This document shows, piece after piece, positions 1-64,000 of a DNA stretch of 64,000 bases (its first letter is position 1; every line of letters starts with the position of its first letter). The DNA is from Zopfochytrium polystomum. Taxonomy: Eukaryota > Chytridiomycota > Chytridiomycetes > Chytridiales > Chytridiaceae. The position numbers and the translations under genes are program-made. The stretch spans positions 372,001-436,000 of the forward strand of contig JAIVFJ010000018.1 of NCBI GenBank assembly GCA_025765615.1, given 5' to 3'. Under the pieces are notes generated by a model that was given only the letters and a program-made list of their open reading frames with translations, was not told the DNA's origin and did no database searches.

Positions 1-337
1 CCCTTTCGTATTTTCTCCTCTCTTTTACGGGCGAACACCGCACCTGCACTCCCGGCGGCTGTGATTTCCTCCACGCATATCCTGGTTCCCCAATATTATC
101 TCAGGCCTTTTTTTTTTCCATCTCCATTTTCTCTTCCTTTCTCTTCCTTACATCCGGGACCCCCGTCCATAGAGCGAAACAGACAGTTAACACGGGGGAA
201 AGGGCCGCAGTTTTTATTTTCATAATTACTTTTTCCCGGCGCGACCCTCCTTTCTTTCCTTTCCTTTTTTCTTTCTATATCCCTCGCATTTTCCACACTA
301 CTATCTTGCACATTCCCACACACGGGCCCGTTCTCCG

Positions 338-374
<37 letters not shown>

Positions 375-1021
375 ATTCTCGCCCAAGAATTGGAAGCGTC
401 CCCTTTTTTTATTCTCCCACCACTTTCCCATCCGCTTTTTTTTTCTTCCTTTTTCTTTTTTAATCCTGTCTCTCGCTGCCCTACACATCCGATAGATGGG
501 GCGGTGTCCTTCCTTCTTCCTTTTTTTCTTTCCCGACTGTCCCCAATAAAACGGCGAGTCCTTCTTCAAACCGCTTTCCCCTGAACACTACTTGCACACA
601 CACATGGGCACGAAAGGAAGGGGACAGGGCGGACTTGCACTTTCTCGGCTGTGTGTTGTGTGTGTCTAAGGGTACGGGCTTCCTCCAAGGAAGAAAAAAA
701 AGTGAAATAAACGAAAAAGGAGTTTTGCTTGGAGCTCAGTCAGCAAATTCTGGCTCAAGTTCTGGCTCGACATCGAGCCGTGAATCGACCTCATCGTTGG
801 ACATTTTTTTAAAAAAAAAATATATTTCTTCCCGATGCGGAACCAACGGAATAATGTGAGAAAAAGTACAAAGAAAAAAAGAGACAAAGCAAAAGGAAAT
901 GGCAAAAAAAAAAAAAAAAAGAAAGGAGTGTCAAAGAGAAGAAAAATGATGTGAAGGGAGAGGGGAACGCCAGGAGAAATGACACTAGTACTTTTAAAAG
1001 TTAAGGGAATCGGGTACGCTC
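1..1021. other. Low-complexity flank, no gene seen
   Basis: The stretch holds pyrimidine-rich DNA, a (CT)n run at about 340-371 and several A or T tracts. Open frames on either strand encode only low-complexity peptide. I see no exon with conserved composition. The last few hundred bases are the 3' flank of the minus-strand gene that ends at 1022. Confidence 0.6.
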
Positions 1022-2493
1022 TTACGGATGGGTGGAGGCAGAAGAGGACGACGCCTTAGCCTCGGGAGCAGGCCGGTCGTCGTCAGGGTTCCGCGTTGAA
1101 ACAACATAGTACATATAGGGCTCATGGTACGCAAACCAGTACAGCCAAATCGAAGAGAACATGATTATAAAGAGCAACGAGACAGCAACCACTGCAGCGA
1201 CGGGTGGGTGTGCTCGTACACGCCGTATGACAATGTACGAGCTCCCGTCGTTGAGCATGTTGGAGCCGTCGCTCGTTATCACTATAGTCTTGTTGTCGTT
1301 CGATAGGACTTGCGCCGTCTTGATAGCCTTGGCCTGCACTCTTGGTTCCCTGCTGACGACTGTCCAGCCCCATCCATAGTTCGGATCGTGAAGCCACCAA
1401 CCGCCCGGTGTCCAAAACGACGAAATACTGCCGCCCCTGCCAAACTCCCCAATGCTGTCGTCGTCGAAAAGAGACCTCGTCTCGTCGCCATCACCACCAA
1501 ACTCGTCCTCCTCGAAACCTTCCGCACCATCGTCGTCCACACCACTCTCGTCCACCTGGTCCGCATCCTCCACCTCGTCGACTGCCGCATCCCCCTCACC
1601 ACCGACATCCTCTACAGCCATCTCATTTTGGTCCTTACTCGTTGCGAAAATCCGCGTCCGCCTCAGCGTCCTCGAACTCCTCCGCATCGACCTCCTCTTC
1701 GTCTACAGCCTCCTCGTCATCGAAGGAGTCCGCGAAGTCCTCCTCGTCAACGGCCTCCTCGTCGTCGAATTCCTCCTCGTCGGCAGCCTCCTCATCATCG
1801 AACTCTTGCTCGTCAACCGCCGCCTCGTCGTCAAACTCTTGCTCGTCGACGGCCTCCTCGTCGTCAAACTCGTCAACGGCCGCGTAGTCGTCGTCGGCAG
1901 CGTCCTCGTCAACGGCTTCCTCGTCGTCGAGCTCCTCTTCGTCGACAGCGGTTTCGTCGTCAAACTCCTCCTCGTCGAGGGCGGCGTCGTCTTCGACGAG
2001 CTCGTCCTCGGCGCTCATCATATCGGCGGCCATGTCAGAGACCTTCTCGCCGTCGACGTAGCTGAAAATGTCGGCAAAAGTGTCGGCCAGCTCGCTTTGG
2101 ACCTCGTCCTTGAACTCGTCATTGTCAAAGGCGGCGGCCAGGCGGGCACGGCTCTCCTCATCCGGGAAGGCGTACTCGATGGCGCGGTTGGTGATCTCTT
2201 GGGCGACGGCGTCTTGGAAGTCGTCGTCCTGGAGGTCGTCGAAGGTGATGGACTGGCCATCAAACAGGTTCTCGGAGACGGCGGCCTGGCGGGTAGCGTC
2301 GACAAAGGTGTCGAGGATGCTGCTCAGCTCATCGTAGTCGGCGGCAGCTCTGCGTATGGGAGCGGAGTGAGACACAGACATGAAAGGACAGAACAAGACA
2401 CACTCACTGCTGAACCGCCTTCCGTGGGGTGGGGACGGCGATGACACCGGAGGCGACAACGCTGAGGATGCTGAGGATGGCGGAGACTCGCAT
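1022..2493 (-). CDS. Secreted or single-pass membrane protein with acidic repeats
   Basis: Exon 1 (2493-2408) starts MRVSAILSILSVVASG, a typical signal peptide. A 58-nt intron (2407-2350, GTGAGT...CGCAG) joins it in frame to exon 2. Exon 2 encodes a predicted helical region of about 100 residues, then a long run of Asp/Glu repeats based on an 11-residue unit like VDEQEFDDEEA. The frame then changes near 1638: the acidic composition continues in a second frame, which ends with a W/Y-rich segment, a hydrophobic span (VAAVVAVSLLFIIMF) and a short Ser/Ala tail. The change could be a second intron (a GTAAGG donor lies at 1638, with a weak in-frame acceptor at 1545) or an indel; I could not decide. 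Likely topology is an acidic lumenal or extracellular domain with a C-terminal anchor, perhaps cation binding. No family is recognised. Confidence 0.7.
1690..1995. repeat. Tandem repeat coding for acidic DE-rich units
   Basis: About 30-36-bp units rich in GTCGTC/CTCCTC triplets (plus strand) encode VDE-x-EFDDEEA-like peptides in the minus-strand gene. The repeat is in frame and coding, so length variation between strains would be expected without frame loss. Confidence 0.65.
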
Positions 2494-3288
2494 GTTTGAA
2501 GTTGTGGGTTGTTTGTGGAGGAAAAGGTGTGGGGCGTGTCTGATTGGGGAAGAAGGTCAGTCATTTTGGTACTCAGCCGCTGAGTGTGCTCAGCCAAGCG
2601 AGCGAACATGGGGGATGGGTATCCCAATAGAACAAAACAGAGAGGCGGGTGTAGGAGGGTGAGCAGAGGAGAATGTTGTGCTGGTAATGGCCGCAGTGTC
2701 AACAGGAAGGGGTTCAAATGCGGAGGCAAAGACGAGGGGGGTGCAACTGCCCGCCCTCGCCGTTTCCTGTTTCGGCACCAGTCCAAGGGAGGATGCAATG
2801 CTGGCGGCAAGAATGATATTATCGAAACCTTTGCGACTAGGCCGGTTGTTCGGCCTGCAGCGGGCGGGCGGGCGGTCGGCAGTAGATTGCAGGCACTTCA
2901 CGACAGGAGGTTCGGAGGGCCGAGTACCAGTCGTGGCCAGCTCGGCGACGGCTGTGGCTGTCTTCCCCCTCGCCGGTTCTGTCCACTCTCTCTCTGTCTC
3001 TGTCTCACTCCTCACCTTGCCTCGGCTGGCTGTGCGTGAGTTGAGGGCTGTTGGTGGGGGGGTTGCTGGTTTTTGTTTTTTTCTCTTCTGTGGATGAGGG
3101 GGGGCAAACGTTTTATAGGATGGGCCGCCCGCTGTGTGTCTGTCGGGCTGGGTTGTATTATCATTGGGACGTCTTGACCGCTTTTGATTGATTTCGCTCT
3201 TTTTTTCGTCTCCTCTCCGTTGCTGGTGGTGGGTGGTCTCTGTCTCTGTCTCTGCCTCTCCACATCTGTCTCTGTCTCACCTCAATGA

Positions 3289-3290
3289 CC

Positions 3291-3322
<32 letters not shown>
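3289..3322. repeat. (CTGT)n microsatellite
   Basis: About eight consecutive CTGT units. The reverse-complement repeat (ACAG)n occurs about 400 bp downstream, so the pair forms an inverted repeat. Confidence 0.9.
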
Positions 3323-3704
3323 CGCTTCTCCCTGCTTGTCTGGTGGCCGCGGTTGGTTGAATGTCTTTGGCGTCTACTACTGTCTGTCTGTCTTCCTCCC
3401 CCTCTGCCAAACAAGCCTTGTGTTTTTTGTTGGCTGTCTGTCTCTCGCCCTCTCTCCACCTCACTCCACCAACCCAACCTCCATTCACTGCTTTTCTTTC
3501 GTCCTTTTTTCTCCTTTCTTTTTTCTTCTCTGCTTGCGGTTTCACGAGACAGTGGGACCCTCCCTCCCCAGACGGGCCGACAGAGCAAAGGGGACAACGA
3601 GTACGAGTCTGTCTGGCGCCGCTTTGTTTGTGCCCCCTCTCCCTCCAAAACAAGGTGGATTGTTGTGATTGCCGTGTGTGTCTGATGTCGGTGTTATGGG
3701 CGGA

Positions 3705-3705
3705 C

Positions 3706-3736
<31 letters not shown>

Positions 3737-3738
3737 GG
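3705..3738. repeat. (ACAG)n microsatellite
   Basis: About eight ACAG units, the reverse complement of the CTGT array near 3.3 kb. Confidence 0.9.
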
Positions 3739-5087
3739 CAGATAGTGGAAGCAAGCAACAAAGGCGGGAGAGTGGGTGGGGGGGTGGCGAAGAACCGTTC
3801 ATAGGCCAGCCACCCAACCCACACAGCAAACTTACTTCGCCCACCACCAGAGCAGAAAAAGCGACGACTTTCTCCAAGAAGGGCGATGCAAGAGCTGGCT
3901 CCGCCCGCGCTTGTGCCGTTCGCGTTCGATTCCCTCCTCCTCCTTGCATTATCATTAGTTCGCGCTTTCTTCAGTTCCTCTTCCTTTTCCATTTCTGGGG
4001 GTTTTTTTTTTTTTTTTTTTTTTTTTTTGGCAGTCTCTTGCCGCTCGCGGGCTCAGCCCCGCCCTCGGCGCTTGCGTACGTTGCAAGCTGCTGCTTCCTT
4101 CTTTTTTTTTTTGGCTTATTTTATCACTTTTATTTTTTTTCTTCTTTTTAGTTTCCCCTTCCGAGTTTTTTTTCCCTATCCAGCCGAACCAACCCCTTTC
4201 CATCCCACAATCAAAGAGAACAAACCGCGGGGGTGGGAAATGAGGCGAGTGTGCTTTGTGACGTTGCGTGGCGCGGACTCCGCCGCCCGAACAAGAGGCC
4301 CTTTGCGCTTGGGTTGGTGGGAAGGGGAAGGACAGAAGGAGGAGGAGGGATGGAGACCTGATTAGACGGGAAGGGAGGGGAGAAGGCGCCAGTAGAAACT
4401 ACAAGCCAATAAAGACGACGGGGAGGGGCGGGGATGACGAAGAAGCAGCACGAAGAGACGATGTAAAGGCAAGGCAAAGCTGCCGAGGAAAGAAAGGAAG
4501 CGAACCACAAAAAAAAAGAAAAAAATTGGAGCCACGAAAAAAAAAAAGCAAACAAAAGGTCACAAGGAGGGGCGGTCAAAAGGACGGTGCGAAAAGAAGT
4601 TGGCAAGAGAGGAAAGTTGAGCAAGGATTTTGGCAGGCCGGCCACATCTTCGTGGTGAAGGCCGGCAATAGTGGGGGTGGTGGTGGTGTGTTGATGAGGT
4701 GTTCAGGGCAAACCATAACAAAAACAAAAGGGTGGGTCAAGAAAAAGGAAACAAAGAAAATAAAAAGGGTGGAGGGGTGCGGGTAGCGAGCGAAAACGGG
4801 ACACGGAAGCCGCGTCAACAGTTGCCACCCATACTTCGCGCCCCCTCTCGTCTTTGACATCCATCCCCTTGGGGATTCTACCCCTCAAAACGCCACTGAG
4901 CGCGTCTTTGCGAATCCTTTGCAAACTTCCGCCCCGTTCCTACACGTCACAAACGTCCAACCCCGCCCAACCCCCTTGCTCAAGAGTAAGGAGTCAAAGA
5001 AGCAAACGAAGCAGGCCCACAACAAAAGAAAAATGAAAAGGATCGGATCTAAAAAAAACTCATTATCAGGCTGCTCAGAGCGCGTGA

Positions 5088-7374
5088 TCACTCCGTCTTC
5101 CAGTTTGTGCGCTGCAGCACAAACACCTTTGGCTTCATGACCACCTTTATGGGCAGTCGGATGCCAAACATGAAGAACCGCGGCCGCCACGAGACGCGTC
5201 CGGCCAAAATGTCCGCCTTGACTGTGTCCAGCCATTTATCAAACTCGGCGCCCTTCAGCAACTCCACGCCATCAAGCCCGCGAATGTGCCCGAGAACCTT
5301 CCAGGCTTTCGACTCGTTCTCGTCTGCGTTCTCCGGGGACGAGGCGGCCTCTCCCGGACGGGTCCGCGTGCCGTTGACGTGGAAGTCAGGGGTCGTGGGT
5401 CAAGAGGTGTGTGTACCCGGCGTCCACGTACTCCCACGCGGACTTGTGCTTCTCCGATTTGGAGTACCGCCATCCTTCGCCCCTGTTCGCCTCGCCGAAA
5501 CGGGTTGCGCCAGTCTGTGCCGCGTACGAGTCCCAGTGAATGTACGGCAGCACCTTGTCCTCGTCGTCGTCATAGTACTCGACCTTGATGAAACGGTGGG
5601 CCTGTTCCAGTGCGACGCCCCCCGGGTAGTTCGTGCTCGAGATTTGGACAAACACGTGAGTGGCAACGAGAGCTGCCGCAGTGGCAGTAAGGAGGAGCGG
5701 CGAGAACAAAGCGCGGTGCACCAAAGATGCGCGTCCACGCTGGCGCTTCACTGTGGTCGTGGTAGTGGTCTTGGTTCCCTCGGTCGTGGTGACCGTTGTC
5801 TTGGTGTACGAGACAACTCCACGGGCAAGGCGGTAAATCCGGGTGGCAGCGATGGCCGCGGCGCTGTTGAAAAGAGGCACAGCGTACACAACAAACCGCC
5901 ATTCCTTGTGGCCGATCAAGGACATGACACTCACAAACGCGGCTGCAGGCAGAACAAGGCGGCGGGCGCGAGGGTCCACAACAGCAGCGTAGAGCGAAAG
6001 GGGAAGAGCAATTGGAGCAATGCGGGGCAGGAGTGCGGTGAAGTACTCGTGGATTGGGCTAACGCCGTACTCGGACGCGCGGCCTTCCACAATGTTGAAC
6101 TTGAACGACTCAAATTCGGGCCAGAACGGCGAGTCCTGCCGCTGCCACAGGTACGAGTCGACCAACACCGAGGAGGCAATCGAAACGACAGCGGACACAG
6201 TACCAACGATAATGAAAGGCACAGGCTTGAAACGTCCGGCGATCAGCTCGCCAATGAAGATGGGAGCGAAGAAGGCAAGGAGCTCAAGACGGTGGACAAG
6301 CGATACGTAGACTCCAAACGAGATCAGAATGAACGAGGACCATTCGTAGCCAGTCTTTGGAGCGTCGGGGTCTGGGAGTTTGACCGTCGTCACACGCTTC
6401 AACTTGCGGTCGGTGTCGCGTTCGAACGAGAGTGGCGGGCCACCAAATGTGCGTCGCTCAATGTTTTGCTCTCGAACTTCCTTCATGGTGATCGGCTTGA
6501 AGGCATCAATCCATGCGGACAGGGCGTAGTTGCAAATGATTAAGGCGAATGTGTTGGGCAGAGTGCGAGATCCCCAGAACATGAGGTGGAACTCTGACAG
6601 CGTCAACAAGCTCATCCAGGATCCAACAGATGCACCATAAATGCGACCAACAGATTGACGCAGGGAGCGAGTGGAGTGGACGAAGCAGAACGCAACACAG
6701 AACCGAATAATGTAGAGGGCAACGTTGAGCTCAAGGATCTCGGGTTTTCCGGCGGTGAAGGCTTGGATGATGTTCTGGGCCAGGAACCAAATGCCGACGG
6801 CGCCGTGGAAAGTACGGGGGACAACTCCAGGGAACTCGTTGTGGTCGAAAGCGGCGATGTCGCCCTTGAGATAGAGCAAATCATGGAGGGCGTGCACGTT
6901 GAATGACTCCTCCACCTTGGTGAAGGGGGCGGTGACGACAAAGTAACACATGATGCCCAGCGTGACGATGTCCCAGAATAGTCCCGGGAAGATGGCCATC
7001 AAGTCATAGTCCTCCAGCTTAAGAGGATCGTTCGTTATGGCTTCGTAAGCAGGGACAGGCGCATCCCGCTCTGCACAGATTGAGAGGGGAACGAGCCGGG
7101 GTGGGTGTTTGACAGAGGTTAGCGAGAGAAGAACCAAACGCGCGGTCATGGGAAAGTCGTAAGAGGCTACTCAACTGGTGGTGGCCGCTGTTGTTGTTGT
7201 TGTTGTTGATGTTGAGCCCTTTGCAATCGTCGCAGTCGACGCCCCGGTTGCCGCAGCAGCCGGCGATGAGGCCGTGGTCGCAGCCGCAGTAGGGGCTGCA
7301 GAGTCCGACTTTGCGGAGGTTGCGCTGGGGACGGGCGACGACGCGGCCTTGTCGCTCTTCTTCTTGTCCGCCAT
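5088..7374 (-). CDS. ALG12: ALG12-type alpha-1,6-mannosyltransferase (one-base shift near the end)
   Basis: An ER multi-span GT22-family enzyme that adds the eighth mannose (alpha-1,6, from dolichyl-P-mannose) to the lipid-linked N-glycan precursor. Exon 1 (7374-7176) encodes a Ser/Thr/Ala-rich N-terminus starting MADKKKSDK. Intron 7175-7071 (A|GTTGAG donor, GCTAAC branch-like site, TGTGCAG acceptor) joins in frame to exon 2. Family signatures are APFTKVEESFN at about residues 113-123 and GHKEWRF near residue 454, between many hydrophobic spans. The frame hits TGA at 5388-5386 directly after a CCCC run (plus GGGG, 5389-5392). Removing one C restores a frame of about 100 more residues ending in RTNWKTE at 5088. 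With that correction the protein is 726 aa, longer than the yeast enzyme because of low-complexity loops. The shift is probably a sequence error; recoding is possible. Confidence 0.88.
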
Positions 7375-7433
7375 GAACGCTGAATGACGATATTTCCTCT
7401 ACTTTTTTTTTTTTTTTTGTTGTTTTTCTCCTT

Positions 7434-7468
7434 TTCTTCTTCTTCTTCTTCTTCTTCTTCTTCTTCTT
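7434..7468. repeat. (TTC)n triplet repeat upstream of ALG12
   Basis: About eleven TTC triplets (GAA on the ALG12 sense strand) lie some 60 bp upstream of its start codon, next to T-tracts. Such homopurine tracts can form triplex structures; a regulatory effect is only inference. Confidence 0.8.
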
Positions 7469-7671
7469 TTTTTTGTTTCTTTTCTATCTTTTTTCTATCG
7501 CATTCCACTTCTGATTTTTCCATCATCGTTTCCTCTGGATGCTTGTCTCCTGTCTCGCTGTCTTCCCCATCAACTGCAAATGCCTCGAACCTCCCAACTG
7601 TGCCTATTATCCAAGAGTTTGCAATAAAAAAGAAAAGGTTCCATGCAGCAACCCAACCACTTCCTTCATCT

Positions 7672-9493
7672 TCAACCAATCTGTACCCCTGCAGCCAACA
7701 TCCGCTCGACAATGTCAGTCACCCACAAATCAATCCACGTTGCAGAGATTGGAGCCCCAGCCATCATGTTGTCCTTCGGTTGATCTGTCATGGCCTGCTT
7801 CAAAGGAAGTTCGCGAAGCAGAGGATCCAGTGTGTCCTCCAAGTCCCCATCGTGGCCCAGGGTGCTATCGCTGTCTTGATGGCGAGGTGGTCTGGGAGGG
7901 TCGGCAGTGGCACGGGGTTGATGCGCCAACTGGAACTTTTGGAAGTGGTTCAACAGGTGTTCTCGCAATGGCCACTTGTCTGAAGGCCCACCAAAGGTGA
8001 TTTGCATTCCATCCGTGGCGCTCACAGTGCGCAGTTCATCAGCAAAAAGCGGAGCGACTCGGATGTGAAAGATTCTTCCACTGTTGAGGTCGTTGGATTC
8101 TTGGATGGAGAATGTGTGGTGATCAAACCAGTCGTGCAAAGAGGAGCTCAAAAGAATGCCGTTGGTCACATCGTAGCAAGCGTCTACGCTGATCCTGCCT
8201 GCATTACAGTCCGCAACGGGCACAATGTGCGCAGCATGGCACCTCTCTGAGTGATGTTTCAAGACGACACATTGCTTGTCACGTTGTATAAGGGCTCTTT
8301 TCAGCTTTTTTTGCCGATTGGTATCTCTGCCCGTACTCCCTGAGCTTGATGTGGACGCCATACCTTTCAACCCAGGCTGCGTCAGTGGAAAACTAACTGG
8401 AATGAGCAAACCAAGGTTTCCTTACCGAGGCGTTTCTCCAAACTTTTGATCTGCTTTTCCAGTTTCGCTGATTCTGTTTGAAAGACAACGTCCACGTTCA
8501 TCCGGGTGTTTTGCAATTTCTCTTCCGCAGATTGGAGGTTCCCTTGCGCAGATTGGAGGTTCCTTTGCGCAGATTGGAGGATCTCTTGCGCAGATTGGAG
8601 GTTCTTTTGCGCAGATTGGAAGTTCTCTTGCGCAGATTGGAGGTTCTCTTGCGCAGATTGGAGCCTCGCTTCTGCTGATTGGAGATCCCTCTGGAGCAGC
8701 TCTTGCTTCGCAATTTCGCCGTTCTCCCGGCCCCGATCGGTTTGGTTTTGGCTGGCATAGGCGGACATTGATCGAACGTACAACTTGCGCATGGTTGCCT
8801 TCTCCTTTCTCGCCTCGTCGACCACCTTAGATTGCAAATCGACCTGCTTAGACTGCAAATCGACCTGCTTAGACTGCAAATCGACCTGCTTAGACTGCAA
8901 ATGGACCAGCCCAAACTGCAAATCCACCGATTTTTCAGCGTCCGCGCGCATACTACGAGCTGTCTCGACCGGCGGGTGCCCACAAAGGTTTTTGGCGATC
9001 AGGGTGTGGAGTCGAGTTAGCTCAGCCTCTAGAGCGGCCGTGTCGATGTTTGATGGCAACGACGAGACCGAGGCAGAACTCGCAGGCGAAGGAGCTGATT
9101 TCAAGGAGGAGAGGGAGCCCGGACGTCGGATGGGGTGCGGCGCGCCGCCCGAGCTTGACCTCGACTTGGCCTTGGGCTCCCGGAAGCGCCAACACCGTTG
9201 GTAATGGTGGCGGGAACAGTGTTGGTGGGAAGAAGTCGAGTAGAAGGGTCACCCGGGGCACCTTCGCCGTCTTCGTTTTCGTCGTCCTGTTCGTCGTCCT
9301 CATCTTCGTCGTCGTCCAGTTCATCGTCGTCACCCTCATCGTCGTCGTCGTCGTAATCGTCGTCGTCGTCGTAATCGTCGTCGTCGTCGCCGTCGTCGTC
9401 ACCGAGGTTCTCGGCATCGAGGTCGTCGTGGTGGACGTGGTAGTCGTGGTTGGTGTGATCGTCCTGTCCATCAATCTCCATGTTGGTGTCCAT
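7672..9493 (-). CDS. Coiled-coil protein with C-terminal HNH nuclease-like domain
   Basis: Three parts read in order on the minus strand. The first, from a likely ATG at 9493 (MDTNMEIDG), is a very acidic Asp-rich domain. The second (about 9104-8425) is a coiled coil of exact heptads: four DLQSKQV units and about eight LQSAQEN-like units. The third (about 8409-7672) resembles the HNH_2 family, with C-x-V...HAAHIVPVAD, then DVTNGILLSSSLHDWFD. The joins between the parts change frame. At the second join a GTAAGG donor (8425) allows a 29-nt intron, or a 35-nt intron from a GTTTGC donor would also keep frame; both are unusually short. The first join is unresolved (intron or indel). The HNH motif predicts metal-dependent DNA cleavage; the coiled coil suggests oligomerisation. 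Target and role are unknown. The third part alone could be a separate gene. Confidence 0.62.
8518..8672. repeat. 21-bp tandem repeat coding LQSAQEN heptads
   Basis: Seven to eight units of a 21-bp sequence containing GCAGATTGGAGGTTC. Read on the minus strand each unit is exactly one coiled-coil heptad. Confidence 0.85.
8826..8906. repeat. 21-bp tandem repeat coding DLQSKQV heptads
   Basis: Four units of a 21-bp sequence containing TTAGACTGCAAATCGACC, coding on the minus strand for the upstream part of the same coiled coil. The two arrays differ in sequence but share the seven-residue period. Confidence 0.85.
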
Positions 9494-10343
9494 CTCGCAG
9501 TGTGAGGCGCAAATGTATGTATGTTTGTGTCGTGTTCTTTTTTTAGAGTACACCCTCAACGCAGGCCAAGAAAGGTGCAGGCCTCACAGTGGCACACATG
9601 CCACATTTTTGACTTTTTGGGCATTATCGTACTGCTGCCGACAGATTCCAAGAAATCCCAAGAAATGAACTTCTAACAAACTACAGCCATATTCCAACGT
9701 TCCAAATTGATACATAATAGTGATAATGCCCCTCCATATTGATCTCGTCCCATTTCCAGCCGTCATCTGCGACATTGCTATCGGGTGTGGGAAGGGTTGG
9801 GAGTAGTATATGTTCTGACAATAGTTCAAAAATGGTATATGCTCAATGCAGATCAGAGTGCCATACTAATAATAATAAAGTCCACAGTGATCACTCCACT
9901 TGTCTCAAAGAAGTCCTTTGTGATGCTTTGGTTAAGCTTGGTTTTTGTGAAAGCATAGTGAATCAGGATACCGAAATGTGTGCAGACTATACCATGCACC
10001 ACCACTTAGTTAAAGAACTGTGAAAACAGATTTCCACGAAGAACTTGGTCCTTCTCAAGTTTTGGTCACTGGTCACCAATACGCAAACCTGATGCAACAA
10101 ATGTATATCACAAGTGTCCCATAAGTTCAGGCAGCCTCACATCATTACTACTGCTGTCAGCATGAGATTCTCAAGTATCTCACATAAGGTGTTGGTCATA
10201 GTTTAAATTCTTCAGCTCCTACTTTAGTATGATTCGGTACAACACATTGCATCTTTTCACATGGAAGTGTGACCTATCAGAAAGAGGTGTCAATTCTGGT
10301 CATTTCTCTAATTTTTTTGATTTTCCCCCTATTTTTAGTCCTT
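9494..10343. other. Unassigned AT-richer interval entering the transposon island
   Basis: Base composition drops from the GC-rich genes on the left. An open stretch at 9739-10023 (+) has no recognisable domain and no codon pattern like the neighbouring genes. Nothing else is supported. Confidence 0.5.
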
Positions 10344-11075
10344 GTGAGACTGTGCTCTCTAAATCCTCACCCTGGGCTATGGGTGGCAAATAGAGCAATG
10401 ACCTAAATACCAATCCTGAAAAGTGAAAAAGGGCAAAAAGGAGATGTCTTGGGGTCACTAGGCAGAACAATGTATTTGGAGTCTTAAGAAACACAAAGAA
10501 ACTCTCTTACTTCACACAAAAAGAAGACTCTCAAACTCAGACCAAAGGCAGCTGTGAAAAGGTGGCACACTAGCAAAGAATGTGCAGGGTTCTCTGGTCC
10601 ATGACACAGAGTGGGCCCAATGGGAGGCAAAAGCCAAAGCCAAAGGGGACTGGGAAATCTGGTAACAATGCTGGAGGCGCAAGAGGCAGCAAGCTCCAGG
10701 GAGCAGCACTAAGTGCAGCACTCCAATCCAACTGAAGAAGACAAGAGAGTGGGGAGGAAAGTGGCCAGACCTGGTCTGTTGGAGCCACAACCATGGAGCA
10801 AGGCTCCCTCTCTGTCAAAGACAAGCCCTAAGTTGGAGGGGGTTGGACACAGAGGGCAAACACAAGGAACAGTTAGTGTGCAGAGGTGTCTGTTGAATTA
10901 AATCAGAACTGTTTTCCACTTAACAGAACCAGACACAACTTGCCTGACTCCAAGGAGAAGTTCCAACTCAATCCAAGGAGGGGGCACACAGGGGTGGGAG
11001 ACAGTGGGACTCTTCTTGCTTCATCCTACTGAGACACAGACATCTGCTTCACCAAGCCAGAGGAATTCCCTGTTA
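10344..11075 (-). mobile_element. Partial inverted copy of the 2.2-kb TG...CA unit
   Basis: Starting TGTGAGACTGTGCTCTC, this stretch is the reverse complement of roughly 24545-25296 with scattered substitutions and small gaps. It corresponds to one end of that repeat and stops abruptly at about 11075, where copia-type LTR sequence begins. Confidence 0.75.
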
Positions 11076-11277
11076 GGCAGATCTGGATGGTTAGCAGCAA
11101 GAGGCACAAGACGGACCTGAACCCATTGTGACTGTCAGTTATTGTTCTCACAATGCCCATGGGAGAGCGAACCACCGCCAATGCAGACCTGGGCGCTGGC
11201 TTGTGCTGATGACAAATACTCCGAGTATTAAGTAGAACGGAAACCTGGTGTCAACAGTTTTCCTCCTCCTCTGCTCT
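11073..11277 (+). mobile_element. Internal fragment of a copia-type LTR
   Basis: Matches the reverse complement of about 32400-32610 at roughly 85-90 percent by eye, including the shared words ACTCCGAGTATT and AATAACTGACAGTCACAA. Both LTR ends are missing, so this is a truncated relic. Confidence 0.7.
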
Positions 11278-11335
11278 GTTATGAATCACCCTCTGAACAT
11301 TCCTTCATGGAACCTTCTGGAACCTCTGGAACAAT
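11278..11335 (+). mobile_element. Truncated Tf1/sushi-type LTR
   Basis: Begins with the LTR start TGTTATGAATCACCCTCTG and continues for only about 58 bp with an internal deletion relative to the 353-bp LTRs elsewhere in the window. Confidence 0.75.
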
Positions 11336-11660
11336 GAACTCAGAACTCATCCTTACAGAGCCTTATGTAGCTGAGGTTGTTGACAAACTGGCTGCTGTGC
11401 AACTAGTTGTCATGACACGTGCAAAAGAACACCATAATCTTTTGCAAAAAGTTTCGCTTGATAAAGACAAGGAAGCACATAAGATTCAACTTGGGCAGAG
11501 AGCTTGGCTTTCTGTCCCTCTTGATAATCCCAGCAAACTAACAACAAGAACTGTTCACTCATGTTCCATTGGGTTGGCCCTGTACGAGTCATTGCAATAA
11601 CTGGCAAAGACTCTGAAGCTCAATATACTATTGTTGAGGCATTCCCTGGATTGTGACTAG
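11336..11660 (+). pseudogene. Retroelement integrase C-terminal remnant
   Basis: The reading frame contains KVSLDKDKEAHKIQLGQRAW, then after a frameshift WVGPVRVIAITGKDSEAQYT. This is the pattern of the SH3-like C-terminal part of gypsy-type integrases. It is broken by at least one frameshift and a stop, and lacks the catalytic core. Confidence 0.55.
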
Positions 11661-13245
11661 GACCGTGCATGTCTCACGACTGCAACCATACACTGAGCGA
11701 CTTCCTGCTGACCTCAAGCTCACAGCAATAGGACCGAGGCAGGCACTCATAGATCGAACTCTCAGGTGTCAGGGACCGCACAGAGCATGGCCACCAACAC
11801 CCTCGCAGGGACGGGAGGGTTGGGGACGATGACACCATCGTCATCGCAGCGGGCGAGTGCCTGTGATCCTCACTCCAACACAGAGCCAGGAGTGTCACAC
11901 AGTTGGTGGTGGGGCCAGCTGCATTCCCCACCTGCGGCCCCTTAAGAGGAGCCCCCGAAGGGACCATGTACTCACCTGGGTGTGTACCACCTCTCACTAC
12001 CCTCACCTCCATGAGCCAGATGGATTTGAAGGGACTATAAAGTACAAAATATACCAAAAAGACCAAAAATTTCTGGCCTTTGTGGATATTTCATTTGAAA
12101 AAATCCACAATTGGTCCTCTGGGAAATCCTGATGTCATCATTGTCTCTGTCGCCACTGTCACCTTCCTCATCATCGTCTGCCCCATCGCCTTCACCATCA
12201 TCCTCCTCAAATGCTTCAACTGCCGTCGTTTCCCCTTTCCCATCGCATTACTTTTGGGTGATGGGGTGGGTGGTCCCCTCCCACGTGCAGCTGTTTTCGC
12301 TTTTGGGGTTGCTTTTTTTGGTCTGCGACGTTCAGTGCAAGGCATGTACAGCACCTTCACCTGACTAGACGGAGTGCCTGCCTCGCTTGGTGGAGGAGGC
12401 CCTGCAGCATGTCCCAACAGCCCAGCTGGAGACTCCGTTGCGCTGTGGATGCCGTTGGGGTTAAGAAAATCTGTCTTAACCGAATCAGCACTGCTGATTT
12501 GGTTATCATAATATACTAGGATACTTGGCGGTTAAACCGCAGTGACATGGCAAGATACTGGTTGGGTTGTAGATTCTGCTGTGCAAACCGACCTGGTTAA
12601 AACTGAACCTGGATATGGTTCATTTGAACTTAACTGGTCAGTTCCGGTTCGGATAGGGTTTGTGCTGCAACCACCCGGTCCGGATACGGCTACTGTGTGC
12701 CCAGTTCAGTTCCAGTTCCGGTTAACTTCTGCTGACCATATTGCTGATGCTATGAGATCCTCTACATCTCTGACGGTTCATCCCATAGTCCAGTGGATAT
12801 GTGGGGAAAGGACAAGTCATCAATGATGGGCAACTCCTGGTTCTAAGGGCAAGTACCCTAGTCATAACTGACTCATGAGTGCCACAACAGTCATGGAGAA
12901 GCACATAGAGACAATTCTCCACATGAATGAATCATGGGTGCTGTAGGCATGAGATGACAGATTTAAGCCCTGGAGTGCCCATACAGGACAGGATGGTATC
13001 TGACATACTATCTTGCTGTGGAAGAAGAAACAGGTTTGTCTTGAAGAAGAGTGAAACTGATGGAGTTGCACTCCAAAGAGGGGTGCAATGGCAGATTAGT
13101 AACAAAGAAAGTTTGGCCCACTCTGCTCTGGCCTCTCTAAGTTCTCATCTCAGTCGATCCAACTTGGTCTTCACACACTCTTGCTTTGGGAAGGGGGCAC
13201 TCACACAACTTGGCCTTCTCTGCACTTGTCTGGGGAAATGCTACC
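11661..13245. other. Degenerate repeat-derived interval with small palindromes
   Basis: No intact gene. A short frame at 12080-12364 has one hydrophobic span but no family resemblance. Two palindromes stand out: 12478-12504 (AACCGAATCAGCA followed by its near-exact inverse) and 12528-12540 (GCGGTT-A-AACCGC, perfect). They may mark ends of decayed elements. Confidence 0.45.
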
Positions 13246-13598
13246 TGTTATGAATCACCCTCTGGAAACCTCTGGAACCTTCTAGAACATTCCTTCATGG
13301 AACCTTCTGGAACCTTCTGGAACCTTCTAGAACATTCCTTCATGGAACCTTGTGGAACCTTCTGGAACCTTCTTTGCTTTCCTGACTTGTCTTGTTGTCA
13401 TTGGTATCATTGGTATCATTGTATTACTAATTGCTCTTTCTGGAACTTTCTTGGAGTCTTGACAAGGAACACTCTCAAAAGGTATAAAAGGGGGATGGGG
13501 GACCTGTCCCATCCCTCAAGTGAATTATTGTTTCCAATACAATCATCACTCCTCTCAGTTCCTTGTCTGCCTTGTCCTGTCCTGCCCTGTTCCTGACA
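13246..13598 (+). mobile_element. Solo LTR of the Tf1/sushi-type element
   Basis: A complete 353-bp LTR, TGTTATG...CCTGACA, the same length as the LTRs of the element at 19.4-22.6 kb but in opposite orientation. It is flanked by a perfect 5-bp duplication, CTACC (13241-13245 and 13599-13603). This is the product expected when recombination between two LTRs removes the interior. The LTR carries TATAAAA and GGAACCTTCT repeats. Confidence 0.93.
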
Positions 13599-15026
13599 CT
13601 ACCTCTACTTGCTTGGTCTGGGGGCTCTGGCCAAAGAGGACTTCTAATCCACCCCGCCAGGTTACTCTAGACTTGCCGGGGGATCTCCTACACCAAAAGA
13701 GGACTACATCTTCCCTGCTTCTACTCTTTGCCATGGAAGGTCTCCAATCCACCACACACATGGTCTTTTGGAGGGCGCTCACCTTACAACACCCTGAAGG
13801 ATATGAGGGAAGCAACTAGTCAAATGGGGCTGCCCAAGGGGGAGACTCATTGATTTAATGAAGAGAAGAAGGGGGAGAGGGGCAGTATTTATAGGGAACT
13901 AGAGAGAGAAAGAAAGAAGGAGGAAGAAAAGAAGAAAAAGACAAAAGGGAGTAAAAAAGAGAAAATAAAAGATTAGAACAATTTGGAAGAATGAATCACT
14001 TTTCAGCCACACCCCCCACCACCCAGTGTCTCTCCTGCCTCATATTTGAGATGGGCTGAATTTGAGGGCTGGGAGGCCACATCTGTGCAGGGACAGAGGC
14101 TTGAAAGGTGGCAAAAAGGGAAAATAAGAGAAAATGAGTAAACTAAGAAGAAATAAGAAGAAATAAAGTGTGTGCCCTTGTGCTTTGGCCCATTAGCACA
14201 AGGAACACAGGATGCTCTTTTTGATGTGGGGCATCAGCACTGAGTTACGTTGAAAGTAAGAATAGATATTCAAAAATTTGTTTGTGATTGAAGGGGCCCA
14301 TTAGATGTGAAGGTAAACCAATGAACTAGCCAAGGAAGAGAGATGCCCATCGACCCTTGAAGATTGCCCCTGTGTTGATTCCCCTGTTTGACTGATCAGC
14401 AAGGATACTTTGCAAAATTGTGAACTAGACAAGTAGAAGGGTAAAACAGCATCAGCAACAGGCCAAAATTAGTGTTTGCATATTATTTACTTTCCTTTAC
14501 ATTGACACTTTGATTGGAATTAATCTGTAGCCATGGTCACTTCTTTGCTCACATACTCCATGAATTTTTGGTTAGGGCACCAGCAAGCATGACACTGGTA
14601 CTGTCAGGGTACAAAAGGGTTTCATGACAAGTTCATGCTAGGAGTTTATCATGATAAAGTGCATCCAATCGGTAGTAACACTGATGGTTTGTATATTTTT
14701 GTTCTCAAAAGTAGAGAGAGAGCAGGGGGATGTGATCAATATCTGGATGATGCTTCTCTGAGTTCCACCTTTATACTGCAGGAGATCTCAGGAATCAGAC
14801 TTTCAGTCTTCTCTTTTGATCTTCATTTCTCTTCTAGCTGAACAAATTCCATCTCTGGCATCTCCAAGGCAACGAAAATAAAGCAAGGATGATCCATCAA
14901 AAAGTCAAGACGAGAAAAGGAAATGAAGGTGTGACCAATTTCAAAAATGGAAATAGTGTGGAAAAAACCAATGGATGGCAAAGAAATGAATTCAAGAGAG
15001 ATTAGTCTACTCCTGTAACCTCATAA
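13599..15026. other. Non-coding interval, no gene seen
   Basis: A/G-rich stretches (13.86-14.2 kb) and unassigned sequence. The open frame at 14635-14841 (+) has no recognisable features. Probably old repeat-derived DNA. Confidence 0.5.
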
Positions 15027-15430
15027 CTAACCCAAAGAGGTCAAACGATGGTTGCCTGAAGGAAATCGGCCATTGAGGAATTCAGCAATGTCATTGTGCC
15101 AATTTCTTTTGGCCATATCCAAAGGTATTTCATAATCTGAGTTTACAGAAGGCGCATTTGCTTTCTGAGAGATCAACCACTTCGCAACTTCCAAATGCCC
15201 ATTCTGAGATGCAATGTGAAGTGGTCTCCACAAATATTCAACTCAGCATTCACATTCGCACCCTGCTGCACCAACCACTTCACAACTTCACCAAGGCTGC
15301 TGCCGTTGATAACAAACCATTGCTGGAGTTGCTGATCATTGTGACTGCTTTCAAAAAATTCCACTTGGGATCTGTGTTTGTCTGTTGCCTTTGTGAGAAT
15401 TCAATCAGCCATAAATAAAATAAAAAAGTA
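15027..15430 (-). pseudogene. Ankyrin-receptor gene fragment (deleted copy)
   Basis: A broken copy of the 3' part of the ankyrin gene at 57.9-63.2 kb. It contains the intron before the last exon (TTATGGCTGATTGAATTCTC), then QQTNTDPKW, a collapsed first ankyrin unit, and finally RPLHIASQNGHLEVAKWL followed by the C-terminal DIAEFLNGRFPSGN segment. The other roughly 20 ankyrin units are missing, the frame is broken, and the RRRGLF tail is replaced by unrelated residues. The retained intron shows copying at DNA level, not through mRNA. Confidence 0.8.
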
Positions 15431-15494
15431 AGGGTTTCAATGCAGAGTCTCTTCAAATCCATCTGGCTCAAAAGGTGAGGGTAGTGAGAGATGG

Positions 15495-16440
15495 AAGACA
15501 CCTGGGTGTGTACAAGGTTACGGCTGGGACATGGAGATGATTGACACCTCCTCAGCCTACCTGTACGGGTTCCTAGACATACCAATCTACATGGCACCAC
15601 CACCTGGCGTATTGATTTCCCTGCACTTGTGTGGCTACCACCCAAGGTCACTCTTTGGTCACACTGCTGCCATCAAGGAGGCCATTGCAGACCTCAAGAC
15701 AGAGTTCAAGCTTCGAGAGCTGGGAAAACTCAGCTACGGAAGTCATTTGTGGTTCAAACTTCACAATTCTCCATCGGACTAACTTCCTCCAGAACTTCCT
15801 CTCGCGCTTTGAGGCTAAGCACGGACCTGTGACGCCTCGCAACACACCACTCAAGGTAACAACCAAGCTCATCCCTCGCAACTGGCACTCCACCAACCCA
15901 AGTGAGGAGAGTGTTGACAGCGCTGAGTACCTCCATGTGATTGGCAGCCTCAACTACACTGCAACGTCAACAAGACCAGACCTGGCACTCATTGTCAGCT
16001 TGCTTGGTTCTTTTGCTCAAGATCTGTGCAGCTGGCAATGGCACAAGCTACTTGACATTGTGGGGTATGTCAAGGCCACCTCCACAGTTGGACTTTGCTA
16101 CAGCTCAGACAGGAACAACCAAGTTATTGGCTATGCTGATGCATCATACAACTCCCGCCACGACTCTCACTCACAGATAGCATAGCTTGTGCTATTAGCA
16201 GGGAAGCCATAGCATGGAAGTCAACAAGATCAGCAACTGTCCCAACTTCGTCCACAGCAGTGGAGTACATTGCGCTCAGGTCTACTTGATGGACCAGCTT
16301 GCAGACCTCCTCACCAAGCCATATGGATGTGACATGGTCTACAAGGGCTGGACTCTACTTGGACTGGTTGACTCAACTGAGAAACCAAGACAATACCTGC
16401 AACATAACAAGAAAATCCTGGAGACAAGATTGAAATGATG
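15495..16440 (+). pseudogene. Ty1/copia reverse transcriptase-RNase H remnant
   Basis: Pieces in three frames resemble the copia RVT_2 and RNase H regions: DTSSAYLYGFLDIPIYMAPP, KTEFKLRELGKLSYG, TSTRPDLALIVSLLGSF, then NNQVIGYADASYNSRHDSHS and a LADLLTKP motif near the end. Frameshifts and deletions make it inactive. It has the same orientation as the LTR remnant that follows at 16967. Confidence 0.75.
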
Positions 16441-16966
16441 TGAGGAACATATTCAACAAAGAGTATAAAGAAGAAGGAACGGAAGAACTCAGACCATGCT
16501 GCAGCGTGGAGAGCGCAGCTGGCACGCAAAGGGAAATCAGCAGGTTAGGCCCAAGGGGAGGGGGAGGGGACTTGACAACCTTTTTTTTTTCCTTTTGCCT
16601 CATTTGGCTCTTCATGTATTTCACTCCTACCCTTTTGAAGTTCACTCCTCAGCAGCATTATCCCAGATATTTTCCCTTCCTTTCCCTGCCACAGTTTACC
16701 CAGATTGGCCAATTGATTTGGGTTTTTCATCCAAGCAGGGGCTTCAAGCACTCTTCCCAGTTTCTTACCTTTTCTAGGCCAAACTTCCCGCCAACAGCAG
16801 AGGAAGTGCCTCTTCAAGCTTATCATGGAGAACTATATGTAATGGGCAAGCAGTTGAGAAGGAAAAGCACAAGAGGGTAAATGCTCTTTTTTTTTTGGGA
16901 ATCTTTGTTTGGGTACTCTGGAGGATTTTGTTTGAAGTCTAGGAAGGGCACATGGGCAAGGGGGAG
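16441..16966 (+). other. 3' internal region of the copia remnant
   Basis: Sequence between the decayed RNase H region and the LTR start. It contains T-tracts but no coding signal, and ends in a purine run (GGGCAAGGGGGAG) directly before the LTR, as expected of a polypurine tract. Confidence 0.5.
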
Positions 16967-17079
16967 TGTTGGAATATCCCCCGGGGAGTGATAATCGAAA
17001 GAAAGAATAAGAAAAAAAATTTCTGTGTTTGATCCCATCTCTGTCTCGCCCCTCGTCTGCCAATCACCACCCAGATCTC
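16967..17079 (+). mobile_element. Truncated copia-type 3' LTR
   Basis: Starts TGTTGGAATATC right after a polypurine tract. It matches the reverse complement of about 32610-32752, sharing GTGATAATC, the TTCTGTGTTTGAT word and CACCC(A/G)GATCTC. Only the first roughly 110 bp of the approximately 414-bp LTR remain. Confidence 0.75.
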
Positions 17080-17083
17080 AACA

Positions 17084-17692
17084 CGTGATGCCCGTGTTTG
17101 TGCAATCCTCGCGCTTTTGCACAATCGATCTTCATTTAGACCGCAATGCGGTTTTCTTGACCGCGTTCCTTTTTTCAGTTGCGTTCACTCTCGCCCTCGC
17201 CGCGTGCCTGGTGGCTCGAGCTCGAGCTGCTGTTTGGAAGCGGCGACCTGCGCCCCGCCGCAGGCGGCAACCCGTTGCTGGAGGAGGCCGCCGACCCACT
17301 GCTGAGGTGGTGCCTGCGGCTGCACGTCAAAGGGTGGGATGAGCCCCTGGATGCGTGCGTTCCACGACCGCGCGGAGCAGGAGGGACGAGAGGCCCAGGA
17401 TGCGCAAGGAGGGGCAGTGGGAGCGCGAGCAGGCGTGGTACGCTCCAAGATCAAAGCGGATGGGTCATGAATGGTGTGAAGAGAGCGTTCGCGGTGGTAG
17501 GATCAGGCGGTGTACAGTATGTAGGGGTACAACTGGCTTTGGAGGGGGCGAAAGCCGCGTCTTACTTCGTTGCGGCCGACATAACCAAAGGTTCTGGCGA
17601 ATGGCTTCCCGCCAAAGAGGCCAGAGGGAAAGAAAAAAATTGCAAAAAGAAAGGAAAAACTCAAACAAAGAAACGACTCGGCACCGAAACGT
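17084..17692. other. GC-rich interval without an assignable gene
   Basis: Composition resembles the housekeeping part of the window, and several overlapping open frames run through it. One (from about 17140, +) contains a hydrophobic stretch FLFSVAFTLALAACLV, but no single frame shows a domain or a convincing exon chain. It may be a gene remnant. Confidence 0.35.
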
Positions 17693-18146
17693 TGATCGAA
17701 CGAACTAACGAACAATCGAACGATAGAGCGAACGGCACAGGGGTCAAAGCATCCTGTAAGACCCGAGAGCGAGATCCGCAACTCCTACCCTGCATGATGA
17801 GCTCCCCTCCCCCCATCGATTGGTTCCCCACCCCCACTCCTCCCACTCTCTCGCTTAATAAGAAAATGGCAACGGCACTGACCCCCGCGGGTGATTGATT
17901 TTTTGCTTCTCTGGTTCTGATCAAGGTCGCCGCATCGTCCAGATTCTCCAGAGTACGACCATCTGATAACTTTGCGCCTGGGTGAGATGGCTCTTCCAAG
18001 AAAACAAAGGCGAGACGTGTCACCACACTTTTGGGCCAAAATGAAACCACCACCCATTCCTTCGACGTGTCACCGTGATGCCCCCAACCAACCCTCCATT
18101 TCCCCACTTCGACATACTTCATCCGGCTAACGTTGAGTCCAGATCA
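17693..18146 (+). promoter_or_regulatory. Conserved upstream module, copy 1
   Basis: This non-coding stretch ends about 70 bp before the 18217 start codon. The same ordered words recur upstream of the TIR-NACHT-ankyrin gene: GATCGAACGAAC-like runs, ATCCTGTAAGACC (17751), CCTACCCTGCATGATG, GTCCAGATTCTCC (17938), ATCTGATAACTTTGC, and TTCATCC...GTTGAGTCCAGAT (about 18118-18144). Order and spacing are similar while the following coding sequences are not. A shared promoter or 5' untranslated region is the simplest reading. Confidence 0.65.
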
Positions 18147-18216
18147 GGGCTAGGGTTATTTTCTCGAATAAGACTCAAATCCCCTGTGAGCGGCGGCTTG
18201 GGACTCGTAGTATCAG

Positions 18217-19136
18217 ATGGCATACAAAGAAGACGGAACACTTGATTATGATAATTTGTGCAGGATTCCTGACCCCACAAACTTGACATTGGTGCAACTG
18301 GCGTCTCTCTATAGAGCTAGGGTCACAAGCAGCAACAATCTTCACCCATATGACAAGCTTGCCATTAAGCAGCACATACTCAGTTGCTTCTTCAAACATG
18401 CCATGAGATACTTTAACGAATCGGACGATAGTCTCATGAGAGGCTACCTTGAAGGCTGGACGGAGACACAGCTCACTACGTCAATGAGGGTTGGAATATT
18501 GGGTGACGAGCTCAAGACGCTATTCACACCGGACACTGTGTTATACTTTAAGACGAACTCCAACAATTGGTCGCTGTCGAAAGTCACTTTCCACCGCGAA
18601 ATTCAGTCTTATGTAACTGGCAAAGGCTTGTTTGTTTATGCGAGATCGAACAATAGCGAATTGAACTATTCTGTGCAAGAAGTCCCAGCGTCTGCAGGAC
18701 AACCAAGCAAGACACACAGCTGTGTATTGCTGGGTCGAGGTTCTATGATAGCTGTGCTCGATCAATGCTGGGAGCCATCCCTGTTCCTTGATGAAGTGAT
18801 GACTGACATGGACGGTATTATCGGTGTGACTGAAGGCCCTCTATCGAATCTTGTAGTCGATAGACTTGCTGAACTCTCTGCGCTGACGGCTGAACTCTCT
18901 GCGCTGACGGAGGCTTTTGCGCTCGAGGTTTTAGAACATCGCTTGAGTCTTCCTATGCTGATCCGAGACCTTCTACTTTTGTACAGGATGCAAGGTTGAG
19001 TCCCGTTGATGTGCTGCCTTCTTCTGCAAACACTGGTGGTGGTTCTAGCAATGTTGCTTCGTCGGATCAGGTGCAGGGAAATCCAGGAAGCCGTCGTCGT
19101 GGTCTCTTTGGGCTCTTTAGGAGGGCGCAGAAGTGA
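18217..19136 (+). CDS. Unknown protein with RRRGLF basic tail
   Basis: Exon 1 (18217-18927) encodes MAYKEDGTLDYDNLCRIPD and a globular-looking body with no family I recognise. It ends in two seven-residue AELSALT repeats. An intron at 18928-18986 (59 nt, GTTTTA donor, ATGCTGAT branch-like, TTTTGTACAG acceptor) leads in frame to exon 2: a Ser/Gly-rich linker and the C-terminus GSRRRGLFGLFRRAQK. Total 286 aa. This tail is almost the same as the end of the ankyrin receptor at 63.2 kb (NRRRGLFALFRRLQE), and the two genes also share their upstream module. There is no signal peptide or membrane span. The donor is not a strong consensus, so that junction is the least certain part; the tail frame itself is clear. 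Confidence 0.72.
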
Positions 19137-19385
19137 TCCTTCGTTTCTTTAACTCACTTTTTGTTGACAAGTGATATCTTCAAATGGATCTTTTTCCCCT
19201 CAGCTTGTGAAAAATTTTGTGCAACTTTCGCGAACTTTGAACTCTCTATTTTTTAGAGGGTCTTCGAGTACTGATGGGACTTGTGTTTTTTTTTATTTAT
19301 TGCCTGTCCTTGTATCTGGGGCTTGTGTGTTTGACTGACTGAGATTGTCTTTGTGCGTCTGGACTCACGATGGGGTTGTGGGAGC
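19137..19385. other. 3' flank of the 18.2-kb gene
   Basis: AT-rich, with a T-run near 19288. It forms the left part of the insertion target of the retroelement, whose duplicated GGAGC is at 19381-19385. Confidence 0.6.
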
Positions 19386-19738
19386 TGTCAGGAACAGGGC
19401 AGGACAGGACAAGGCAGACAAGGAACTGAGAGGAGTGATGATTGTATTGGAAACAATAATTCACTTGAGGGATGGGACAGGTCCCCCATCCCCCTTTTAT
19501 ACCTTTTGAGAGTCTTCCTTGTCAAGACTCAAAGAAAGTTCCAGAAAGAGCAATTAGTAATACAATGATACCAATGATACCAATGACAACAAGACAAGTC
19601 AGGAAAGCAAAGAAGGTTCCAGAAGGTTCCACAAGGTTCCATGAAGGAATGTTCTAGAAGGTTCCAGAAGGTTCCAGAAGGTTCCATGAAGGAATGTTCT
19701 AGAAGGTTCCAGAGGTTTCCAGAGGGTGATTCATAACA
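19386..19738 (-). repeat. 3' LTR of the chromodomain element
   Basis: 353 bp, starting TGTTATG and ending CCTGACA on the element's strand. It reads the same as the 5' LTR throughout. Confidence 0.95.
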
Positions 19739-19755
19739 TCATCTCCCCCTTTTAG
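19739..19755 (-). promoter_or_regulatory. Polypurine tract
   Basis: Reads AAAAGGGGGAGATGA on the element strand directly before the 3' LTR. It overlaps the stop codon of the pol frame, which lies at 19741-19739. Confidence 0.75.
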
Positions 19756-21334
19756 GCCTCTTCTGCAACTTGGTGGGGTACCTGGTCTTGAACTTGAGCA
19801 GAAGGTCTTGGCAGTGAGTGAGGTTTGACTCAGGTTCCCAGGTGTTGTCAGCATCTGAGTAACCCTTCCACTTAACAAGGAACTTGAGTGTCCTTCCAAA
19901 CCACTTGGCATCTAAGATTTGTTCAACCTCAAATTCCTCTTCACCTTCTACCTCAACTGGAGGAGGAGGAGGAACAACTCTGCCTGGAATGGAATTGGCC
20001 ACAAACTTCTCCAAAAGGCTGACATGGAAAACTGGGTGGATCTTCATGGATGCAGGGAGATCCAGCTTGAAGGTGACTGGATTGATTTGCTCCAAGATCT
20101 TGAAAGGTCTCAACTTGAGGTTGTCTAGCTTGGGACTTGGTCTTTTGGACTGCAAGTTCTTCCTCATGCCTGGCCAGTAAAAGTCTCTGGAAACAAGCTC
20201 ATATGTCTTGTGCTCTCCTGGGTGTCCAGCTGTTGCTGCATCATGCCTTGTCTTGAGTATCTCAAGTTTTTCCTCTTCTTGGCTGATTTGAATCTTGTGA
20301 GGCTTGGGGTCCTTGGAAATAGCATAGGCCCACACACTCTCAGGAAGCAGTGAAAGGTGTGTCTTGGGTGGTGGGGTGAAACCATCTCCCCCTTCAGGTG
20401 CAAGGTCTGTCCTTCTGTGCTCATCAGCAGTGGGGCTTGAATTGTTGACTGGGAACTGTGATTCTTGAATCTTTGACTGAGGGTTCTGTTCTTGGCAAAG
20501 ACTGTGAGCTGTGGAGCTTGAATCTTGAATTTGGACTGTGAACTGTGGTACTTGAAGCTTTGACTGTGGGTTCTGTGAACTACAGACTTGGCCATGACTG
20601 TGAGCTCTATGAGCTGTGCTGGAATCTTGACTATGAACTGTGAACTGTGAAACTTGAATCTTGGCTGGGATCTGTGAGCTGCAGGCTGATACTGGAGCTG
20701 TCATTTGTGGTTGACCTTGGATACTAGGCTGAGAGCCTTGAATCAGGGACTTGAGAGCATGAGACTTGGAGGCTTGACTTGAGTTTTGGGTGACTGTTCC
20801 AATTGGTGGAGGTTGGACTTGACCAGTGACCCAATCAATGGCAGGGTTCTGGGCTTGCAGCCATGGTAATCCCAGGATGACAGAGAATGTGGGTGAGCCA
20901 AGATCCAATACTTCCAGATTGACCATGGATGGTGGAAAGTCTTGGATGTGGAGGTTTAGCTTGGTTTCATGGCTGATTTCCTTGAACAGAGCATGATTGG
21001 CAAAGTGGACCTTGAGGGGTGTGGATTTCTTGATCGTAGGAATGGCACAAGACTTGGCAAGGGTGGCATCAATGATGTTGCAGGATGATCCAGAGTCTAT
21101 AAGGGCCTTGGTTGTGATGGTTGACTTGGGTGAGAGTTGAATCTTGACATCCATGGTGAGTTGGTGGGGCTTGGAATCTGAGGTGTTTGTGGTGCTGGTG
21201 GTGGTGATGAAACAGGGGCAGCTTGGAGGAGGGTCCAGGGAATTGCCCCTCAGTGAGCCTGGACCTGGGAGTTTGGGTGCTTCTTCCTTGGGCAGTCCTT
21301 GACAGCATGCTCCTTGGAGCCACAGTAAAAACAC
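19739..21334 (-). CDS. Internally deleted pol: protease-like, integrase tail, chromodomain
   Basis: An open frame of about 531 residues in the -1 frame relative to gag, entered by frameshift near 21271. A retropepsin-like part has ALIDSGSSCNI and the ILGLPWL motif. Then comes a Ser/Gln-rich spacer with repeated VPQFTVQIQDSS-like peptides. The sequence then jumps to an integrase zinc-finger remnant (HDAATAGHPGEHKTYELV...DFYWPGM), the integrase C-terminal region ending IHPVFHVSLLEK, and a chromodomain (FEVEQILDAKW...FLVKWKGYSDADNTWEPE). Usual full pol is over 1,000 residues. The junction preserves the frame, so the shortened protein could still be made. The chromodomain, if functional, would bind methylated histone tails and steer insertion. 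Confidence 0.88.
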   Translation of the reverse strand: MFLLWLQGACCQGLPKEEAPKLPGPGSLRGNSLDPPPSCPCFITTTSTTNTSDSKPHQLTMDVKIQLSPKSTITTKALIDSGSSCNIIDATLAKSCAIPTIKKSTPLKVHFANHALFKEISHETKLNLHIQDFPPSMVNLEVLDLGSPTFSVILGLPWLQAQNPAIDWVTGQVQPPPIGTVTQNSSQASKSHALKSLIQGSQPSIQGQPQMTAPVSACSSQIPAKIQVSQFTVHSQDSSTAHRAHSHGQVCSSQNPQSKLQVPQFTVQIQDSSSTAHSLCQEQNPQSKIQESQFPVNNSSPTADEHRRTDLAPEGGDGFTPPPKTHLSLLPESVWAYAISKDPKPHKIQISQEEEKLEILKTRHDAATAGHPGEHKTYELVSRDFYWPGMRKNLQSKRPSPKLDNLKLRPFKILEQINPVTFKLDLPASMKIHPVFHVSLLEKFVANSIPGRVVPPPPPVEVEGEEEFEVEQILDAKWFGRTLKFLVKWKGYSDADNTWEPESNLTHCQDLLLKFKTRYPTKLQKRPKRGR

Positions 21335-22173
21335 AGTCCCTGCTGGGCCCTCCTTGTTTTCTCCTCTTGGCTCAGAGGACCCTTAGGAAGTGTCTCAACT
21401 GCATCCACTTGCATGGGTTCAGGAACTGTGAGAGCTTGAGGAACTGGGGTAGGTCTTGATGTAGTTCCTACTTGTCTTTGCTTCAGCCTCTTGGAGTAGA
21501 GTCTGTTGTCAATCTTGATGGCAAGGAGAATGTACTCTTCCAAGGTCTCAGGGATGTGCAGAGACTGGGAGAGCATGTCTTGGATAGACTCATGGAGACC
21601 ATCATGGTACAGCTCCATCAGAGCTGCATCATTGTATCCAGAGTCTCTGGCTAGTTGCTTGAATTGGTTGGTGTAGGCCACACAAGATTGCTTTCCTTGC
21701 TTGATATGCTTGAGCTTGGATCTTGCTGTCCAAGATGCGTAGGGGTCACCAAAGGTAGCTTCCAGCCCCTCCCAGAGCTCTTGCAGGGTGGTGGGTGTGC
21801 TTGGGAGAGATCTGTACCATGATTGAGCTTGACCAGACAGGAGGGTGCTTGTGAAAAGAACCTTGACTTGCTCACTGGGAAATCTTGAAGGTTGGAGAAG
21901 GATGACATTCTCCACAGTGGCCATGAAGTTCCTAAGGTCTTTGGCCAGCCCAGTGAACTTGTCAGGGCTGGGAACCTTGGGCTCTCTTGCTTGGTTGGCT
22001 TGAGGCAGGGGAAGAGCTTGATGTTCTTGTTGGTGAAGTTGTTGTTGAAGCTGGTGCTGCTGGTGAAGGACTTGTTCTTGAAGTTGGTGTGTCTGTCTTG
22101 AAAGGGCTTGTAATTGGTCCATCAAGGCTTGGAAGGCAGTTGCATCAGGGAAGGTGTTGTTTGGGTCAGACAT
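21250..22173 (-). CDS. Gag capsid-nucleocapsid protein
   Basis: A 307-residue protein starting MSDPNNTFPDATAFQALM, with a Gln-rich coiled N-terminus and a capsid-like helical region (FTGLAKDLRNFMATVENV...AQSWYRSLP). It ends in one CCHC zinc knuckle, CFYCGSKEHAVKDC (C-x2-C-x4-H-x4-C). The frame is intact. The heptamer CCCAAAC (plus GTTTGGG, 21271-21277) lies in gag phase as C CCA AAC a few codons before the stop, inside the gag-pol overlap. This is the canonical arrangement for -1 ribosomal frameshifting. Confidence 0.92.
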   Translation of the reverse strand: MSDPNNTFPDATAFQALMDQLQALSRQTHQLQEQVLHQQHQLQQQLHQQEHQALPLPQANQAREPKVPSPDKFTGLAKDLRNFMATVENVILLQPSRFPSEQVKVLFTSTLLSGQAQSWYRSLPSTPTTLQELWEGLEATFGDPYASWTARSKLKHIKQGKQSCVAYTNQFKQLARDSGYNDAALMELYHDGLHESIQDMLSQSLHIPETLEEYILLAIKIDNRLYSKRLKQRQVGTTSRPTPVPQALTVPEPMQVDAVETLPKGPLSQEEKTRRAQQGLCFYCGSKEHAVKDCPRKKHPNSQVQAH

Positions 22174-22200
22174 GATGGCAGAGAGTAGTGGGAGAGGGTG

Positions 22201-22211
22201 AAGTGAATTAT
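22201..22211 (-). promoter_or_regulatory. Self-primer binding site
   Basis: Two bases inside the 5' LTR the element strand reads ATAATTCACTT. Its exact complement AAGTGAATTAT occurs in the LTR (22294-22284) 35 bp downstream of the start of TATAAAA (22329-22323), where the transcript should begin. This is the Tf1 self-priming arrangement (11 paired bases), and no tRNA-complementary site is evident. Confidence 0.75.
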
Positions 22212-22213
22212 GA

Positions 22214-22566
22214 TGTCAGGAACAGGGCAGGACAGGACAAGGCAGACAAGGAACTGAGAGGAGTGATGATTGTATTGGAAACAATAATTCACTTGAGGGA
22301 TGGGACAGGTCCCCCATCCCCCTTTTATACCTTTTGAGAGTCTTCCTTGTCAAGACTCAAAGAAAGTTCCAGAAAGAGCAATTAGTAATACAATGATACC
22401 AATGATACCAATGACAACAAGACAAGTCAGGAAAGCAAAGAAGGTTCCAGAAGGTTCCACAAGGTTCCATGAAGGAATGTTCTAGAAGGTTCCAGAAGGT
22501 TCCAGAAGGTTCCATGAAGGAATGTTCTAGAAGGTTCCAGAGGTTTCCAGAGGGTGATTCATAACA
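22214..22566 (-). repeat. 5' LTR of the chromodomain element
   Basis: 353 bp. Contains a TATA box (22329-22323) and tandem GGAACCTTCT/GAACATTCC motifs in its U3 part, which may bind activators; heat-shock-element-like spacing (nGAAn/nTTCn) is visible but untested. Confidence 0.95.
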
Positions 22567-22571
22567 GGAGC

Positions 22572-22876
22572 GCTGGAATCTGGGTAAACCAGAATCTTGA
22601 TCTGTTTATCAACTGCGGTGTATAATTTTTTGCTTCTTGTGTCAACCTCACACAGTGATGCACATTTCTCGCTTTTTTTTTCTTTTTTTTCTCTTTATGT
22701 CTCAACGTCTTTTTTCTTCGTCCAATGGTTCTGCCAAATATAGTGAAGAGAACATGACCCCTTTAATTGTTGCAGCAATGAACAGACATGCGCAAACAGT
22801 CCTTGCCCTTTTGGAGTTTGGGGCTTGTGAGTGGGATCCTTGCTGAAGGCACTACAATATTGAAAGACATCTTTGG
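22572..22876 (+). pseudogene. Isolated ankyrin-exon fragment and flank
   Basis: At about 22735-22834 the sequence reads YSEENMTPLIVAAMNRHAQT and VLALLEFGA. This is the counterpart of EENRTPLMVAAMNGHSQT and VLALLELGA in the penultimate exon of the ankyrin receptor (about 60645-60740), some 85 percent identical by eye over 95 bp. Nothing else of that gene is present. The rest of the interval is T-rich and non-coding, continuing the target site of the retroelement. Confidence 0.7.
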
Positions 22877-23410
22877 TGTTATGAATGACCCTCTGGAAGC
22901 CTCTGGAACCTTCTAGAACATTCCTTCATGGAATCTTGTGGAACCTTCTGGAACCTTCTTTGCTTTCCTGACTTGTCTTGTTGTCATTGGTATCATTGGT
23001 ATCATTGTATTAATAATTGCTCTTTCTGGAACTTTCTTTGAGTCTTGACAAGGAAGACTCTCAAAAGTATAAAGGAGGATGGGGGACCTGTCCCATCTGT
23101 GAGGACGACAGGCTGTCAAGCCTGTGACCTCAAATAAAAGAGTGTATACCCACTTTTTCACTGATAATTGTGAGGATTATCCACCCGTCTCGAAGCGCGT
23201 TACACACGCATTCGGCTTGGACTCTGCTGTATATATTATTATTTTATTATTATTGGTTGTCCACATAAGACACTGACTGACACTTGTTGTCGCGCCTGCG
23301 TCACCTGTCACTATTATTATTTGTGCCATTATTATTATTATTATTATTATTCTGTACAATGGCTGCAGACCGAGTGACTCAGTGTTTGCTCAACACTGCT
23401 GGCACCGGGC

Positions 23411-23466
23411 TTCCTTGCTCAGTGGTTCGAGCGCTCCCTTCAATTGGGAAGGTGCCAAGTTCGAGA
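23411..23466 (+). other. tRNA-like sequence inside the repeat
   Basis: TTGCTCAGTGGT resembles a pol III A box. It is followed by a possible anticodon arm (TCCC-TTCAATT-GGGA, nominal anticodon CAA) and AAGTTCGAGAC, B-box-like. No acceptor stem pairs, so it is not a working tRNA; it may be a tRNA-derived (SINE-like) piece. The second copy of the repeat (near 25990) has lost the arm. Confidence 0.35.
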
Positions 23467-24181
23467 CATGCAGACTGTTGGGCTGCAAAGTCCACCATGT
23501 TCAGCTAATAACCCCTCACTTTTGGAATGACTAAGGACTGAACCACTTCTGTGGGAGGAGTGCAAAGTCCAGATGCCCAGCTACCATGATGTAATGCCTC
23601 ATATGAGTGGTATGAGAAGACAGGGCTTTTCTTTCTCTTTCTGTTGATGATTTTTACTTATTTTTTCAATTAGTATTTTCTTTTGTTTTGGCTCTTTTTC
23701 TTGTTTTATCTTTTATTTAGTTGTTTGTTTACTGTCTCTCTTTGTGTGTCTTCCTTTCTTTCTGTGGCTGTGGTGAGTGTCTTCTTGTCTGCACCAATCA
23801 TTTCTTGCCAGTTCCTCCACCCCCCCCCTCCACTCTGCTCTGGTGGCTGTCTGCCAAGAAATGGCCCCATGATTCTCTGAGCTGTCTCTCTTTGTTGATG
23901 GCTCAGCCCCATTTGGTGAATCACCCACCCCTTCTGTTCTTTACTGTTTTATTTATTGTTTTGTTGTTTTGTATGTGTTTTCCCTCCTTTTTCCTCTCCT
24001 CCCTGTGATTCCAACCCTCTCCTATTTAAACTGCTGCCCCCCCTTCTTGTTGACTGTGAGAACTGTACCTGAAGTCCCTTGCCTGCCCTTTTCTTCCTGA
24101 CTGTGTGTATGAGCTGGGGGTTGCAGTCCCCTGGTGTGTGACAGGAGGTTGGAGTCCTCTTGGCCATCATGGCAGTGTGCT

Positions 24182-24200
24182 GGGTTCAATCCCCAGTGCA
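24182..24200 (+). other. Isolated tRNA T-arm-like hairpin
   Basis: CTGGG-TTCAATC-CCCAG is a perfect five-pair T-arm with a B-box loop. No complete cloverleaf surrounds it. It is possibly another tRNA-derived fragment within the 2.2-kb unit. Confidence 0.35.
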
Positions 24201-25385
24201 CCTCACCATTCTGCATACTGTTTAGGTTGGACTGGTTAGGAGCCACTTGGTGATGGAAGGATAGAGGGTAAATCTGTGGTGGTGCCTCTAGGTTCCTGTC
24301 AATACATCTAGTCAAATCCAGGTCTCTCAAGGTGATATGAATGAGCTGGCTGGTCAGGTACTGCTGCAGAAATGGTCTCTCAGGTATGCCCCCATCTCCC
24401 TGGTTGTTGGCTCCTGTGGCCTCTGGTGGGCCTGGTCTTCACTGGGTTCAGACCCTCTTTCTCTCAGATTAATGCCTGTGATGTCATGGTGTCACACTTG
24501 TGTGTGGGAGTGGGTTTTAACCTTCCTTGCTTCTAAGATAGGGGATTCCTCTGGCCTGGTGAGGCAGATGTCTGTGTCCTAGTAGGATGAAGCAAGAAGA
24601 GTCCCACTGTCTCCCACCCTGTGTGCCCCCTCCTTGGATTGAGTTGGAACCTCTCTTGGGAGTGAGACAAGATGTGTCTGGTTCTGTTAAGTGGAAAACA
24701 GTTCTGGTTTGATCCAACAGGCATCTCTGCACACTAACTGTTCCTTGTGTTTGCCCTTTGTGTCCAACCCCCTCCAACTTAGGGCTTGTCTTTGGCAGAG
24801 AGGGAGCTGGTGCTCCAAGGTGGTGGCTCCAACAGGTTGGGACTTGGCCACTTTCCTCCCCACTCTCTTGCCTTTCCCCTTGGCTTCTGCCTTGGGAAGG
24901 AGCTGGCACAGATTGGTTGGTGCTGCCTTAGGCGCCGCCTTTGTTGCCCTAAGTCTCATTCCTTACCGAGTGATTCGGTCCCTTTGGCTTTGCCATTGGG
25001 GTTTCTCTGTGTCTTGGACCAGAGGCATTTTGCACTTTCTTTTGTGATTGTGCCACCTTTGTCACACTTTTCTTATGTTTCCCTTTTAGATGTGTGATAA
25101 CTGCTCTTTTTTGTGTTTAAAGAGTTTCTTTTGTGTTTGATGATGGGCTTTAGTAGACTCCAAATACATTTTCCTGTCTGGTGACCCCTAGACACCTTCT
25201 TTTGCCCCTTTTCATTAGATAGGATTGGTATTTAGGCCATTGCTCTATTTCCACCTCCAGCCCAGGGTGAGGAGATTTAGAGAGCACAGTCTCACACATC
25301 GCTCAAGGGAATTATTGTTTCCAATACAATCATCATTCCTCTCAGTTCCTTGTCTGCCTTGTCCTGTCCTGCCCTGTTCCTGACA

Positions 25386-25681
25386 CTACTGATCTGTCCA
25401 AGAGGGGTCTCAAACACAAAGAATGAACATTCAGTGGGACAATCCTCTGAGGGATCGGTGCAGGAGCACCAATTACTCGATTGGCTGCAGGCTGGTGCAA
25501 GGGGAAACAGAAGGGTGCAACACAACTGCAGAATAAAGGAAAAAAGAGGGCAACAGGGTGTTTTATCTTGCAAAGAGCCTATTCTCAAACACAGTGGGAG
25601 CAGTTAATAGTGACAGGACAGACAGGATGCAACCTAGTGCCCCTTGTCAACAGGTGCCATGGGAGCCCTTGTTGACACCAG
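25386..25681. other. Unassigned interval between repeats
   Basis: About 300 bp of sequence between the LTR end and the second copy of the TGTGAGGACG repeat. Short open frames have no recognisable content. Confidence 0.4.
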
Positions 25682-26473
25682 TGTGAGGACGACAGGCCGT
25701 CAAGCCTGTGACCTCAAATAAAAGAGTGTATTCCCACTTTTTCACTGACAATTGTGAGGATTATCCACCTGTCTCAAAGCGCATTATACACGTATTCAGC
25801 TTGGCCTCCGCTGTATTTATCATTATTTATTATTATTGGTTGTCCACATAAGCCACTGACTGACACTTGTTGTGGCACCTACGTCACCTGCCACTATTAT
25901 TATTTGTGCTATTACTATTATTATTATTCTGCACAATGGCTGCAGACTGAATGACTCAGTGTTTGTTCAACTGCTGGCATAGGGCTTCCTTGCTCAGCGG
26001 TTGGAGCGCTAGGCGCCAAGTGCAAAGTCCACCATGTCCAGCTAATAACCCCTCACTTTTGGAGTGACTAAGGACCGAACCACTTCTGTGGGAGAAGTGT
26101 AAAGTCCAGATGCTCAGCTACCATGATGTAATGCCTCATATGAGTGGTATGAGAAGACAGGGCTTTTCTTTCTCTTTCTGTTGATGATTTTTACTTATTT
26201 TTTCAATTAGTATTTTCCTTTGTTTTGGCTCTTTTTCTTGTTTTATCTTTATTTAATTGTTTGTTTACTGTCTCTCTTTGTGTGTCTTCCTTTCTTTCTG
26301 TGGCTGTGGTGACTGTCTTCTTGCTGCACCAATCATTTCTTGCCAGTTCCCCCCTCTGCTCCGGTGGCTGTCTGCCAAGAAATGGCTCCATGATTCTCTG
26401 AGCTGTCTCTCTTTGTTGATGGCTCAGCCCCATTTGGTGAATCACCCACCCATTCTGTTCTTTACTGTTTTAT
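25682..26473 (+). mobile_element. Second, truncated copy of the TGTGAGGACG repeat
   Basis: Collinear with 23098-23952 (TGTGAGGACGACAGGC..., AATAAAAGAGTG, the TTATTATTATT tract, GCCATTTCTTGG-like words), with small deletions. It ends abruptly at TTTTATT where sequence resembling a Helitron terminus starts. Confidence 0.75.
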
Positions 26474-26936
26474 TCCGAGCCCGCGCAGCGGGGGAGGATT
26501 TAATTCTACACGTGAATCCCCCAGGGCCCGATTTTTGACTAGTGAATTAGGGGAACCAATCATTAATTCGCTTAGGGGTTTTGTCAGAAACATTTAGAAA
26601 AAGGGAAAGGACAAAAAAAAAAAGAGGAAAAAAAAAGCAGACAAAATAGCTAAAATAGAAAAAAAAAGCAGACAAAATAGAAAAAAAACAGACAAAATAG
26701 AAAAAAAGCAGACAAAATGGAAAAAAAAGCAAAAAAAAGAGTAGAAAAAATAGAAAAGAGGAGAAAAGGAAAAAAAGGAAAATTACAACAACCCCAGTCC
26801 AACCACCGCAACCGACTCGTTGTCGTCGTCTGTAAGTCTGCTGTCGTCGTCTGCAGCTGCTACCACCACCACCACCACCGCTGTCAGGTCCCAACACAGC
26901 CTGCCGTCCCTGAATCGCAGGCTGCTGCTGCTGCTG

Positions 26937-26957
26937 CTGGCCCGATGCATGTGAGTG

Positions 26958-26989
<32 letters not shown>

Positions 26990-27080
26990 GTGTTTGTGCA
27001 GAAAAATTTTTGTTCTGTCACTTTTCCTCATTGGAATCATGGTGAAAGCCAAAAAAACAAAAAAAAAAAAAAAAAAAAGG
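26937..27080. repeat. (GT)n and A-tract in the Helitron leader
   Basis: A GT run at about 26960-26990 and an A-run at 27060-27078 lie upstream of the initiator reading frame. The preceding 26.6-26.8 kb is a degenerate A-rich minisatellite with AAAAAAGCAGACAAAAT-like units. Confidence 0.75.
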
Positions 27081-27119
27081 AAAAGGAAAATCAGTCCTGC
27101 TACACAGAATGGGTCCAAA

Positions 27120-29517
27120 ACGATCAAGAGCTGGCAAACCAAAACTGACTAAAGAACAAAAGGAAGCCAATCGTCGCGCTTGAGAGGCTGCTGTTCAAGT
27201 CCAAGCTGCCACTGATGCTGTGCTGCGCCAAGCAGTCTCAAGGGCCTCGACACAGAGAAGACTTCCAGTTGGAGCAGCAACTCAAGCTCCAATTCATCCA
27301 CCCATTCGTGTTCAAGCACTTGCTCAGGGTGAAGCACAAGCTGCAGCAGAGGAAGTTTCGCAGCACAACCAAGCAGTTGCACAGCCTGAGAATGAGAGTC
27401 ATGAGGCAAATGAGCCAACACCACAGGTTTCGCTCTCTTTGACTAACTTTTCATATTTGCTTCAGTCAAACTAATTATTGGCATTCTGTAGGACCAAATT
27501 CCTCAAGGCGTGTACTTGCAGCAGTTTGATGCAGCTGAAAATGGTCCTCTGATTGAGCAGCTTTTTGGAAAGACTGCTATGACTCAATTTCACGAGAAAA
27601 TGGCTTGATACAACTCACTTCACTGCACTGTTTGCAGAGAGCTTTGGCCAGCAAAAGACATGCCACTTCCAGTGGCCAACAACTATAAGTGTGACCGGTG
27701 CAAAAAAGGTAAGTTAACCAGTGCTGACTGTTTTTGTTCTGAAGTCCATTCAGATCTGATGAAGCACCAGAATGCTGGGGTTCCCCTTTTTGGAATTGAG
27801 AATGACATGATCCCAGAATTCTCCACCATTGATTTGGAAATAAGACAAGCTCTGAGATCTCTCACTATGGTTGAAGAAATGCTGCTTTCTCCTGTTCTTC
27901 CCATCATGACTGTCTATCAGCTGCGCAGCAATGGCTGAAATGTGCACCGAGACTTTGTGGCAAACTTTCGCCAGCAGAATATTGAGTTTGTGAAGCAAGT
28001 CCCTTGCCTCCCAGCAGCAGTTTCAGTTATTATTGTTCGCAGAGCAAATCAAGATGAACACAGCCAACCTAGAGACTTGACTGTTTGCAGAGCAAGAGTG
28101 CAGATGATTGCAAGGTTTTTGGTCGAGAACCACCCTGACTTCATTGAGCATCGTGTTCAGTTTGACCAGGCTGCTTGTGATGGTCTTCCAGAGAATGGTG
28201 TTCCTCCAGACTTGCCTGTTGCTTTGGATAATGAAGATGAAGGTCAGGGATTGGTTGATGAGAATGCTGTTGTGGATCAGGATCTTGAAGAGCAGGACCT
28301 TAACCCCTATGGAACTATTGTGGATGAAGGAGGGGCAGAGGAGCTTCTTACAGAGCAGGAAAGGGTTCAACAACTGCTGGATTGGCCTGCTGTTGAAGAG
28401 ACTCCACTGAATGAATTTAACACTCCTGGTGAGAATAGCATGCACGAGACTGTTAAACACTGGTTCTTAAAAGCCTCCCTAATTGACAGGTCTGGCCTCC
28501 CTTGCATTTGTGAAGCTATTCCCTCTTGGCCTTGCAGACCCAACCAAGCTTGCATGTGCTTGTAAAGTGGAATTGAAAGATGCAGGGACACATTTGATGA
28601 AGTATTCAGAGCCAGATCCTTGTGATCCCTCTGGGAAGCTTAACTACCCTTTTGCAGAGCATGCACGTTTTCTTTTCTGGATCTACGATTTGGTACGGCG
28701 CCGAAGGGGCCTTGGACAAGCTTCCATTTATTTGCAGCATAACCCAGGAGATGAGGCAATGTCTCTAGATGAGCTTCGGGCAGCATTGGAAGATGAAGTG
28801 GCTAAGGCTGGAATCATGCGTAGAATAACTGCTTATGCTGGCAATATTACTGGTTCTGACAGCTACTGGTATAACAGGCGGCAAGAGTTGGAAGCTGCTT
28901 TTCAGCAGAAGGGTGCAGCAACTGCTTTCTTCACTTTCAGCTATGCAGACAATCATCTTCCAGATTTGCATCACTTGCTGCCAGCAGGGCTTCTTGCATC
29001 CCCGGCAGAAAGGGCTTTGCAAGTTTCTCAGTGCCACACCTTGTGGATTGGTATTTCACAGAGCGCCTTGAAGCATTTGTCGACGCTTTCTTTTCAAAAA
29101 CCTTGAAGAATGATTGGATTTGGTATAGATATGAGTGGCAGGCACGCACAACAGTTCATGCTCATGGTGCTGTCAAGCTTTCAAATGATCCTGGCCTTAT
29201 GGACCTATGCGGCATAGTGTGGACTGGAAGGGAAGTTGCCAAGAAACTGGCCAATCCAGAAGCACTGGAAGTGGAGAATCTTGATCCAGAAAGTCTGCGT
29301 GAACTTGTTGAAGCAGGGAAGACAGCTGAGAGAAGAGTCTGCCACTATGTGGACACACTCATCTCTGCCTACGATCCACAACAGACTGTGCAGAATCCAA
29401 CTGGCACTGTTCCAGATCCCCATCCATCATCTGTTGATATTTCAGGGATACTTGATCAAGCTGAAGAAATGGCCAAGGATCCCCCCAAACCGTATGCGTG
29501 TATGTACAAGTGCTGAA
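27120..29517 (+). pseudogene. Helitron replication initiator (Rep/HUH) pseudogene
   Basis: Starts MGPKRSRAGKPKLTKEQ, then meets a stop. Further pieces: YNSLHCTVCRELWPAKDMP with YKCDRCKKGK (zinc-cluster region), DLEIRQALRSLTMVEEMLLS and PVLPIMTVYQLRS (the conserved pre-Rep block), a long linker, and the Helitron_like_N region FFTFSYADNHLPDLHHLLPA, VDWYFTERLEAFVDAFF and WIWYRYEWQARTTVHAHGAV. The HAH is the HUH metal site; CHYVDTLISAY contains the expected tyrosines. Stops and frameshifts break it at several points, and it ends at 29517 before any helicase motif. Intron-like GTAAGT sites also occur (27709), so not every frame change is a lesion. Confidence 0.82.
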
Positions 29518-29574
29518 AATAAATAATAAATTAGGCGGGCTTGGGGTATGGCCTGTCAGGCACCCCATCCCTAG

Positions 29575-29866
29575 GCAGTCAGGCAGTCTCCGTCAGTCAC
29601 CGAAAAAGAAAATATGTTGAGAAAACCCTGGCGCAACGGAAATTGTTAAGACGAAAGTAGTAAAAGCAGGCCCAATAATAAAGACGGGTTAGCTGCAAAT
29701 ACACTTTGATAATGCCTTGGAAACTAAAGAACTGGGAGCAAAATAGGGGTCCCAATCCTTGCAGTTTTATGACAGGTACGCTTGTTTTTGCGAATAAAAT
29801 CCCTAGACTTTATCACTGAGACATCGGTGTAGTCTCACAGTTTTCTCCTGCAACAGAATCATCACT
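29575..29866. other. Unassigned spacer between transposon remnants
   Basis: About 290 bp. No coding signal. It may contain the decayed 5' end of the copia element that follows. Confidence 0.4.
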
Positions 29867-32338
29867 ATGTGCAACGCAATGTCGTCCAACCTAAACTCGT
29901 TTGTTGGCATGTTCACTGGCAAAACACTGACGGAATTCAATGACTTTATTAGCAACCTTCAGATCAAACTTATTGGTGAAAAGGGAATTCAGGACCTAAC
30001 GCAGACAGATCTATTCCCTCTTGAGAGACCTTTCTGCATCGAGGAGGCCTACACACCTACCCAAGGATCAGTGGGACGGATGGAGTTTCTGGTTGCACTG
30101 TCGAAATGGTGGGCACAGTACACCAGCAAACTATCTCTATGTACCCACTGTCGCTGAGCAAGCTTATGCTTGACCAGTTGTGGCTGTCGAAGCAACTGTC
30201 AAGTACCAGATTCAGCATCAGATCATGACTTCATCAGAGTTCATGAATGCCATACTGAAGATGCATGCCACCTTCATCAAGGAGAACAAAACAGCTCAGT
30301 CAGCTTTGATGATCAGGCTTCCAGAGACCTCGCACTTGTTTGAACTCTGCCGCAACATTCACCTCTATCGAGACTGTGTGGCTGCCATTCGCCGAACATT
30401 CAACAATGCCTGCCCATCTAGCCCGATTGATGATTTGAAAACGGATGGTCAGGGCTGCAGCTACGCACAGACACTCAAAGCCCCTTGTGTTACCAAGATC
30501 TGAATTCTTCTGTGCGTGAGATTGAGCGACTTCAGCGAGTATTCATCCAAGGTCATGGCCAGAACAGACTTGATGAGTTTGTAGGCAAACTGCAGAGCAA
30601 ACTGCGCACAGACCCCACATGCGGCTCAGCTCATAGTCGTTTTGGACCATTTGTGGCAGCACTTCGAAACAATGATGCCTGCTTCAACGATCTACAGAAT
30701 ATCATGGATGAGCTTACTGTTGTCTTGACTGCCCTTGAGGCTCCTGATCGAAGCCCAGCTTCTATGTTTCTTCTGGTCCTACGCAATACGCCATGCTTCA
30801 TTCCTGCGCAATTGTGTGCAACACACTCGCACTGGTCGAATTCCATTTGAATATTACCAAGGCCAAAAACCCAACCTACGGCACCTTGGACTTTTTGGCT
30901 GCGTCATTGTCACACTCAACAATGAGTATACAGAACCTGCAAACTCACACAAGACCAAGTTCTCTCCTAGGCCTCACTTGGACTCTTCTTGGGTTTCGAC
31001 ACAGACAGCGAGTCTATTGCCCTCAGCTACGACTTTACTGCACAGACTATTCTTCAGACACGTCACTATAACTTGCATGAGCATGTCTTTCCTGGCCTTG
31101 TCCGCACTGACAATAAGCTTCAATCTCTTAATTCTGATTTCTTAACTTCTCTCTCTGATGATTTTATGGATTTTCCTGAAACTGACGACTCTCCTTCTTT
31201 CAAGCCTGTTGAGCCACCACTTGACTCTTGCCGTCGATTATCCAACTCTCCTCCTGACAGTGCTCCCTCCACTCATACTCGCCAGCAACTGCGCCAGGCT
31301 CCCAGGGGGGGACAGCCACCATCATCATCAACAAACTCCTCAGATCAACCTCCAACTCTTCCCCAAGATATGGAAGACAATAATGACGATGACGACTATG
31401 GTTGGAACCCTGACACATTCACTGTTGTCCTGGGCGAAGATGAAGACGAACCTGAAGATAGCCTAGCTCCAACAGCAGACCGCATAGCAGCATCCATCAA
31501 CACTGAACTGGAACCTGTCATTGAATCACCACTTCCACCTTCCGTCATTGTCAACATCAAAGATGCACCAACTGGACTTCACAAGCTACTTGCAAATTGA
31601 ACAATCATTTGCCATCTCTTGCGACTCTACCTTGCATCAGCTAAACCAGAACCACGCTTCCCAAAGCGCTTCCCTAAAGAACCAATCCACCAATCACAAC
31701 TCCCACCAGTGCCACGTTCCCGCAAGGAAGCCCACGCATCAGACTATAACGAAGAATGGATTGCATCTGAGCTTGAGGACCTTCACTCTCTCATGGACGA
31801 GCACAAGGTCTGGGAATGGGCAGTTCTTCCTCCTGGCAAACGCGCATTGTTCTGCAAATGGGTTTATGCCTACAAGCTCAACCCCTTTGGCTGGCTGAAG
31901 CAATGGAAAGCTCGCCTTGTCGCATGTGGAAACACCCAACGCGAAGGCATCGACTACACAGACACCTTTTCTCCTGTCGTCCAGATCAAGGCCATCTGAC
32001 TGCTCATTGCAATCAGCCTTGCTTTTGATCTTGAGTACCACAGCATGGATGTCAACACAGCCTACCTGTATGCTTTCCTCAAAGAAGTCATCTACATGCA
32101 TCCACCAAAAGGCCACAAGCAATTCACTCCAGATGGAAGAAACTATTCTGCAAACTCCTCAAGAGCCTCTATGGACTCCATTAATCTGGATGAAACTGGT
32201 TCCTGACTCTTCGCAAGTTCATTGTCAAGAAACTCAGCTTCAACCAATCTCTTGCCGAGCCCTGCCTTTTCTTTCGAGTAGACCCTCAGCAGCAAACATT
32301 TGAATTCATCTTTGTCTTTGTTGACAACATCAATGTCA
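29867..32338 (+). pseudogene. Ty1/copia gag-pol pseudogene
   Basis: A copia polyprotein relic in the normal order but with big losses. Gag-like helices (29867-30850) come first, partly duplicated or frame-shifted. Next is the integrase C-terminal part (FFWSYAIRHASFLRNCVQ, GRIPFEYYQGQKPNLRHLGL, FGCVIVTLN at about 30750-30925). A Pro/Asp-rich linker follows (to 31600), then the start of RVT_2: WKARLVACGNTQREGIDYTD, FSPVVQIKAI, the MDVNTAYLYAFLKEVIYMHP block, then SLAEPCLFFR and FVDNINV. Protease and the integrase core are not seen, and stops interrupt the RT. It ends at 32338 against an LTR in the opposite orientation. Confidence 0.8.
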
Positions 32339-32752
32339 TGTAATAGTTGCTAGGCAAGTGTGACCAGCACAGGGTTAAAACCTCTCCTATATTATCTGCT
32401 TGAGCAGAGGAGGAGGAAACTGTTTACACTGGATTTCCGTTCCACTCAATACTCGGAGTATTTGTCAACAGCACAAGCCAGCACCCAGGTCTGCATTGAC
32501 AGTGGCTCACTCTCCCAAGGGCATTGTGAGAACAATAACTGACAGTCACAATAGGTTCAGGTCCATCTTGTTCCTCTTGCTGCTAACCACTCAGTTCTGC
32601 CTAACAGAGATCCGGGTGGCGATTGGCAGACAACGAGGGCGACGGGGCGACGACAGATCGACAGGGGCGAGACGGAGATAGAATCAAACACAGAAATAAT
32701 TTTGCTTCTTTTTCTTTCTTTAGATTATCACGCGCAGGGGCATATTCCAACA
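32339..32752 (-). mobile_element. Copia-type LTR, minus orientation
   Basis: On the minus strand it reads TGTTGGAATATG...CAACTATTACA, about 414 bp with TG...CA ends. Orientation is inferred from the 16967 copy, which follows a polypurine tract. No matching target duplication (TGTCA left, TCACG right). It may be a solo LTR rearranged against the adjacent plus-strand copia remnant. Confidence 0.65.
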
Positions 32753-33294
32753 TCACGGTTTACTTTACTAAGTAAACAGTTAAAGGGGACACCGAGCACT
32801 CTGTCTGTGGACCGCGATCCTTGTGACGGAATGTCCCTGTTTGTCCGACTGTTTTCAAAAGAAAGAAAAAAAAAAAAAAAAAAAAATTGCACTCGCTTTC
32901 CCAATTTGCATTGACTCCAAGCGTTTTTTTTGATTTGGGGGGGAAGGGGGGTCAAATCTCTATTTGAGAAGACGGGATTTACGCAGCCCTTTGCGACTTG
33001 CTTATTTTCCCTTTTTTCTCCCCTGCCGGACGAGGGGGTTTGAGCGCCGAAACGCTCCGTTCCCGACCCACCCCCACGGCGCGCCCGGACGTTAACGAAA
33101 GAAAGAAAAAATAGGAGCAGAGAAGCAAAGAAAAGAAAAAAAAAAGGAAATAGGAAGCATTACCCCCAAATCAACAACATCCACGGAAAAAAGGGGGTGG
33201 GCTTAGGACAACGAAAAACCGGAGTAAACGCAAAAAAAAGATCTTTTTAAGCCGCAGCGACGCCAACCACGACCGGTGTTTTTTCTTTGTTTGA
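32753..33294. other. Boundary of the transposon island; no gene
   Basis: A-tracts at about 32868-32886 and 33130-33147 and otherwise unremarkable sequence. The right part is the 3' flank of TRP5. Confidence 0.55.
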
Positions 33295-36200
33295 TTAGTG
33301 GCCACCAGTCATCGGGGCAAACTCGATCTGGCCCTCGAAGCGAAGGTCCCTGATGGAAGGAAGGGGATGGAAAGGGGAGGAACAGGAGCCCGTCAGATTT
33401 CGGTCGCCATGGAAAATTTGTTTGTTGTCACGACAAAAATGAAACGGCAAGCAACACTCACCACCCAATGACGGGTCCAATCTTGGGCAAGCCCTCCGCG
33501 ATCGACACCACGTCTTTGTCGCCGCGGCCCGACACGCAAATCACAACGTCCTGGTCCTTGCGCATCGTCGCCGCGAGCTCGACCGCCTTGAACACGGCGT
33601 GCGCCGTCTCCAGCGCCGGGATGATGCCCTCGGCCTCGGACAGCAGCCGCACGCCCTTCATCGCGTCGGCATCTGTCGCTGCCACGTACTCGGCGCGCCC
33701 CACGTCCTTGAGGAACGCGTGCTCGGGCCCGACGCCGGGGTAGTCCAACCCCGCGCTGATGCTGTGCGTCTCGATAATCTGCCCGTCCGCGTCCTGCAAA
33801 AGGTACGTGCGCGTGCCGTGCAGCACGCCAGGTCGCCCCGCCGCAAGCGTCGCAGAGTGCCGTCCCGTCTCCACGCCGTCGCCTCCGGCCTCGACGCCGA
33901 CGAGCCGCACGCCCGCGTCGCCGACAAACGGGTGGAACATCCCGATCGCGTTCGACCCGCCGCCCACACACGCCACCACCGCGTCCGGCAACTTCCCCGC
34001 ACCGCCCTCCGCCGCGGGCCGCAGTATCGCCGCACGTGTCTCGCGCCCAATCACCGACTGGAACTCGCGCACGATCGTCGGGAACGGGTGCGGCCCGATT
34101 GCGGACCCGATCAGGTAGTGCGTCGTGTTCACGTTCGTCACCCAGTCGCGCATCGCCTCGTTGATCGCGTCTTTGAGCGTCTTGGACCCGCTCGACACCG
34201 GGACAACCTTGGCCCCGAGCAGTTTGATCCGGAACACGTTCAGTGCCTGCCGCCGCACGTCCTCCGCGCCCATGTAGATCGTGCAGTCGAGCCCAAATTT
34301 GGCGCACACCGTCGCAGTCGCGACGCCGTGCTGCCCGGCGCCGGTCTCGGCGATGATGCGCTTCTTGCCGAGACGCTTGGCAAGGAGGACCTGGCCCAGC
34401 GCGTTGTTGATCTTGTGCGAGCCAGTGTGGTTTAAGTCCTCACGCTTGAGCCAGATCCGTGCTCCACCTGGTGTGTTGTGAATTTGCGCGGGTCGGGGGT
34501 TTTTTATTATTATTATTGCAAACGCGACGTCTAGACGTACCAGCTTGCTCAGTCAAACGCTCTGCAAGGTGCAGCGGGGACGGGCGACCCATGAACGGGT
34601 AGTACGAGCGAAATTCCTCCCAGAACGCGGGGTCTTTCATCACGGCATCGAATGCCCGTTCAATCTCGTCGAGGCAATCCACCAAGGCTTCGGGAGCAAA
34701 CTGCCCGCCAAACTGACCAAAGCGGTCGTCCAGGAGGTGCGCGGTCTGCAAAAAGTTTCGTGGAAAGAGAATTAGCGCGGAATAGGGTGCCTCGTTTTCT
34801 CCCATCGAGATCAAACAAGCGCAGTGTCTGAAACAGCGCCAGAGGGAAAAGATAATAAAAAAAACCAGCAATCTCGCCATTTGCCTACCTTCACCTCGGC
34901 CGCCGGAGCCGCCCGCTTCGTTTCCGCCGCCACCTCGACAACGACCCTCTTCTCCTCTCCCTTCCGCTCGGCCCTCCCCGTCACCTCTGCCGCGTACGCC
35001 TCGACGACGGCGGCCCGCTCACCCTTCTTCGCTGACTTTGCCGTCGTCACAATCTTGCTGCCAATGACGACCCCCTCGGCGCCAGCGCCGGCGACCTCGA
35101 GGAACTGCGCCCGCGTCCCGACGCCGAACCCTACCGCCAACGGCAGGCTAGTGACGCCCTTGATTCGCGCGAGCAGCGCGGGAAGCTCCGTCGACACCGA
35201 CGCACGCGCGCCTGTGACTCCGAGCGTGCTGACGACGTAGATGAACGAGTCGGCTGCCGCAGCCAGGTGCTGCATGCGCGACTTTGTGGTCGATGGCGCG
35301 ATCAGAGGGATATAACTCAGGCTGGGAGAGAGTCAAAAGATGTGTTGGTCGGTGCCGAAAATTAATCAATCAAAGAACGCACGATCGAAAAAGGGAACAA
35401 ACAAAGGACAAATTTGTTAGAGTATGCCAGCAGGGACAATCACCACGCGCAGAAACAAAGGGACGGGCCCAAACGCACTCAAACTCGGCCGCCAAGTCTC
35501 TGAACCGAATCGCCTCCTCGGGCGGCAGGTCGACGACGATAAACCCAGACACGCCCGCCTGCACGCAGTCTTGCATCAGCTTGCGCTCTCCGTAGATCAA
35601 AAACGGGTTGTAGTAGCCCATGAACACGACAGGGACCGTCAGTCCCTTCTTTCGCGCGTCGGTGACAAACTGCAAGCATTTCGGGATGTCGATTCCGTTT
35701 TGTAGTGCAATCTTGAGAATCGAGAGAGTTTGACTTCAGTGTTTTGGAAACGCGACGCAACGCATGGGCAGAGAAATCCAGCTTCCTTACAAAGGACGAG
35801 TCTTGGATGGTCGGACCGTCAGCGATTGGGTCAGAAAACGGCACGCCTGTCCCGTTGTTTTCCGGGCGAGTGACAAAAGAATGGTGGAACTTAGTAATCC
35901 GACGGAAACAAAAAACGGCCCCCGTTCGGTCGTCGTCGTTCGTTGTTCCCTTACCGAGCTCGATAATGTCCGCGCCGCCCTTCTGCAGCGCCAGCAAAAG
36001 GTCCACCGTGTCGTCCGCGTCGGGAAAGCCTGCAGTGATGTACGCAACAAAGACGGGGCGATCTGGAGGGTCGTCGTTGGGGGTGGCGGATGGTGAGGGT
36101 GGTCCAAAAAGTGGGGAAAAAAAAAAAAAAAAAAAAAAAAATGGTGGAAAAAATGGGGTTGCACGAGGGATCGAGAGTGTGCGTGTGCGGGGTAACGAGC

Positions 36201-36561
36201 ACCCCGCTCGTCGCCACCCCCCGTCGTCGACTCTGCATGCAGCAGCACATGTCTACCGACGGGCAGAAGGAGGAAGAAGGAGGGAGAAGGAACGGGCGAT
36301 GCGGGTTGTGTGGAAAGGGAGGGACGGCGGCCCGTATCCCATTTTTTCATCGCAACGACCAACGACGACGATCGCACCGATTCCCGGCGATCCCCGCCCG
36401 CCCGCCCCTACCCGCTACCCGGCGCACCCAGAGAAGAAGGCCTCCCGACCCTCGAGAAAAAACAAAGGCTGCCCCGACCACGCTCCTCCCAACAACAACA
36501 ACTTGATTACTCAACTGTTTGCCTTTGCGGAAGCGAAGGTGCGCGATATGTCCTTCGACAT
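33295..36561 (-). CDS. TRP5: Tryptophan synthase, fused alpha-beta
   Basis: Catalyses the last two steps of tryptophan synthesis: the alpha part cleaves indole-3-glycerol phosphate, the PLP-dependent beta part joins indole and serine. Exons (minus): 36561-36516, 36062-35955, 35846-35791, 35711-35479, 35321-34889, 34745-34541, 34467-33462, 33349-33295. They sum to 2,142 nt, 713 aa, near the yeast length. Start [15 protein letters not shown]. The alpha active-site acids are E50 (IIELG) and D61 (DPIADG). The beta PLP lysine is K379 ([10 protein letters not shown]), with GGGSNAIG for the phosphate and a C-terminus FAPMTGGH. A Lys/Glu/Ala-rich linker ends exon 5. All seven introns keep frame; intron 1 is 453 nt with a GTTGAG donor. 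Alpha-beta order in one chain is a fungal trait. No lesions seen. Confidence 0.96.
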
Positions 36562-36907
36562 GGTTGGTGGGTTGTGTGGGATGAATGGGCGGGGCGTGTG
36601 TGTTTGCTGGGTGCTGGCTGCTGGCTGCTGGCTGCTGGCTGGCTGGCTGGCTGGCAGGGGGTGAGTCGGCTTCGAAAGAAGGGTTAATGAAGATCGGGTT
36701 TTGAAGTTGATGTAAAATATTTATTTGGATCGACCCGAACAGAGACGAGGCAAGAGGGGAGAGGGGAAACAAACCAAAAAGAAAAGATTTTCTTTCTTTC
36801 TTTTTTTCATTATGCAGTGTTCTCCCACTGGCTAATAAGAAAAAAGGAGAAGAAAAGTAATTGCGATTTGATTTCAAGCAGTTTGGTCGGTGAATCTTTC
36901 CCTCTTT

Positions 36908-36943
<36 letters not shown>

Positions 36944-37060
36944 CCCTCGCGCCAAAGTGAAAAAAATGACTTCTGCTTTGAACAACAACCATTGTACCGG
37001 GCACGACTATAATTCAAGCGAGGAGGGAGGAAGTCAAAAAAAAACACACACACACACACA

Positions 37061-37116
<56 letters not shown>

Positions 37117-37837
37117 CCCGTGACGACGTCAAAGAAAAAAATGGGAATCTCAACCAAACCATCCCCGACCCGTCTTTCTTCGAAGGGTTCCGGCGAGAGA
37201 GAGAGCGAGATGGAAAAGAGTTGTTGCGCGATATCGAGGGGGGGCAAAGAAGGCGGTCTGAAAAAACCAAAAAAAAGTAACGAGCAAGCCCGTGGGCGTT
37301 TTTTTTTTTCTCTCTTTTCATTCTTTTTCTTGGGGTGAGGAACTAGTTTACCGGGTGGGAGTACTGGGGAAGTCGGGGGAACTTCGCGTAAAGGTGTTGC
37401 GATGGGGGACGAACCGCGAGGGTGGGAGAGGGTGTTTCTTTTTTTTTTTTTTGCAAAGTAGAGGGCCGCGCGAGAACAAAGAAGGAAAGAGAACCAAACC
37501 AAAAAGGGAGGAAAAAGAAAGAAGAAAGAGAGTCGTAAAGCCTGGGTGGTGAGGGGGGCAGGGTGCATTGGTGGGAAAACGAACAGGTGAAACGAGGAAG
37601 CGAGTGTACCTCCACCAGAGCGACAAAGAGCGACAAAGTGAGAGAGAGAAAAAAAGGGGGAAAATAAGTGAGCGAAATTACGTTAGGAAGAGGGGGAGGG
37701 ATCAGCCAACAGCAACACAACATCCAGTCAAAAAAACGTCCCCCCCCCCCCACCAGCAAGTACTCCAAAGAACTCCACAGCGCCCCCCCAAACCGGCTCA
37801 ACCAAACACCCTACCCACCAATCCGGCCCCAACCCTC
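36562..37837. other. Intergenic region with microsatellites
   Basis: Upstream of TRP5 and downstream of the thioredoxin-like gene. It contains (GCTG)n near 36605-36655, a T-tract near 36910-36938, and CA then CT repeats (37044-37112). Open frames translate the repeats only. Confidence 0.6.
37044..37112. repeat. (CA)n(CT)n compound microsatellite
   Basis: About nine CA units run directly into about 25 CT units. Confidence 0.9.
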
Positions 37838-39839
37838 TCAGTCTAAAAAGCCCTCTCCTTCATCCCCATCAACCGCGACTTGCCCGTCCACCGCCGTCGT
37901 ACTCCCCCGCACCCGCCTCCGCAGCCCCTGCACGTCGCTGGCGTCCAAGCGCGGCTGCTGCTGCCATTCTCTGAACCGCGGCTGCTCCGTCGGCTGCTGC
38001 TTCTCGTGCGCTACACCATGACCGTTGGCCTCCTGATCCTCGTCAGCTGCCCGCTGCTGGTACTCCTCCGGCCGCTCGGGCTCAAACCCCGCGGGCGGCA
38101 GCCGATCCGCAAACCCGTCGGCGTCGTGACCGTCCGCCGGCCACACCCCGACGCCGCCGCCACCACCAGCAGCGGCGTCGGGAGCTGCGACCGCGGGCGC
38201 GCCAGCCGCATTTGCATTTACGTTGGCGTTGCCGTCGCCGTTAGCGTTCGCAGCAGCGGCAGCGGCAGCAGCAGCAGCAGCAGCCCGCCGCCGTGTCCCG
38301 TGTCTCCTCCGCCCACCCGCCCCTCCGCCGCCGCCGGCCCCGCCGCGCCCAAACAGCCTCCAACCGCGCCGCCACCGCCGCCGCCACCCGCCGCCAAAGC
38401 ACTGCTCGACGGCCATCATGACCGCGAACGGGCCCATCGTCACGACCATCAGGAACCCGGCCGTGACCGTCCACACCACCAGCGACGACAGGTGCGGGTT
38501 GTACTCCTTGAGCTGCTCGTCCAGCGACGATTTGAGGGCAAAGAGCGCGTTGAAGAGTTGCAGCTGGAGCTTGAACCTGCGCCAGGGGGAGTTGTTGGGG
38601 TTTGGGTGGGGAGAAAAAACAAAAAAAATTAAATAAAAATAAATGCGTTAATTATTGGCGGGGATTTTAGTGAAGAGTTCAGTAGGAGAAAGAGGGGGGC
38701 TATCATTGTTACCATATCGACCAAGTCGCCGGCAGCCGGTTGTACCACAGCTGCGCCTTCCACCCGCTCGACACGAACCGCACGATGCCATCGCTCGTGG
38801 TAAAGTTGTCCCGCATCGTCCACACGTACCCCTTTTGCACCAGCTTGACCGCCGGGTACGTGTGCACCTCCAAGAGTGACGCCGCCAGCGGGGACGCCTG
38901 CGCGTCGATCAGTGCGAAATAGTACTCGGTCGGCGGCAGAGCCGTCGCGTCGGAGGAGGAGGATGAGGAGGAGGAGCCGGGAGCAACGACGCTGGCGGTC
39001 GCTGACGTGTCCGCCGACGATGCGTTTGCGCCTCCCTCGCCGCCGCCGTCGCCGTCGCCGTCGCCGCGATCGCGGGCGAACTCGTCGGCGGCGCCGTCCG
39101 CGCTGCTTGGATCGTTGCTGCCGCCGGCGCGCGTCGGCGGATCTGCAACGTCCGTCGGCACGGGGCCCGTCGCCGTCACAAAGTCCTCCAGCGTCGGCTG
39201 CCGCCGGGTAGTGGTTGTTGTCAAACTGGGATCGTCCTCGATCGTCCCATCGCCGTCCGCATCCGCCGCGTCGCCGTCCGCCGCGATCTCCTCGCCGCCG
39301 CCCGCGTCGCCGCCCCCTCTGTAAAATAGCAGCGCCTTGTCCGCCGCGAGTGCGGCGACGGCGTCGGGCCACGCGGCGGCGAGGAACTTGCGCGAGTGCG
39401 GGCACCACGGGGCGTACACGGCCACCAGCCAGACGTCCGAGTGCAGGAGGGTGTAGTTTGCGTCGGTGATGTAGACGGCGTGCGCAGGCGGCGGCGGCGG
39501 AGGGGGCGGGGAGGAGGAGGAGGGGGGAGGGGAGGGGAGGAGGGTTGCTGTTAGGTGGTGGAGGAGGTGGTGGAGGTATCCCCCGCCGTTGTTTTTGTTG
39601 TCGTCGAGGGGGGGTGGTGGTGGTGGTGAGGATGGCGATGATGGTGACGACGACGGCGGTGGTGGGGGTGATGATGGTGGTGGTGGTGGTGCGGGTGGTG
39701 GTTGTTGCTGTTTTTGCTGGTCGGGGTGAGAGGGAGCGGCGGCGGTGGAGGCGTCATCGCTTGGATCGGCTGCTACGGGATCGGCGACTGCTTCGGGAGG
39801 TGAAGGCGGCGATGACGACGACCAGAAGAAGCTCGCCAT
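37838..39839 (-). CDS. Thioredoxin-fold membrane protein with CPHS motif
   Basis: Exon 1 (39839-38713) and exon 2 (38576-37838) join in frame across a 136-nt intron (GTAACA...GGCGCAG), giving 621 aa. A Pro/Ser-rich N-terminal third precedes a thioredoxin-like fold: VYITDANYTLLHSDVWLVAV, then YAPWCPHSRKF (C146-P-H-S149), a long acidic Gly/Ser insertion, and a second half with the cis-proline motif TYPAVKL and GIVRFVSSGWK. Exon 2 gives a hydrophobic span (VVWTVTAGFLMVVTMGPFAVMM) and a low-complexity Ala/Asn/Gln tail. The second cysteine of CxxC is Ser, so disulphide isomerisation by a monothiol or a chaperone-like role is more likely than classic oxidation. It resembles TMX-type PDI relatives. 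No signal peptide is visible; another upstream exon is possible. Confidence 0.78.
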
Positions 39840-39879
39840 GACCTGCCCAACAAGCTGTGTTTTTCTCAAAATTTCGCGG

Positions 39880-39921
<42 letters not shown>

Positions 39922-39984
39922 GTCTCTCAGTCACACACACACACACACACACACAACTAACTCTTCTCTTCGTTTTTGTTCGTG
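39840..39984. promoter_or_regulatory. Short divergent promoter region
   Basis: Only 145 bp separate the start codons of the thioredoxin-like gene (-) and DAL3 (+). Most of it is (CT)n at about 39886-39930 then (CA)n at about 39934-39956. No TATA box is evident. Confidence 0.6.
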
Positions 39985-40561
39985 ATGGCACCGAACGCCC
40001 CTTCGCCGCTGGCCCCCTCATCGTCGTCCCCTAAACCGCTTCGAATCAAGGCGCAGCCGCTCACCCAGCAAGCCTTTGCTCCGTACGGAGACGTTGTCGC
40101 CGCCGCCCGCGACGACGACGGCGGCGGCAACGATCACAGCGTGTCGGCCAACCAAGGCACCGCCCGCCGCTTCAACTGGCTCGCACCCCTCGTCAACCTC
40201 CGCGCCCCGCCGCCGTACCCGCACCACGCCCCCGCCGCCCACACGTACGCCCTGCCCCCGCTACCTGCCAACGCTCCCGCTCCCGCCGCTCCCGCCGCTC
40301 CCGCCGCCGCCGCCGATCCGACCTTTGCCGCGTCAAAGTCGGCGGCGGCGGCTGCCACTGCCATGGCCGAAAGAAGCGGCGATCGGTACTCGAACCCGCC
40401 AGCCGTCCCGAACGTCTGCGTGTTCCGGTCCGTGCCGGTCAAGTCGCTGCCGTTCCCGCTGAGGTGAGGTTTGATTTTACTTGATTGTTTTGATTGAATG
40501 ACTGAGGGTTGGGAGCCGTGATAGAGGGAACACGTTCGGCCACCACTCTTATCCCATCAAA

Positions 40562-40595
<34 letters not shown>

Positions 40596-41048
40596 AAACA
40601 AAACAATCGTCAAAAAAGGCTCCTCGAGCGCCATCGCTACTCGACGCAAATGTTCGTGCCCATGACCAACCCGCCAGCAACAGCAACAACAAGCCGGCAT
40701 TCTTCTGCTTCGCCGTCTTGTTCTTCTTCTTCTTCCACTTCTACTTCTCCTACCGCGCCCTCGACCTCGGCGAAGAACGCGTACCACTACCTCGTCGTCG
40801 TCGCCCTGTCCGACCCGCGCACAGGGAAACCAGACCTCGCGACCCTCAAGGCATTCCGCGCCTCGTCCACCCAGGCCTTTGCGTACGCCGTCGGTGAGAC
40901 GATGCGCACAGCCCCCCGTTCTTTATTTCTCTTTCTTCTTTTGGGAAAAGGAGAGTTTGTGTGGGAATTGCGCTCTCACACGCGCACTACGCTCACTCAC
41001 ACACACACACTCCCACCAAACTCACGCACTCACCCAAAAACGAACCCA

Positions 41049-41081
<33 letters not shown>

Positions 41082-41405
41082 ACAAAATCAGGCACCTGGC
41101 ACCACCCCATGATCTCCCTCGACGCGAGCGTGACCGACTTTGTCTGCATCGTGTACGAGCGGGGGCCGTTCCGCGAGGGCGACGAGGACTGCGAGGAGGT
41201 GTTTTACTGCGGGAAGGAGGCGGGGGTGGAGGAGGAGGAGCCTGCGGCGTGGGTGTACGTTGGCGAAGAGGGAGACACGGGAGATGGGGATAGAGAGGGA
41301 GACGGAGACTACACAGGAGAGGGCGGGGGTGGCGGCGGCGGAGGTGACGAGGAGGAGGATGGGGATGAGAATGAGGGCGGGGCGAAGAAGAAGAGAAGGG
41401 TGTAA
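39985..41405 (+). CDS. DAL3: Ureidoglycolate lyase
   Basis: Last enzyme of allantoin degradation: cleaves ureidoglycolate to glyoxylate and urea for nitrogen supply. Exons 39985-40463, 40619-40893 and 41092-41405 total 1,068 nt (355 aa). The family core is split by low-complexity insertions: LTQQAFAPYGDVV at the N-terminus, FRSVPVKSLPFPLR then LLERHRYSTQMFVPM across intron 1, YLVVVALSDP, KAFRASSTQAFAYAVG, and GTWHHPMISLD...DFVCIVYERG after intron 2. The C-terminus is an acidic Gly-rich tail ending KKKRRV. The yeast protein is about 195 aa, so nearly half of this one is insertion. Both introns contain long A-tracts (40562-40592, 41049-41080). Intron 2 is a multiple of three without an in-frame stop, so its retention would not truncate the protein. 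Confidence 0.93.
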
Positions 41406-41668
41406 GGTTTGAAACAATGAAACTGGAAAACACGAAAGGAAACGCTTGACCCCCGCCTGTCGTCATAAGTGTGAGGTGGGAGGGGGGGTGCAGAAAGTTT
41501 GTGTGTGCGGGGACTGTCAGTAGAAGACCGTTTGGGAGATGGCAAAAACAATGAGAGAAACGAACAAAAAAAAAACAAAAAAAAAAAAAAAAGGAGAGAG
41601 AAAGTGGTTCAACAACAACTTGAAAATCGTCCCAAATTAATCCATCTTTCGTTCAACCCAGAACAACA

Positions 41669-42846
41669 ATGGTGAGCTTCGCATCCCATCCTCTTCCCCT
41701 CCAATCCCATCCCACCCCATCCCATCCCATCCCATCGCATCCCATCACCGTCAACCCCAACCCGCATCGTCATCCTACACGAGTACCGGCATCGGAAACA
41801 TGCCAAACAGCTGCACCGCGCTGCTTATCCGTGCTCGCCCACCGTGCCAGTGCATCGGTAGTGGGACGATCGTTGGAAGGATCCACCCGGCCAGCAGAGT
41901 GGGATGAAGTGTGTGTGTGCAAGTTTCGAGCTGAAGCGGGACGTCGACGAACTCCATCACTCCTGGAGGCCACCTCTCGACTTGAATCGGAGCTCGCGCC
42001 CTCTGGATGAGACCCCCTGCTCTTTGGCAACTGGAGACGACGTCGGAAGGACCGGGATCGTGAAACGAGACGTGGACGGCATGCCGAGATTTGGCTGAAA
42101 TCTCACGGTTGCCGAACGGCAGGATGCAGAGCATCGATCTTGCAAAACCTTTCTTCCCCCGTGACACTGTCAAGCCCTTGAGCCTCTTCCCACTTTCTCA
42201 TAATCCTTCGGGGCTTTTCCAAGTCACTTGCTTACCTTGGTGAAATCTCACTCGTTTCGTTTTCTGTGCAGGCCAAGATCCGCGCTTACGAGCTCCGCAC
42301 TAAGTCCAAGGCTGACCTGGCCAAGCAGCTGGAAGAGCTCAAGAAGGAGCTCTCCTCCCTCCGCGTCCAGAAGGCCACCAACGCCAACAACGCCAAGGTT
42401 GCCAGAATGTAACGTATCCCGATGACCCCTGTGTGGCCTTACGATCATGCACAATAGCGGAGCCGATTGAAACTTCTGTTTTCCTCGTCTTCTTTGTTCC
42501 TTTGTCACTCGTTAACAGCGCGAACGTCCGCAAGTCGATTGCCCGCGTCCAGACCGTCATCAGCCAGACCCAGCGCGACCAGCTCCGCCTGTACTACAAG
42601 GGCGCAAAGTACCCTCCCCCTCGACCTCCGCAAGAAGAAGACCCGCGCGATCCGCCGCCGCCTCTCTTCCTTTGAGAAGTCGAGGAAGACTGTCCGCACC
42701 ATCAAGCGGGAGACTCACTTCCCCCCCCGCAGGTGGGTTTAAGAACTGTTCCCGCTTCGTTGTCGTATCCCTTCAACCTGGCAACCTGACTGGACTTATC
42801 TTTTCCCCGAAACGTTTCTCGATGCAGGTACGCGGTCAAGGCATAA
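41669..42846 (+). CDS. RPL35: 60S ribosomal protein L35 (uL29), one-base shift
   Basis: Structural protein of the large ribosomal subunit near the exit tunnel. Only the ATG (41669-41671) is in exon 1; a 600-nt intron follows at once, as in many fungal ribosomal protein genes. Exons 42272-42408, 42519-42732 and 42828-42846 give [36 protein letters not shown] and a C-terminus RYAVKA. In exon 3 the expected [14 protein letters not shown] is out of frame because ACCCTC (42611-42616) has one C more than ACCTC. Dropping one C yields a 123-aa protein, the normal family length. An essential, presumably single-copy gene should not be broken, so an assembly error is likely. Confidence 0.92.
41690..41750 (+). 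repeat. (CCATC)n-type pentamer repeat in L35 intron 1
   Basis: Imperfect CCCAT/CCATC units near the 5' end of the intron. I looked for C/D or H/ACA snoRNA boxes in this 600-nt intron and saw none that convinced me. Confidence 0.6.
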
Positions 42847-44283
42847 ATTCGTTGAGGATAGCTTGAGGCGCTGCGGTCATTTGGGGTGACGGGGTTTGCG
42901 ATGATGCGGTTGCGGGGGGGATGGTTGATTTTGCGGTGTTGGGTTCAACGAAAAGTGCCGAAAAACGTGGAATCGAAATGCCCGTTGTCGGTTGGTTCGG
43001 GGCACCTGGCAGATGCAAGTTTGGCGGGTGTCGGTTGCTCTGGATGCGAGCAAAGAAAAATACATTGCCGAGTGCTCACTCTTTCACGCGGCGTGTGTGT
43101 GTGTGTGTGTGGGTCTGCCGTGTAGTTTTTATGTCATGTTTGGTTGTGACATCAAAGAAATAATTGCTCTTGAAGTGGAGGGATCATTTTTGACGGCGTT
43201 TGGACGGCGCATGTCACGTATCAAAAGGGAATAATGGGTCATGGATGGCACGAAGGAACGTTACTTGCAAAGCCCGTGTCCCCAACGCGCCTCCCTTCCT
43301 GACAGCTGGACGGACGACTGCCGATTTTTATTTTTTTTTAATTTGGCATGGTTTCGTCGGCGGGCCGCCGCCCAACAACAACAACAACACGAGACCCTGC
43401 TTCCCCGACACTCCCCCACCCCCCCTCATTGTCCTCGAATTTTCTTGTGTCGTGAGCAAAGCAAAGCCGCGCGTTTCGCACGGGGAGGGGCGGCCTTCCT
43501 ATGAGGGAGGGGTCGCGAGATGCGAGAGGGGGAAGGGGGACGCGGGGGTGGGTGGGGAAGGCGCGTTGGGAAGGAGAGGTTTGTATTTACCGAGCAGCTG
43601 TCTTTGTCGAGTTTTTGGGGTTGCGTTGGGGTTTCTACATACACGTTTAATATTTGTTTGAATAAATATTCACGTCCGATTAGGCCCGCGCTTTCTTCTC
43701 AAAGTTTCTTTTTTTTACTTTTTTTTTTTTTTTTGCTGCTGTAACTTTCACACACTCATGTTCTCTCACACATGCCTTGCTCACACACACACACACACAC
43801 ACGCTCTCTCTCTACTCCACCTCATTCCCCGCCTCCGCCGCTCGCAATGCGTCGAACGACACAACAACCCACCACCCCCACCCCCTTGCACCGTCTTCGG
43901 CGGACGATAGCCTGGCCGCTCCCGGGACCGGTTGAAGTCCGGGGGGACGAGCGGCGGCGGCGGTGGTGGCGTCGGCCAACGTTTGCGAAAACCCAGGAGG
44001 GAGACCTGGACAACAAACCGCACACGAAAAAGGGCCCCGTCGATGACTGTGAAAGCTTGTCGGAAGCAGAATCCCACCCCCCCCTCGTCCACCGAACCCG
44101 GGGAGGTAGCTTTGTGGTTGTGGTTGGGGAGGGGGCCATCTGCTTGGCCCGGGTCGTTTAATTTTTGAGAAAGCTGCAGCTCTCATTTGGGGAGGAAAGC
44201 AAAAGGCGGCATGTGCTACTGCCGGCTGCCCGTCATCGGCTACCTTGCTCCCCGACTGCACTCACTTTTTCTCACTCACTTTT

Positions 44284-44348
44284 TCTCTCTCTCTCACACA
44301 CACACACGCACACACACACACACACACACACTCTCTCTCTCTCTCTCT
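44284..44348. repeat. (CT)n(CA)n(CT)n compound microsatellite
   Basis: Its reverse complement type, (GA)n(GT)n, occurs at 45047-45118, giving another inverted pair about 0.7 kb apart. Confidence 0.9.
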
Positions 44349-45044
44349 TCCTTTGCATGTTTTCGTTTTGTGTGGTTGGGGGCCATACCCCCTCCCCGCT
44401 GAACTTTTTTGTTCCTTCGGTTTTTTTGGGAAAAGGTCATTCTGTTTTCCGCACGCAAGGAGAGAGTGCATTTTGCATTGTGGACAGGAAAGGGGAAGGC
44501 GGGGGGAAGATGGATCGCCGATCCGGCGCGACAAACCCCTTTTTTTATTTTTTTATTATTATTTTTTATTTTTGGACCACGCGTGCCTCGTTCCTTCCAC
44601 AGTTCGCACTCGCACACGCACACGCCGGCGCACGCGCGGCGTACAAAGTCTCTCTCCCTTTTGATACTTGTTGTTTTAGGGCTCTCCACGGCTGGCTTTG
44701 GGGCTTTATTTATTATTGAAGGTTCTCTTTCGCCCCCCCCCCCCCCCCAGGTTTTCAGGCTCGAAGGAGAAATAAAAAATTAAAAAAGGAAAAAAAATAA
44801 CCAAGGGCGGGTAACCCTGGGCTGACGAGCCAGCAAGGGCAAGAATGAAATGATAATAATATACATGATAATAATAATGTGCTTTCCCTGTTTCCCCAAG
44901 GACCAACCCGTCCTTCCCTTGCCTTCCCTTCCATTCCCTTCCGTCCCCCTCGCCGCGATCGCGCGCGCGTCTGTCTGTCTGTCCGAAGGGATAGAATGGG
45001 TACCCACACGGATGCGGTTCCGTCCCGTTTCCTTTGGTGCGCGT

Positions 45045-45046
<2 letters not shown>

Positions 45047-45085
<39 letters not shown>

Positions 45086-45118
45086 TGTGTGTGTGTGTGT
45101 GTGTGTGTGACTGTGTGT
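45047..45118. repeat. (GA)n(GT)n compound microsatellite
   Basis: About 17 GA units followed by about 12 GT units. Confidence 0.9.
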
Positions 45119-45344
45119 GTGAGAGACAGACAGACAGACGGAATGAAATAGATGATATGCCGCAACAAAAAAGAAAAAAAGAATCAGGCAAGAAAGCAAC
45201 AGGAAAAAAACCACGTTGACAATCATTACATTTGTCTTCGCATTCGTCGACAATTCTTCAAAAGGGGTGTTTTTCCCTGGTTGGTTTTGCGCTCTCGTTT
45301 GCAATCCAATTCAATCCAGTTAGTCAGTCAGTCACTCAAATCAG

Positions 45345-45352
45345 TCAATCAG

Positions 45353-45392
<40 letters not shown>
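45345..45392. repeat. (AATC)n microsatellite
   Basis: About ten tandem AATC units, preceded by imperfect GTCAGTCA units. Confidence 0.9.
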
Positions 45393-45844
45393 CCAATCCA
45401 TCCATCCTACTTCAGCCAGTCCCGTCCGCTAAATCCATTCATCCTGCACCGATTCGCACTCCGCAACAACCCCCCTCCACCCTCCTCCTTTCCATCCGCC
45501 CCGCTCGACCTACCTTGCTTGCCCCCCTTCCCCCCCCCCCCCCCCCCCCCCCAAAGGAAGACGCCGACAACGACGCCGACGTTTGGACCCCAGCGGGCAA
45601 CGGCGAGCGACAAGCGACCCTGACGCAACCTGCGAGAAGAGTAGAAAAAAAAAGGAGGTTGCGAGCACGCCTGTGGAAAATAGAGCGAGGGGAACGGAAG
45701 AAGGAGAGGGGACTGTGTGTGTGCGTACGTGCGTGCGTGCGGGCGCGGGATAGAGAGAAGAAAGATAGGGAGACCGTTGGGGAGTACTAGCCGCTCGCTG
45801 GCCAGTTCGGAAGCTGACTCCGGTCGAGAGAGGGACAGAAGGAG

Positions 45845-47822
45845 ATGCACCCGTCCCCGTCTCAGGCGTCCATCGCCGTGGGATCGACTCCAGTCTCGGC
45901 GCGCTCCCAGCAAGTTCTCAACCAGCAGCAGCACCAACCACAGCAAGAGCAACAGCAGCAGCAGCAGCAGCACCAGCCGCCATCGCATCCCTTACCGCAG
46001 CAGCGGCAGCACCCGCACCACCACCATCACAACAACCACCACCAGAACCACTCAAACCCGCTGAGTGAGCGGCTTTCAATCTCCACGTCCGACGCCCTCG
46101 CGTACTCCACCCCAGCAGCCGCCGCCGTCGCCGCCGTCACCGTCGGCACGGCAAACTCGGAGCTCGCCGCCGCCAATTTCAGGGCCTCCTCCTTTGGCAG
46201 CAAAGACTCGTTCATCAGCGGCGGCCCTCCACCGGCGCCGCCGCCCTCATCCTCGCCGCACCGCATCTCGTTCCGCCCCGGCGATCTGCACCCGGGCATG
46301 ACCCGGTCGTCGTCGGTCGCCTCGGGCTTTGCGTCCCACCAACAACAGCAGCCGCACATTCAATTTGTCCCGACAAACTCCGCCGCCGCCGCCGCCGCCA
46401 CCGGCACAACCCGGCACGGCCGCCTTCAACCCGGCCATCGCGATCCTCCAGCAGCGCGAGCCCGTCGTGCGCAAGTCCAGCCTGCGCAAGCCGTCCAACG
46501 CTGGCACCGGCTCCTCCGCTGTCATCGCCTCCGGAACCGGAGCCGGAGCGGGAGCCGCCCCCACCGACACCGTCCGCGCGTCGCGCGAAACGACCTTTGC
46601 CCCGGCCACCGCCGACCCGCCCCCGCTCACCCGCAAAACTTCCTTCGCCCGCCGCTCCGTGCACTCCCTCGGCGGGATCAACGCCGCCCCCGCCACCACC
46701 CTACCACCACCACCACCACCACCGGCCCCCGCCGCCGCCGCCGCTCCCACCGCTTTCCTCCCCACTCAGGACCCCGCCCCCGCAGCCCCCACCGCCGCGC
46801 CGGCCCCGCCGCCGCCGCAGCCGGCCGCTGCCGCCGCCCTCCCCGTCAACCACACCCTCCACTTCCACCACGCCCCGCCCCTCCGCCGCATCTCCCTGCT
46901 CTCCTCCGCCTCCGGCGGCTCTTCCGCGAGCTCCGCCGCCTCGTCCATCGCCAACCTCGCCGCCGCCGTCTTTGCCCGCTCCCCGCGCCTCTCCATCTCC
47001 GGCCCCGACGCCGCCGCCGCCGCCGCGGCGGCGGCCGCCGCTGCGTCCGCGCGGAAGGAAAGGAGTCTCCGTGCGGCGAACGGCGGCGGCGCGGCGAAGA
47101 GGAGGGTGACAAAGTTTGATGATTATGATGACGATGAGGAGGAGGAGGAGGATGAGGATGAAGACGAGGATGAGGAGGAGGAGATGGGGGGTGGGGAGAC
47201 GGTTGCCGGTGGACGGGCGGCGGCGGGTGGGAGTAAGGGCAAAGACGGTAACGTTGACGACGATGACGACGACGACGATGACGACGACGACGACGACGAC
47301 GACGACGAGGAGGAGGAGGACGAGGAAGAGGACGAGGATGACGACGACGACGACGACGACGTTCTCGGCGAGGCGCCCGCTTTCCACCGGCCGTCTAGCG
47401 GGTTCCGCGGCTTCATCGGCCCCGGCGGCGGCGGCGGGGGCGGCGACGACGGGGGTTGGTCCTCCGCCCAACAGGACGAGGAGAACCCTGCCGCCGCCGG
47501 CGACAGCCCGCGCGCCTCGCGGCTGTCCGCGCGCCGCCGCCTGATGAGCGTGTCCGGCTCCAACGCCGGCAGCTCGTTTTTCTTGTTCCGCGGCGCCGCC
47601 GGCGACCGCAGGATCAGCGGCGTGTCGTCGGACTCGCGCGGGTTGAAGAGGCTCGGCGAGCACCTGTATGATCTGTGGATGCAGACCCCACTCGTGTTGT
47701 TCTTGCTGTGGGTTAGGGAGACGCCGTGGGCGCAGGTGAGTCGGGGGCGGCGTTCGGGTTCGGTCAATGCGGATGGAAGTGCTATCAGTGCTATCCTTGA
47801 ACGATTAAACTATTCCCCCCCG

Positions 47823-47865
<43 letters not shown>

Positions 47866-49954
47866 CGTATTATCTAGGTCATCGCGCTCGGGGTGTACTT
47901 TGCTCTCTCAGCGTTTCTCATCATTATCATCATGTTTGCCGTATTCGGAGTCGAGCTCACCAGCATCAGCAGCTACAACATCGTTCACTTGTCGCTCCAC
48001 GTCCTGACGAAAAACGTTCTCGTCAGCGGCTTCCTGCTGGCCAACGTCGCATCGAAAGCACTGATTGCGCAGTCGCTGGTCAAGTCGGTCAACGGTGTCG
48101 AGCTGACAAAGATCACCTTCAAGCTGGGCCAGCAAAACTCGGAGCGCGGGAGGACGCTGCGGCAGCTGTTTTTTGTCGTCCTCGTCGGAGTCGAGCTCGC
48201 CGTGTGGGGCCTCGAGTTTGAAATGGAGTACGTGCGCGTCAGGTCGTCCGTCTTTGGCGACTTTCCGTGCATCCCGGCCACCTACCCCACCTACCCGGAC
48301 CCCATACCCGGAATGATGGGATTCCTCCAGGGCGACGTGCGCCTCGCCGTCATCTACAACTACGCCCTGCCGCTCGTCGACGGCGCCATAGGCGGCTGGG
48401 CCGCCTGGCCGCTCTCCAACCCCGACGAAAAGTTTTCCATCCAAGGCCCCGGCATCGTCTACGCCATCGGTGCCCGCTGCGACCGCCCCTTCCCCGCCAG
48501 CGACGTTGTTGCGCTCGCCAGCCTCAACGAATCAGTCATCTCTGACGGACAGATGCAAATGGAGCCCGTCACCTCGTTCCGCTACCTCAGCCAGTCGACC
48601 TTCAAGTCGTACCTCACCTACAGACTGCAGGTCACCGTGCCCGCGTACACCCACGACGTGGCCGAATACGCCGACCGCGACGTCGCCCAGATCTGCCAGA
48701 TCGACATCATGACCGGCCCGGGCACCATCCAGTTCAGCTTTGTCGCCGACGAGTGGGAAATGGTCACCGGCGGGCAAATCATCAGCATCGCTCTCCCCGA
48801 CCCGTACAAGGCCGTCCGCGCCGCCGCCGCCGCGAACCCCAGCGGCGCCGACCTCCCCGTGTTCCTCGAGGACACGCTCGTCCTCCAGCAGCGCATGGGC
48901 GGCACCCTCGACTGGCTCAAGGATGGCGGGTCCGGGCTGAACGGCAGGTTCGTCGGCGAGGTCAGGGAGCGCCTCATGCCCCTCGCCAGCGCGTACGCGA
49001 ACCTGACGGCCACCATCGGCGCCCACCTGCACCGCCTCCTCCTCCCCGCCGCCGACACGGAGAACCTCGAGTTCCACGAGACCCCCGCCCCCGTCCCGCG
49101 GAACCCCGCGCCGCCGCCGTCGACGTCGCTGACGATGAAGCAGCAGCAGCAGCAGGAGCGGCGGCAGCGGCAGCGGACCGTGTTTTCGCGCACAAACGCC
49201 ACCGTCGCCGCCATCTACTTTTCAAACTCGACCGCCGGCGGCGGCGGCGGCGTCGGCGGCAACAACTCCACCAACTCCGGCACGCGCGCGGGCCTGCGGC
49301 CGAAATCGGCCTCGATCACGCTGGGACCGAACCCGGCGCGCGACACCACCGACGCGGTCGAAACCCGCCCGGAGACGGTCGAGTGCGGGCGCACGTCCTC
49401 CGCGACGCTGACCTGCGCGGTCCTCGCCTGGGCCGCCGACGACGCGGGCATCATCCACACCTCGCGCATGCACCGCGCCGTCACCGCCCTGACCGCCGGC
49501 GTCGCGCACTTCGTCTCGATGCAGTACGACGGCAGCGCGAACGGCTCCTGCACCTACTTTGGCGACCGCGGCCGCGGCGTCGTCGTCGCCCCCCATCTGG
49601 GCGAAGGCCCTCCCCGCCGCCGCGCTCGCCGCCGCCCTCGTCCTCGCCGCCGCCATCGTCGTCGCGTTTTTCCTGGTCGCCACGGGCAAGTCGTCGCAGG
49701 TCGCGATCGCGGCCGCCGTCCTCGACGACCCGCTGAGGCTGCTGTACTACGTCCGCGAGTCGCTGCCGAGGCTGTTCAAGGCGCGCATCGACAAGGGCGC
49801 GGATACCGGCGCGCTGGCGCTGCGCCGCGCCGTCGCGGACGTGAGGGTGAGGATCGGGGAGGTGAAGAGGATGAGGGGGGAGGAGGTCGGAGTGATCGCG
49901 CTGGATTTGAATAATCAGGTGATTCGGTTGCGCAAGGGGCGCAAGTACGAGTGA
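45845..49954 (+). CDS. Large uncharacterised multi-span membrane protein (two one-base shifts)
   Basis: Starts MHPSPSQASIAVGS. The N-terminal third is cytosolic-looking low complexity: Gln/His runs, Pro/Ala runs and a long Asp/Glu block (about 47110-47360). After LYDLWMQTPLVLFLLWVRE and an intron (47736-47877, containing a CA repeat) come hydrophobic spans VIALGVYFALSAFLIIIIMF and LRQLFFVVLVGVELAVW. Then follows a long, probably lumenal/extracellular region of about 400 residues with Cys and N-x-S/T sites, and a last span ALAAALVLAAAIVVAFFLV before a basic tail. Two shifts break the frame: in a GCC repeat near 46380-46400, and near 49560-49580. Each is corrected by removing one base, after which 3,966 nt code 1,321 aa without a stop. 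I recognise no family; a receptor or transporter accessory role would be a guess. Confidence 0.72.
47824..47864. repeat. (CA)n microsatellite inside an intron
   Basis: About 20 CA units within the 142-nt intron of the 45.8-kb gene. Confidence 0.9.
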
Positions 49955-50789
49955 GGAGGATGAAGCGGTTTTTTTTTTTTACGTCGGACATCATCCCTGC
50001 CTCCAACCTTTACTTTCTTGTTGTACAACTTCCAGCGGGAAAGATTCCCATTTTTCCCCCCCTCCCTTTTTTCTCGCTCTCTCTCTCTCTCTCACTCGCT
50101 TTCTCGCTCTCTACTTCTTCTGTTTCTGGGAGGGTCCACGCCGCTGTGCGAAACTCGCCTGTCACGCCTGCTTCACTTTGTTGTTTTCCTCTTCAGCTCT
50201 CACTCACGAACTCGCACACACATACACACATACACACACACACTCTCTCTCTCTGCCCTCTCTTACTCTTTTTTGCGATTCTTTCCTTTTTGGTGGTGAC
50301 CGACGCCGTTCCCACCTCCCCACCCGCTACCCTTAAGCATCCCCGGCTTAAAAAAAAAAAAAGCTCGCGAGCAGCTTCGACGCAACACAGCTTTCCTGCT
50401 ATCCCTGCACCCTTCCTCTTCCCACCCACCCACCCCCCGATCGATCTTCTCTTCTTGGTGGGGGGCTTTGTCCTTTTTCTTTCGCTCTGGCGTTTTTCTC
50501 TTGCGTCCCGCCCCCTCTCTTGTTTGCAACCCTGTTACGACTTTTGCGTCATTGCTAAGCGAAAGCGACCGCGAAGGGAATAAAGAAGAAAAAAAGAAGA
50601 TCCTGGGACTTTTCCGCTTTTTGAAATTGGTAGTCCTTTCTTTGTCACGATCTGCACCCGTACGCCCAACAGCGCACACTGCGCTTCACTACACCACGGC
50701 TGTTGTGGGAGAGGCTTTCTGCGTTTCGAAAGCAGTTAGAGTATGAAAGAGAGAGTGATTGAGAGAAAATGAGAGTGTGTGTCTGTGCA

Positions 50790-50962
<173 letters not shown>

Positions 50963-51094
50963 GTGTGTCTGTGTGTGTGGACAGGACATCCGTACTTCGA
51001 TGCCTTTTCAAGTGTTCGCACACGAACACGACACGAGAAACGGATTCTGGCTTCGATACTTGTCGATGCTCCGACGATTTTGTTCTGGAACCAA

Positions 51095-51112
51095 TCTCTC
51101 TCTGTCTCTCTC

Positions 51113-51153
<41 letters not shown>

Positions 51154-51169
51154 CTCTCTCCCTCTCTCA

Positions 51170-51213
<44 letters not shown>

Positions 51214-51222
51214 TCTGTCTCT
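51095..51222. repeat. Long (CT)n array with (CA)n
   Basis: Lies about 135 bp after the GA array and is its complement in type, so the two could pair as arms of a large hairpin. Confidence 0.95.
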
Positions 51223-51702
51223 GTGCGCGTCTGTGTCTTTGTCGCCCGCGACACCAAAACAAAAGAGGAAAAGGAAGAACTTCTGGAATTCCCACAGCAA
51301 CACTCACACTCTCCCTCACACTCACACACACTCACACACACTACTCACACACACACACACAACAGCACCCACTCACTCGCTCTCACTCAAAAATATACAA
51401 AGCAAAAGCACTAACTTTTCTTTCGTCTCATCCTCTAAAGCGCTTTTCTCAGTTCATGTGATGGTTGAAGTTGGGAACCAGAAAGGCTGGGAAATAAAGA
51501 GAAGAAGCAAAAAAAAGAAAAAAAGAAAAAAAACGAAAAAGAAACGCACAGAGGCTCGCGCTCAGGGTTTCGCTCTCCTTTAGATAGCTGCACTCACTAC
51601 CATAAACCGGAGTACTGAGAGCTGGAAGGAAAGGTGGAGCTGCGGCACAGCAAGGGCGGTCGGTAAACTCAAGGCTGCACGCAGAACTAGACCCTCGTTG
51701 GA

Positions 51703-54700
51703 ATGATTCAGGCACAACCGTCACCAGCGTCGCTGCTGCTCTTGCTTCTGTGGTCGAGCATTTCTCCACAGGCTGCCTCTGCCTTCGTGCTGTCTTCGGC
51801 CTCCGTGGTACGTAAATCATCTTTCTGAGGCCTTCATGAGCCGCTGCATTCTCCTGACGCCATTCTACCACCACAACTCCCAACGGCCACCCACTCAACC
51901 GCGTGCGGGCACAAATAAAACCCGCTGGCGGACACAGGGAATATGCGCTTTCCGCTTGGCAAAGGTGCCGAATCTTGCCACTCCGGGCCCGTTCTTCTCC
52001 GCGGGCTTCGACCTGAACGACCCCGCTGCGGGATGGACAGTACAGCGCGACGACGGCGACCACGATCGCCAAAATGAAGACGACTTCGCCAGCAGAGACA
52101 CTTGGTGGGGCGCAACCACCGGCACCTCCGCCTCCTACCCCGCCGCCGCCGCCGCCGCCAGCTCCAAAGCCGTCTTCGCACGGCCGTTCGCCGCCCACAT
52201 CCCCACCTTTGGGCCACGACCGGTCCACACAGCTTGCCTCCGCTCCCGCCAGCAGCCCACGCCGCCACCGCCCGAGCGCAGCTCCCCGTGGGCAACCACA
52301 ACCCCGCACCACCACTATCACCGCACCCACATCCGCCGCGGCGCGCTCCCCCACCCGAACAGCGGCGGCGGCGGCGGCGACGGCGCGTCCCCGCGCCCGC
52401 TTGTCTCCCGCGTGTTCGCCCTGCCGCCGGCGATGTGGCCCCCCGTCGACGACGGCGCCGCCTTTTTCACCGTGCTCGTCACCCTGACCGACGACGAAGA
52501 CGCGGACGACTCGGCTGGCGGGGCCGCTGCGGCCGCGGCTGAAGGCCCGCCCGGCGGCGCGGCCCCCGCCGGCGAGATCATTCAGGGCCGTTTCGTGTTC
52601 CTGGACGCGGACGGCGACGACGTTGGCGCGGTCGAGTCGGCGCCGCGTTCCGTCGTCGACTACGAGGACGGGTACTTTTTGCCGCCTGGTGCGCGCTCGA
52701 TTCGGTTTACGTTGATGTCGAACGCGTCGACGCTGTGCCTGCAGAACGTTGGGGTGTACGTCTGTAAGTTGTTGGTTTGGCTGTCCGGAGGGGCGCGTAT
52801 GTGCGAAAGAAACTTGCTATTGGGACTGATCCTCTTGGCTGCTTTTCACGTACAACAACAAAACCCCCCCGAGCAGTTCAAAATCAGCTTTCGAACGCAA
52901 AGTGGGCTGAGTTCGCGGCTTTTGCGGCGAGCGCGCTTGGACTCCTGATGCTGTAAGTACGCTCTGAAGTGAATTCATTTCTCCGAATGTCCAGCGATTA
53001 AGCCCATCGATAGTCCCTATGCGAGTTTTGTCGGCTACGTCTACTGGATTCAGCAGAGCCGACTGGGTCAAAGGTAGAAAGCACTGTAAATGTCGTTCAG
53101 GATTTCTGACGCTCCGTTAACCTAAACCATCCGCACCATCAGCGATCGCACACATGCGGACGGCGTTTCCCCTCCACCCGCCCGACTGCGCAGGGCAGTC
53201 TGGGAGGCGGTGACGCACGGCACGGCGCACACGCTGCTCCGCGCAGTCGTCCACCCGAGATCTCTGTCTAGCGATACCACGTCGTGGACGCTCTCCCACG
53301 CACACTCCGAGGGCGTCGCGCCCCTGCACTTTTTCCTCGCCGCGGCCTTCGCCTCGCTCCAGCACCTTCCCGTCGCCGTCGCCTGGTCCGCCGCGCACCC
53401 TTGCCCCGCCCCCGCCGTCGGCGCGCAGTCGCGCCTCCTCCGCGCCCGCCTCGCTCGCATCGGCGCCGTCAGCGCGCTCAACTTGGCCCTCCTCAGAGCC
53501 GCCTGCTGTTACGCCGAGACGGACCCCAGCGCCGGCGACTTTTCCGCTTGGCTGTGCGCCGGTAGGAGAACTCCCCCCCCCCCCCCCCCCCGGCCTTCCG
53601 TCGCGATTGCCCCCGAGCCCTTGCCGCATCGACGCTCTCACACCCGCTCAATGAAATCCGCCTTCGCCCAAAACCACCCCCGGCATACCCCGCATTCCCA
53701 GCGCCCGAGCTCCTCCAGCTCCTCCACGCCGCCGCGCGCCTCGCCGCTGTCGCCGCGCACCCGGCAGCAGCCGACGCCGTCTTCCGCCCGCGGGATGTGG
53801 CCGACCGAGCCCACGTCGCCGCGCTCCTCCGCGGCGCCCGCCCGCGCCGCAACGCTGCTGCGGCCGGCACCGACGATGGCGGCGGCGAGGTCGACGTGTG
53901 GATCCGCGCCGCGCAGCGCCTCGCCGACCTCGCGCGCGACGTGCCGGTTCGCGTCGTCTGGGCGGCGGCCGTCGTGCCCGTCGTCGCGTGCGTGCTCATG
54001 CTCACGTAAGACCGATTCCTCTTTTGAACTCTCTGTGCTCATTTTTTGTCTAGCTCGCTGGCAAGCTGGGCCCACTACATGGCCGACGCGGCGTGCACTG
54101 CCGCCGAGACCGTCGACGTCTCTTTCGCCGGCGCGTCGTTCGTCGCTCGGATCCTTGAGTCGCAGGACGTGGTGCGGTGCATTTCCACGGAGAACTAAAC
54201 GCCCTTTGCTCTGACAACGTCTCCCCCCCCCTTTCCACCCCTTCACCCCCTAACACACACACATCCACACCGCCAGCGTCGTCCCCTCACCGACGCCCTC
54301 GCCGCCCTCCTCTCCCCTGCCAACACCGCTCTGCACCGCCTCGCCTCCACCGCCGCCGTCCCGGCCCTCGCCGACCGCCTCCACGCGACGCTCCGCCGTT
54401 CGGCCGCCGCCGCCGCCGCCCTCGCCCTCGTCGCCGTCGCCGCCTGCGCCGCCGCTGCCCTCCACGCCGCCGGCGCTCACGTCCGCGCCTTGCGCCGGGG
54501 AGCCGCACCGAAACACGCCGCCGACGCGGCAGCGGTGACGGCTGCGAGCGCGGCGGGGTTCGTCGCGGCGCAGTCGGTGGCGGGGGTTGTCGGCGTCGCG
54601 TGTGAGTTTTTGTTTTGGCGGTGTGCTTTTTTGGTGTTTTTTTTCTCCCCTCCCCCTATGTTTTCGGTTGCTTGGGGTTAAGTCCCTGCTCACCTCGCCT

Positions 54701-54742
54701 CCGCCTTCATGGCCTTCCTGCAAACACGCACTCTCACACCTA

Positions 54743-54792
<50 letters not shown>

Positions 54793-56202
54793 TGCACAAT
54801 CAAGTCACCGTTGCGTCCCTGCAAGTGCTTGCAGTGCTCACCGGCCTTTGGCTGGAGTTTGCCGACGACCTGGCGCCGCAAACGACATCACCTCTCCTTG
54901 CGTCGAGAGGCGGAAAGTATGTTTGCCCCAAATCCCTTCCTGCGACAACCTTGTTCCATCATCTTTCTTGCCTCCATTTGGGGCCAACCAAGCCAAACGG
55001 ACGCTAATAACAGATAAAAAATCCATGCCCATTCCTCCCCGCAGCAACATTGTCGTCGTCGCGTTATGCGCGGCGGCGGCGGCGGCCGCTATGGCGGCCT
55101 CGCAGAAGCGCGTCGTCGACCGCGAGTACGTGGCAAGGCTGCCGTGGAAGTCGACCTCGACGGCGGCGAGCGAGCCGCGCGGGACCTCCAGCGTCTCGAC
55201 GGGCTTTTGCATGCGGAGCGCCTCGCTGTTCCCGCACGCCGAGCGTAATGCACCCCGTTTTTTCTTGTTTGCGAAAACTCAGTTTCCCACCATCACTCCC
55301 TACCAGGCCTCCTCTTCCTGCCGACCCTGCTCACCACCGCCGCCGCGGTGATCGCGCGAGCGCTGTTCAGCGCGGCCCGCGCTGTCGCCGTCCCCTTCCA
55401 CCTCGACGTCGCCAACGTGGACCACAACGACGCCGCAGCCGCTTACCGCGCCGTGCTCCTCCTCCACCACCACCACCACAACCCGGTCGTCCGCGCCGCC
55501 TGCGCCGTCCTGGCCGCACCACCACTCCACCGCGCAGCAAGTAGCACCCGCCGCCGCGCGGCGCTCAGCTGGCGCCTCGCGTACACGCTCCTGCGGAACC
55601 CGGCCCTCGTCGCACTGCGATATCGCCGACCCGCGGCACCTACCCCCGCCACCGCCGCCGCCCCCGCGAGCGCACGAAGTAGCAGCACGCAACCCACCCC
55701 GCTCGAGCAGGAGACGATCAACCCGCGCCGACAGCCTCGTCGCAACGACGGCGTTGACTCTGCCGAGCGCGAGCACGACCGTCCCACCGCCGCCGCCGTC
55801 GCCGTCGTCGCCGCAGCAGCAGCAGCAAGACCCGACGCGCCGCCGCCGCAGCCGCAGCCGCAGCCGTCACCGTCCCCGCGGCGGTCCGTCGCCGTCGCCG
55901 GCGTCGCCAGCGTCGGCGTACAAGCCGACCCCGCCGCCGCTGCCGAGAATCACGACGACGACGACGACGACCACGACCACGGCGTCGACGCCGCCGACGA
56001 CGACGACTGCCGCGTCTTTGCCGCGGAAAAGTCCCCGCCGCCGATGCCGCAGCGGCAGAAGGATGTGCAAGAGCCGAAGCAGCAGCTGGTCGCAGCAACC
56101 GGCGGCGGTCTACGAGGAATCCTCGCGGCTGCGGCGGCAGCGGCGGCGGCGACGAGCGCCGGCGGGTTTGCGCCGCTGCGCGGCGGGTGGGGTGCGCAGT
56201 GA
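51703..56202 (+). CDS. Large uncharacterised secretory-pathway multi-span protein
   Basis: Ten exons: 51703-51807, 51965-52763, 52877-52952, 53143-53561, 53702-54005, 54054-54171, 54277-54601, 54805-54916, 55045-55244, 55307-56202, totalling 3,354 nt (1,117 aa, divisible by three with no stop). Exon 1 is a signal peptide (LLLLLLWSSISPQAASA). Exon 2 is a roughly 265-residue soluble domain ending SIRFTLMSNASTLCLQNVGV. Exons 3-10 give about eight or nine hydrophobic spans, including AAFAASALGLLML, VVWAAAVVPVVACVLML, VASLQVLAVLTGLWL, NIVVVALCAAAAA and LLFLPTLLTTAAAVI, then a long disordered Ala/Pro/Asp tail. Signal peptide, lumenal domain and a bundle of spans resemble the layout of seven-span sorting receptors, but I cannot name a family. 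The exon 6 donor could also be three bases earlier. Confidence 0.75.
54739..54788. repeat. (CA)n microsatellite inside an intron
   Basis: About 24 CA units in the 203-nt intron between exons 7 and 8 of the 51.7-kb gene. Confidence 0.9.
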
Positions 56203-56887
56203 GGCGTGGGAAAAACGGAAACCGTCGACGACCAGGGTTGGGGCTTTGGGGTGGGGGGCTTGGGGAGGAGGTTTGCCTTGGGGTACGAAGGGGCGGGTTC
56301 GTGTCGGGTTTTCTCGGCTGTGTGCCAGTTTCATGGTAGAGTAAGAAGAAATCCCTCTGAAGGGGTTGAGCCACTCCACCCAGAGCACTACTGGAAGGGT
56401 TGAAAAGAAAAGCAAGCAAATCGAGGAAGAGAACGCAATGGAAGATACCTAGACAGGTGTTGTCAGAGCGGAGGCCGCGCTCGCATAATTTATTTTATTT
56501 TATTTTATTTTATTTTTTTTTTTTTTGCGAACTCCCAATCGTCAGCCCCGTCGGCCATCCCCAATACGTTTCGTCGGGAGCAACTTGTGGCATTGCGCTC
56601 ATCATGCAAGGTTGCATGTATACGTTGTATGCCCGCGCTCATGTGGAATGAAAACAACAAACAAAGCAAATACCCTGTTTCGTTACGGCGTGCGCTGGAA
56701 CGACTCCCAGCTGCGCGCCTCTGCGCAAACTCACGGACCGCGCGTACCGCTGCCCGGTCCGTGCCGAAAGAGAAGCCCGGCCATATCAGCATGTGAGCAG
56801 GTGTGGAGCAATCAAAGAAAGGGGACCCATAATTTCCTCGTCGTTAGCTGTCAATCTCCATCGCCAACAGTACCTCTTGTTTTCCTT

Positions 56888-56918
<31 letters not shown>

Positions 56919-57040
56919 GTTTTCCCAGCCGACGACACAACCTCCAAAAGAAAATGGGATAAGGAAACAAAAAAGAAGAAAAAGAAAGAAGAAGAAGAAG
57001 AAAAAGGACAAAGACAACTCAGCCCCAACTCACGATCCAT
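56203..57040. other. Intergenic, T- and A-tracts, no gene
   Basis: (TTTTA)n with a T-run at about 56487-56526, a T-run at about 56891-56918 and a GAAGAA tract near 56975-57005. A frame at 56587-56796 has no supporting features. Confidence 0.55.
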
Positions 57041-57283
57041 CAAACGAACGAACCCATCCAACGATCGATCGACAAAGGTCGAAACGAATCCCGTAAGATC
57101 CACAGGGGGGTGATCCACAAATCCTACCCTGCACGATGCGCTCTCCTCCTCCCCCATGATCCGTACTCCTCCCGCTACATCCGCCGATCAGAAATAGGCG
57201 GCAAATCCTCTGCACCCCACTCATTTGTTGCAACGTTGCGACGCCCAATCTCACCTCTATTCGCTTCCCCACATACTTCATCC
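57041..57283 (+). promoter_or_regulatory. Conserved upstream module, copy 2
   Basis: Contains CGAACGAAC, GGTCGAAACGAATCCCGTAAGATCC-like sequence (about 57078-57100), CCTACCCTGCACGATG (57124) and, at its end, CCCAATCTCACCTC...CCACATACTTCATCC. The same ordered words are in the modules at 17.7-18.1 kb and directly downstream. Confidence 0.6.
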
Positions 57284-57770
57284 AAACGATCCATCGAACG
57301 AACAGACCAAACGGTCCATTGAACAAACGGACAAACTAACGATAGATCGATCAAACGACAGAAAGGACAAGGTTCGAAACATATCCTGTAAGACCGCACC
57401 TATCCACAAGTCGGACCCCTCCTCCCGCATCATGCGTACCCCTCCCCCTCCATCAGTTGATCTGGCAGCAGATTGACCAGGCCGTTCGAAAAGAGACTCC
57501 CTTTCCTGATTCCTCACTCCCTGCTTCCAATCCCCCAGCAACAGTTGGATTTTGCATCCTTCGTCTGAACATGGTCTCTGCATTGTCCAGATTCTCCCAA
57601 GAACAACGATCTGGTAACCTTGCACCCTGGTAAGATGGCATATCCACACAACAACCACCAGACTCGTCACCACAATGCCCATACCCACTTGTTTGATGTG
57701 TTGTTGCAACACCCAACCTCACCTCCATTCCCCACCCCGCATATTCATCCCACAAATGTTGAGTCCAGAT
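57284..57770 (+). promoter_or_regulatory. Conserved upstream module, copy 3
   Basis: Tandem to copy 2. Words shared with copy 1: GAACGAACAGACC-like run, ATCCTGTAAGACC (57385), GTCCAGATTCTCC (57585), ATCTGGTAACCTTGC, CTGGTAAGATGGC and CATCC...GTTGAGTCCAGAT (57746-57770). It ends about 170 bp before the receptor start codon. Confidence 0.65.
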
Positions 57771-57837
57771 TGGCAAACACATTCGTTGGACGCAACCTGA
57801 TTGAATCCTCAAAGACCAAAACTTTGAATTTCTGCTG

Positions 57838-57937
57838 GTAAGAATTCATATTTGCTTCATTTTTCCTCTGCGGGTCTTCTGCTTGTGGGTTGACGGCTGG
57901 TGGCTTTCTATTTTCCTAATATTTGTTTCTAAACCAG
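57838..57937 (+). other. Probable intron in the 5' leader of the receptor gene
   Basis: CTG|GTAAGAATTC at 57838 and TTTCTAAACCAG ending 57937, two bases before the start ATG at 57940. Both signals are strong; splicing in the leader would put the upstream module in the transcript or just ahead of it. Confidence 0.55.
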
Positions 57938-57939
57938 TC

Positions 57940-60900
57940 ATGTCTATAAGCACTTCTGGCTTTGTGCTGCTCAACGCTCAAAAGCACTTGGTGAAAGTCC
58001 AGTACCTTGACGATCCTGCTGTTCAGGTCCTTGAGCTTGATCATCCCACTTTGCAGAATTTGACTGAGAAGGTAGTGCGCCCACTCACGCAACATCCATT
58101 CTGACATCCATATCCACAGATATACAAGAATGCAGATGCTTTTCTCGGCCAAGACATTGAAGTTTATTTCAAGTCTGGCCCTGACCTGGAATGTGTCAGC
58201 CAAGCTCCCACTTATGTCCAGAACTTGATTGAGGGATCATCTTTTCCCAACCTGGCCCGTTTTCAGATTCACCTCAAGAAGGGCAAAGGTGCTGCAGTTG
58301 CCAAGGCTCTTCCAAGTGTTCCACCCATTGGCTCTGCTTTGTCCAAAGTCTATGACTGCTTCCTTTCGTACCAGTAAGTGGCCTCACAGTGGTGTCACTG
58401 CATCTCCACAATTGACTTGGACATTTTCAGGTGGGACAGCAAAGATACTGTGAAGAAGATATTTGAAGATTTGACAAAGAAGCATGGATTAGATGTGTGG
58501 TTTGATGAGAACAATATGAGTGGGTCCATCAACCAGGCCATGGCGGAAGGGATTGATTCAAGCAAAGTGTTTGTCCCTGTGCTCACTCTCGACTACCAAG
58601 TGAGCAGTCTGTTGGATTTGTATTTCACTTCAACTCTTACTCACTCTGGGACCAGAAATCTGACAACTGCCTGGTGGAGATAAGATATGCCAAGGATCGC
58701 AAGAAGCCAAAAGTCCCAGTGCGCCTATTGCAGCAGGGAGAGGATGCTCAGGGAGAAGTGTTTGCAATCACTGCAGCGTAAGTTGTTTTTGCAATTTGGA
58801 ATCCACGTGGACTCTGCTGACATTTTCTCAGTTTGCTGTATGCTGATTTTGCTGGCAAAGTTCCTGGATCCCCTGGATGGGATGGTCAGATGGCATTCCT
58901 TGTGAAAGAGATCAAGCTGCGTCAGAGTCAGACACCTGTCCCTGTGCCAGCTGTTGTTCAGCCACCTGTTGATCAAGTGGAACTTTGGCTCAAGCCAGTA
59001 GATATTGCTGTTGATGCTGAGAGGCACAAGAGTGCCTATGTGGATGGAACAAGGAAGTTTTATCTGGACAATGTGCACTCTTGGCTCCAGTCTGCCAATG
59101 TGGGAAATGTGCTGTGGCTGAATGGTGGAGCTGGTCTTGGAAAGTCTGTGATTGCGTGGCTTGTCAGCCAGCATCTGCCTGCCAAGTATGTGTTGGGGTC
59201 GATATTCTACTGCAGGCATGATGATGTGCAGAAGAGCAGCCCCCAGCAAGCTGTTGCCACCACCATCTGGAATCTTTGCAGTGTGCTTCCTTCCTTCAGG
59301 AAGTTTTGTGATGCTGCTTGTGCTGAAGATGCCAAGAATGGAGATTCCAGTATTCTCAAAGACCCTGAGGTTGCCTTCAAGCACATTGTTGTTGAAGGAT
59401 TGAAGCAATTGGACTCCAACGACAAGATGAAGAATCTTCTGCTGATTGTTGATGCATTGGATGAATGTGGAGCTCCTGACAGCAATGAAAGGAAGAAACT
59501 GCTGGATCTCCTTTTGCAGGCAAAAAGGGAACTGCCTCCCTTTGTCAGAATATTCACCACTGGAAGGCCTGAGCAGGATGTGTTCCACACCATGATGAAG
59601 ATGGACTCAATGGTCCTTGTGCCAAGTGATAAAGCCAACAAGAACGACATGAACCTATTTGTTGAAGCCACTCTGTCCAAGTCATTTCCTGGTGGTGTGC
59701 TGAGTCCAGATGATGTGAAGACAGTGTCTGCTGAGATCTATGAGAGATCTTCTGGCATTTTCCAGTTTGCTCGCATTGCCTGCGATGAGCTGGCCCAAGT
59801 TCCAGCAGACAAAGTTGTCAGCACCGTCAAGGGATTTGGTGCTGGCATTGATGGAGTGTATGAGCAGTTTTTCAGATCCAGCAAGGTCAACACCAACAAC
59901 TTTCGACTTGTGATGAAGGTTGTTCTTGCTGCAAAGGAGCCCATTCCTCAAGATGTCATTGCTGAGCTCCTGGGTGTTGCACCTCATGTGGTTGGCCAAG
60001 TTCTTGTTGAGGCAAGTGCTAATTCTATTTAGTTTCATTTTTATGACCAATATTAACAGTATTGCAGATTCATCGTATTCTGGATGTCAGTGACCAAGGC
60101 AAGGTCAAAGTGATGCACAAGAGTCTCTCAGATCACCTTGTTTCAAGCACGAGATGTTCAGACCGCCAGTTCTTCATTGATATTTTGGAAGCAAGAAATG
60201 AAATTGCTAAGTCCTGTTTGAGGATTATGCTGCAGCACTATCAATCAGTTGAAAACAAGTATGAAGCCCTGAATGGGACTGCTGGGTTCATCCCTGAGAA
60301 TGCCACAGCCCAGTATGCCTTCAGGTTTTGGTTTGACCACCTGGATGAAATTGGGCACGCTGTGGTTGCCAAATGGGCTGAGTGGAAGGAGTTTGCTGAT
60401 GTGGACAAGTTTGGGCCAGCAGCACTTTGTGTGGGAATCATGTGGAAGTCAGAACAGCTTGTTCAGAGTGTTCTTGCTGCAGGACATGGCACGACACTTG
60501 TCACAAGGGCCAAGCAACTAAGAGTCTTTTCAAACCTGCTGTATGAGGCTGCAAAGAGAGGATTGACATCAGCATGCAGATCTTTGATTGAGGAAGGAGG
60601 TGAAGATGTTGATTCCAGAGGCATTAGTTGGGGTGACAAGATGGAATATGGTGAAGAGAATAGGACCCCTTTAATGGTTGCAGCAATGAACGGACATTCA
60701 CAAACTGTCCTTGCCCTTTTGGAGTTGGGGGCTGACCACAGCCTTGTTGATGCAGATGGATGGACAGCCTCCAACTATGGCTGCAAAGCTACTTTTGATA
60801 AATGGATGAACGAATTGCAAAAATCTGTAAGTTATATTACTTTTTTTTTTTTTTATTGTGGCTGATGAATTCTCACAAACAGCAACAGACAAACACAGAT

Positions 60901-63204
60901 CCCAAATGGCAAATTTTTCAAACCATTCATGATGAACAGCAACTTCATGAATGGTTTCTTGCAAATAACAGCAGCCTTAGTGAAGTTGACTCGACTGGAA
61001 GGACACCACTCCATGTTGCCTCTGAAAAGGGCCATTTGGACGCTGTGAAGTGGTTGCTTCAGGAGGGTGCCACTGTGGATGCTAAAACCAAGGACAAGTC
61101 AACATCCCTCCACTTTGCATCCCTGAACGGCCATTTGGAAGTTGTGAAGTGGTTGGTGCAGCATAGTGCCAATGTGGATGCTAGAAACATCAACAAGGCA
61201 ACACCACTCTACATTGCATCTCAGAAGGGCCATTTGGAAGTTGTGAAGTGGTTGGTGCAGCAGGGTGCCACTGTGGATGCTGAGAACAAGGACAAATGGA
61301 CACCACTCCATAGTGCATCTTGGAATGGTCATTTGGAAGTTGTGAAGTGGTTGGTGCAGAAGGGTGCCACCGTGGATGCTGAGGATGTGGACAAGCGGAC
61401 ACCACTCCACAGTGCATCTCATCATGGCCATTTCGAAGTTGTGAAGTGGTTGGTGCAGCAAGGTGCCACCGTGGATGCTGCGAACAAGGACAAATGGACA
61501 CCACTCCACTTTGCATCTAATTACAGCCATTTGGAAGTTGTGAAGTGGTTGGTGCAGCAGGGTGCCACTGTGGATGCGAAGGAAGAGAACAAGTGGACAG
61601 CACTCCACCTTGCATCTCAGCACGGCCATTTGGAAATTGTGAAGTGGTTGATGCAGCAGGGTGCGACTGAAGATGCTGAGGAAGAGGACAAGTGGACACC
61701 ACTCCACTTTGCATCTTGGAACGGCCATTTGGAAGTTGTGAAGTGGTTGGTGCAGCAGGGTGCCACCGTGGATGCTCAGGATGTGGACAAGTGGACACCA
61801 CTCCACTTTGCATCTCAGAACGGCCATTTGGAAATTGTGAAGTGGTTGTTGCAGCAGGGTGCCACTGTGGATGCTGAGAGCAAGAACAAGTCAACACCAC
61901 TCCACCTTGCGTCTTTGAACGGCCATGTGGAAGATGTGAAATGTTTGGTGCAGGAGGGAGCCACCATGGATGCTCAGAATGTGGACAAGTGGACACCACT
62001 CTTTGGTGCATCTCAGAACGGCCATTTGGAAGTTGTGAAGTGGTTGGTGCAGCAGGGTGCCACCATGGATGCTGAGAATAAGGACAAGTGGACACCACTC
62101 CACAGTGCATCTTCTCACGGCCATTTGGAAGTTGTGAAGTGGTTGGTGCAGCAGGGTGCCACCGTGGATGCTCAGGATGTGGACAAGTGGACACCACTCC
62201 ACTATGCATCTCAGAACGGCCATTTGGAAGTTGTGAAGTGGTTGGTGCAGCACGGTGCCACTGTGGATGCTGAGGAAGAGGACAAGTGGACACCACTCCA
62301 TTTTGCATCGCAGAACGGTCATTTGGAAGTTGTGAAGTGGTTGGTGCAGCAGGGAGCCACCATGGATGCTCAGGATGTGGACAAGTGCATACCACTCCAC
62401 TATGCATCTCAGAACGACCATTTACAAGTTGTGAGGTGGTTGGTGCAGCAGGGTGCCACTGGCGATGCTGGGGAAGAGGATGAGTGGAGATCACTCCACA
62501 TTGCATCAGGGAACGGCCAATTGGAAGTTGTGAAGTGGTTGGTGCAGAAGGGTGCCACCGTGGATGCTGAGGATGTGGACAAGCGGACACCACTCCACAG
62601 TGCATCTCATCATGGCCATTTCGAAGTTGTGAAGTGGTTGGTGCAGCAGGGTGCCACTGTGGATGCTGAGACCAAGGACAAGCGGACTCCACTCCATTTT
62701 GCATCTCAAAACGGCCATGTGGAAATTGTGAAGTGGTTGATGCAACAGGGTGCCACTGTGGATGCTGTGGAAGAGGACAAGTGGACACCTCTCCATTTTG
62801 CATCTAGGAACGGTCATTTGGAAGTTGTGAAGTGGTTGGTGCAGCAGGGTGCCACCGTGGATGCTGAGAACAAGGACAAGTCAACACCACTCCACATTGC
62901 ATCTGGGAACGGCCATTTGGAAGTTGTGAAGTGGTTGGTGCAGCAGGGTGCCACTGTGGATGCTGAGGAAGAGGACAAGTGGACACCACTCCACTTTGCA
63001 TCTGGGAACGGCCATTTGGAAGTTGTGAAGTGGTTGATCACTCTGAAAGCAAAGGCCTTTGCTGTGAACTCTTATGGTGAAAGACCTTTGGATATTGCCA
63101 AAAGGTATGGCCACAAGGACATTGCTGAATTCCTCGATGGGCAATTTCCCTCAGGCAACCGTCGTCGCGGCCTCTTTGCGTTATTTAGGAGGTTGCAGGA
63201 GTAG
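57940..63204 (+). CDS. TIR-NACHT-ankyrin receptor-like (NLR/STAND) protein
   Basis: Exons 57940-58071, 58120-58373, 58431-58599, 58656-58777, 58832-60011, 60068-60826 and 60883-63204 join in frame to 4,938 nt, 1,645 aa. Residues 1 to about 118: unknown N-terminal domain. About 120-222: TIR domain (YDCFLSYQW, DVWFDENNMSG, VFVPVLTLDYQ, DNCLVEIRYA; E193 sits where the NADase glutamate of TIRs is found). NACHT: Walker A GGAGLGKS (324-331), Walker B LLLIVDALDE (428-437), FTTGRPEQDV. Then a helical region, one or two separate ankyrin units, and from about 908 twenty-one 33-residue ankyrin repeats plus a degenerate last one, ending NRRRGLFALFRRLQE. The plan matches innate-immune STAND receptors: ligand-sensing repeats, ATP-driven oligomerisation, TIR output. 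TIR output is rare in fungi. The exon 5/6 intron has a GC donor. No signal peptide or membrane span, so cytosolic. Confidence 0.9.
60012..60067 (+). other. GC-AG intron of the receptor gene
   Basis: Exon ends GAG and the intron starts GCAAGT, the usual form of a GC donor. It ends ATTGCAG and is 56 nt, like its neighbours. Two GT sites a few bases upstream would also keep frame but match the donor consensus less well. Confidence 0.6.
60988..63066 (+). repeat. 21 tandem 99-bp ankyrin-coding units
   Basis: Each 99-bp unit encodes one ankyrin repeat of the form DKWTPLHFASQNGHLEVVKW-L-VQQGATVDAE. Most differ at only a few codons. Two-unit blocks near 61365-61470 and 62554-62660 are almost the same at DNA level, 12 units apart. 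The period is a multiple of three, so unit gain or loss keeps frame. Confidence 0.95.
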
Positions 63205-64000
63205 CATTTTCTATCCTTAATTCATATTACATTGTTTACTGTCAAAAGCATCTGTTGACATTTCTTCTGTTTTTGAATGTGTGCCCAACTCCATGTCCTT
63301 TTCTGAACTTGCCTTTTTGATAAAACATCCAAGCTGAAGCTGGCAGCTTCTTTTTTGCATGGCCTACGTGATGCCAGAAAATTTTTTTTCCTAAGAGAGA
63401 ATTGTTCATTGAAAGAGAAGATCAATTGAATTTCCTTTTTTGTTGAATATTGTTGCTGTGTCTTTGGCCCACAGTGCGTGTCTTGTTTTGTGAGTGAGCA
63501 GTGATGTGGAGTGTGCGTTGTTAGAGCATGAGCACATTAGTATTGTTTTTTTTTTAAGATTTCTGACACTTTTGTACTCTCCTGAGGGTTTTTAAGTGCT
63601 GCACGTTTAGAGGTTGGAAAAGAATTAATCTGGAGCCCTGGTTTTTTCTTCGGGTTCGACTGTCAGGCTTCTTTACTAGATGTCGAAAGTAAGGCTTGGC
63701 AGTTAGGATAAGTTCGGTTAGCAGAAGTTAACTGGAACCAGAACCGAACAAGGAACAGTGTAACTGTATGTGAACTGGCAGAGGGAGATAGGATTTGGGC
63801 TGCAGCATGCAGTGTGCTAAAAGTACCATGAGCGGAACGAGATGAGAGGGTAGGTTCTGTCCGCAAAAAAAAAAAAAGCTCTCCCAGCTTTCGTGAAGTG
63901 GCGGGCAGGTGGTGCAGGTTGCGCCTCAACTCACGGTCTCACTCATCAGCATGGGTGGTCAGGATGGGACGGGGGAGACAAGACAGCATTTCGAACTCCC
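63205..64000. other. 3' flank, no further gene seen
   Basis: AT-rich untranslated flank of the receptor gene to about 63600, then unassigned sequence. Around 63712-63755 the reverse complement (GTTCCAGTTAACTTCTGCT) resembles 12702-12740, possibly a dispersed repeat. Confidence 0.5.

What the first reader, a model, noticed from the sequence alone, without database searches (positions are those of the whole stretch)
17693..18146. Unrelated genes share the same upstream non-coding module
Ordered words (CCTGTAAGACC, CCTACCCTGCA-GATG, GTCCAGATTCTCC, GTTGAGTCCAGAT) recur with similar spacing upstream of the 18.2-kb gene and, in two tandem copies, upstream of the TIR-NACHT-ankyrin gene (57041-57770). 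Coding bodies differ. This suggests co-regulated members of one family, or modular shuffling of coding cores behind a fixed 5' region.
Basis: seen in the sequence. Interest (0 to 1): 0.85.

Follow-up and report, generated by a model that had tools for sequence, protein, structure and literature searches.

The report
Immune-receptor promoter on a foreign gene
In a chytrid fungus, a small gene of unknown function carries the upstream region and the C-terminal end of a TIR-type immune-receptor gene family around a core from an unrelated family, so it looks like a natural core swap that may share the receptors' gene control.

Summary
The window lies in the 80-Mb genome of the chytrid Zopfochytrium polystomum (or a very close relative). 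The module is the 5' region of an amplified subfamily of TIR–NACHT–ankyrin NLR genes: 17 of 19 merged genome stretches found with it start such a gene. It also heads three genes without that core: the gene at 18.2 kb (gene A), a disrupted copy of gene A on contig C67, and a PB1–NACHT–WD40 gene on C549.

Gene A's core (about 220 aa) belongs to another multicopy family that my two protein searches found only in this species. Its last ~50 codons, however, are the C-terminal end of the ankyrin NLRs (RRRGLFGLFRR). So gene A has both ends of an NLR gene and a foreign middle. On C67 the order is module–A core–module–NLR–tail. Relative to C67, the window lacks 5,454 bp, which removes the NLR body and joins the A core to the tail.

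Co-regulation is plausible but untested. Most module copies are ordinary paralogy. Gene A's function is unknown, and I saw no sign of purifying selection on it.

The parts
17693..18146 (+). 5' module of gene A (single unit); subtype shared with both C67 copies
   Evidence: of aligned columns, gaps excluded, about 94% to the C67 copy before the A pseudogene, 83-90% to the module of the C67 NLR, 65-74% to the other proximal NLR modules; gapped blastn to the C67 A copy gives 86-98% by piece
17500..17692 (+). further upstream stretch, also homologous to the sequence before the C67 NLR module
   Evidence: alignment (window 17500 onward against C67_201125 position 4292 onward)
18217..18927 (+). gene A exon 1: about 220-aa core of a second multicopy family
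   Evidence: 34-41% aa identity to relatives without stops on C34, C87, C211, C165, C244, C143, C18:333461
18928..18986 (+). predicted 59-nt intron of gene A (donor GTTTTA, acceptor TTTTGTACAG lying in former NLR coding sequence)
   Evidence: the only GT/GC-AG pair in the scanned region that yields protein P0001; not shown by transcript data
18969..18970 (+). 3' fusion junction: left side matches the end of the A core on C67 (205290), right side matches the NLR tail on C67 (210745)
   Evidence: no microhomology seen by eye at the join
18987..19136 (+). gene A exon 2: C-terminal tail of the ankyrin NLRs (...RRRGLFGLFRRAQK, stop)
   Evidence: 18970-19385 is 93.5% to the C67 NLR tail plus 3' flank
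57034..57283 (+). module unit 1 of the window's TIR-NACHT-ankyrin gene
57325..57770 (+). module unit 2 (tandem copy)
57838..57937 (+). likely 5'-UTR intron just before the start codon (GTAAG...CCAG)
   Evidence: read from the sequence; inferred, no transcript data
57940..63204 (+). TIR-NACHT-ankyrin NLR gene with an unassigned N-terminal part of about 110 aa, ending GNRRRGLFALFRRLQE
   Evidence: NACHT/NPHP3_N and ankyrin; TIR_2 at C18:430426-430605; C-terminus; exon joins not worked out

Best explanation
The module is the 5' regulatory/5'-UTR region of an amplified TIR-NACHT-ankyrin NLR subfamily in Zopfochytrium. Gene A is a chimera: a copy of that 5' region came to lie before a gene core from an unrelated family, and a deletion of about 5.5 kb then removed the neighbouring NLR's own module and body and joined the A core to the end of the NLR's coding sequence. 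The result is probably transcribed under NLR-type control and, if the predicted intron is spliced, ends in the NLR tail. Shown: the homologies, their order on C18 and C67, and the position of the junction. Inferred: direction of the event (deletion on C18), promoter function of the module, co-regulation, and any role as an NLR partner.
For: In 17 of 19 merged module-bearing stretches the alignment to the window's 57-kb copy runs on through the start codon into an NLR homologous to the window's; the two without are the gene A locus and C549. 16 of the 17 have a TIR_2 match and 15 of the 17 an NPHP3_N match close downstream. Gene A's core matches another family and nothing in Pfam at E up to 1. 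Its tail matches NLR C-termini: 7 matches including itself; 5 of the other 6 were read and follow ankyrin repeats (by eye; the C67 one by Pfam), one was not printed. C67 has module, A core, module, NLR and tail in a row, and its two breakpoints (205290, 210745) abut in the window. In an unrooted tree of second-half modules, A, the C67 A copy and the C67 NLR group with support 1.0; in the first-half tree the same group has 0.73. C549 shows a separate joining of the same 5' region to a PB1-NACHT-WD40 gene. The four words are among the best conserved 13-base islands: 13 windows at 0.88 or more in each half, against 95% permutation values of 7 and 9.
Against: The 3' junction is seen at one locus of one assembly; C67 lacks it. 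The intron donor is weak, and without splicing the frame ends at 18999 without the tail. Differences between A and the C67 pseudogene are spread evenly over codon positions (14, 15, 19 of 227, 225, 224), so A may be drifting. The best single conserved island is not significant on its own (permutation P 0.085 and 0.093). Duplicated DNA alone could explain the shared upstream region without any selected promoter function.
Confidence: 0.8

Rival explanations
1. The module is only duplicated DNA (segmental duplication hitch-hiking with NLR copies) and has no regulatory role; gene A is a decaying chimera without function.
For: Upstream DNA that does not look like promoter is also well conserved between close paralogs (interstitial block 89% over 979 bp, then 78% over 599 bp, C18:510-511 kb vs C18:495-497 kb). 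No codon-position bias in A versus C67. The C67 copy is a pseudogene.
Against: Gene A has an open 711-nt exon 1. In 20 gene starts the module lies in sense close before the start. Several short islands are conserved above permutation.
Confidence: 0.35
2. Gene A and an NLR form a two-gene pair with shared control, like het-S/NWD2, and sharing of the tail lets the two proteins assemble.
For: On C67 the A core ends about 0.3 kb before the NLR module. On C165 and C244 an A-core gene without stops lies about 6 kb before a TIR/NPHP3_N match (on C165 the NLR was read and is kin, but has no module within 2 kb upstream; C244 was not read). Both window genes end in RRRGLF[GA]LFRR.
Against: The tail search gave no match at the other A-core places. 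In the window the pair is 39 kb apart. Only 3 of 18 other core-matching places lie within 10 kb of a TIR_2 or NPHP3_N match in the lists, in a genome rich in NLRs.
Confidence: 0.15
3. The module is a transposable-element piece (such as an LTR or MITE) that landed before several genes.
For: Copies on many contigs; TEs are common nearby. Three half-copies lie 0.9-1.6 kb before a proximal NLR module rather than before a start. Four short matches (C14, C161, C470, C12; 45-124 bp) lie outside the module loci; they fall in the repetitive GAAC/A-rich part of the query and were not looked into.
Against: 17 copies are carried by plain NLR paralogs through the start codon. The retroelement repeats nearby are different sequences. 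Target-site duplications and terminal repeats around the module were not systematically searched for.
Confidence: 0.04
4. The chimera is an assembly artefact.
For: The 3' junction occurs in one contig only, and the NCBI protein record lies on a contig of the same length, so it is not independent.
Against: The 5' junction (module to A core) is present on C67 too, with about 6-12% divergence. The 3' flank continues collinearly with C67 for 416 bp and again beyond a retroelement.
Confidence: 0.05

Closest known systems
Chimeric genes made by deletion between neighbouring genes, and promoter capture (general; recalled)
   Same: Parts of two gene families joined in one gene, with the donor's promoter kept
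   Different: Here both ends of the NLR gene are kept and only its middle is replaced, and the same 5' region was joined to at least two different cores
NLR diversity and shuffling in fungi (NACHT-WD40/ANK with varied N-termini; PMC4986451, PMC12258605, passages read)
   Same: NLR genes with variable parts and expanded families
   Different: The shuffled unit is the non-coding 5' region plus a short tail; the new core has no NLR domain. The 2014 survey found no NLR hits in chytrids; the 2025 survey gives numbers starting at one in Chytridiomycota
TIR-NLRs of Chytridiomycota (reported, as stated in a passage of PMC9815663)
   Same: TIR domain before a NACHT in a chytrid
   Different: A shared 5' module is described here; this genome gives 85 TIR_2 matches, 79 over the cut-off
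het-S/NWD2 gene pair (PMC3321046, PMC4344463: listings and starts of abstracts seen)
   Same: A small gene that shares a short motif with an NLR, adjacent to one on C67
   Different: No HeLo match in Pfam; an amyloid motif was not searched for; the shared motif is at both C-termini and arises by fusion

Membership tests
NLR (TIR-NACHT-ankyrin): window gene at 57.9-63.2 kb | NACHT-type NTPase domain | tested here: met
   NPHP3_N E 6.6e-26, NACHT E 1.1e-6
NLR (TIR-NACHT-ankyrin): window gene at 57.9-63.2 kb | TIR domain | tested here: met
   TIR_2 35.7 bits at C18:430426-430605, over cut-off 28
NLR (TIR-NACHT-ankyrin): window gene at 57.9-63.2 kb | C-terminal repeat array | tested here: met
   ankyrin E 1.9e-216
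NLR: gene A | NACHT/NB-ARC domain | tested here: not met
   no Pfam family at E up to 1
NLR: gene A | 5' region of the NLR subfamily | tested here: met
NLR: gene A | C-terminal tail of the NLR subfamily | tested here: met
   84% to the C67 NLR, 61-66% to five others, one of them not read as an NLR; presence in the protein rests on a predicted intron
A-core family (about 500-aa frames) | about 220-aa core alignable end to end | tested here: met
   34-41% identity; 37-39% to P0002-P0004
A-core family (about 500-aa frames) | long N-terminal part before the core | tested here: not met
   gene A starts at a Met just before the core; most but not all relatives read have the long part
het-S/NWD2-type pair | small gene adjacent to the NLR | tested here: inconclusive
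   adjacent on C67, 39 kb apart in the window
het-S/NWD2-type pair | HeLo or other known effector domain in the small protein | tested here: not met
   no Pfam match; structure model too poor to use (pLDDT 55)
Active shared promoter | co-expression of gene A and the NLRs | not testable with these tools
   no expression data

The most novel reading that the evidence does not exclude
This fungus runs an NLR 'chassis': a fixed 5' region (and sometimes a fixed C-terminal tail) into which unrelated cores are placed by repeated recombination, so that new cores are at once expressed with, and possibly tethered to, the immune receptors. Gene A would be an accessory or decoy protein using the NLR tail to join NLR assemblies.
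Probability: 0.15. Interest if true: 0.75.

Novelty: new member of a known kind. Interest (0 to 1): 0.5.

Why it matters
It gives a traceable case of how an immune-receptor locus makes a new gene: receptor 5' region, foreign core and receptor tail, with a probable pre-deletion arrangement (C67) still present in the same genome. If gene A is expressed with the NLRs, it makes the idea testable that NLR upstream regions act as ready-made platforms for new immune-related genes in early-diverging fungi, where surveys have reported absent or small NLR repertoires.

Tried and rejected
Chance similarity: rejected by 500 dinucleotide shuffles and by exact-word searches of the whole genome for two of the four words. 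Whole-gene duplication followed by divergence of the coding body: rejected, because A's core aligns to another family. Module carried over from the A-core family: nine of the ten A-core loci L048-L057 (L050 left out, its printed frame equal to that of L049) gave only four matches of 24-46 bp, best E 0.016. Module as a feature of all such NLRs: rejected, because a related NLR on C165 has none in the 2 kb read upstream. Structure of the A core: the AlphaFold model from four sequences had mean pLDDT 55, so no fold search was made. A block of about 1.5 kb between distal and proximal modules was first thought to be a third gene behind the module; it is shared with C18:438247 and C145:159942, and at C18:438-443 kb long minus-strand open frames run (669 and 608 aa, only weak coiled-coil-type Pfam matches below their cut-offs in the first), so it looks like a fragment of such a frame.

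Literature: searches for Zopfochytrium (7 papers), for fungal NLR terms (12), for chimeric NLR genes with promoters (4) and for TIR+NACHT+Chytridiomycota (2). The listings and starts of abstracts were read. Passages were read in PMC4986451, PMC12258605 (plus its section 12), PMC9815663 and PMC9926174. None of these listings showed a title or start of abstract that reports this module or gene; that is a statement about these searches only.

Confidence went from 0.82 to 0.80, and that of the TE rival from 0.03 to 0.04, because of the last two points.

Full report
Identity of the window. The ORF at 18217-18999 has one database relative, P0001, 98% identical over 94% of the ORF: a hypothetical protein of Zopfochytrium polystomum on a 541,123-base contig. 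The window's own contig C18 has that same length, in a genome of 80.16 Mb in 761 contigs. So this is that chytrid fungus, by inference.

The observation. The similarity between 17.69-18.15 kb and 57.03-57.77 kb is real and well above chance. The 57-kb copy holds two tandem units, the 18-kb copy one. Each exact word occurs once in each region: word 2 lies in unit 1 and words 1, 3 and 4 in unit 2 of the 57-kb region, so the strict order there is 2, 1, 3, 4.

What the module is. Genome searches with both copies gave 15 and 34 matches (lower bounds). Merged, they form 19 stretches. In 17 of 19 the alignment to the 57-kb copy runs on through the start codon and the gene start is homologous to the window's TIR-NACHT-ankyrin gene (contexts printed, whose output was cut for one locus). 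Independently, 16 of these 17 have a TIR_2 match and 15 of 17 an NPHP3_N match close downstream; C18:83 kb lacks both and C145 the second, and the NPHP3_N search scored only 150 of 231 candidates. Ankyrin repeats were checked by Pfam for the window gene and the C67 gene and read by eye before four more tails, not in all 17. The C67 stretch holds a further module before the disrupted A copy. The two stretches without an NLR-ankyrin start are gene A's and C549's. So there are 20 module-headed gene starts: 17 NLR, gene A, the C67 copy of A, and C549.

Besides these there are three distal half-modules of the A type on C18:511.7 kb, C18:496.9 kb and C19:5.6 kb, lying 0.9-1.6 kb before proximal NLR modules. 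A search with the C67 NLR module gave four more short matches (C14, C161, C470, C12; 45-124 bp) in its repetitive part; they were not followed. Exact words 4 and 2 occur 9 and 7 times in the genome, all in module-bearing loci; reversed-pattern controls gave 0.

Gene A is a chimera. Its core, residues 1 to about 223, aligns at 34-41% with a second multicopy family on C34, C87, C211, C165, C244, C143 and C18:333461. The protein searches returned relatives only from the same species (one and three proteins; only the 7,994 candidates sharing most words were scored), and Pfam has no match. Its last ~50 residues match C-termini of the ankyrin NLRs: C67 84%, C18:475205 66%, C18:505026 65%, C622 63%, C291 62%, C18:157260 61%. 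Five of these six were read and follow ankyrin repeats; the sixth (C18:157260) was not printed. The window's own NLR ends GNRRRGLFALFRRLQE and matches more weakly (36% over 56 residues, E 4.9e-4).

How it arose. C67 carries, in order: module, A core (interrupted by an inserted repeat with AGGGT on both sides, and with further frame breaks), module, NLR, tail. Window 18969 corresponds to C67:205290 and window 18970 to C67:210745. The window is therefore like C67 minus 5,454 bp that hold the second module and the NLR body. The flank from the tail on is 93.5% identical for 416 bp and resumes beyond a retroelement (93.0% over 313 bp). The tail reads in frame with ankyrin repeats in the NLRs read, so an NLR is its natural home and a deletion on C18 is the simplest event; this direction is inferred. 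Splicing 18927 to 18987 is the only GT/GC-AG solution that gives P0001, using an acceptor inside former NLR coding sequence. Its donor is weak and it is unproven.

Kinship of modules. In the first-half alignment (14 rows; gaps excluded), A is 94% to the C67 A copy, 90% to the C67 NLR, 87-90% to the three distal copies, and 65.5-69.8% to the eight other units. In the second-half alignment (19 rows), it is 94%, 83% and, for the 16 other NLRs, 68-74%. In unrooted trees, A, the C67 A copy and the C67 NLR group with support 1.0 (second half) and 0.73 (first half, where the three distal copies are next). So the A-type module is a subtype of an NLR 5' region.

A second swap. C549 shares unit 1 (82% over 215 bp) and upstream DNA with NLR loci, but its gene is PB1 (Pfam E 1.6e-6 on a hand-spliced sequence), NACHT and WD40 (Pfam E 4e-150). 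The shared part ends 257 bases before its start codon. In gene A the part shared with NLR modules ends about 70 bases before the start.

Is the module functional? The number of windows at 0.88 or more is 13 in each half, against 95% permutation values of 7 and 9, but the single best window is not significant (P 0.085 and 0.093). Against function, an interstitial block that does not look like promoter is also well conserved between close paralogs. Promoter activity and co-regulation are inferences.

Is gene A functional? Unknown. Differences to the C67 pseudogene are 14, 15 and 19 at codon positions 1, 2 and 3 (of 227, 225, 224), which is no sign of purifying selection, though C67 may carry most of them. 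A poor structure model gave no lead.

Literature. A 2014 survey reports no NLR hits in chytrids (PMC4986451, passages). [quoted passage not shown] PMC9815663 states that TIR domains were reported in NLRs of Chytridiomycota (passage). The large repertoire here (85 TIR_2 matches, 79 over the cut-off; 150 NPHP3_N matches scored) is notable, but TIR-NLRs in chytrids are not new.

Verdict. Most of it is paralogy of NLR 5' regions. The part worth keeping is that two different non-ankyrin cores sit behind the same 5' region, and that gene A keeps both ends of an NLR.

Noticed in passing
19386-22570: Ty3-type LTR retrotransposon on the minus strand (gag 21250-22173; protease, integrase zinc-binding and chromodomain in 19739-21334; no reverse transcriptase match in these two frames), terminal repeats identical over 300 nt (19386-19685 and 22214-22513), so a recent insertion in gene A's 3' flank.
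   Followed up: partly
L002/L004, C67:203.4-204.7 kb: The C67 copy of gene A is split by an inserted element that shares the LTR repeat of the window's retroelement (95% over 305 bp), with AGGGT on both sides, plus frame breaks.
   Followed up: partly
L067, C549:11500-18300: A PB1-NACHT-WD40 gene behind the TIR-NLR 5' region; the other large NACHT frames listed outside the module loci were not found by the module searches.
   Followed up: partly
L055/L079, C165:12-19.3 kb (and C244): An A-core gene without stops lies about 6 kb before a TIR/NPHP3_N match; on C165 it is a relative of the window NLR without the module, C244 was not read. Possible old linkage of the two families.
   Followed up: partly
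L068-L078; C18:438247-443200, C145:159942-160811: A fragment of a long minus-strand open frame (coiled-coil-like by weak matches below cut-off) is carried inside the upstream DNA of several NLR loci and C549.
   Followed up: partly
whole genome G000: Large TIR/NACHT repertoire for a chytrid: 85 TIR_2 matches (79 over the cut-off) and 150 NPHP3_N matches scored of 231 candidates.
   Followed up: no
L017, C145:167666-170977: Near-identical (99%) copy of the window NLR's 5' region at a contig end; its first exons show a frame difference in the translation.
   Followed up: no
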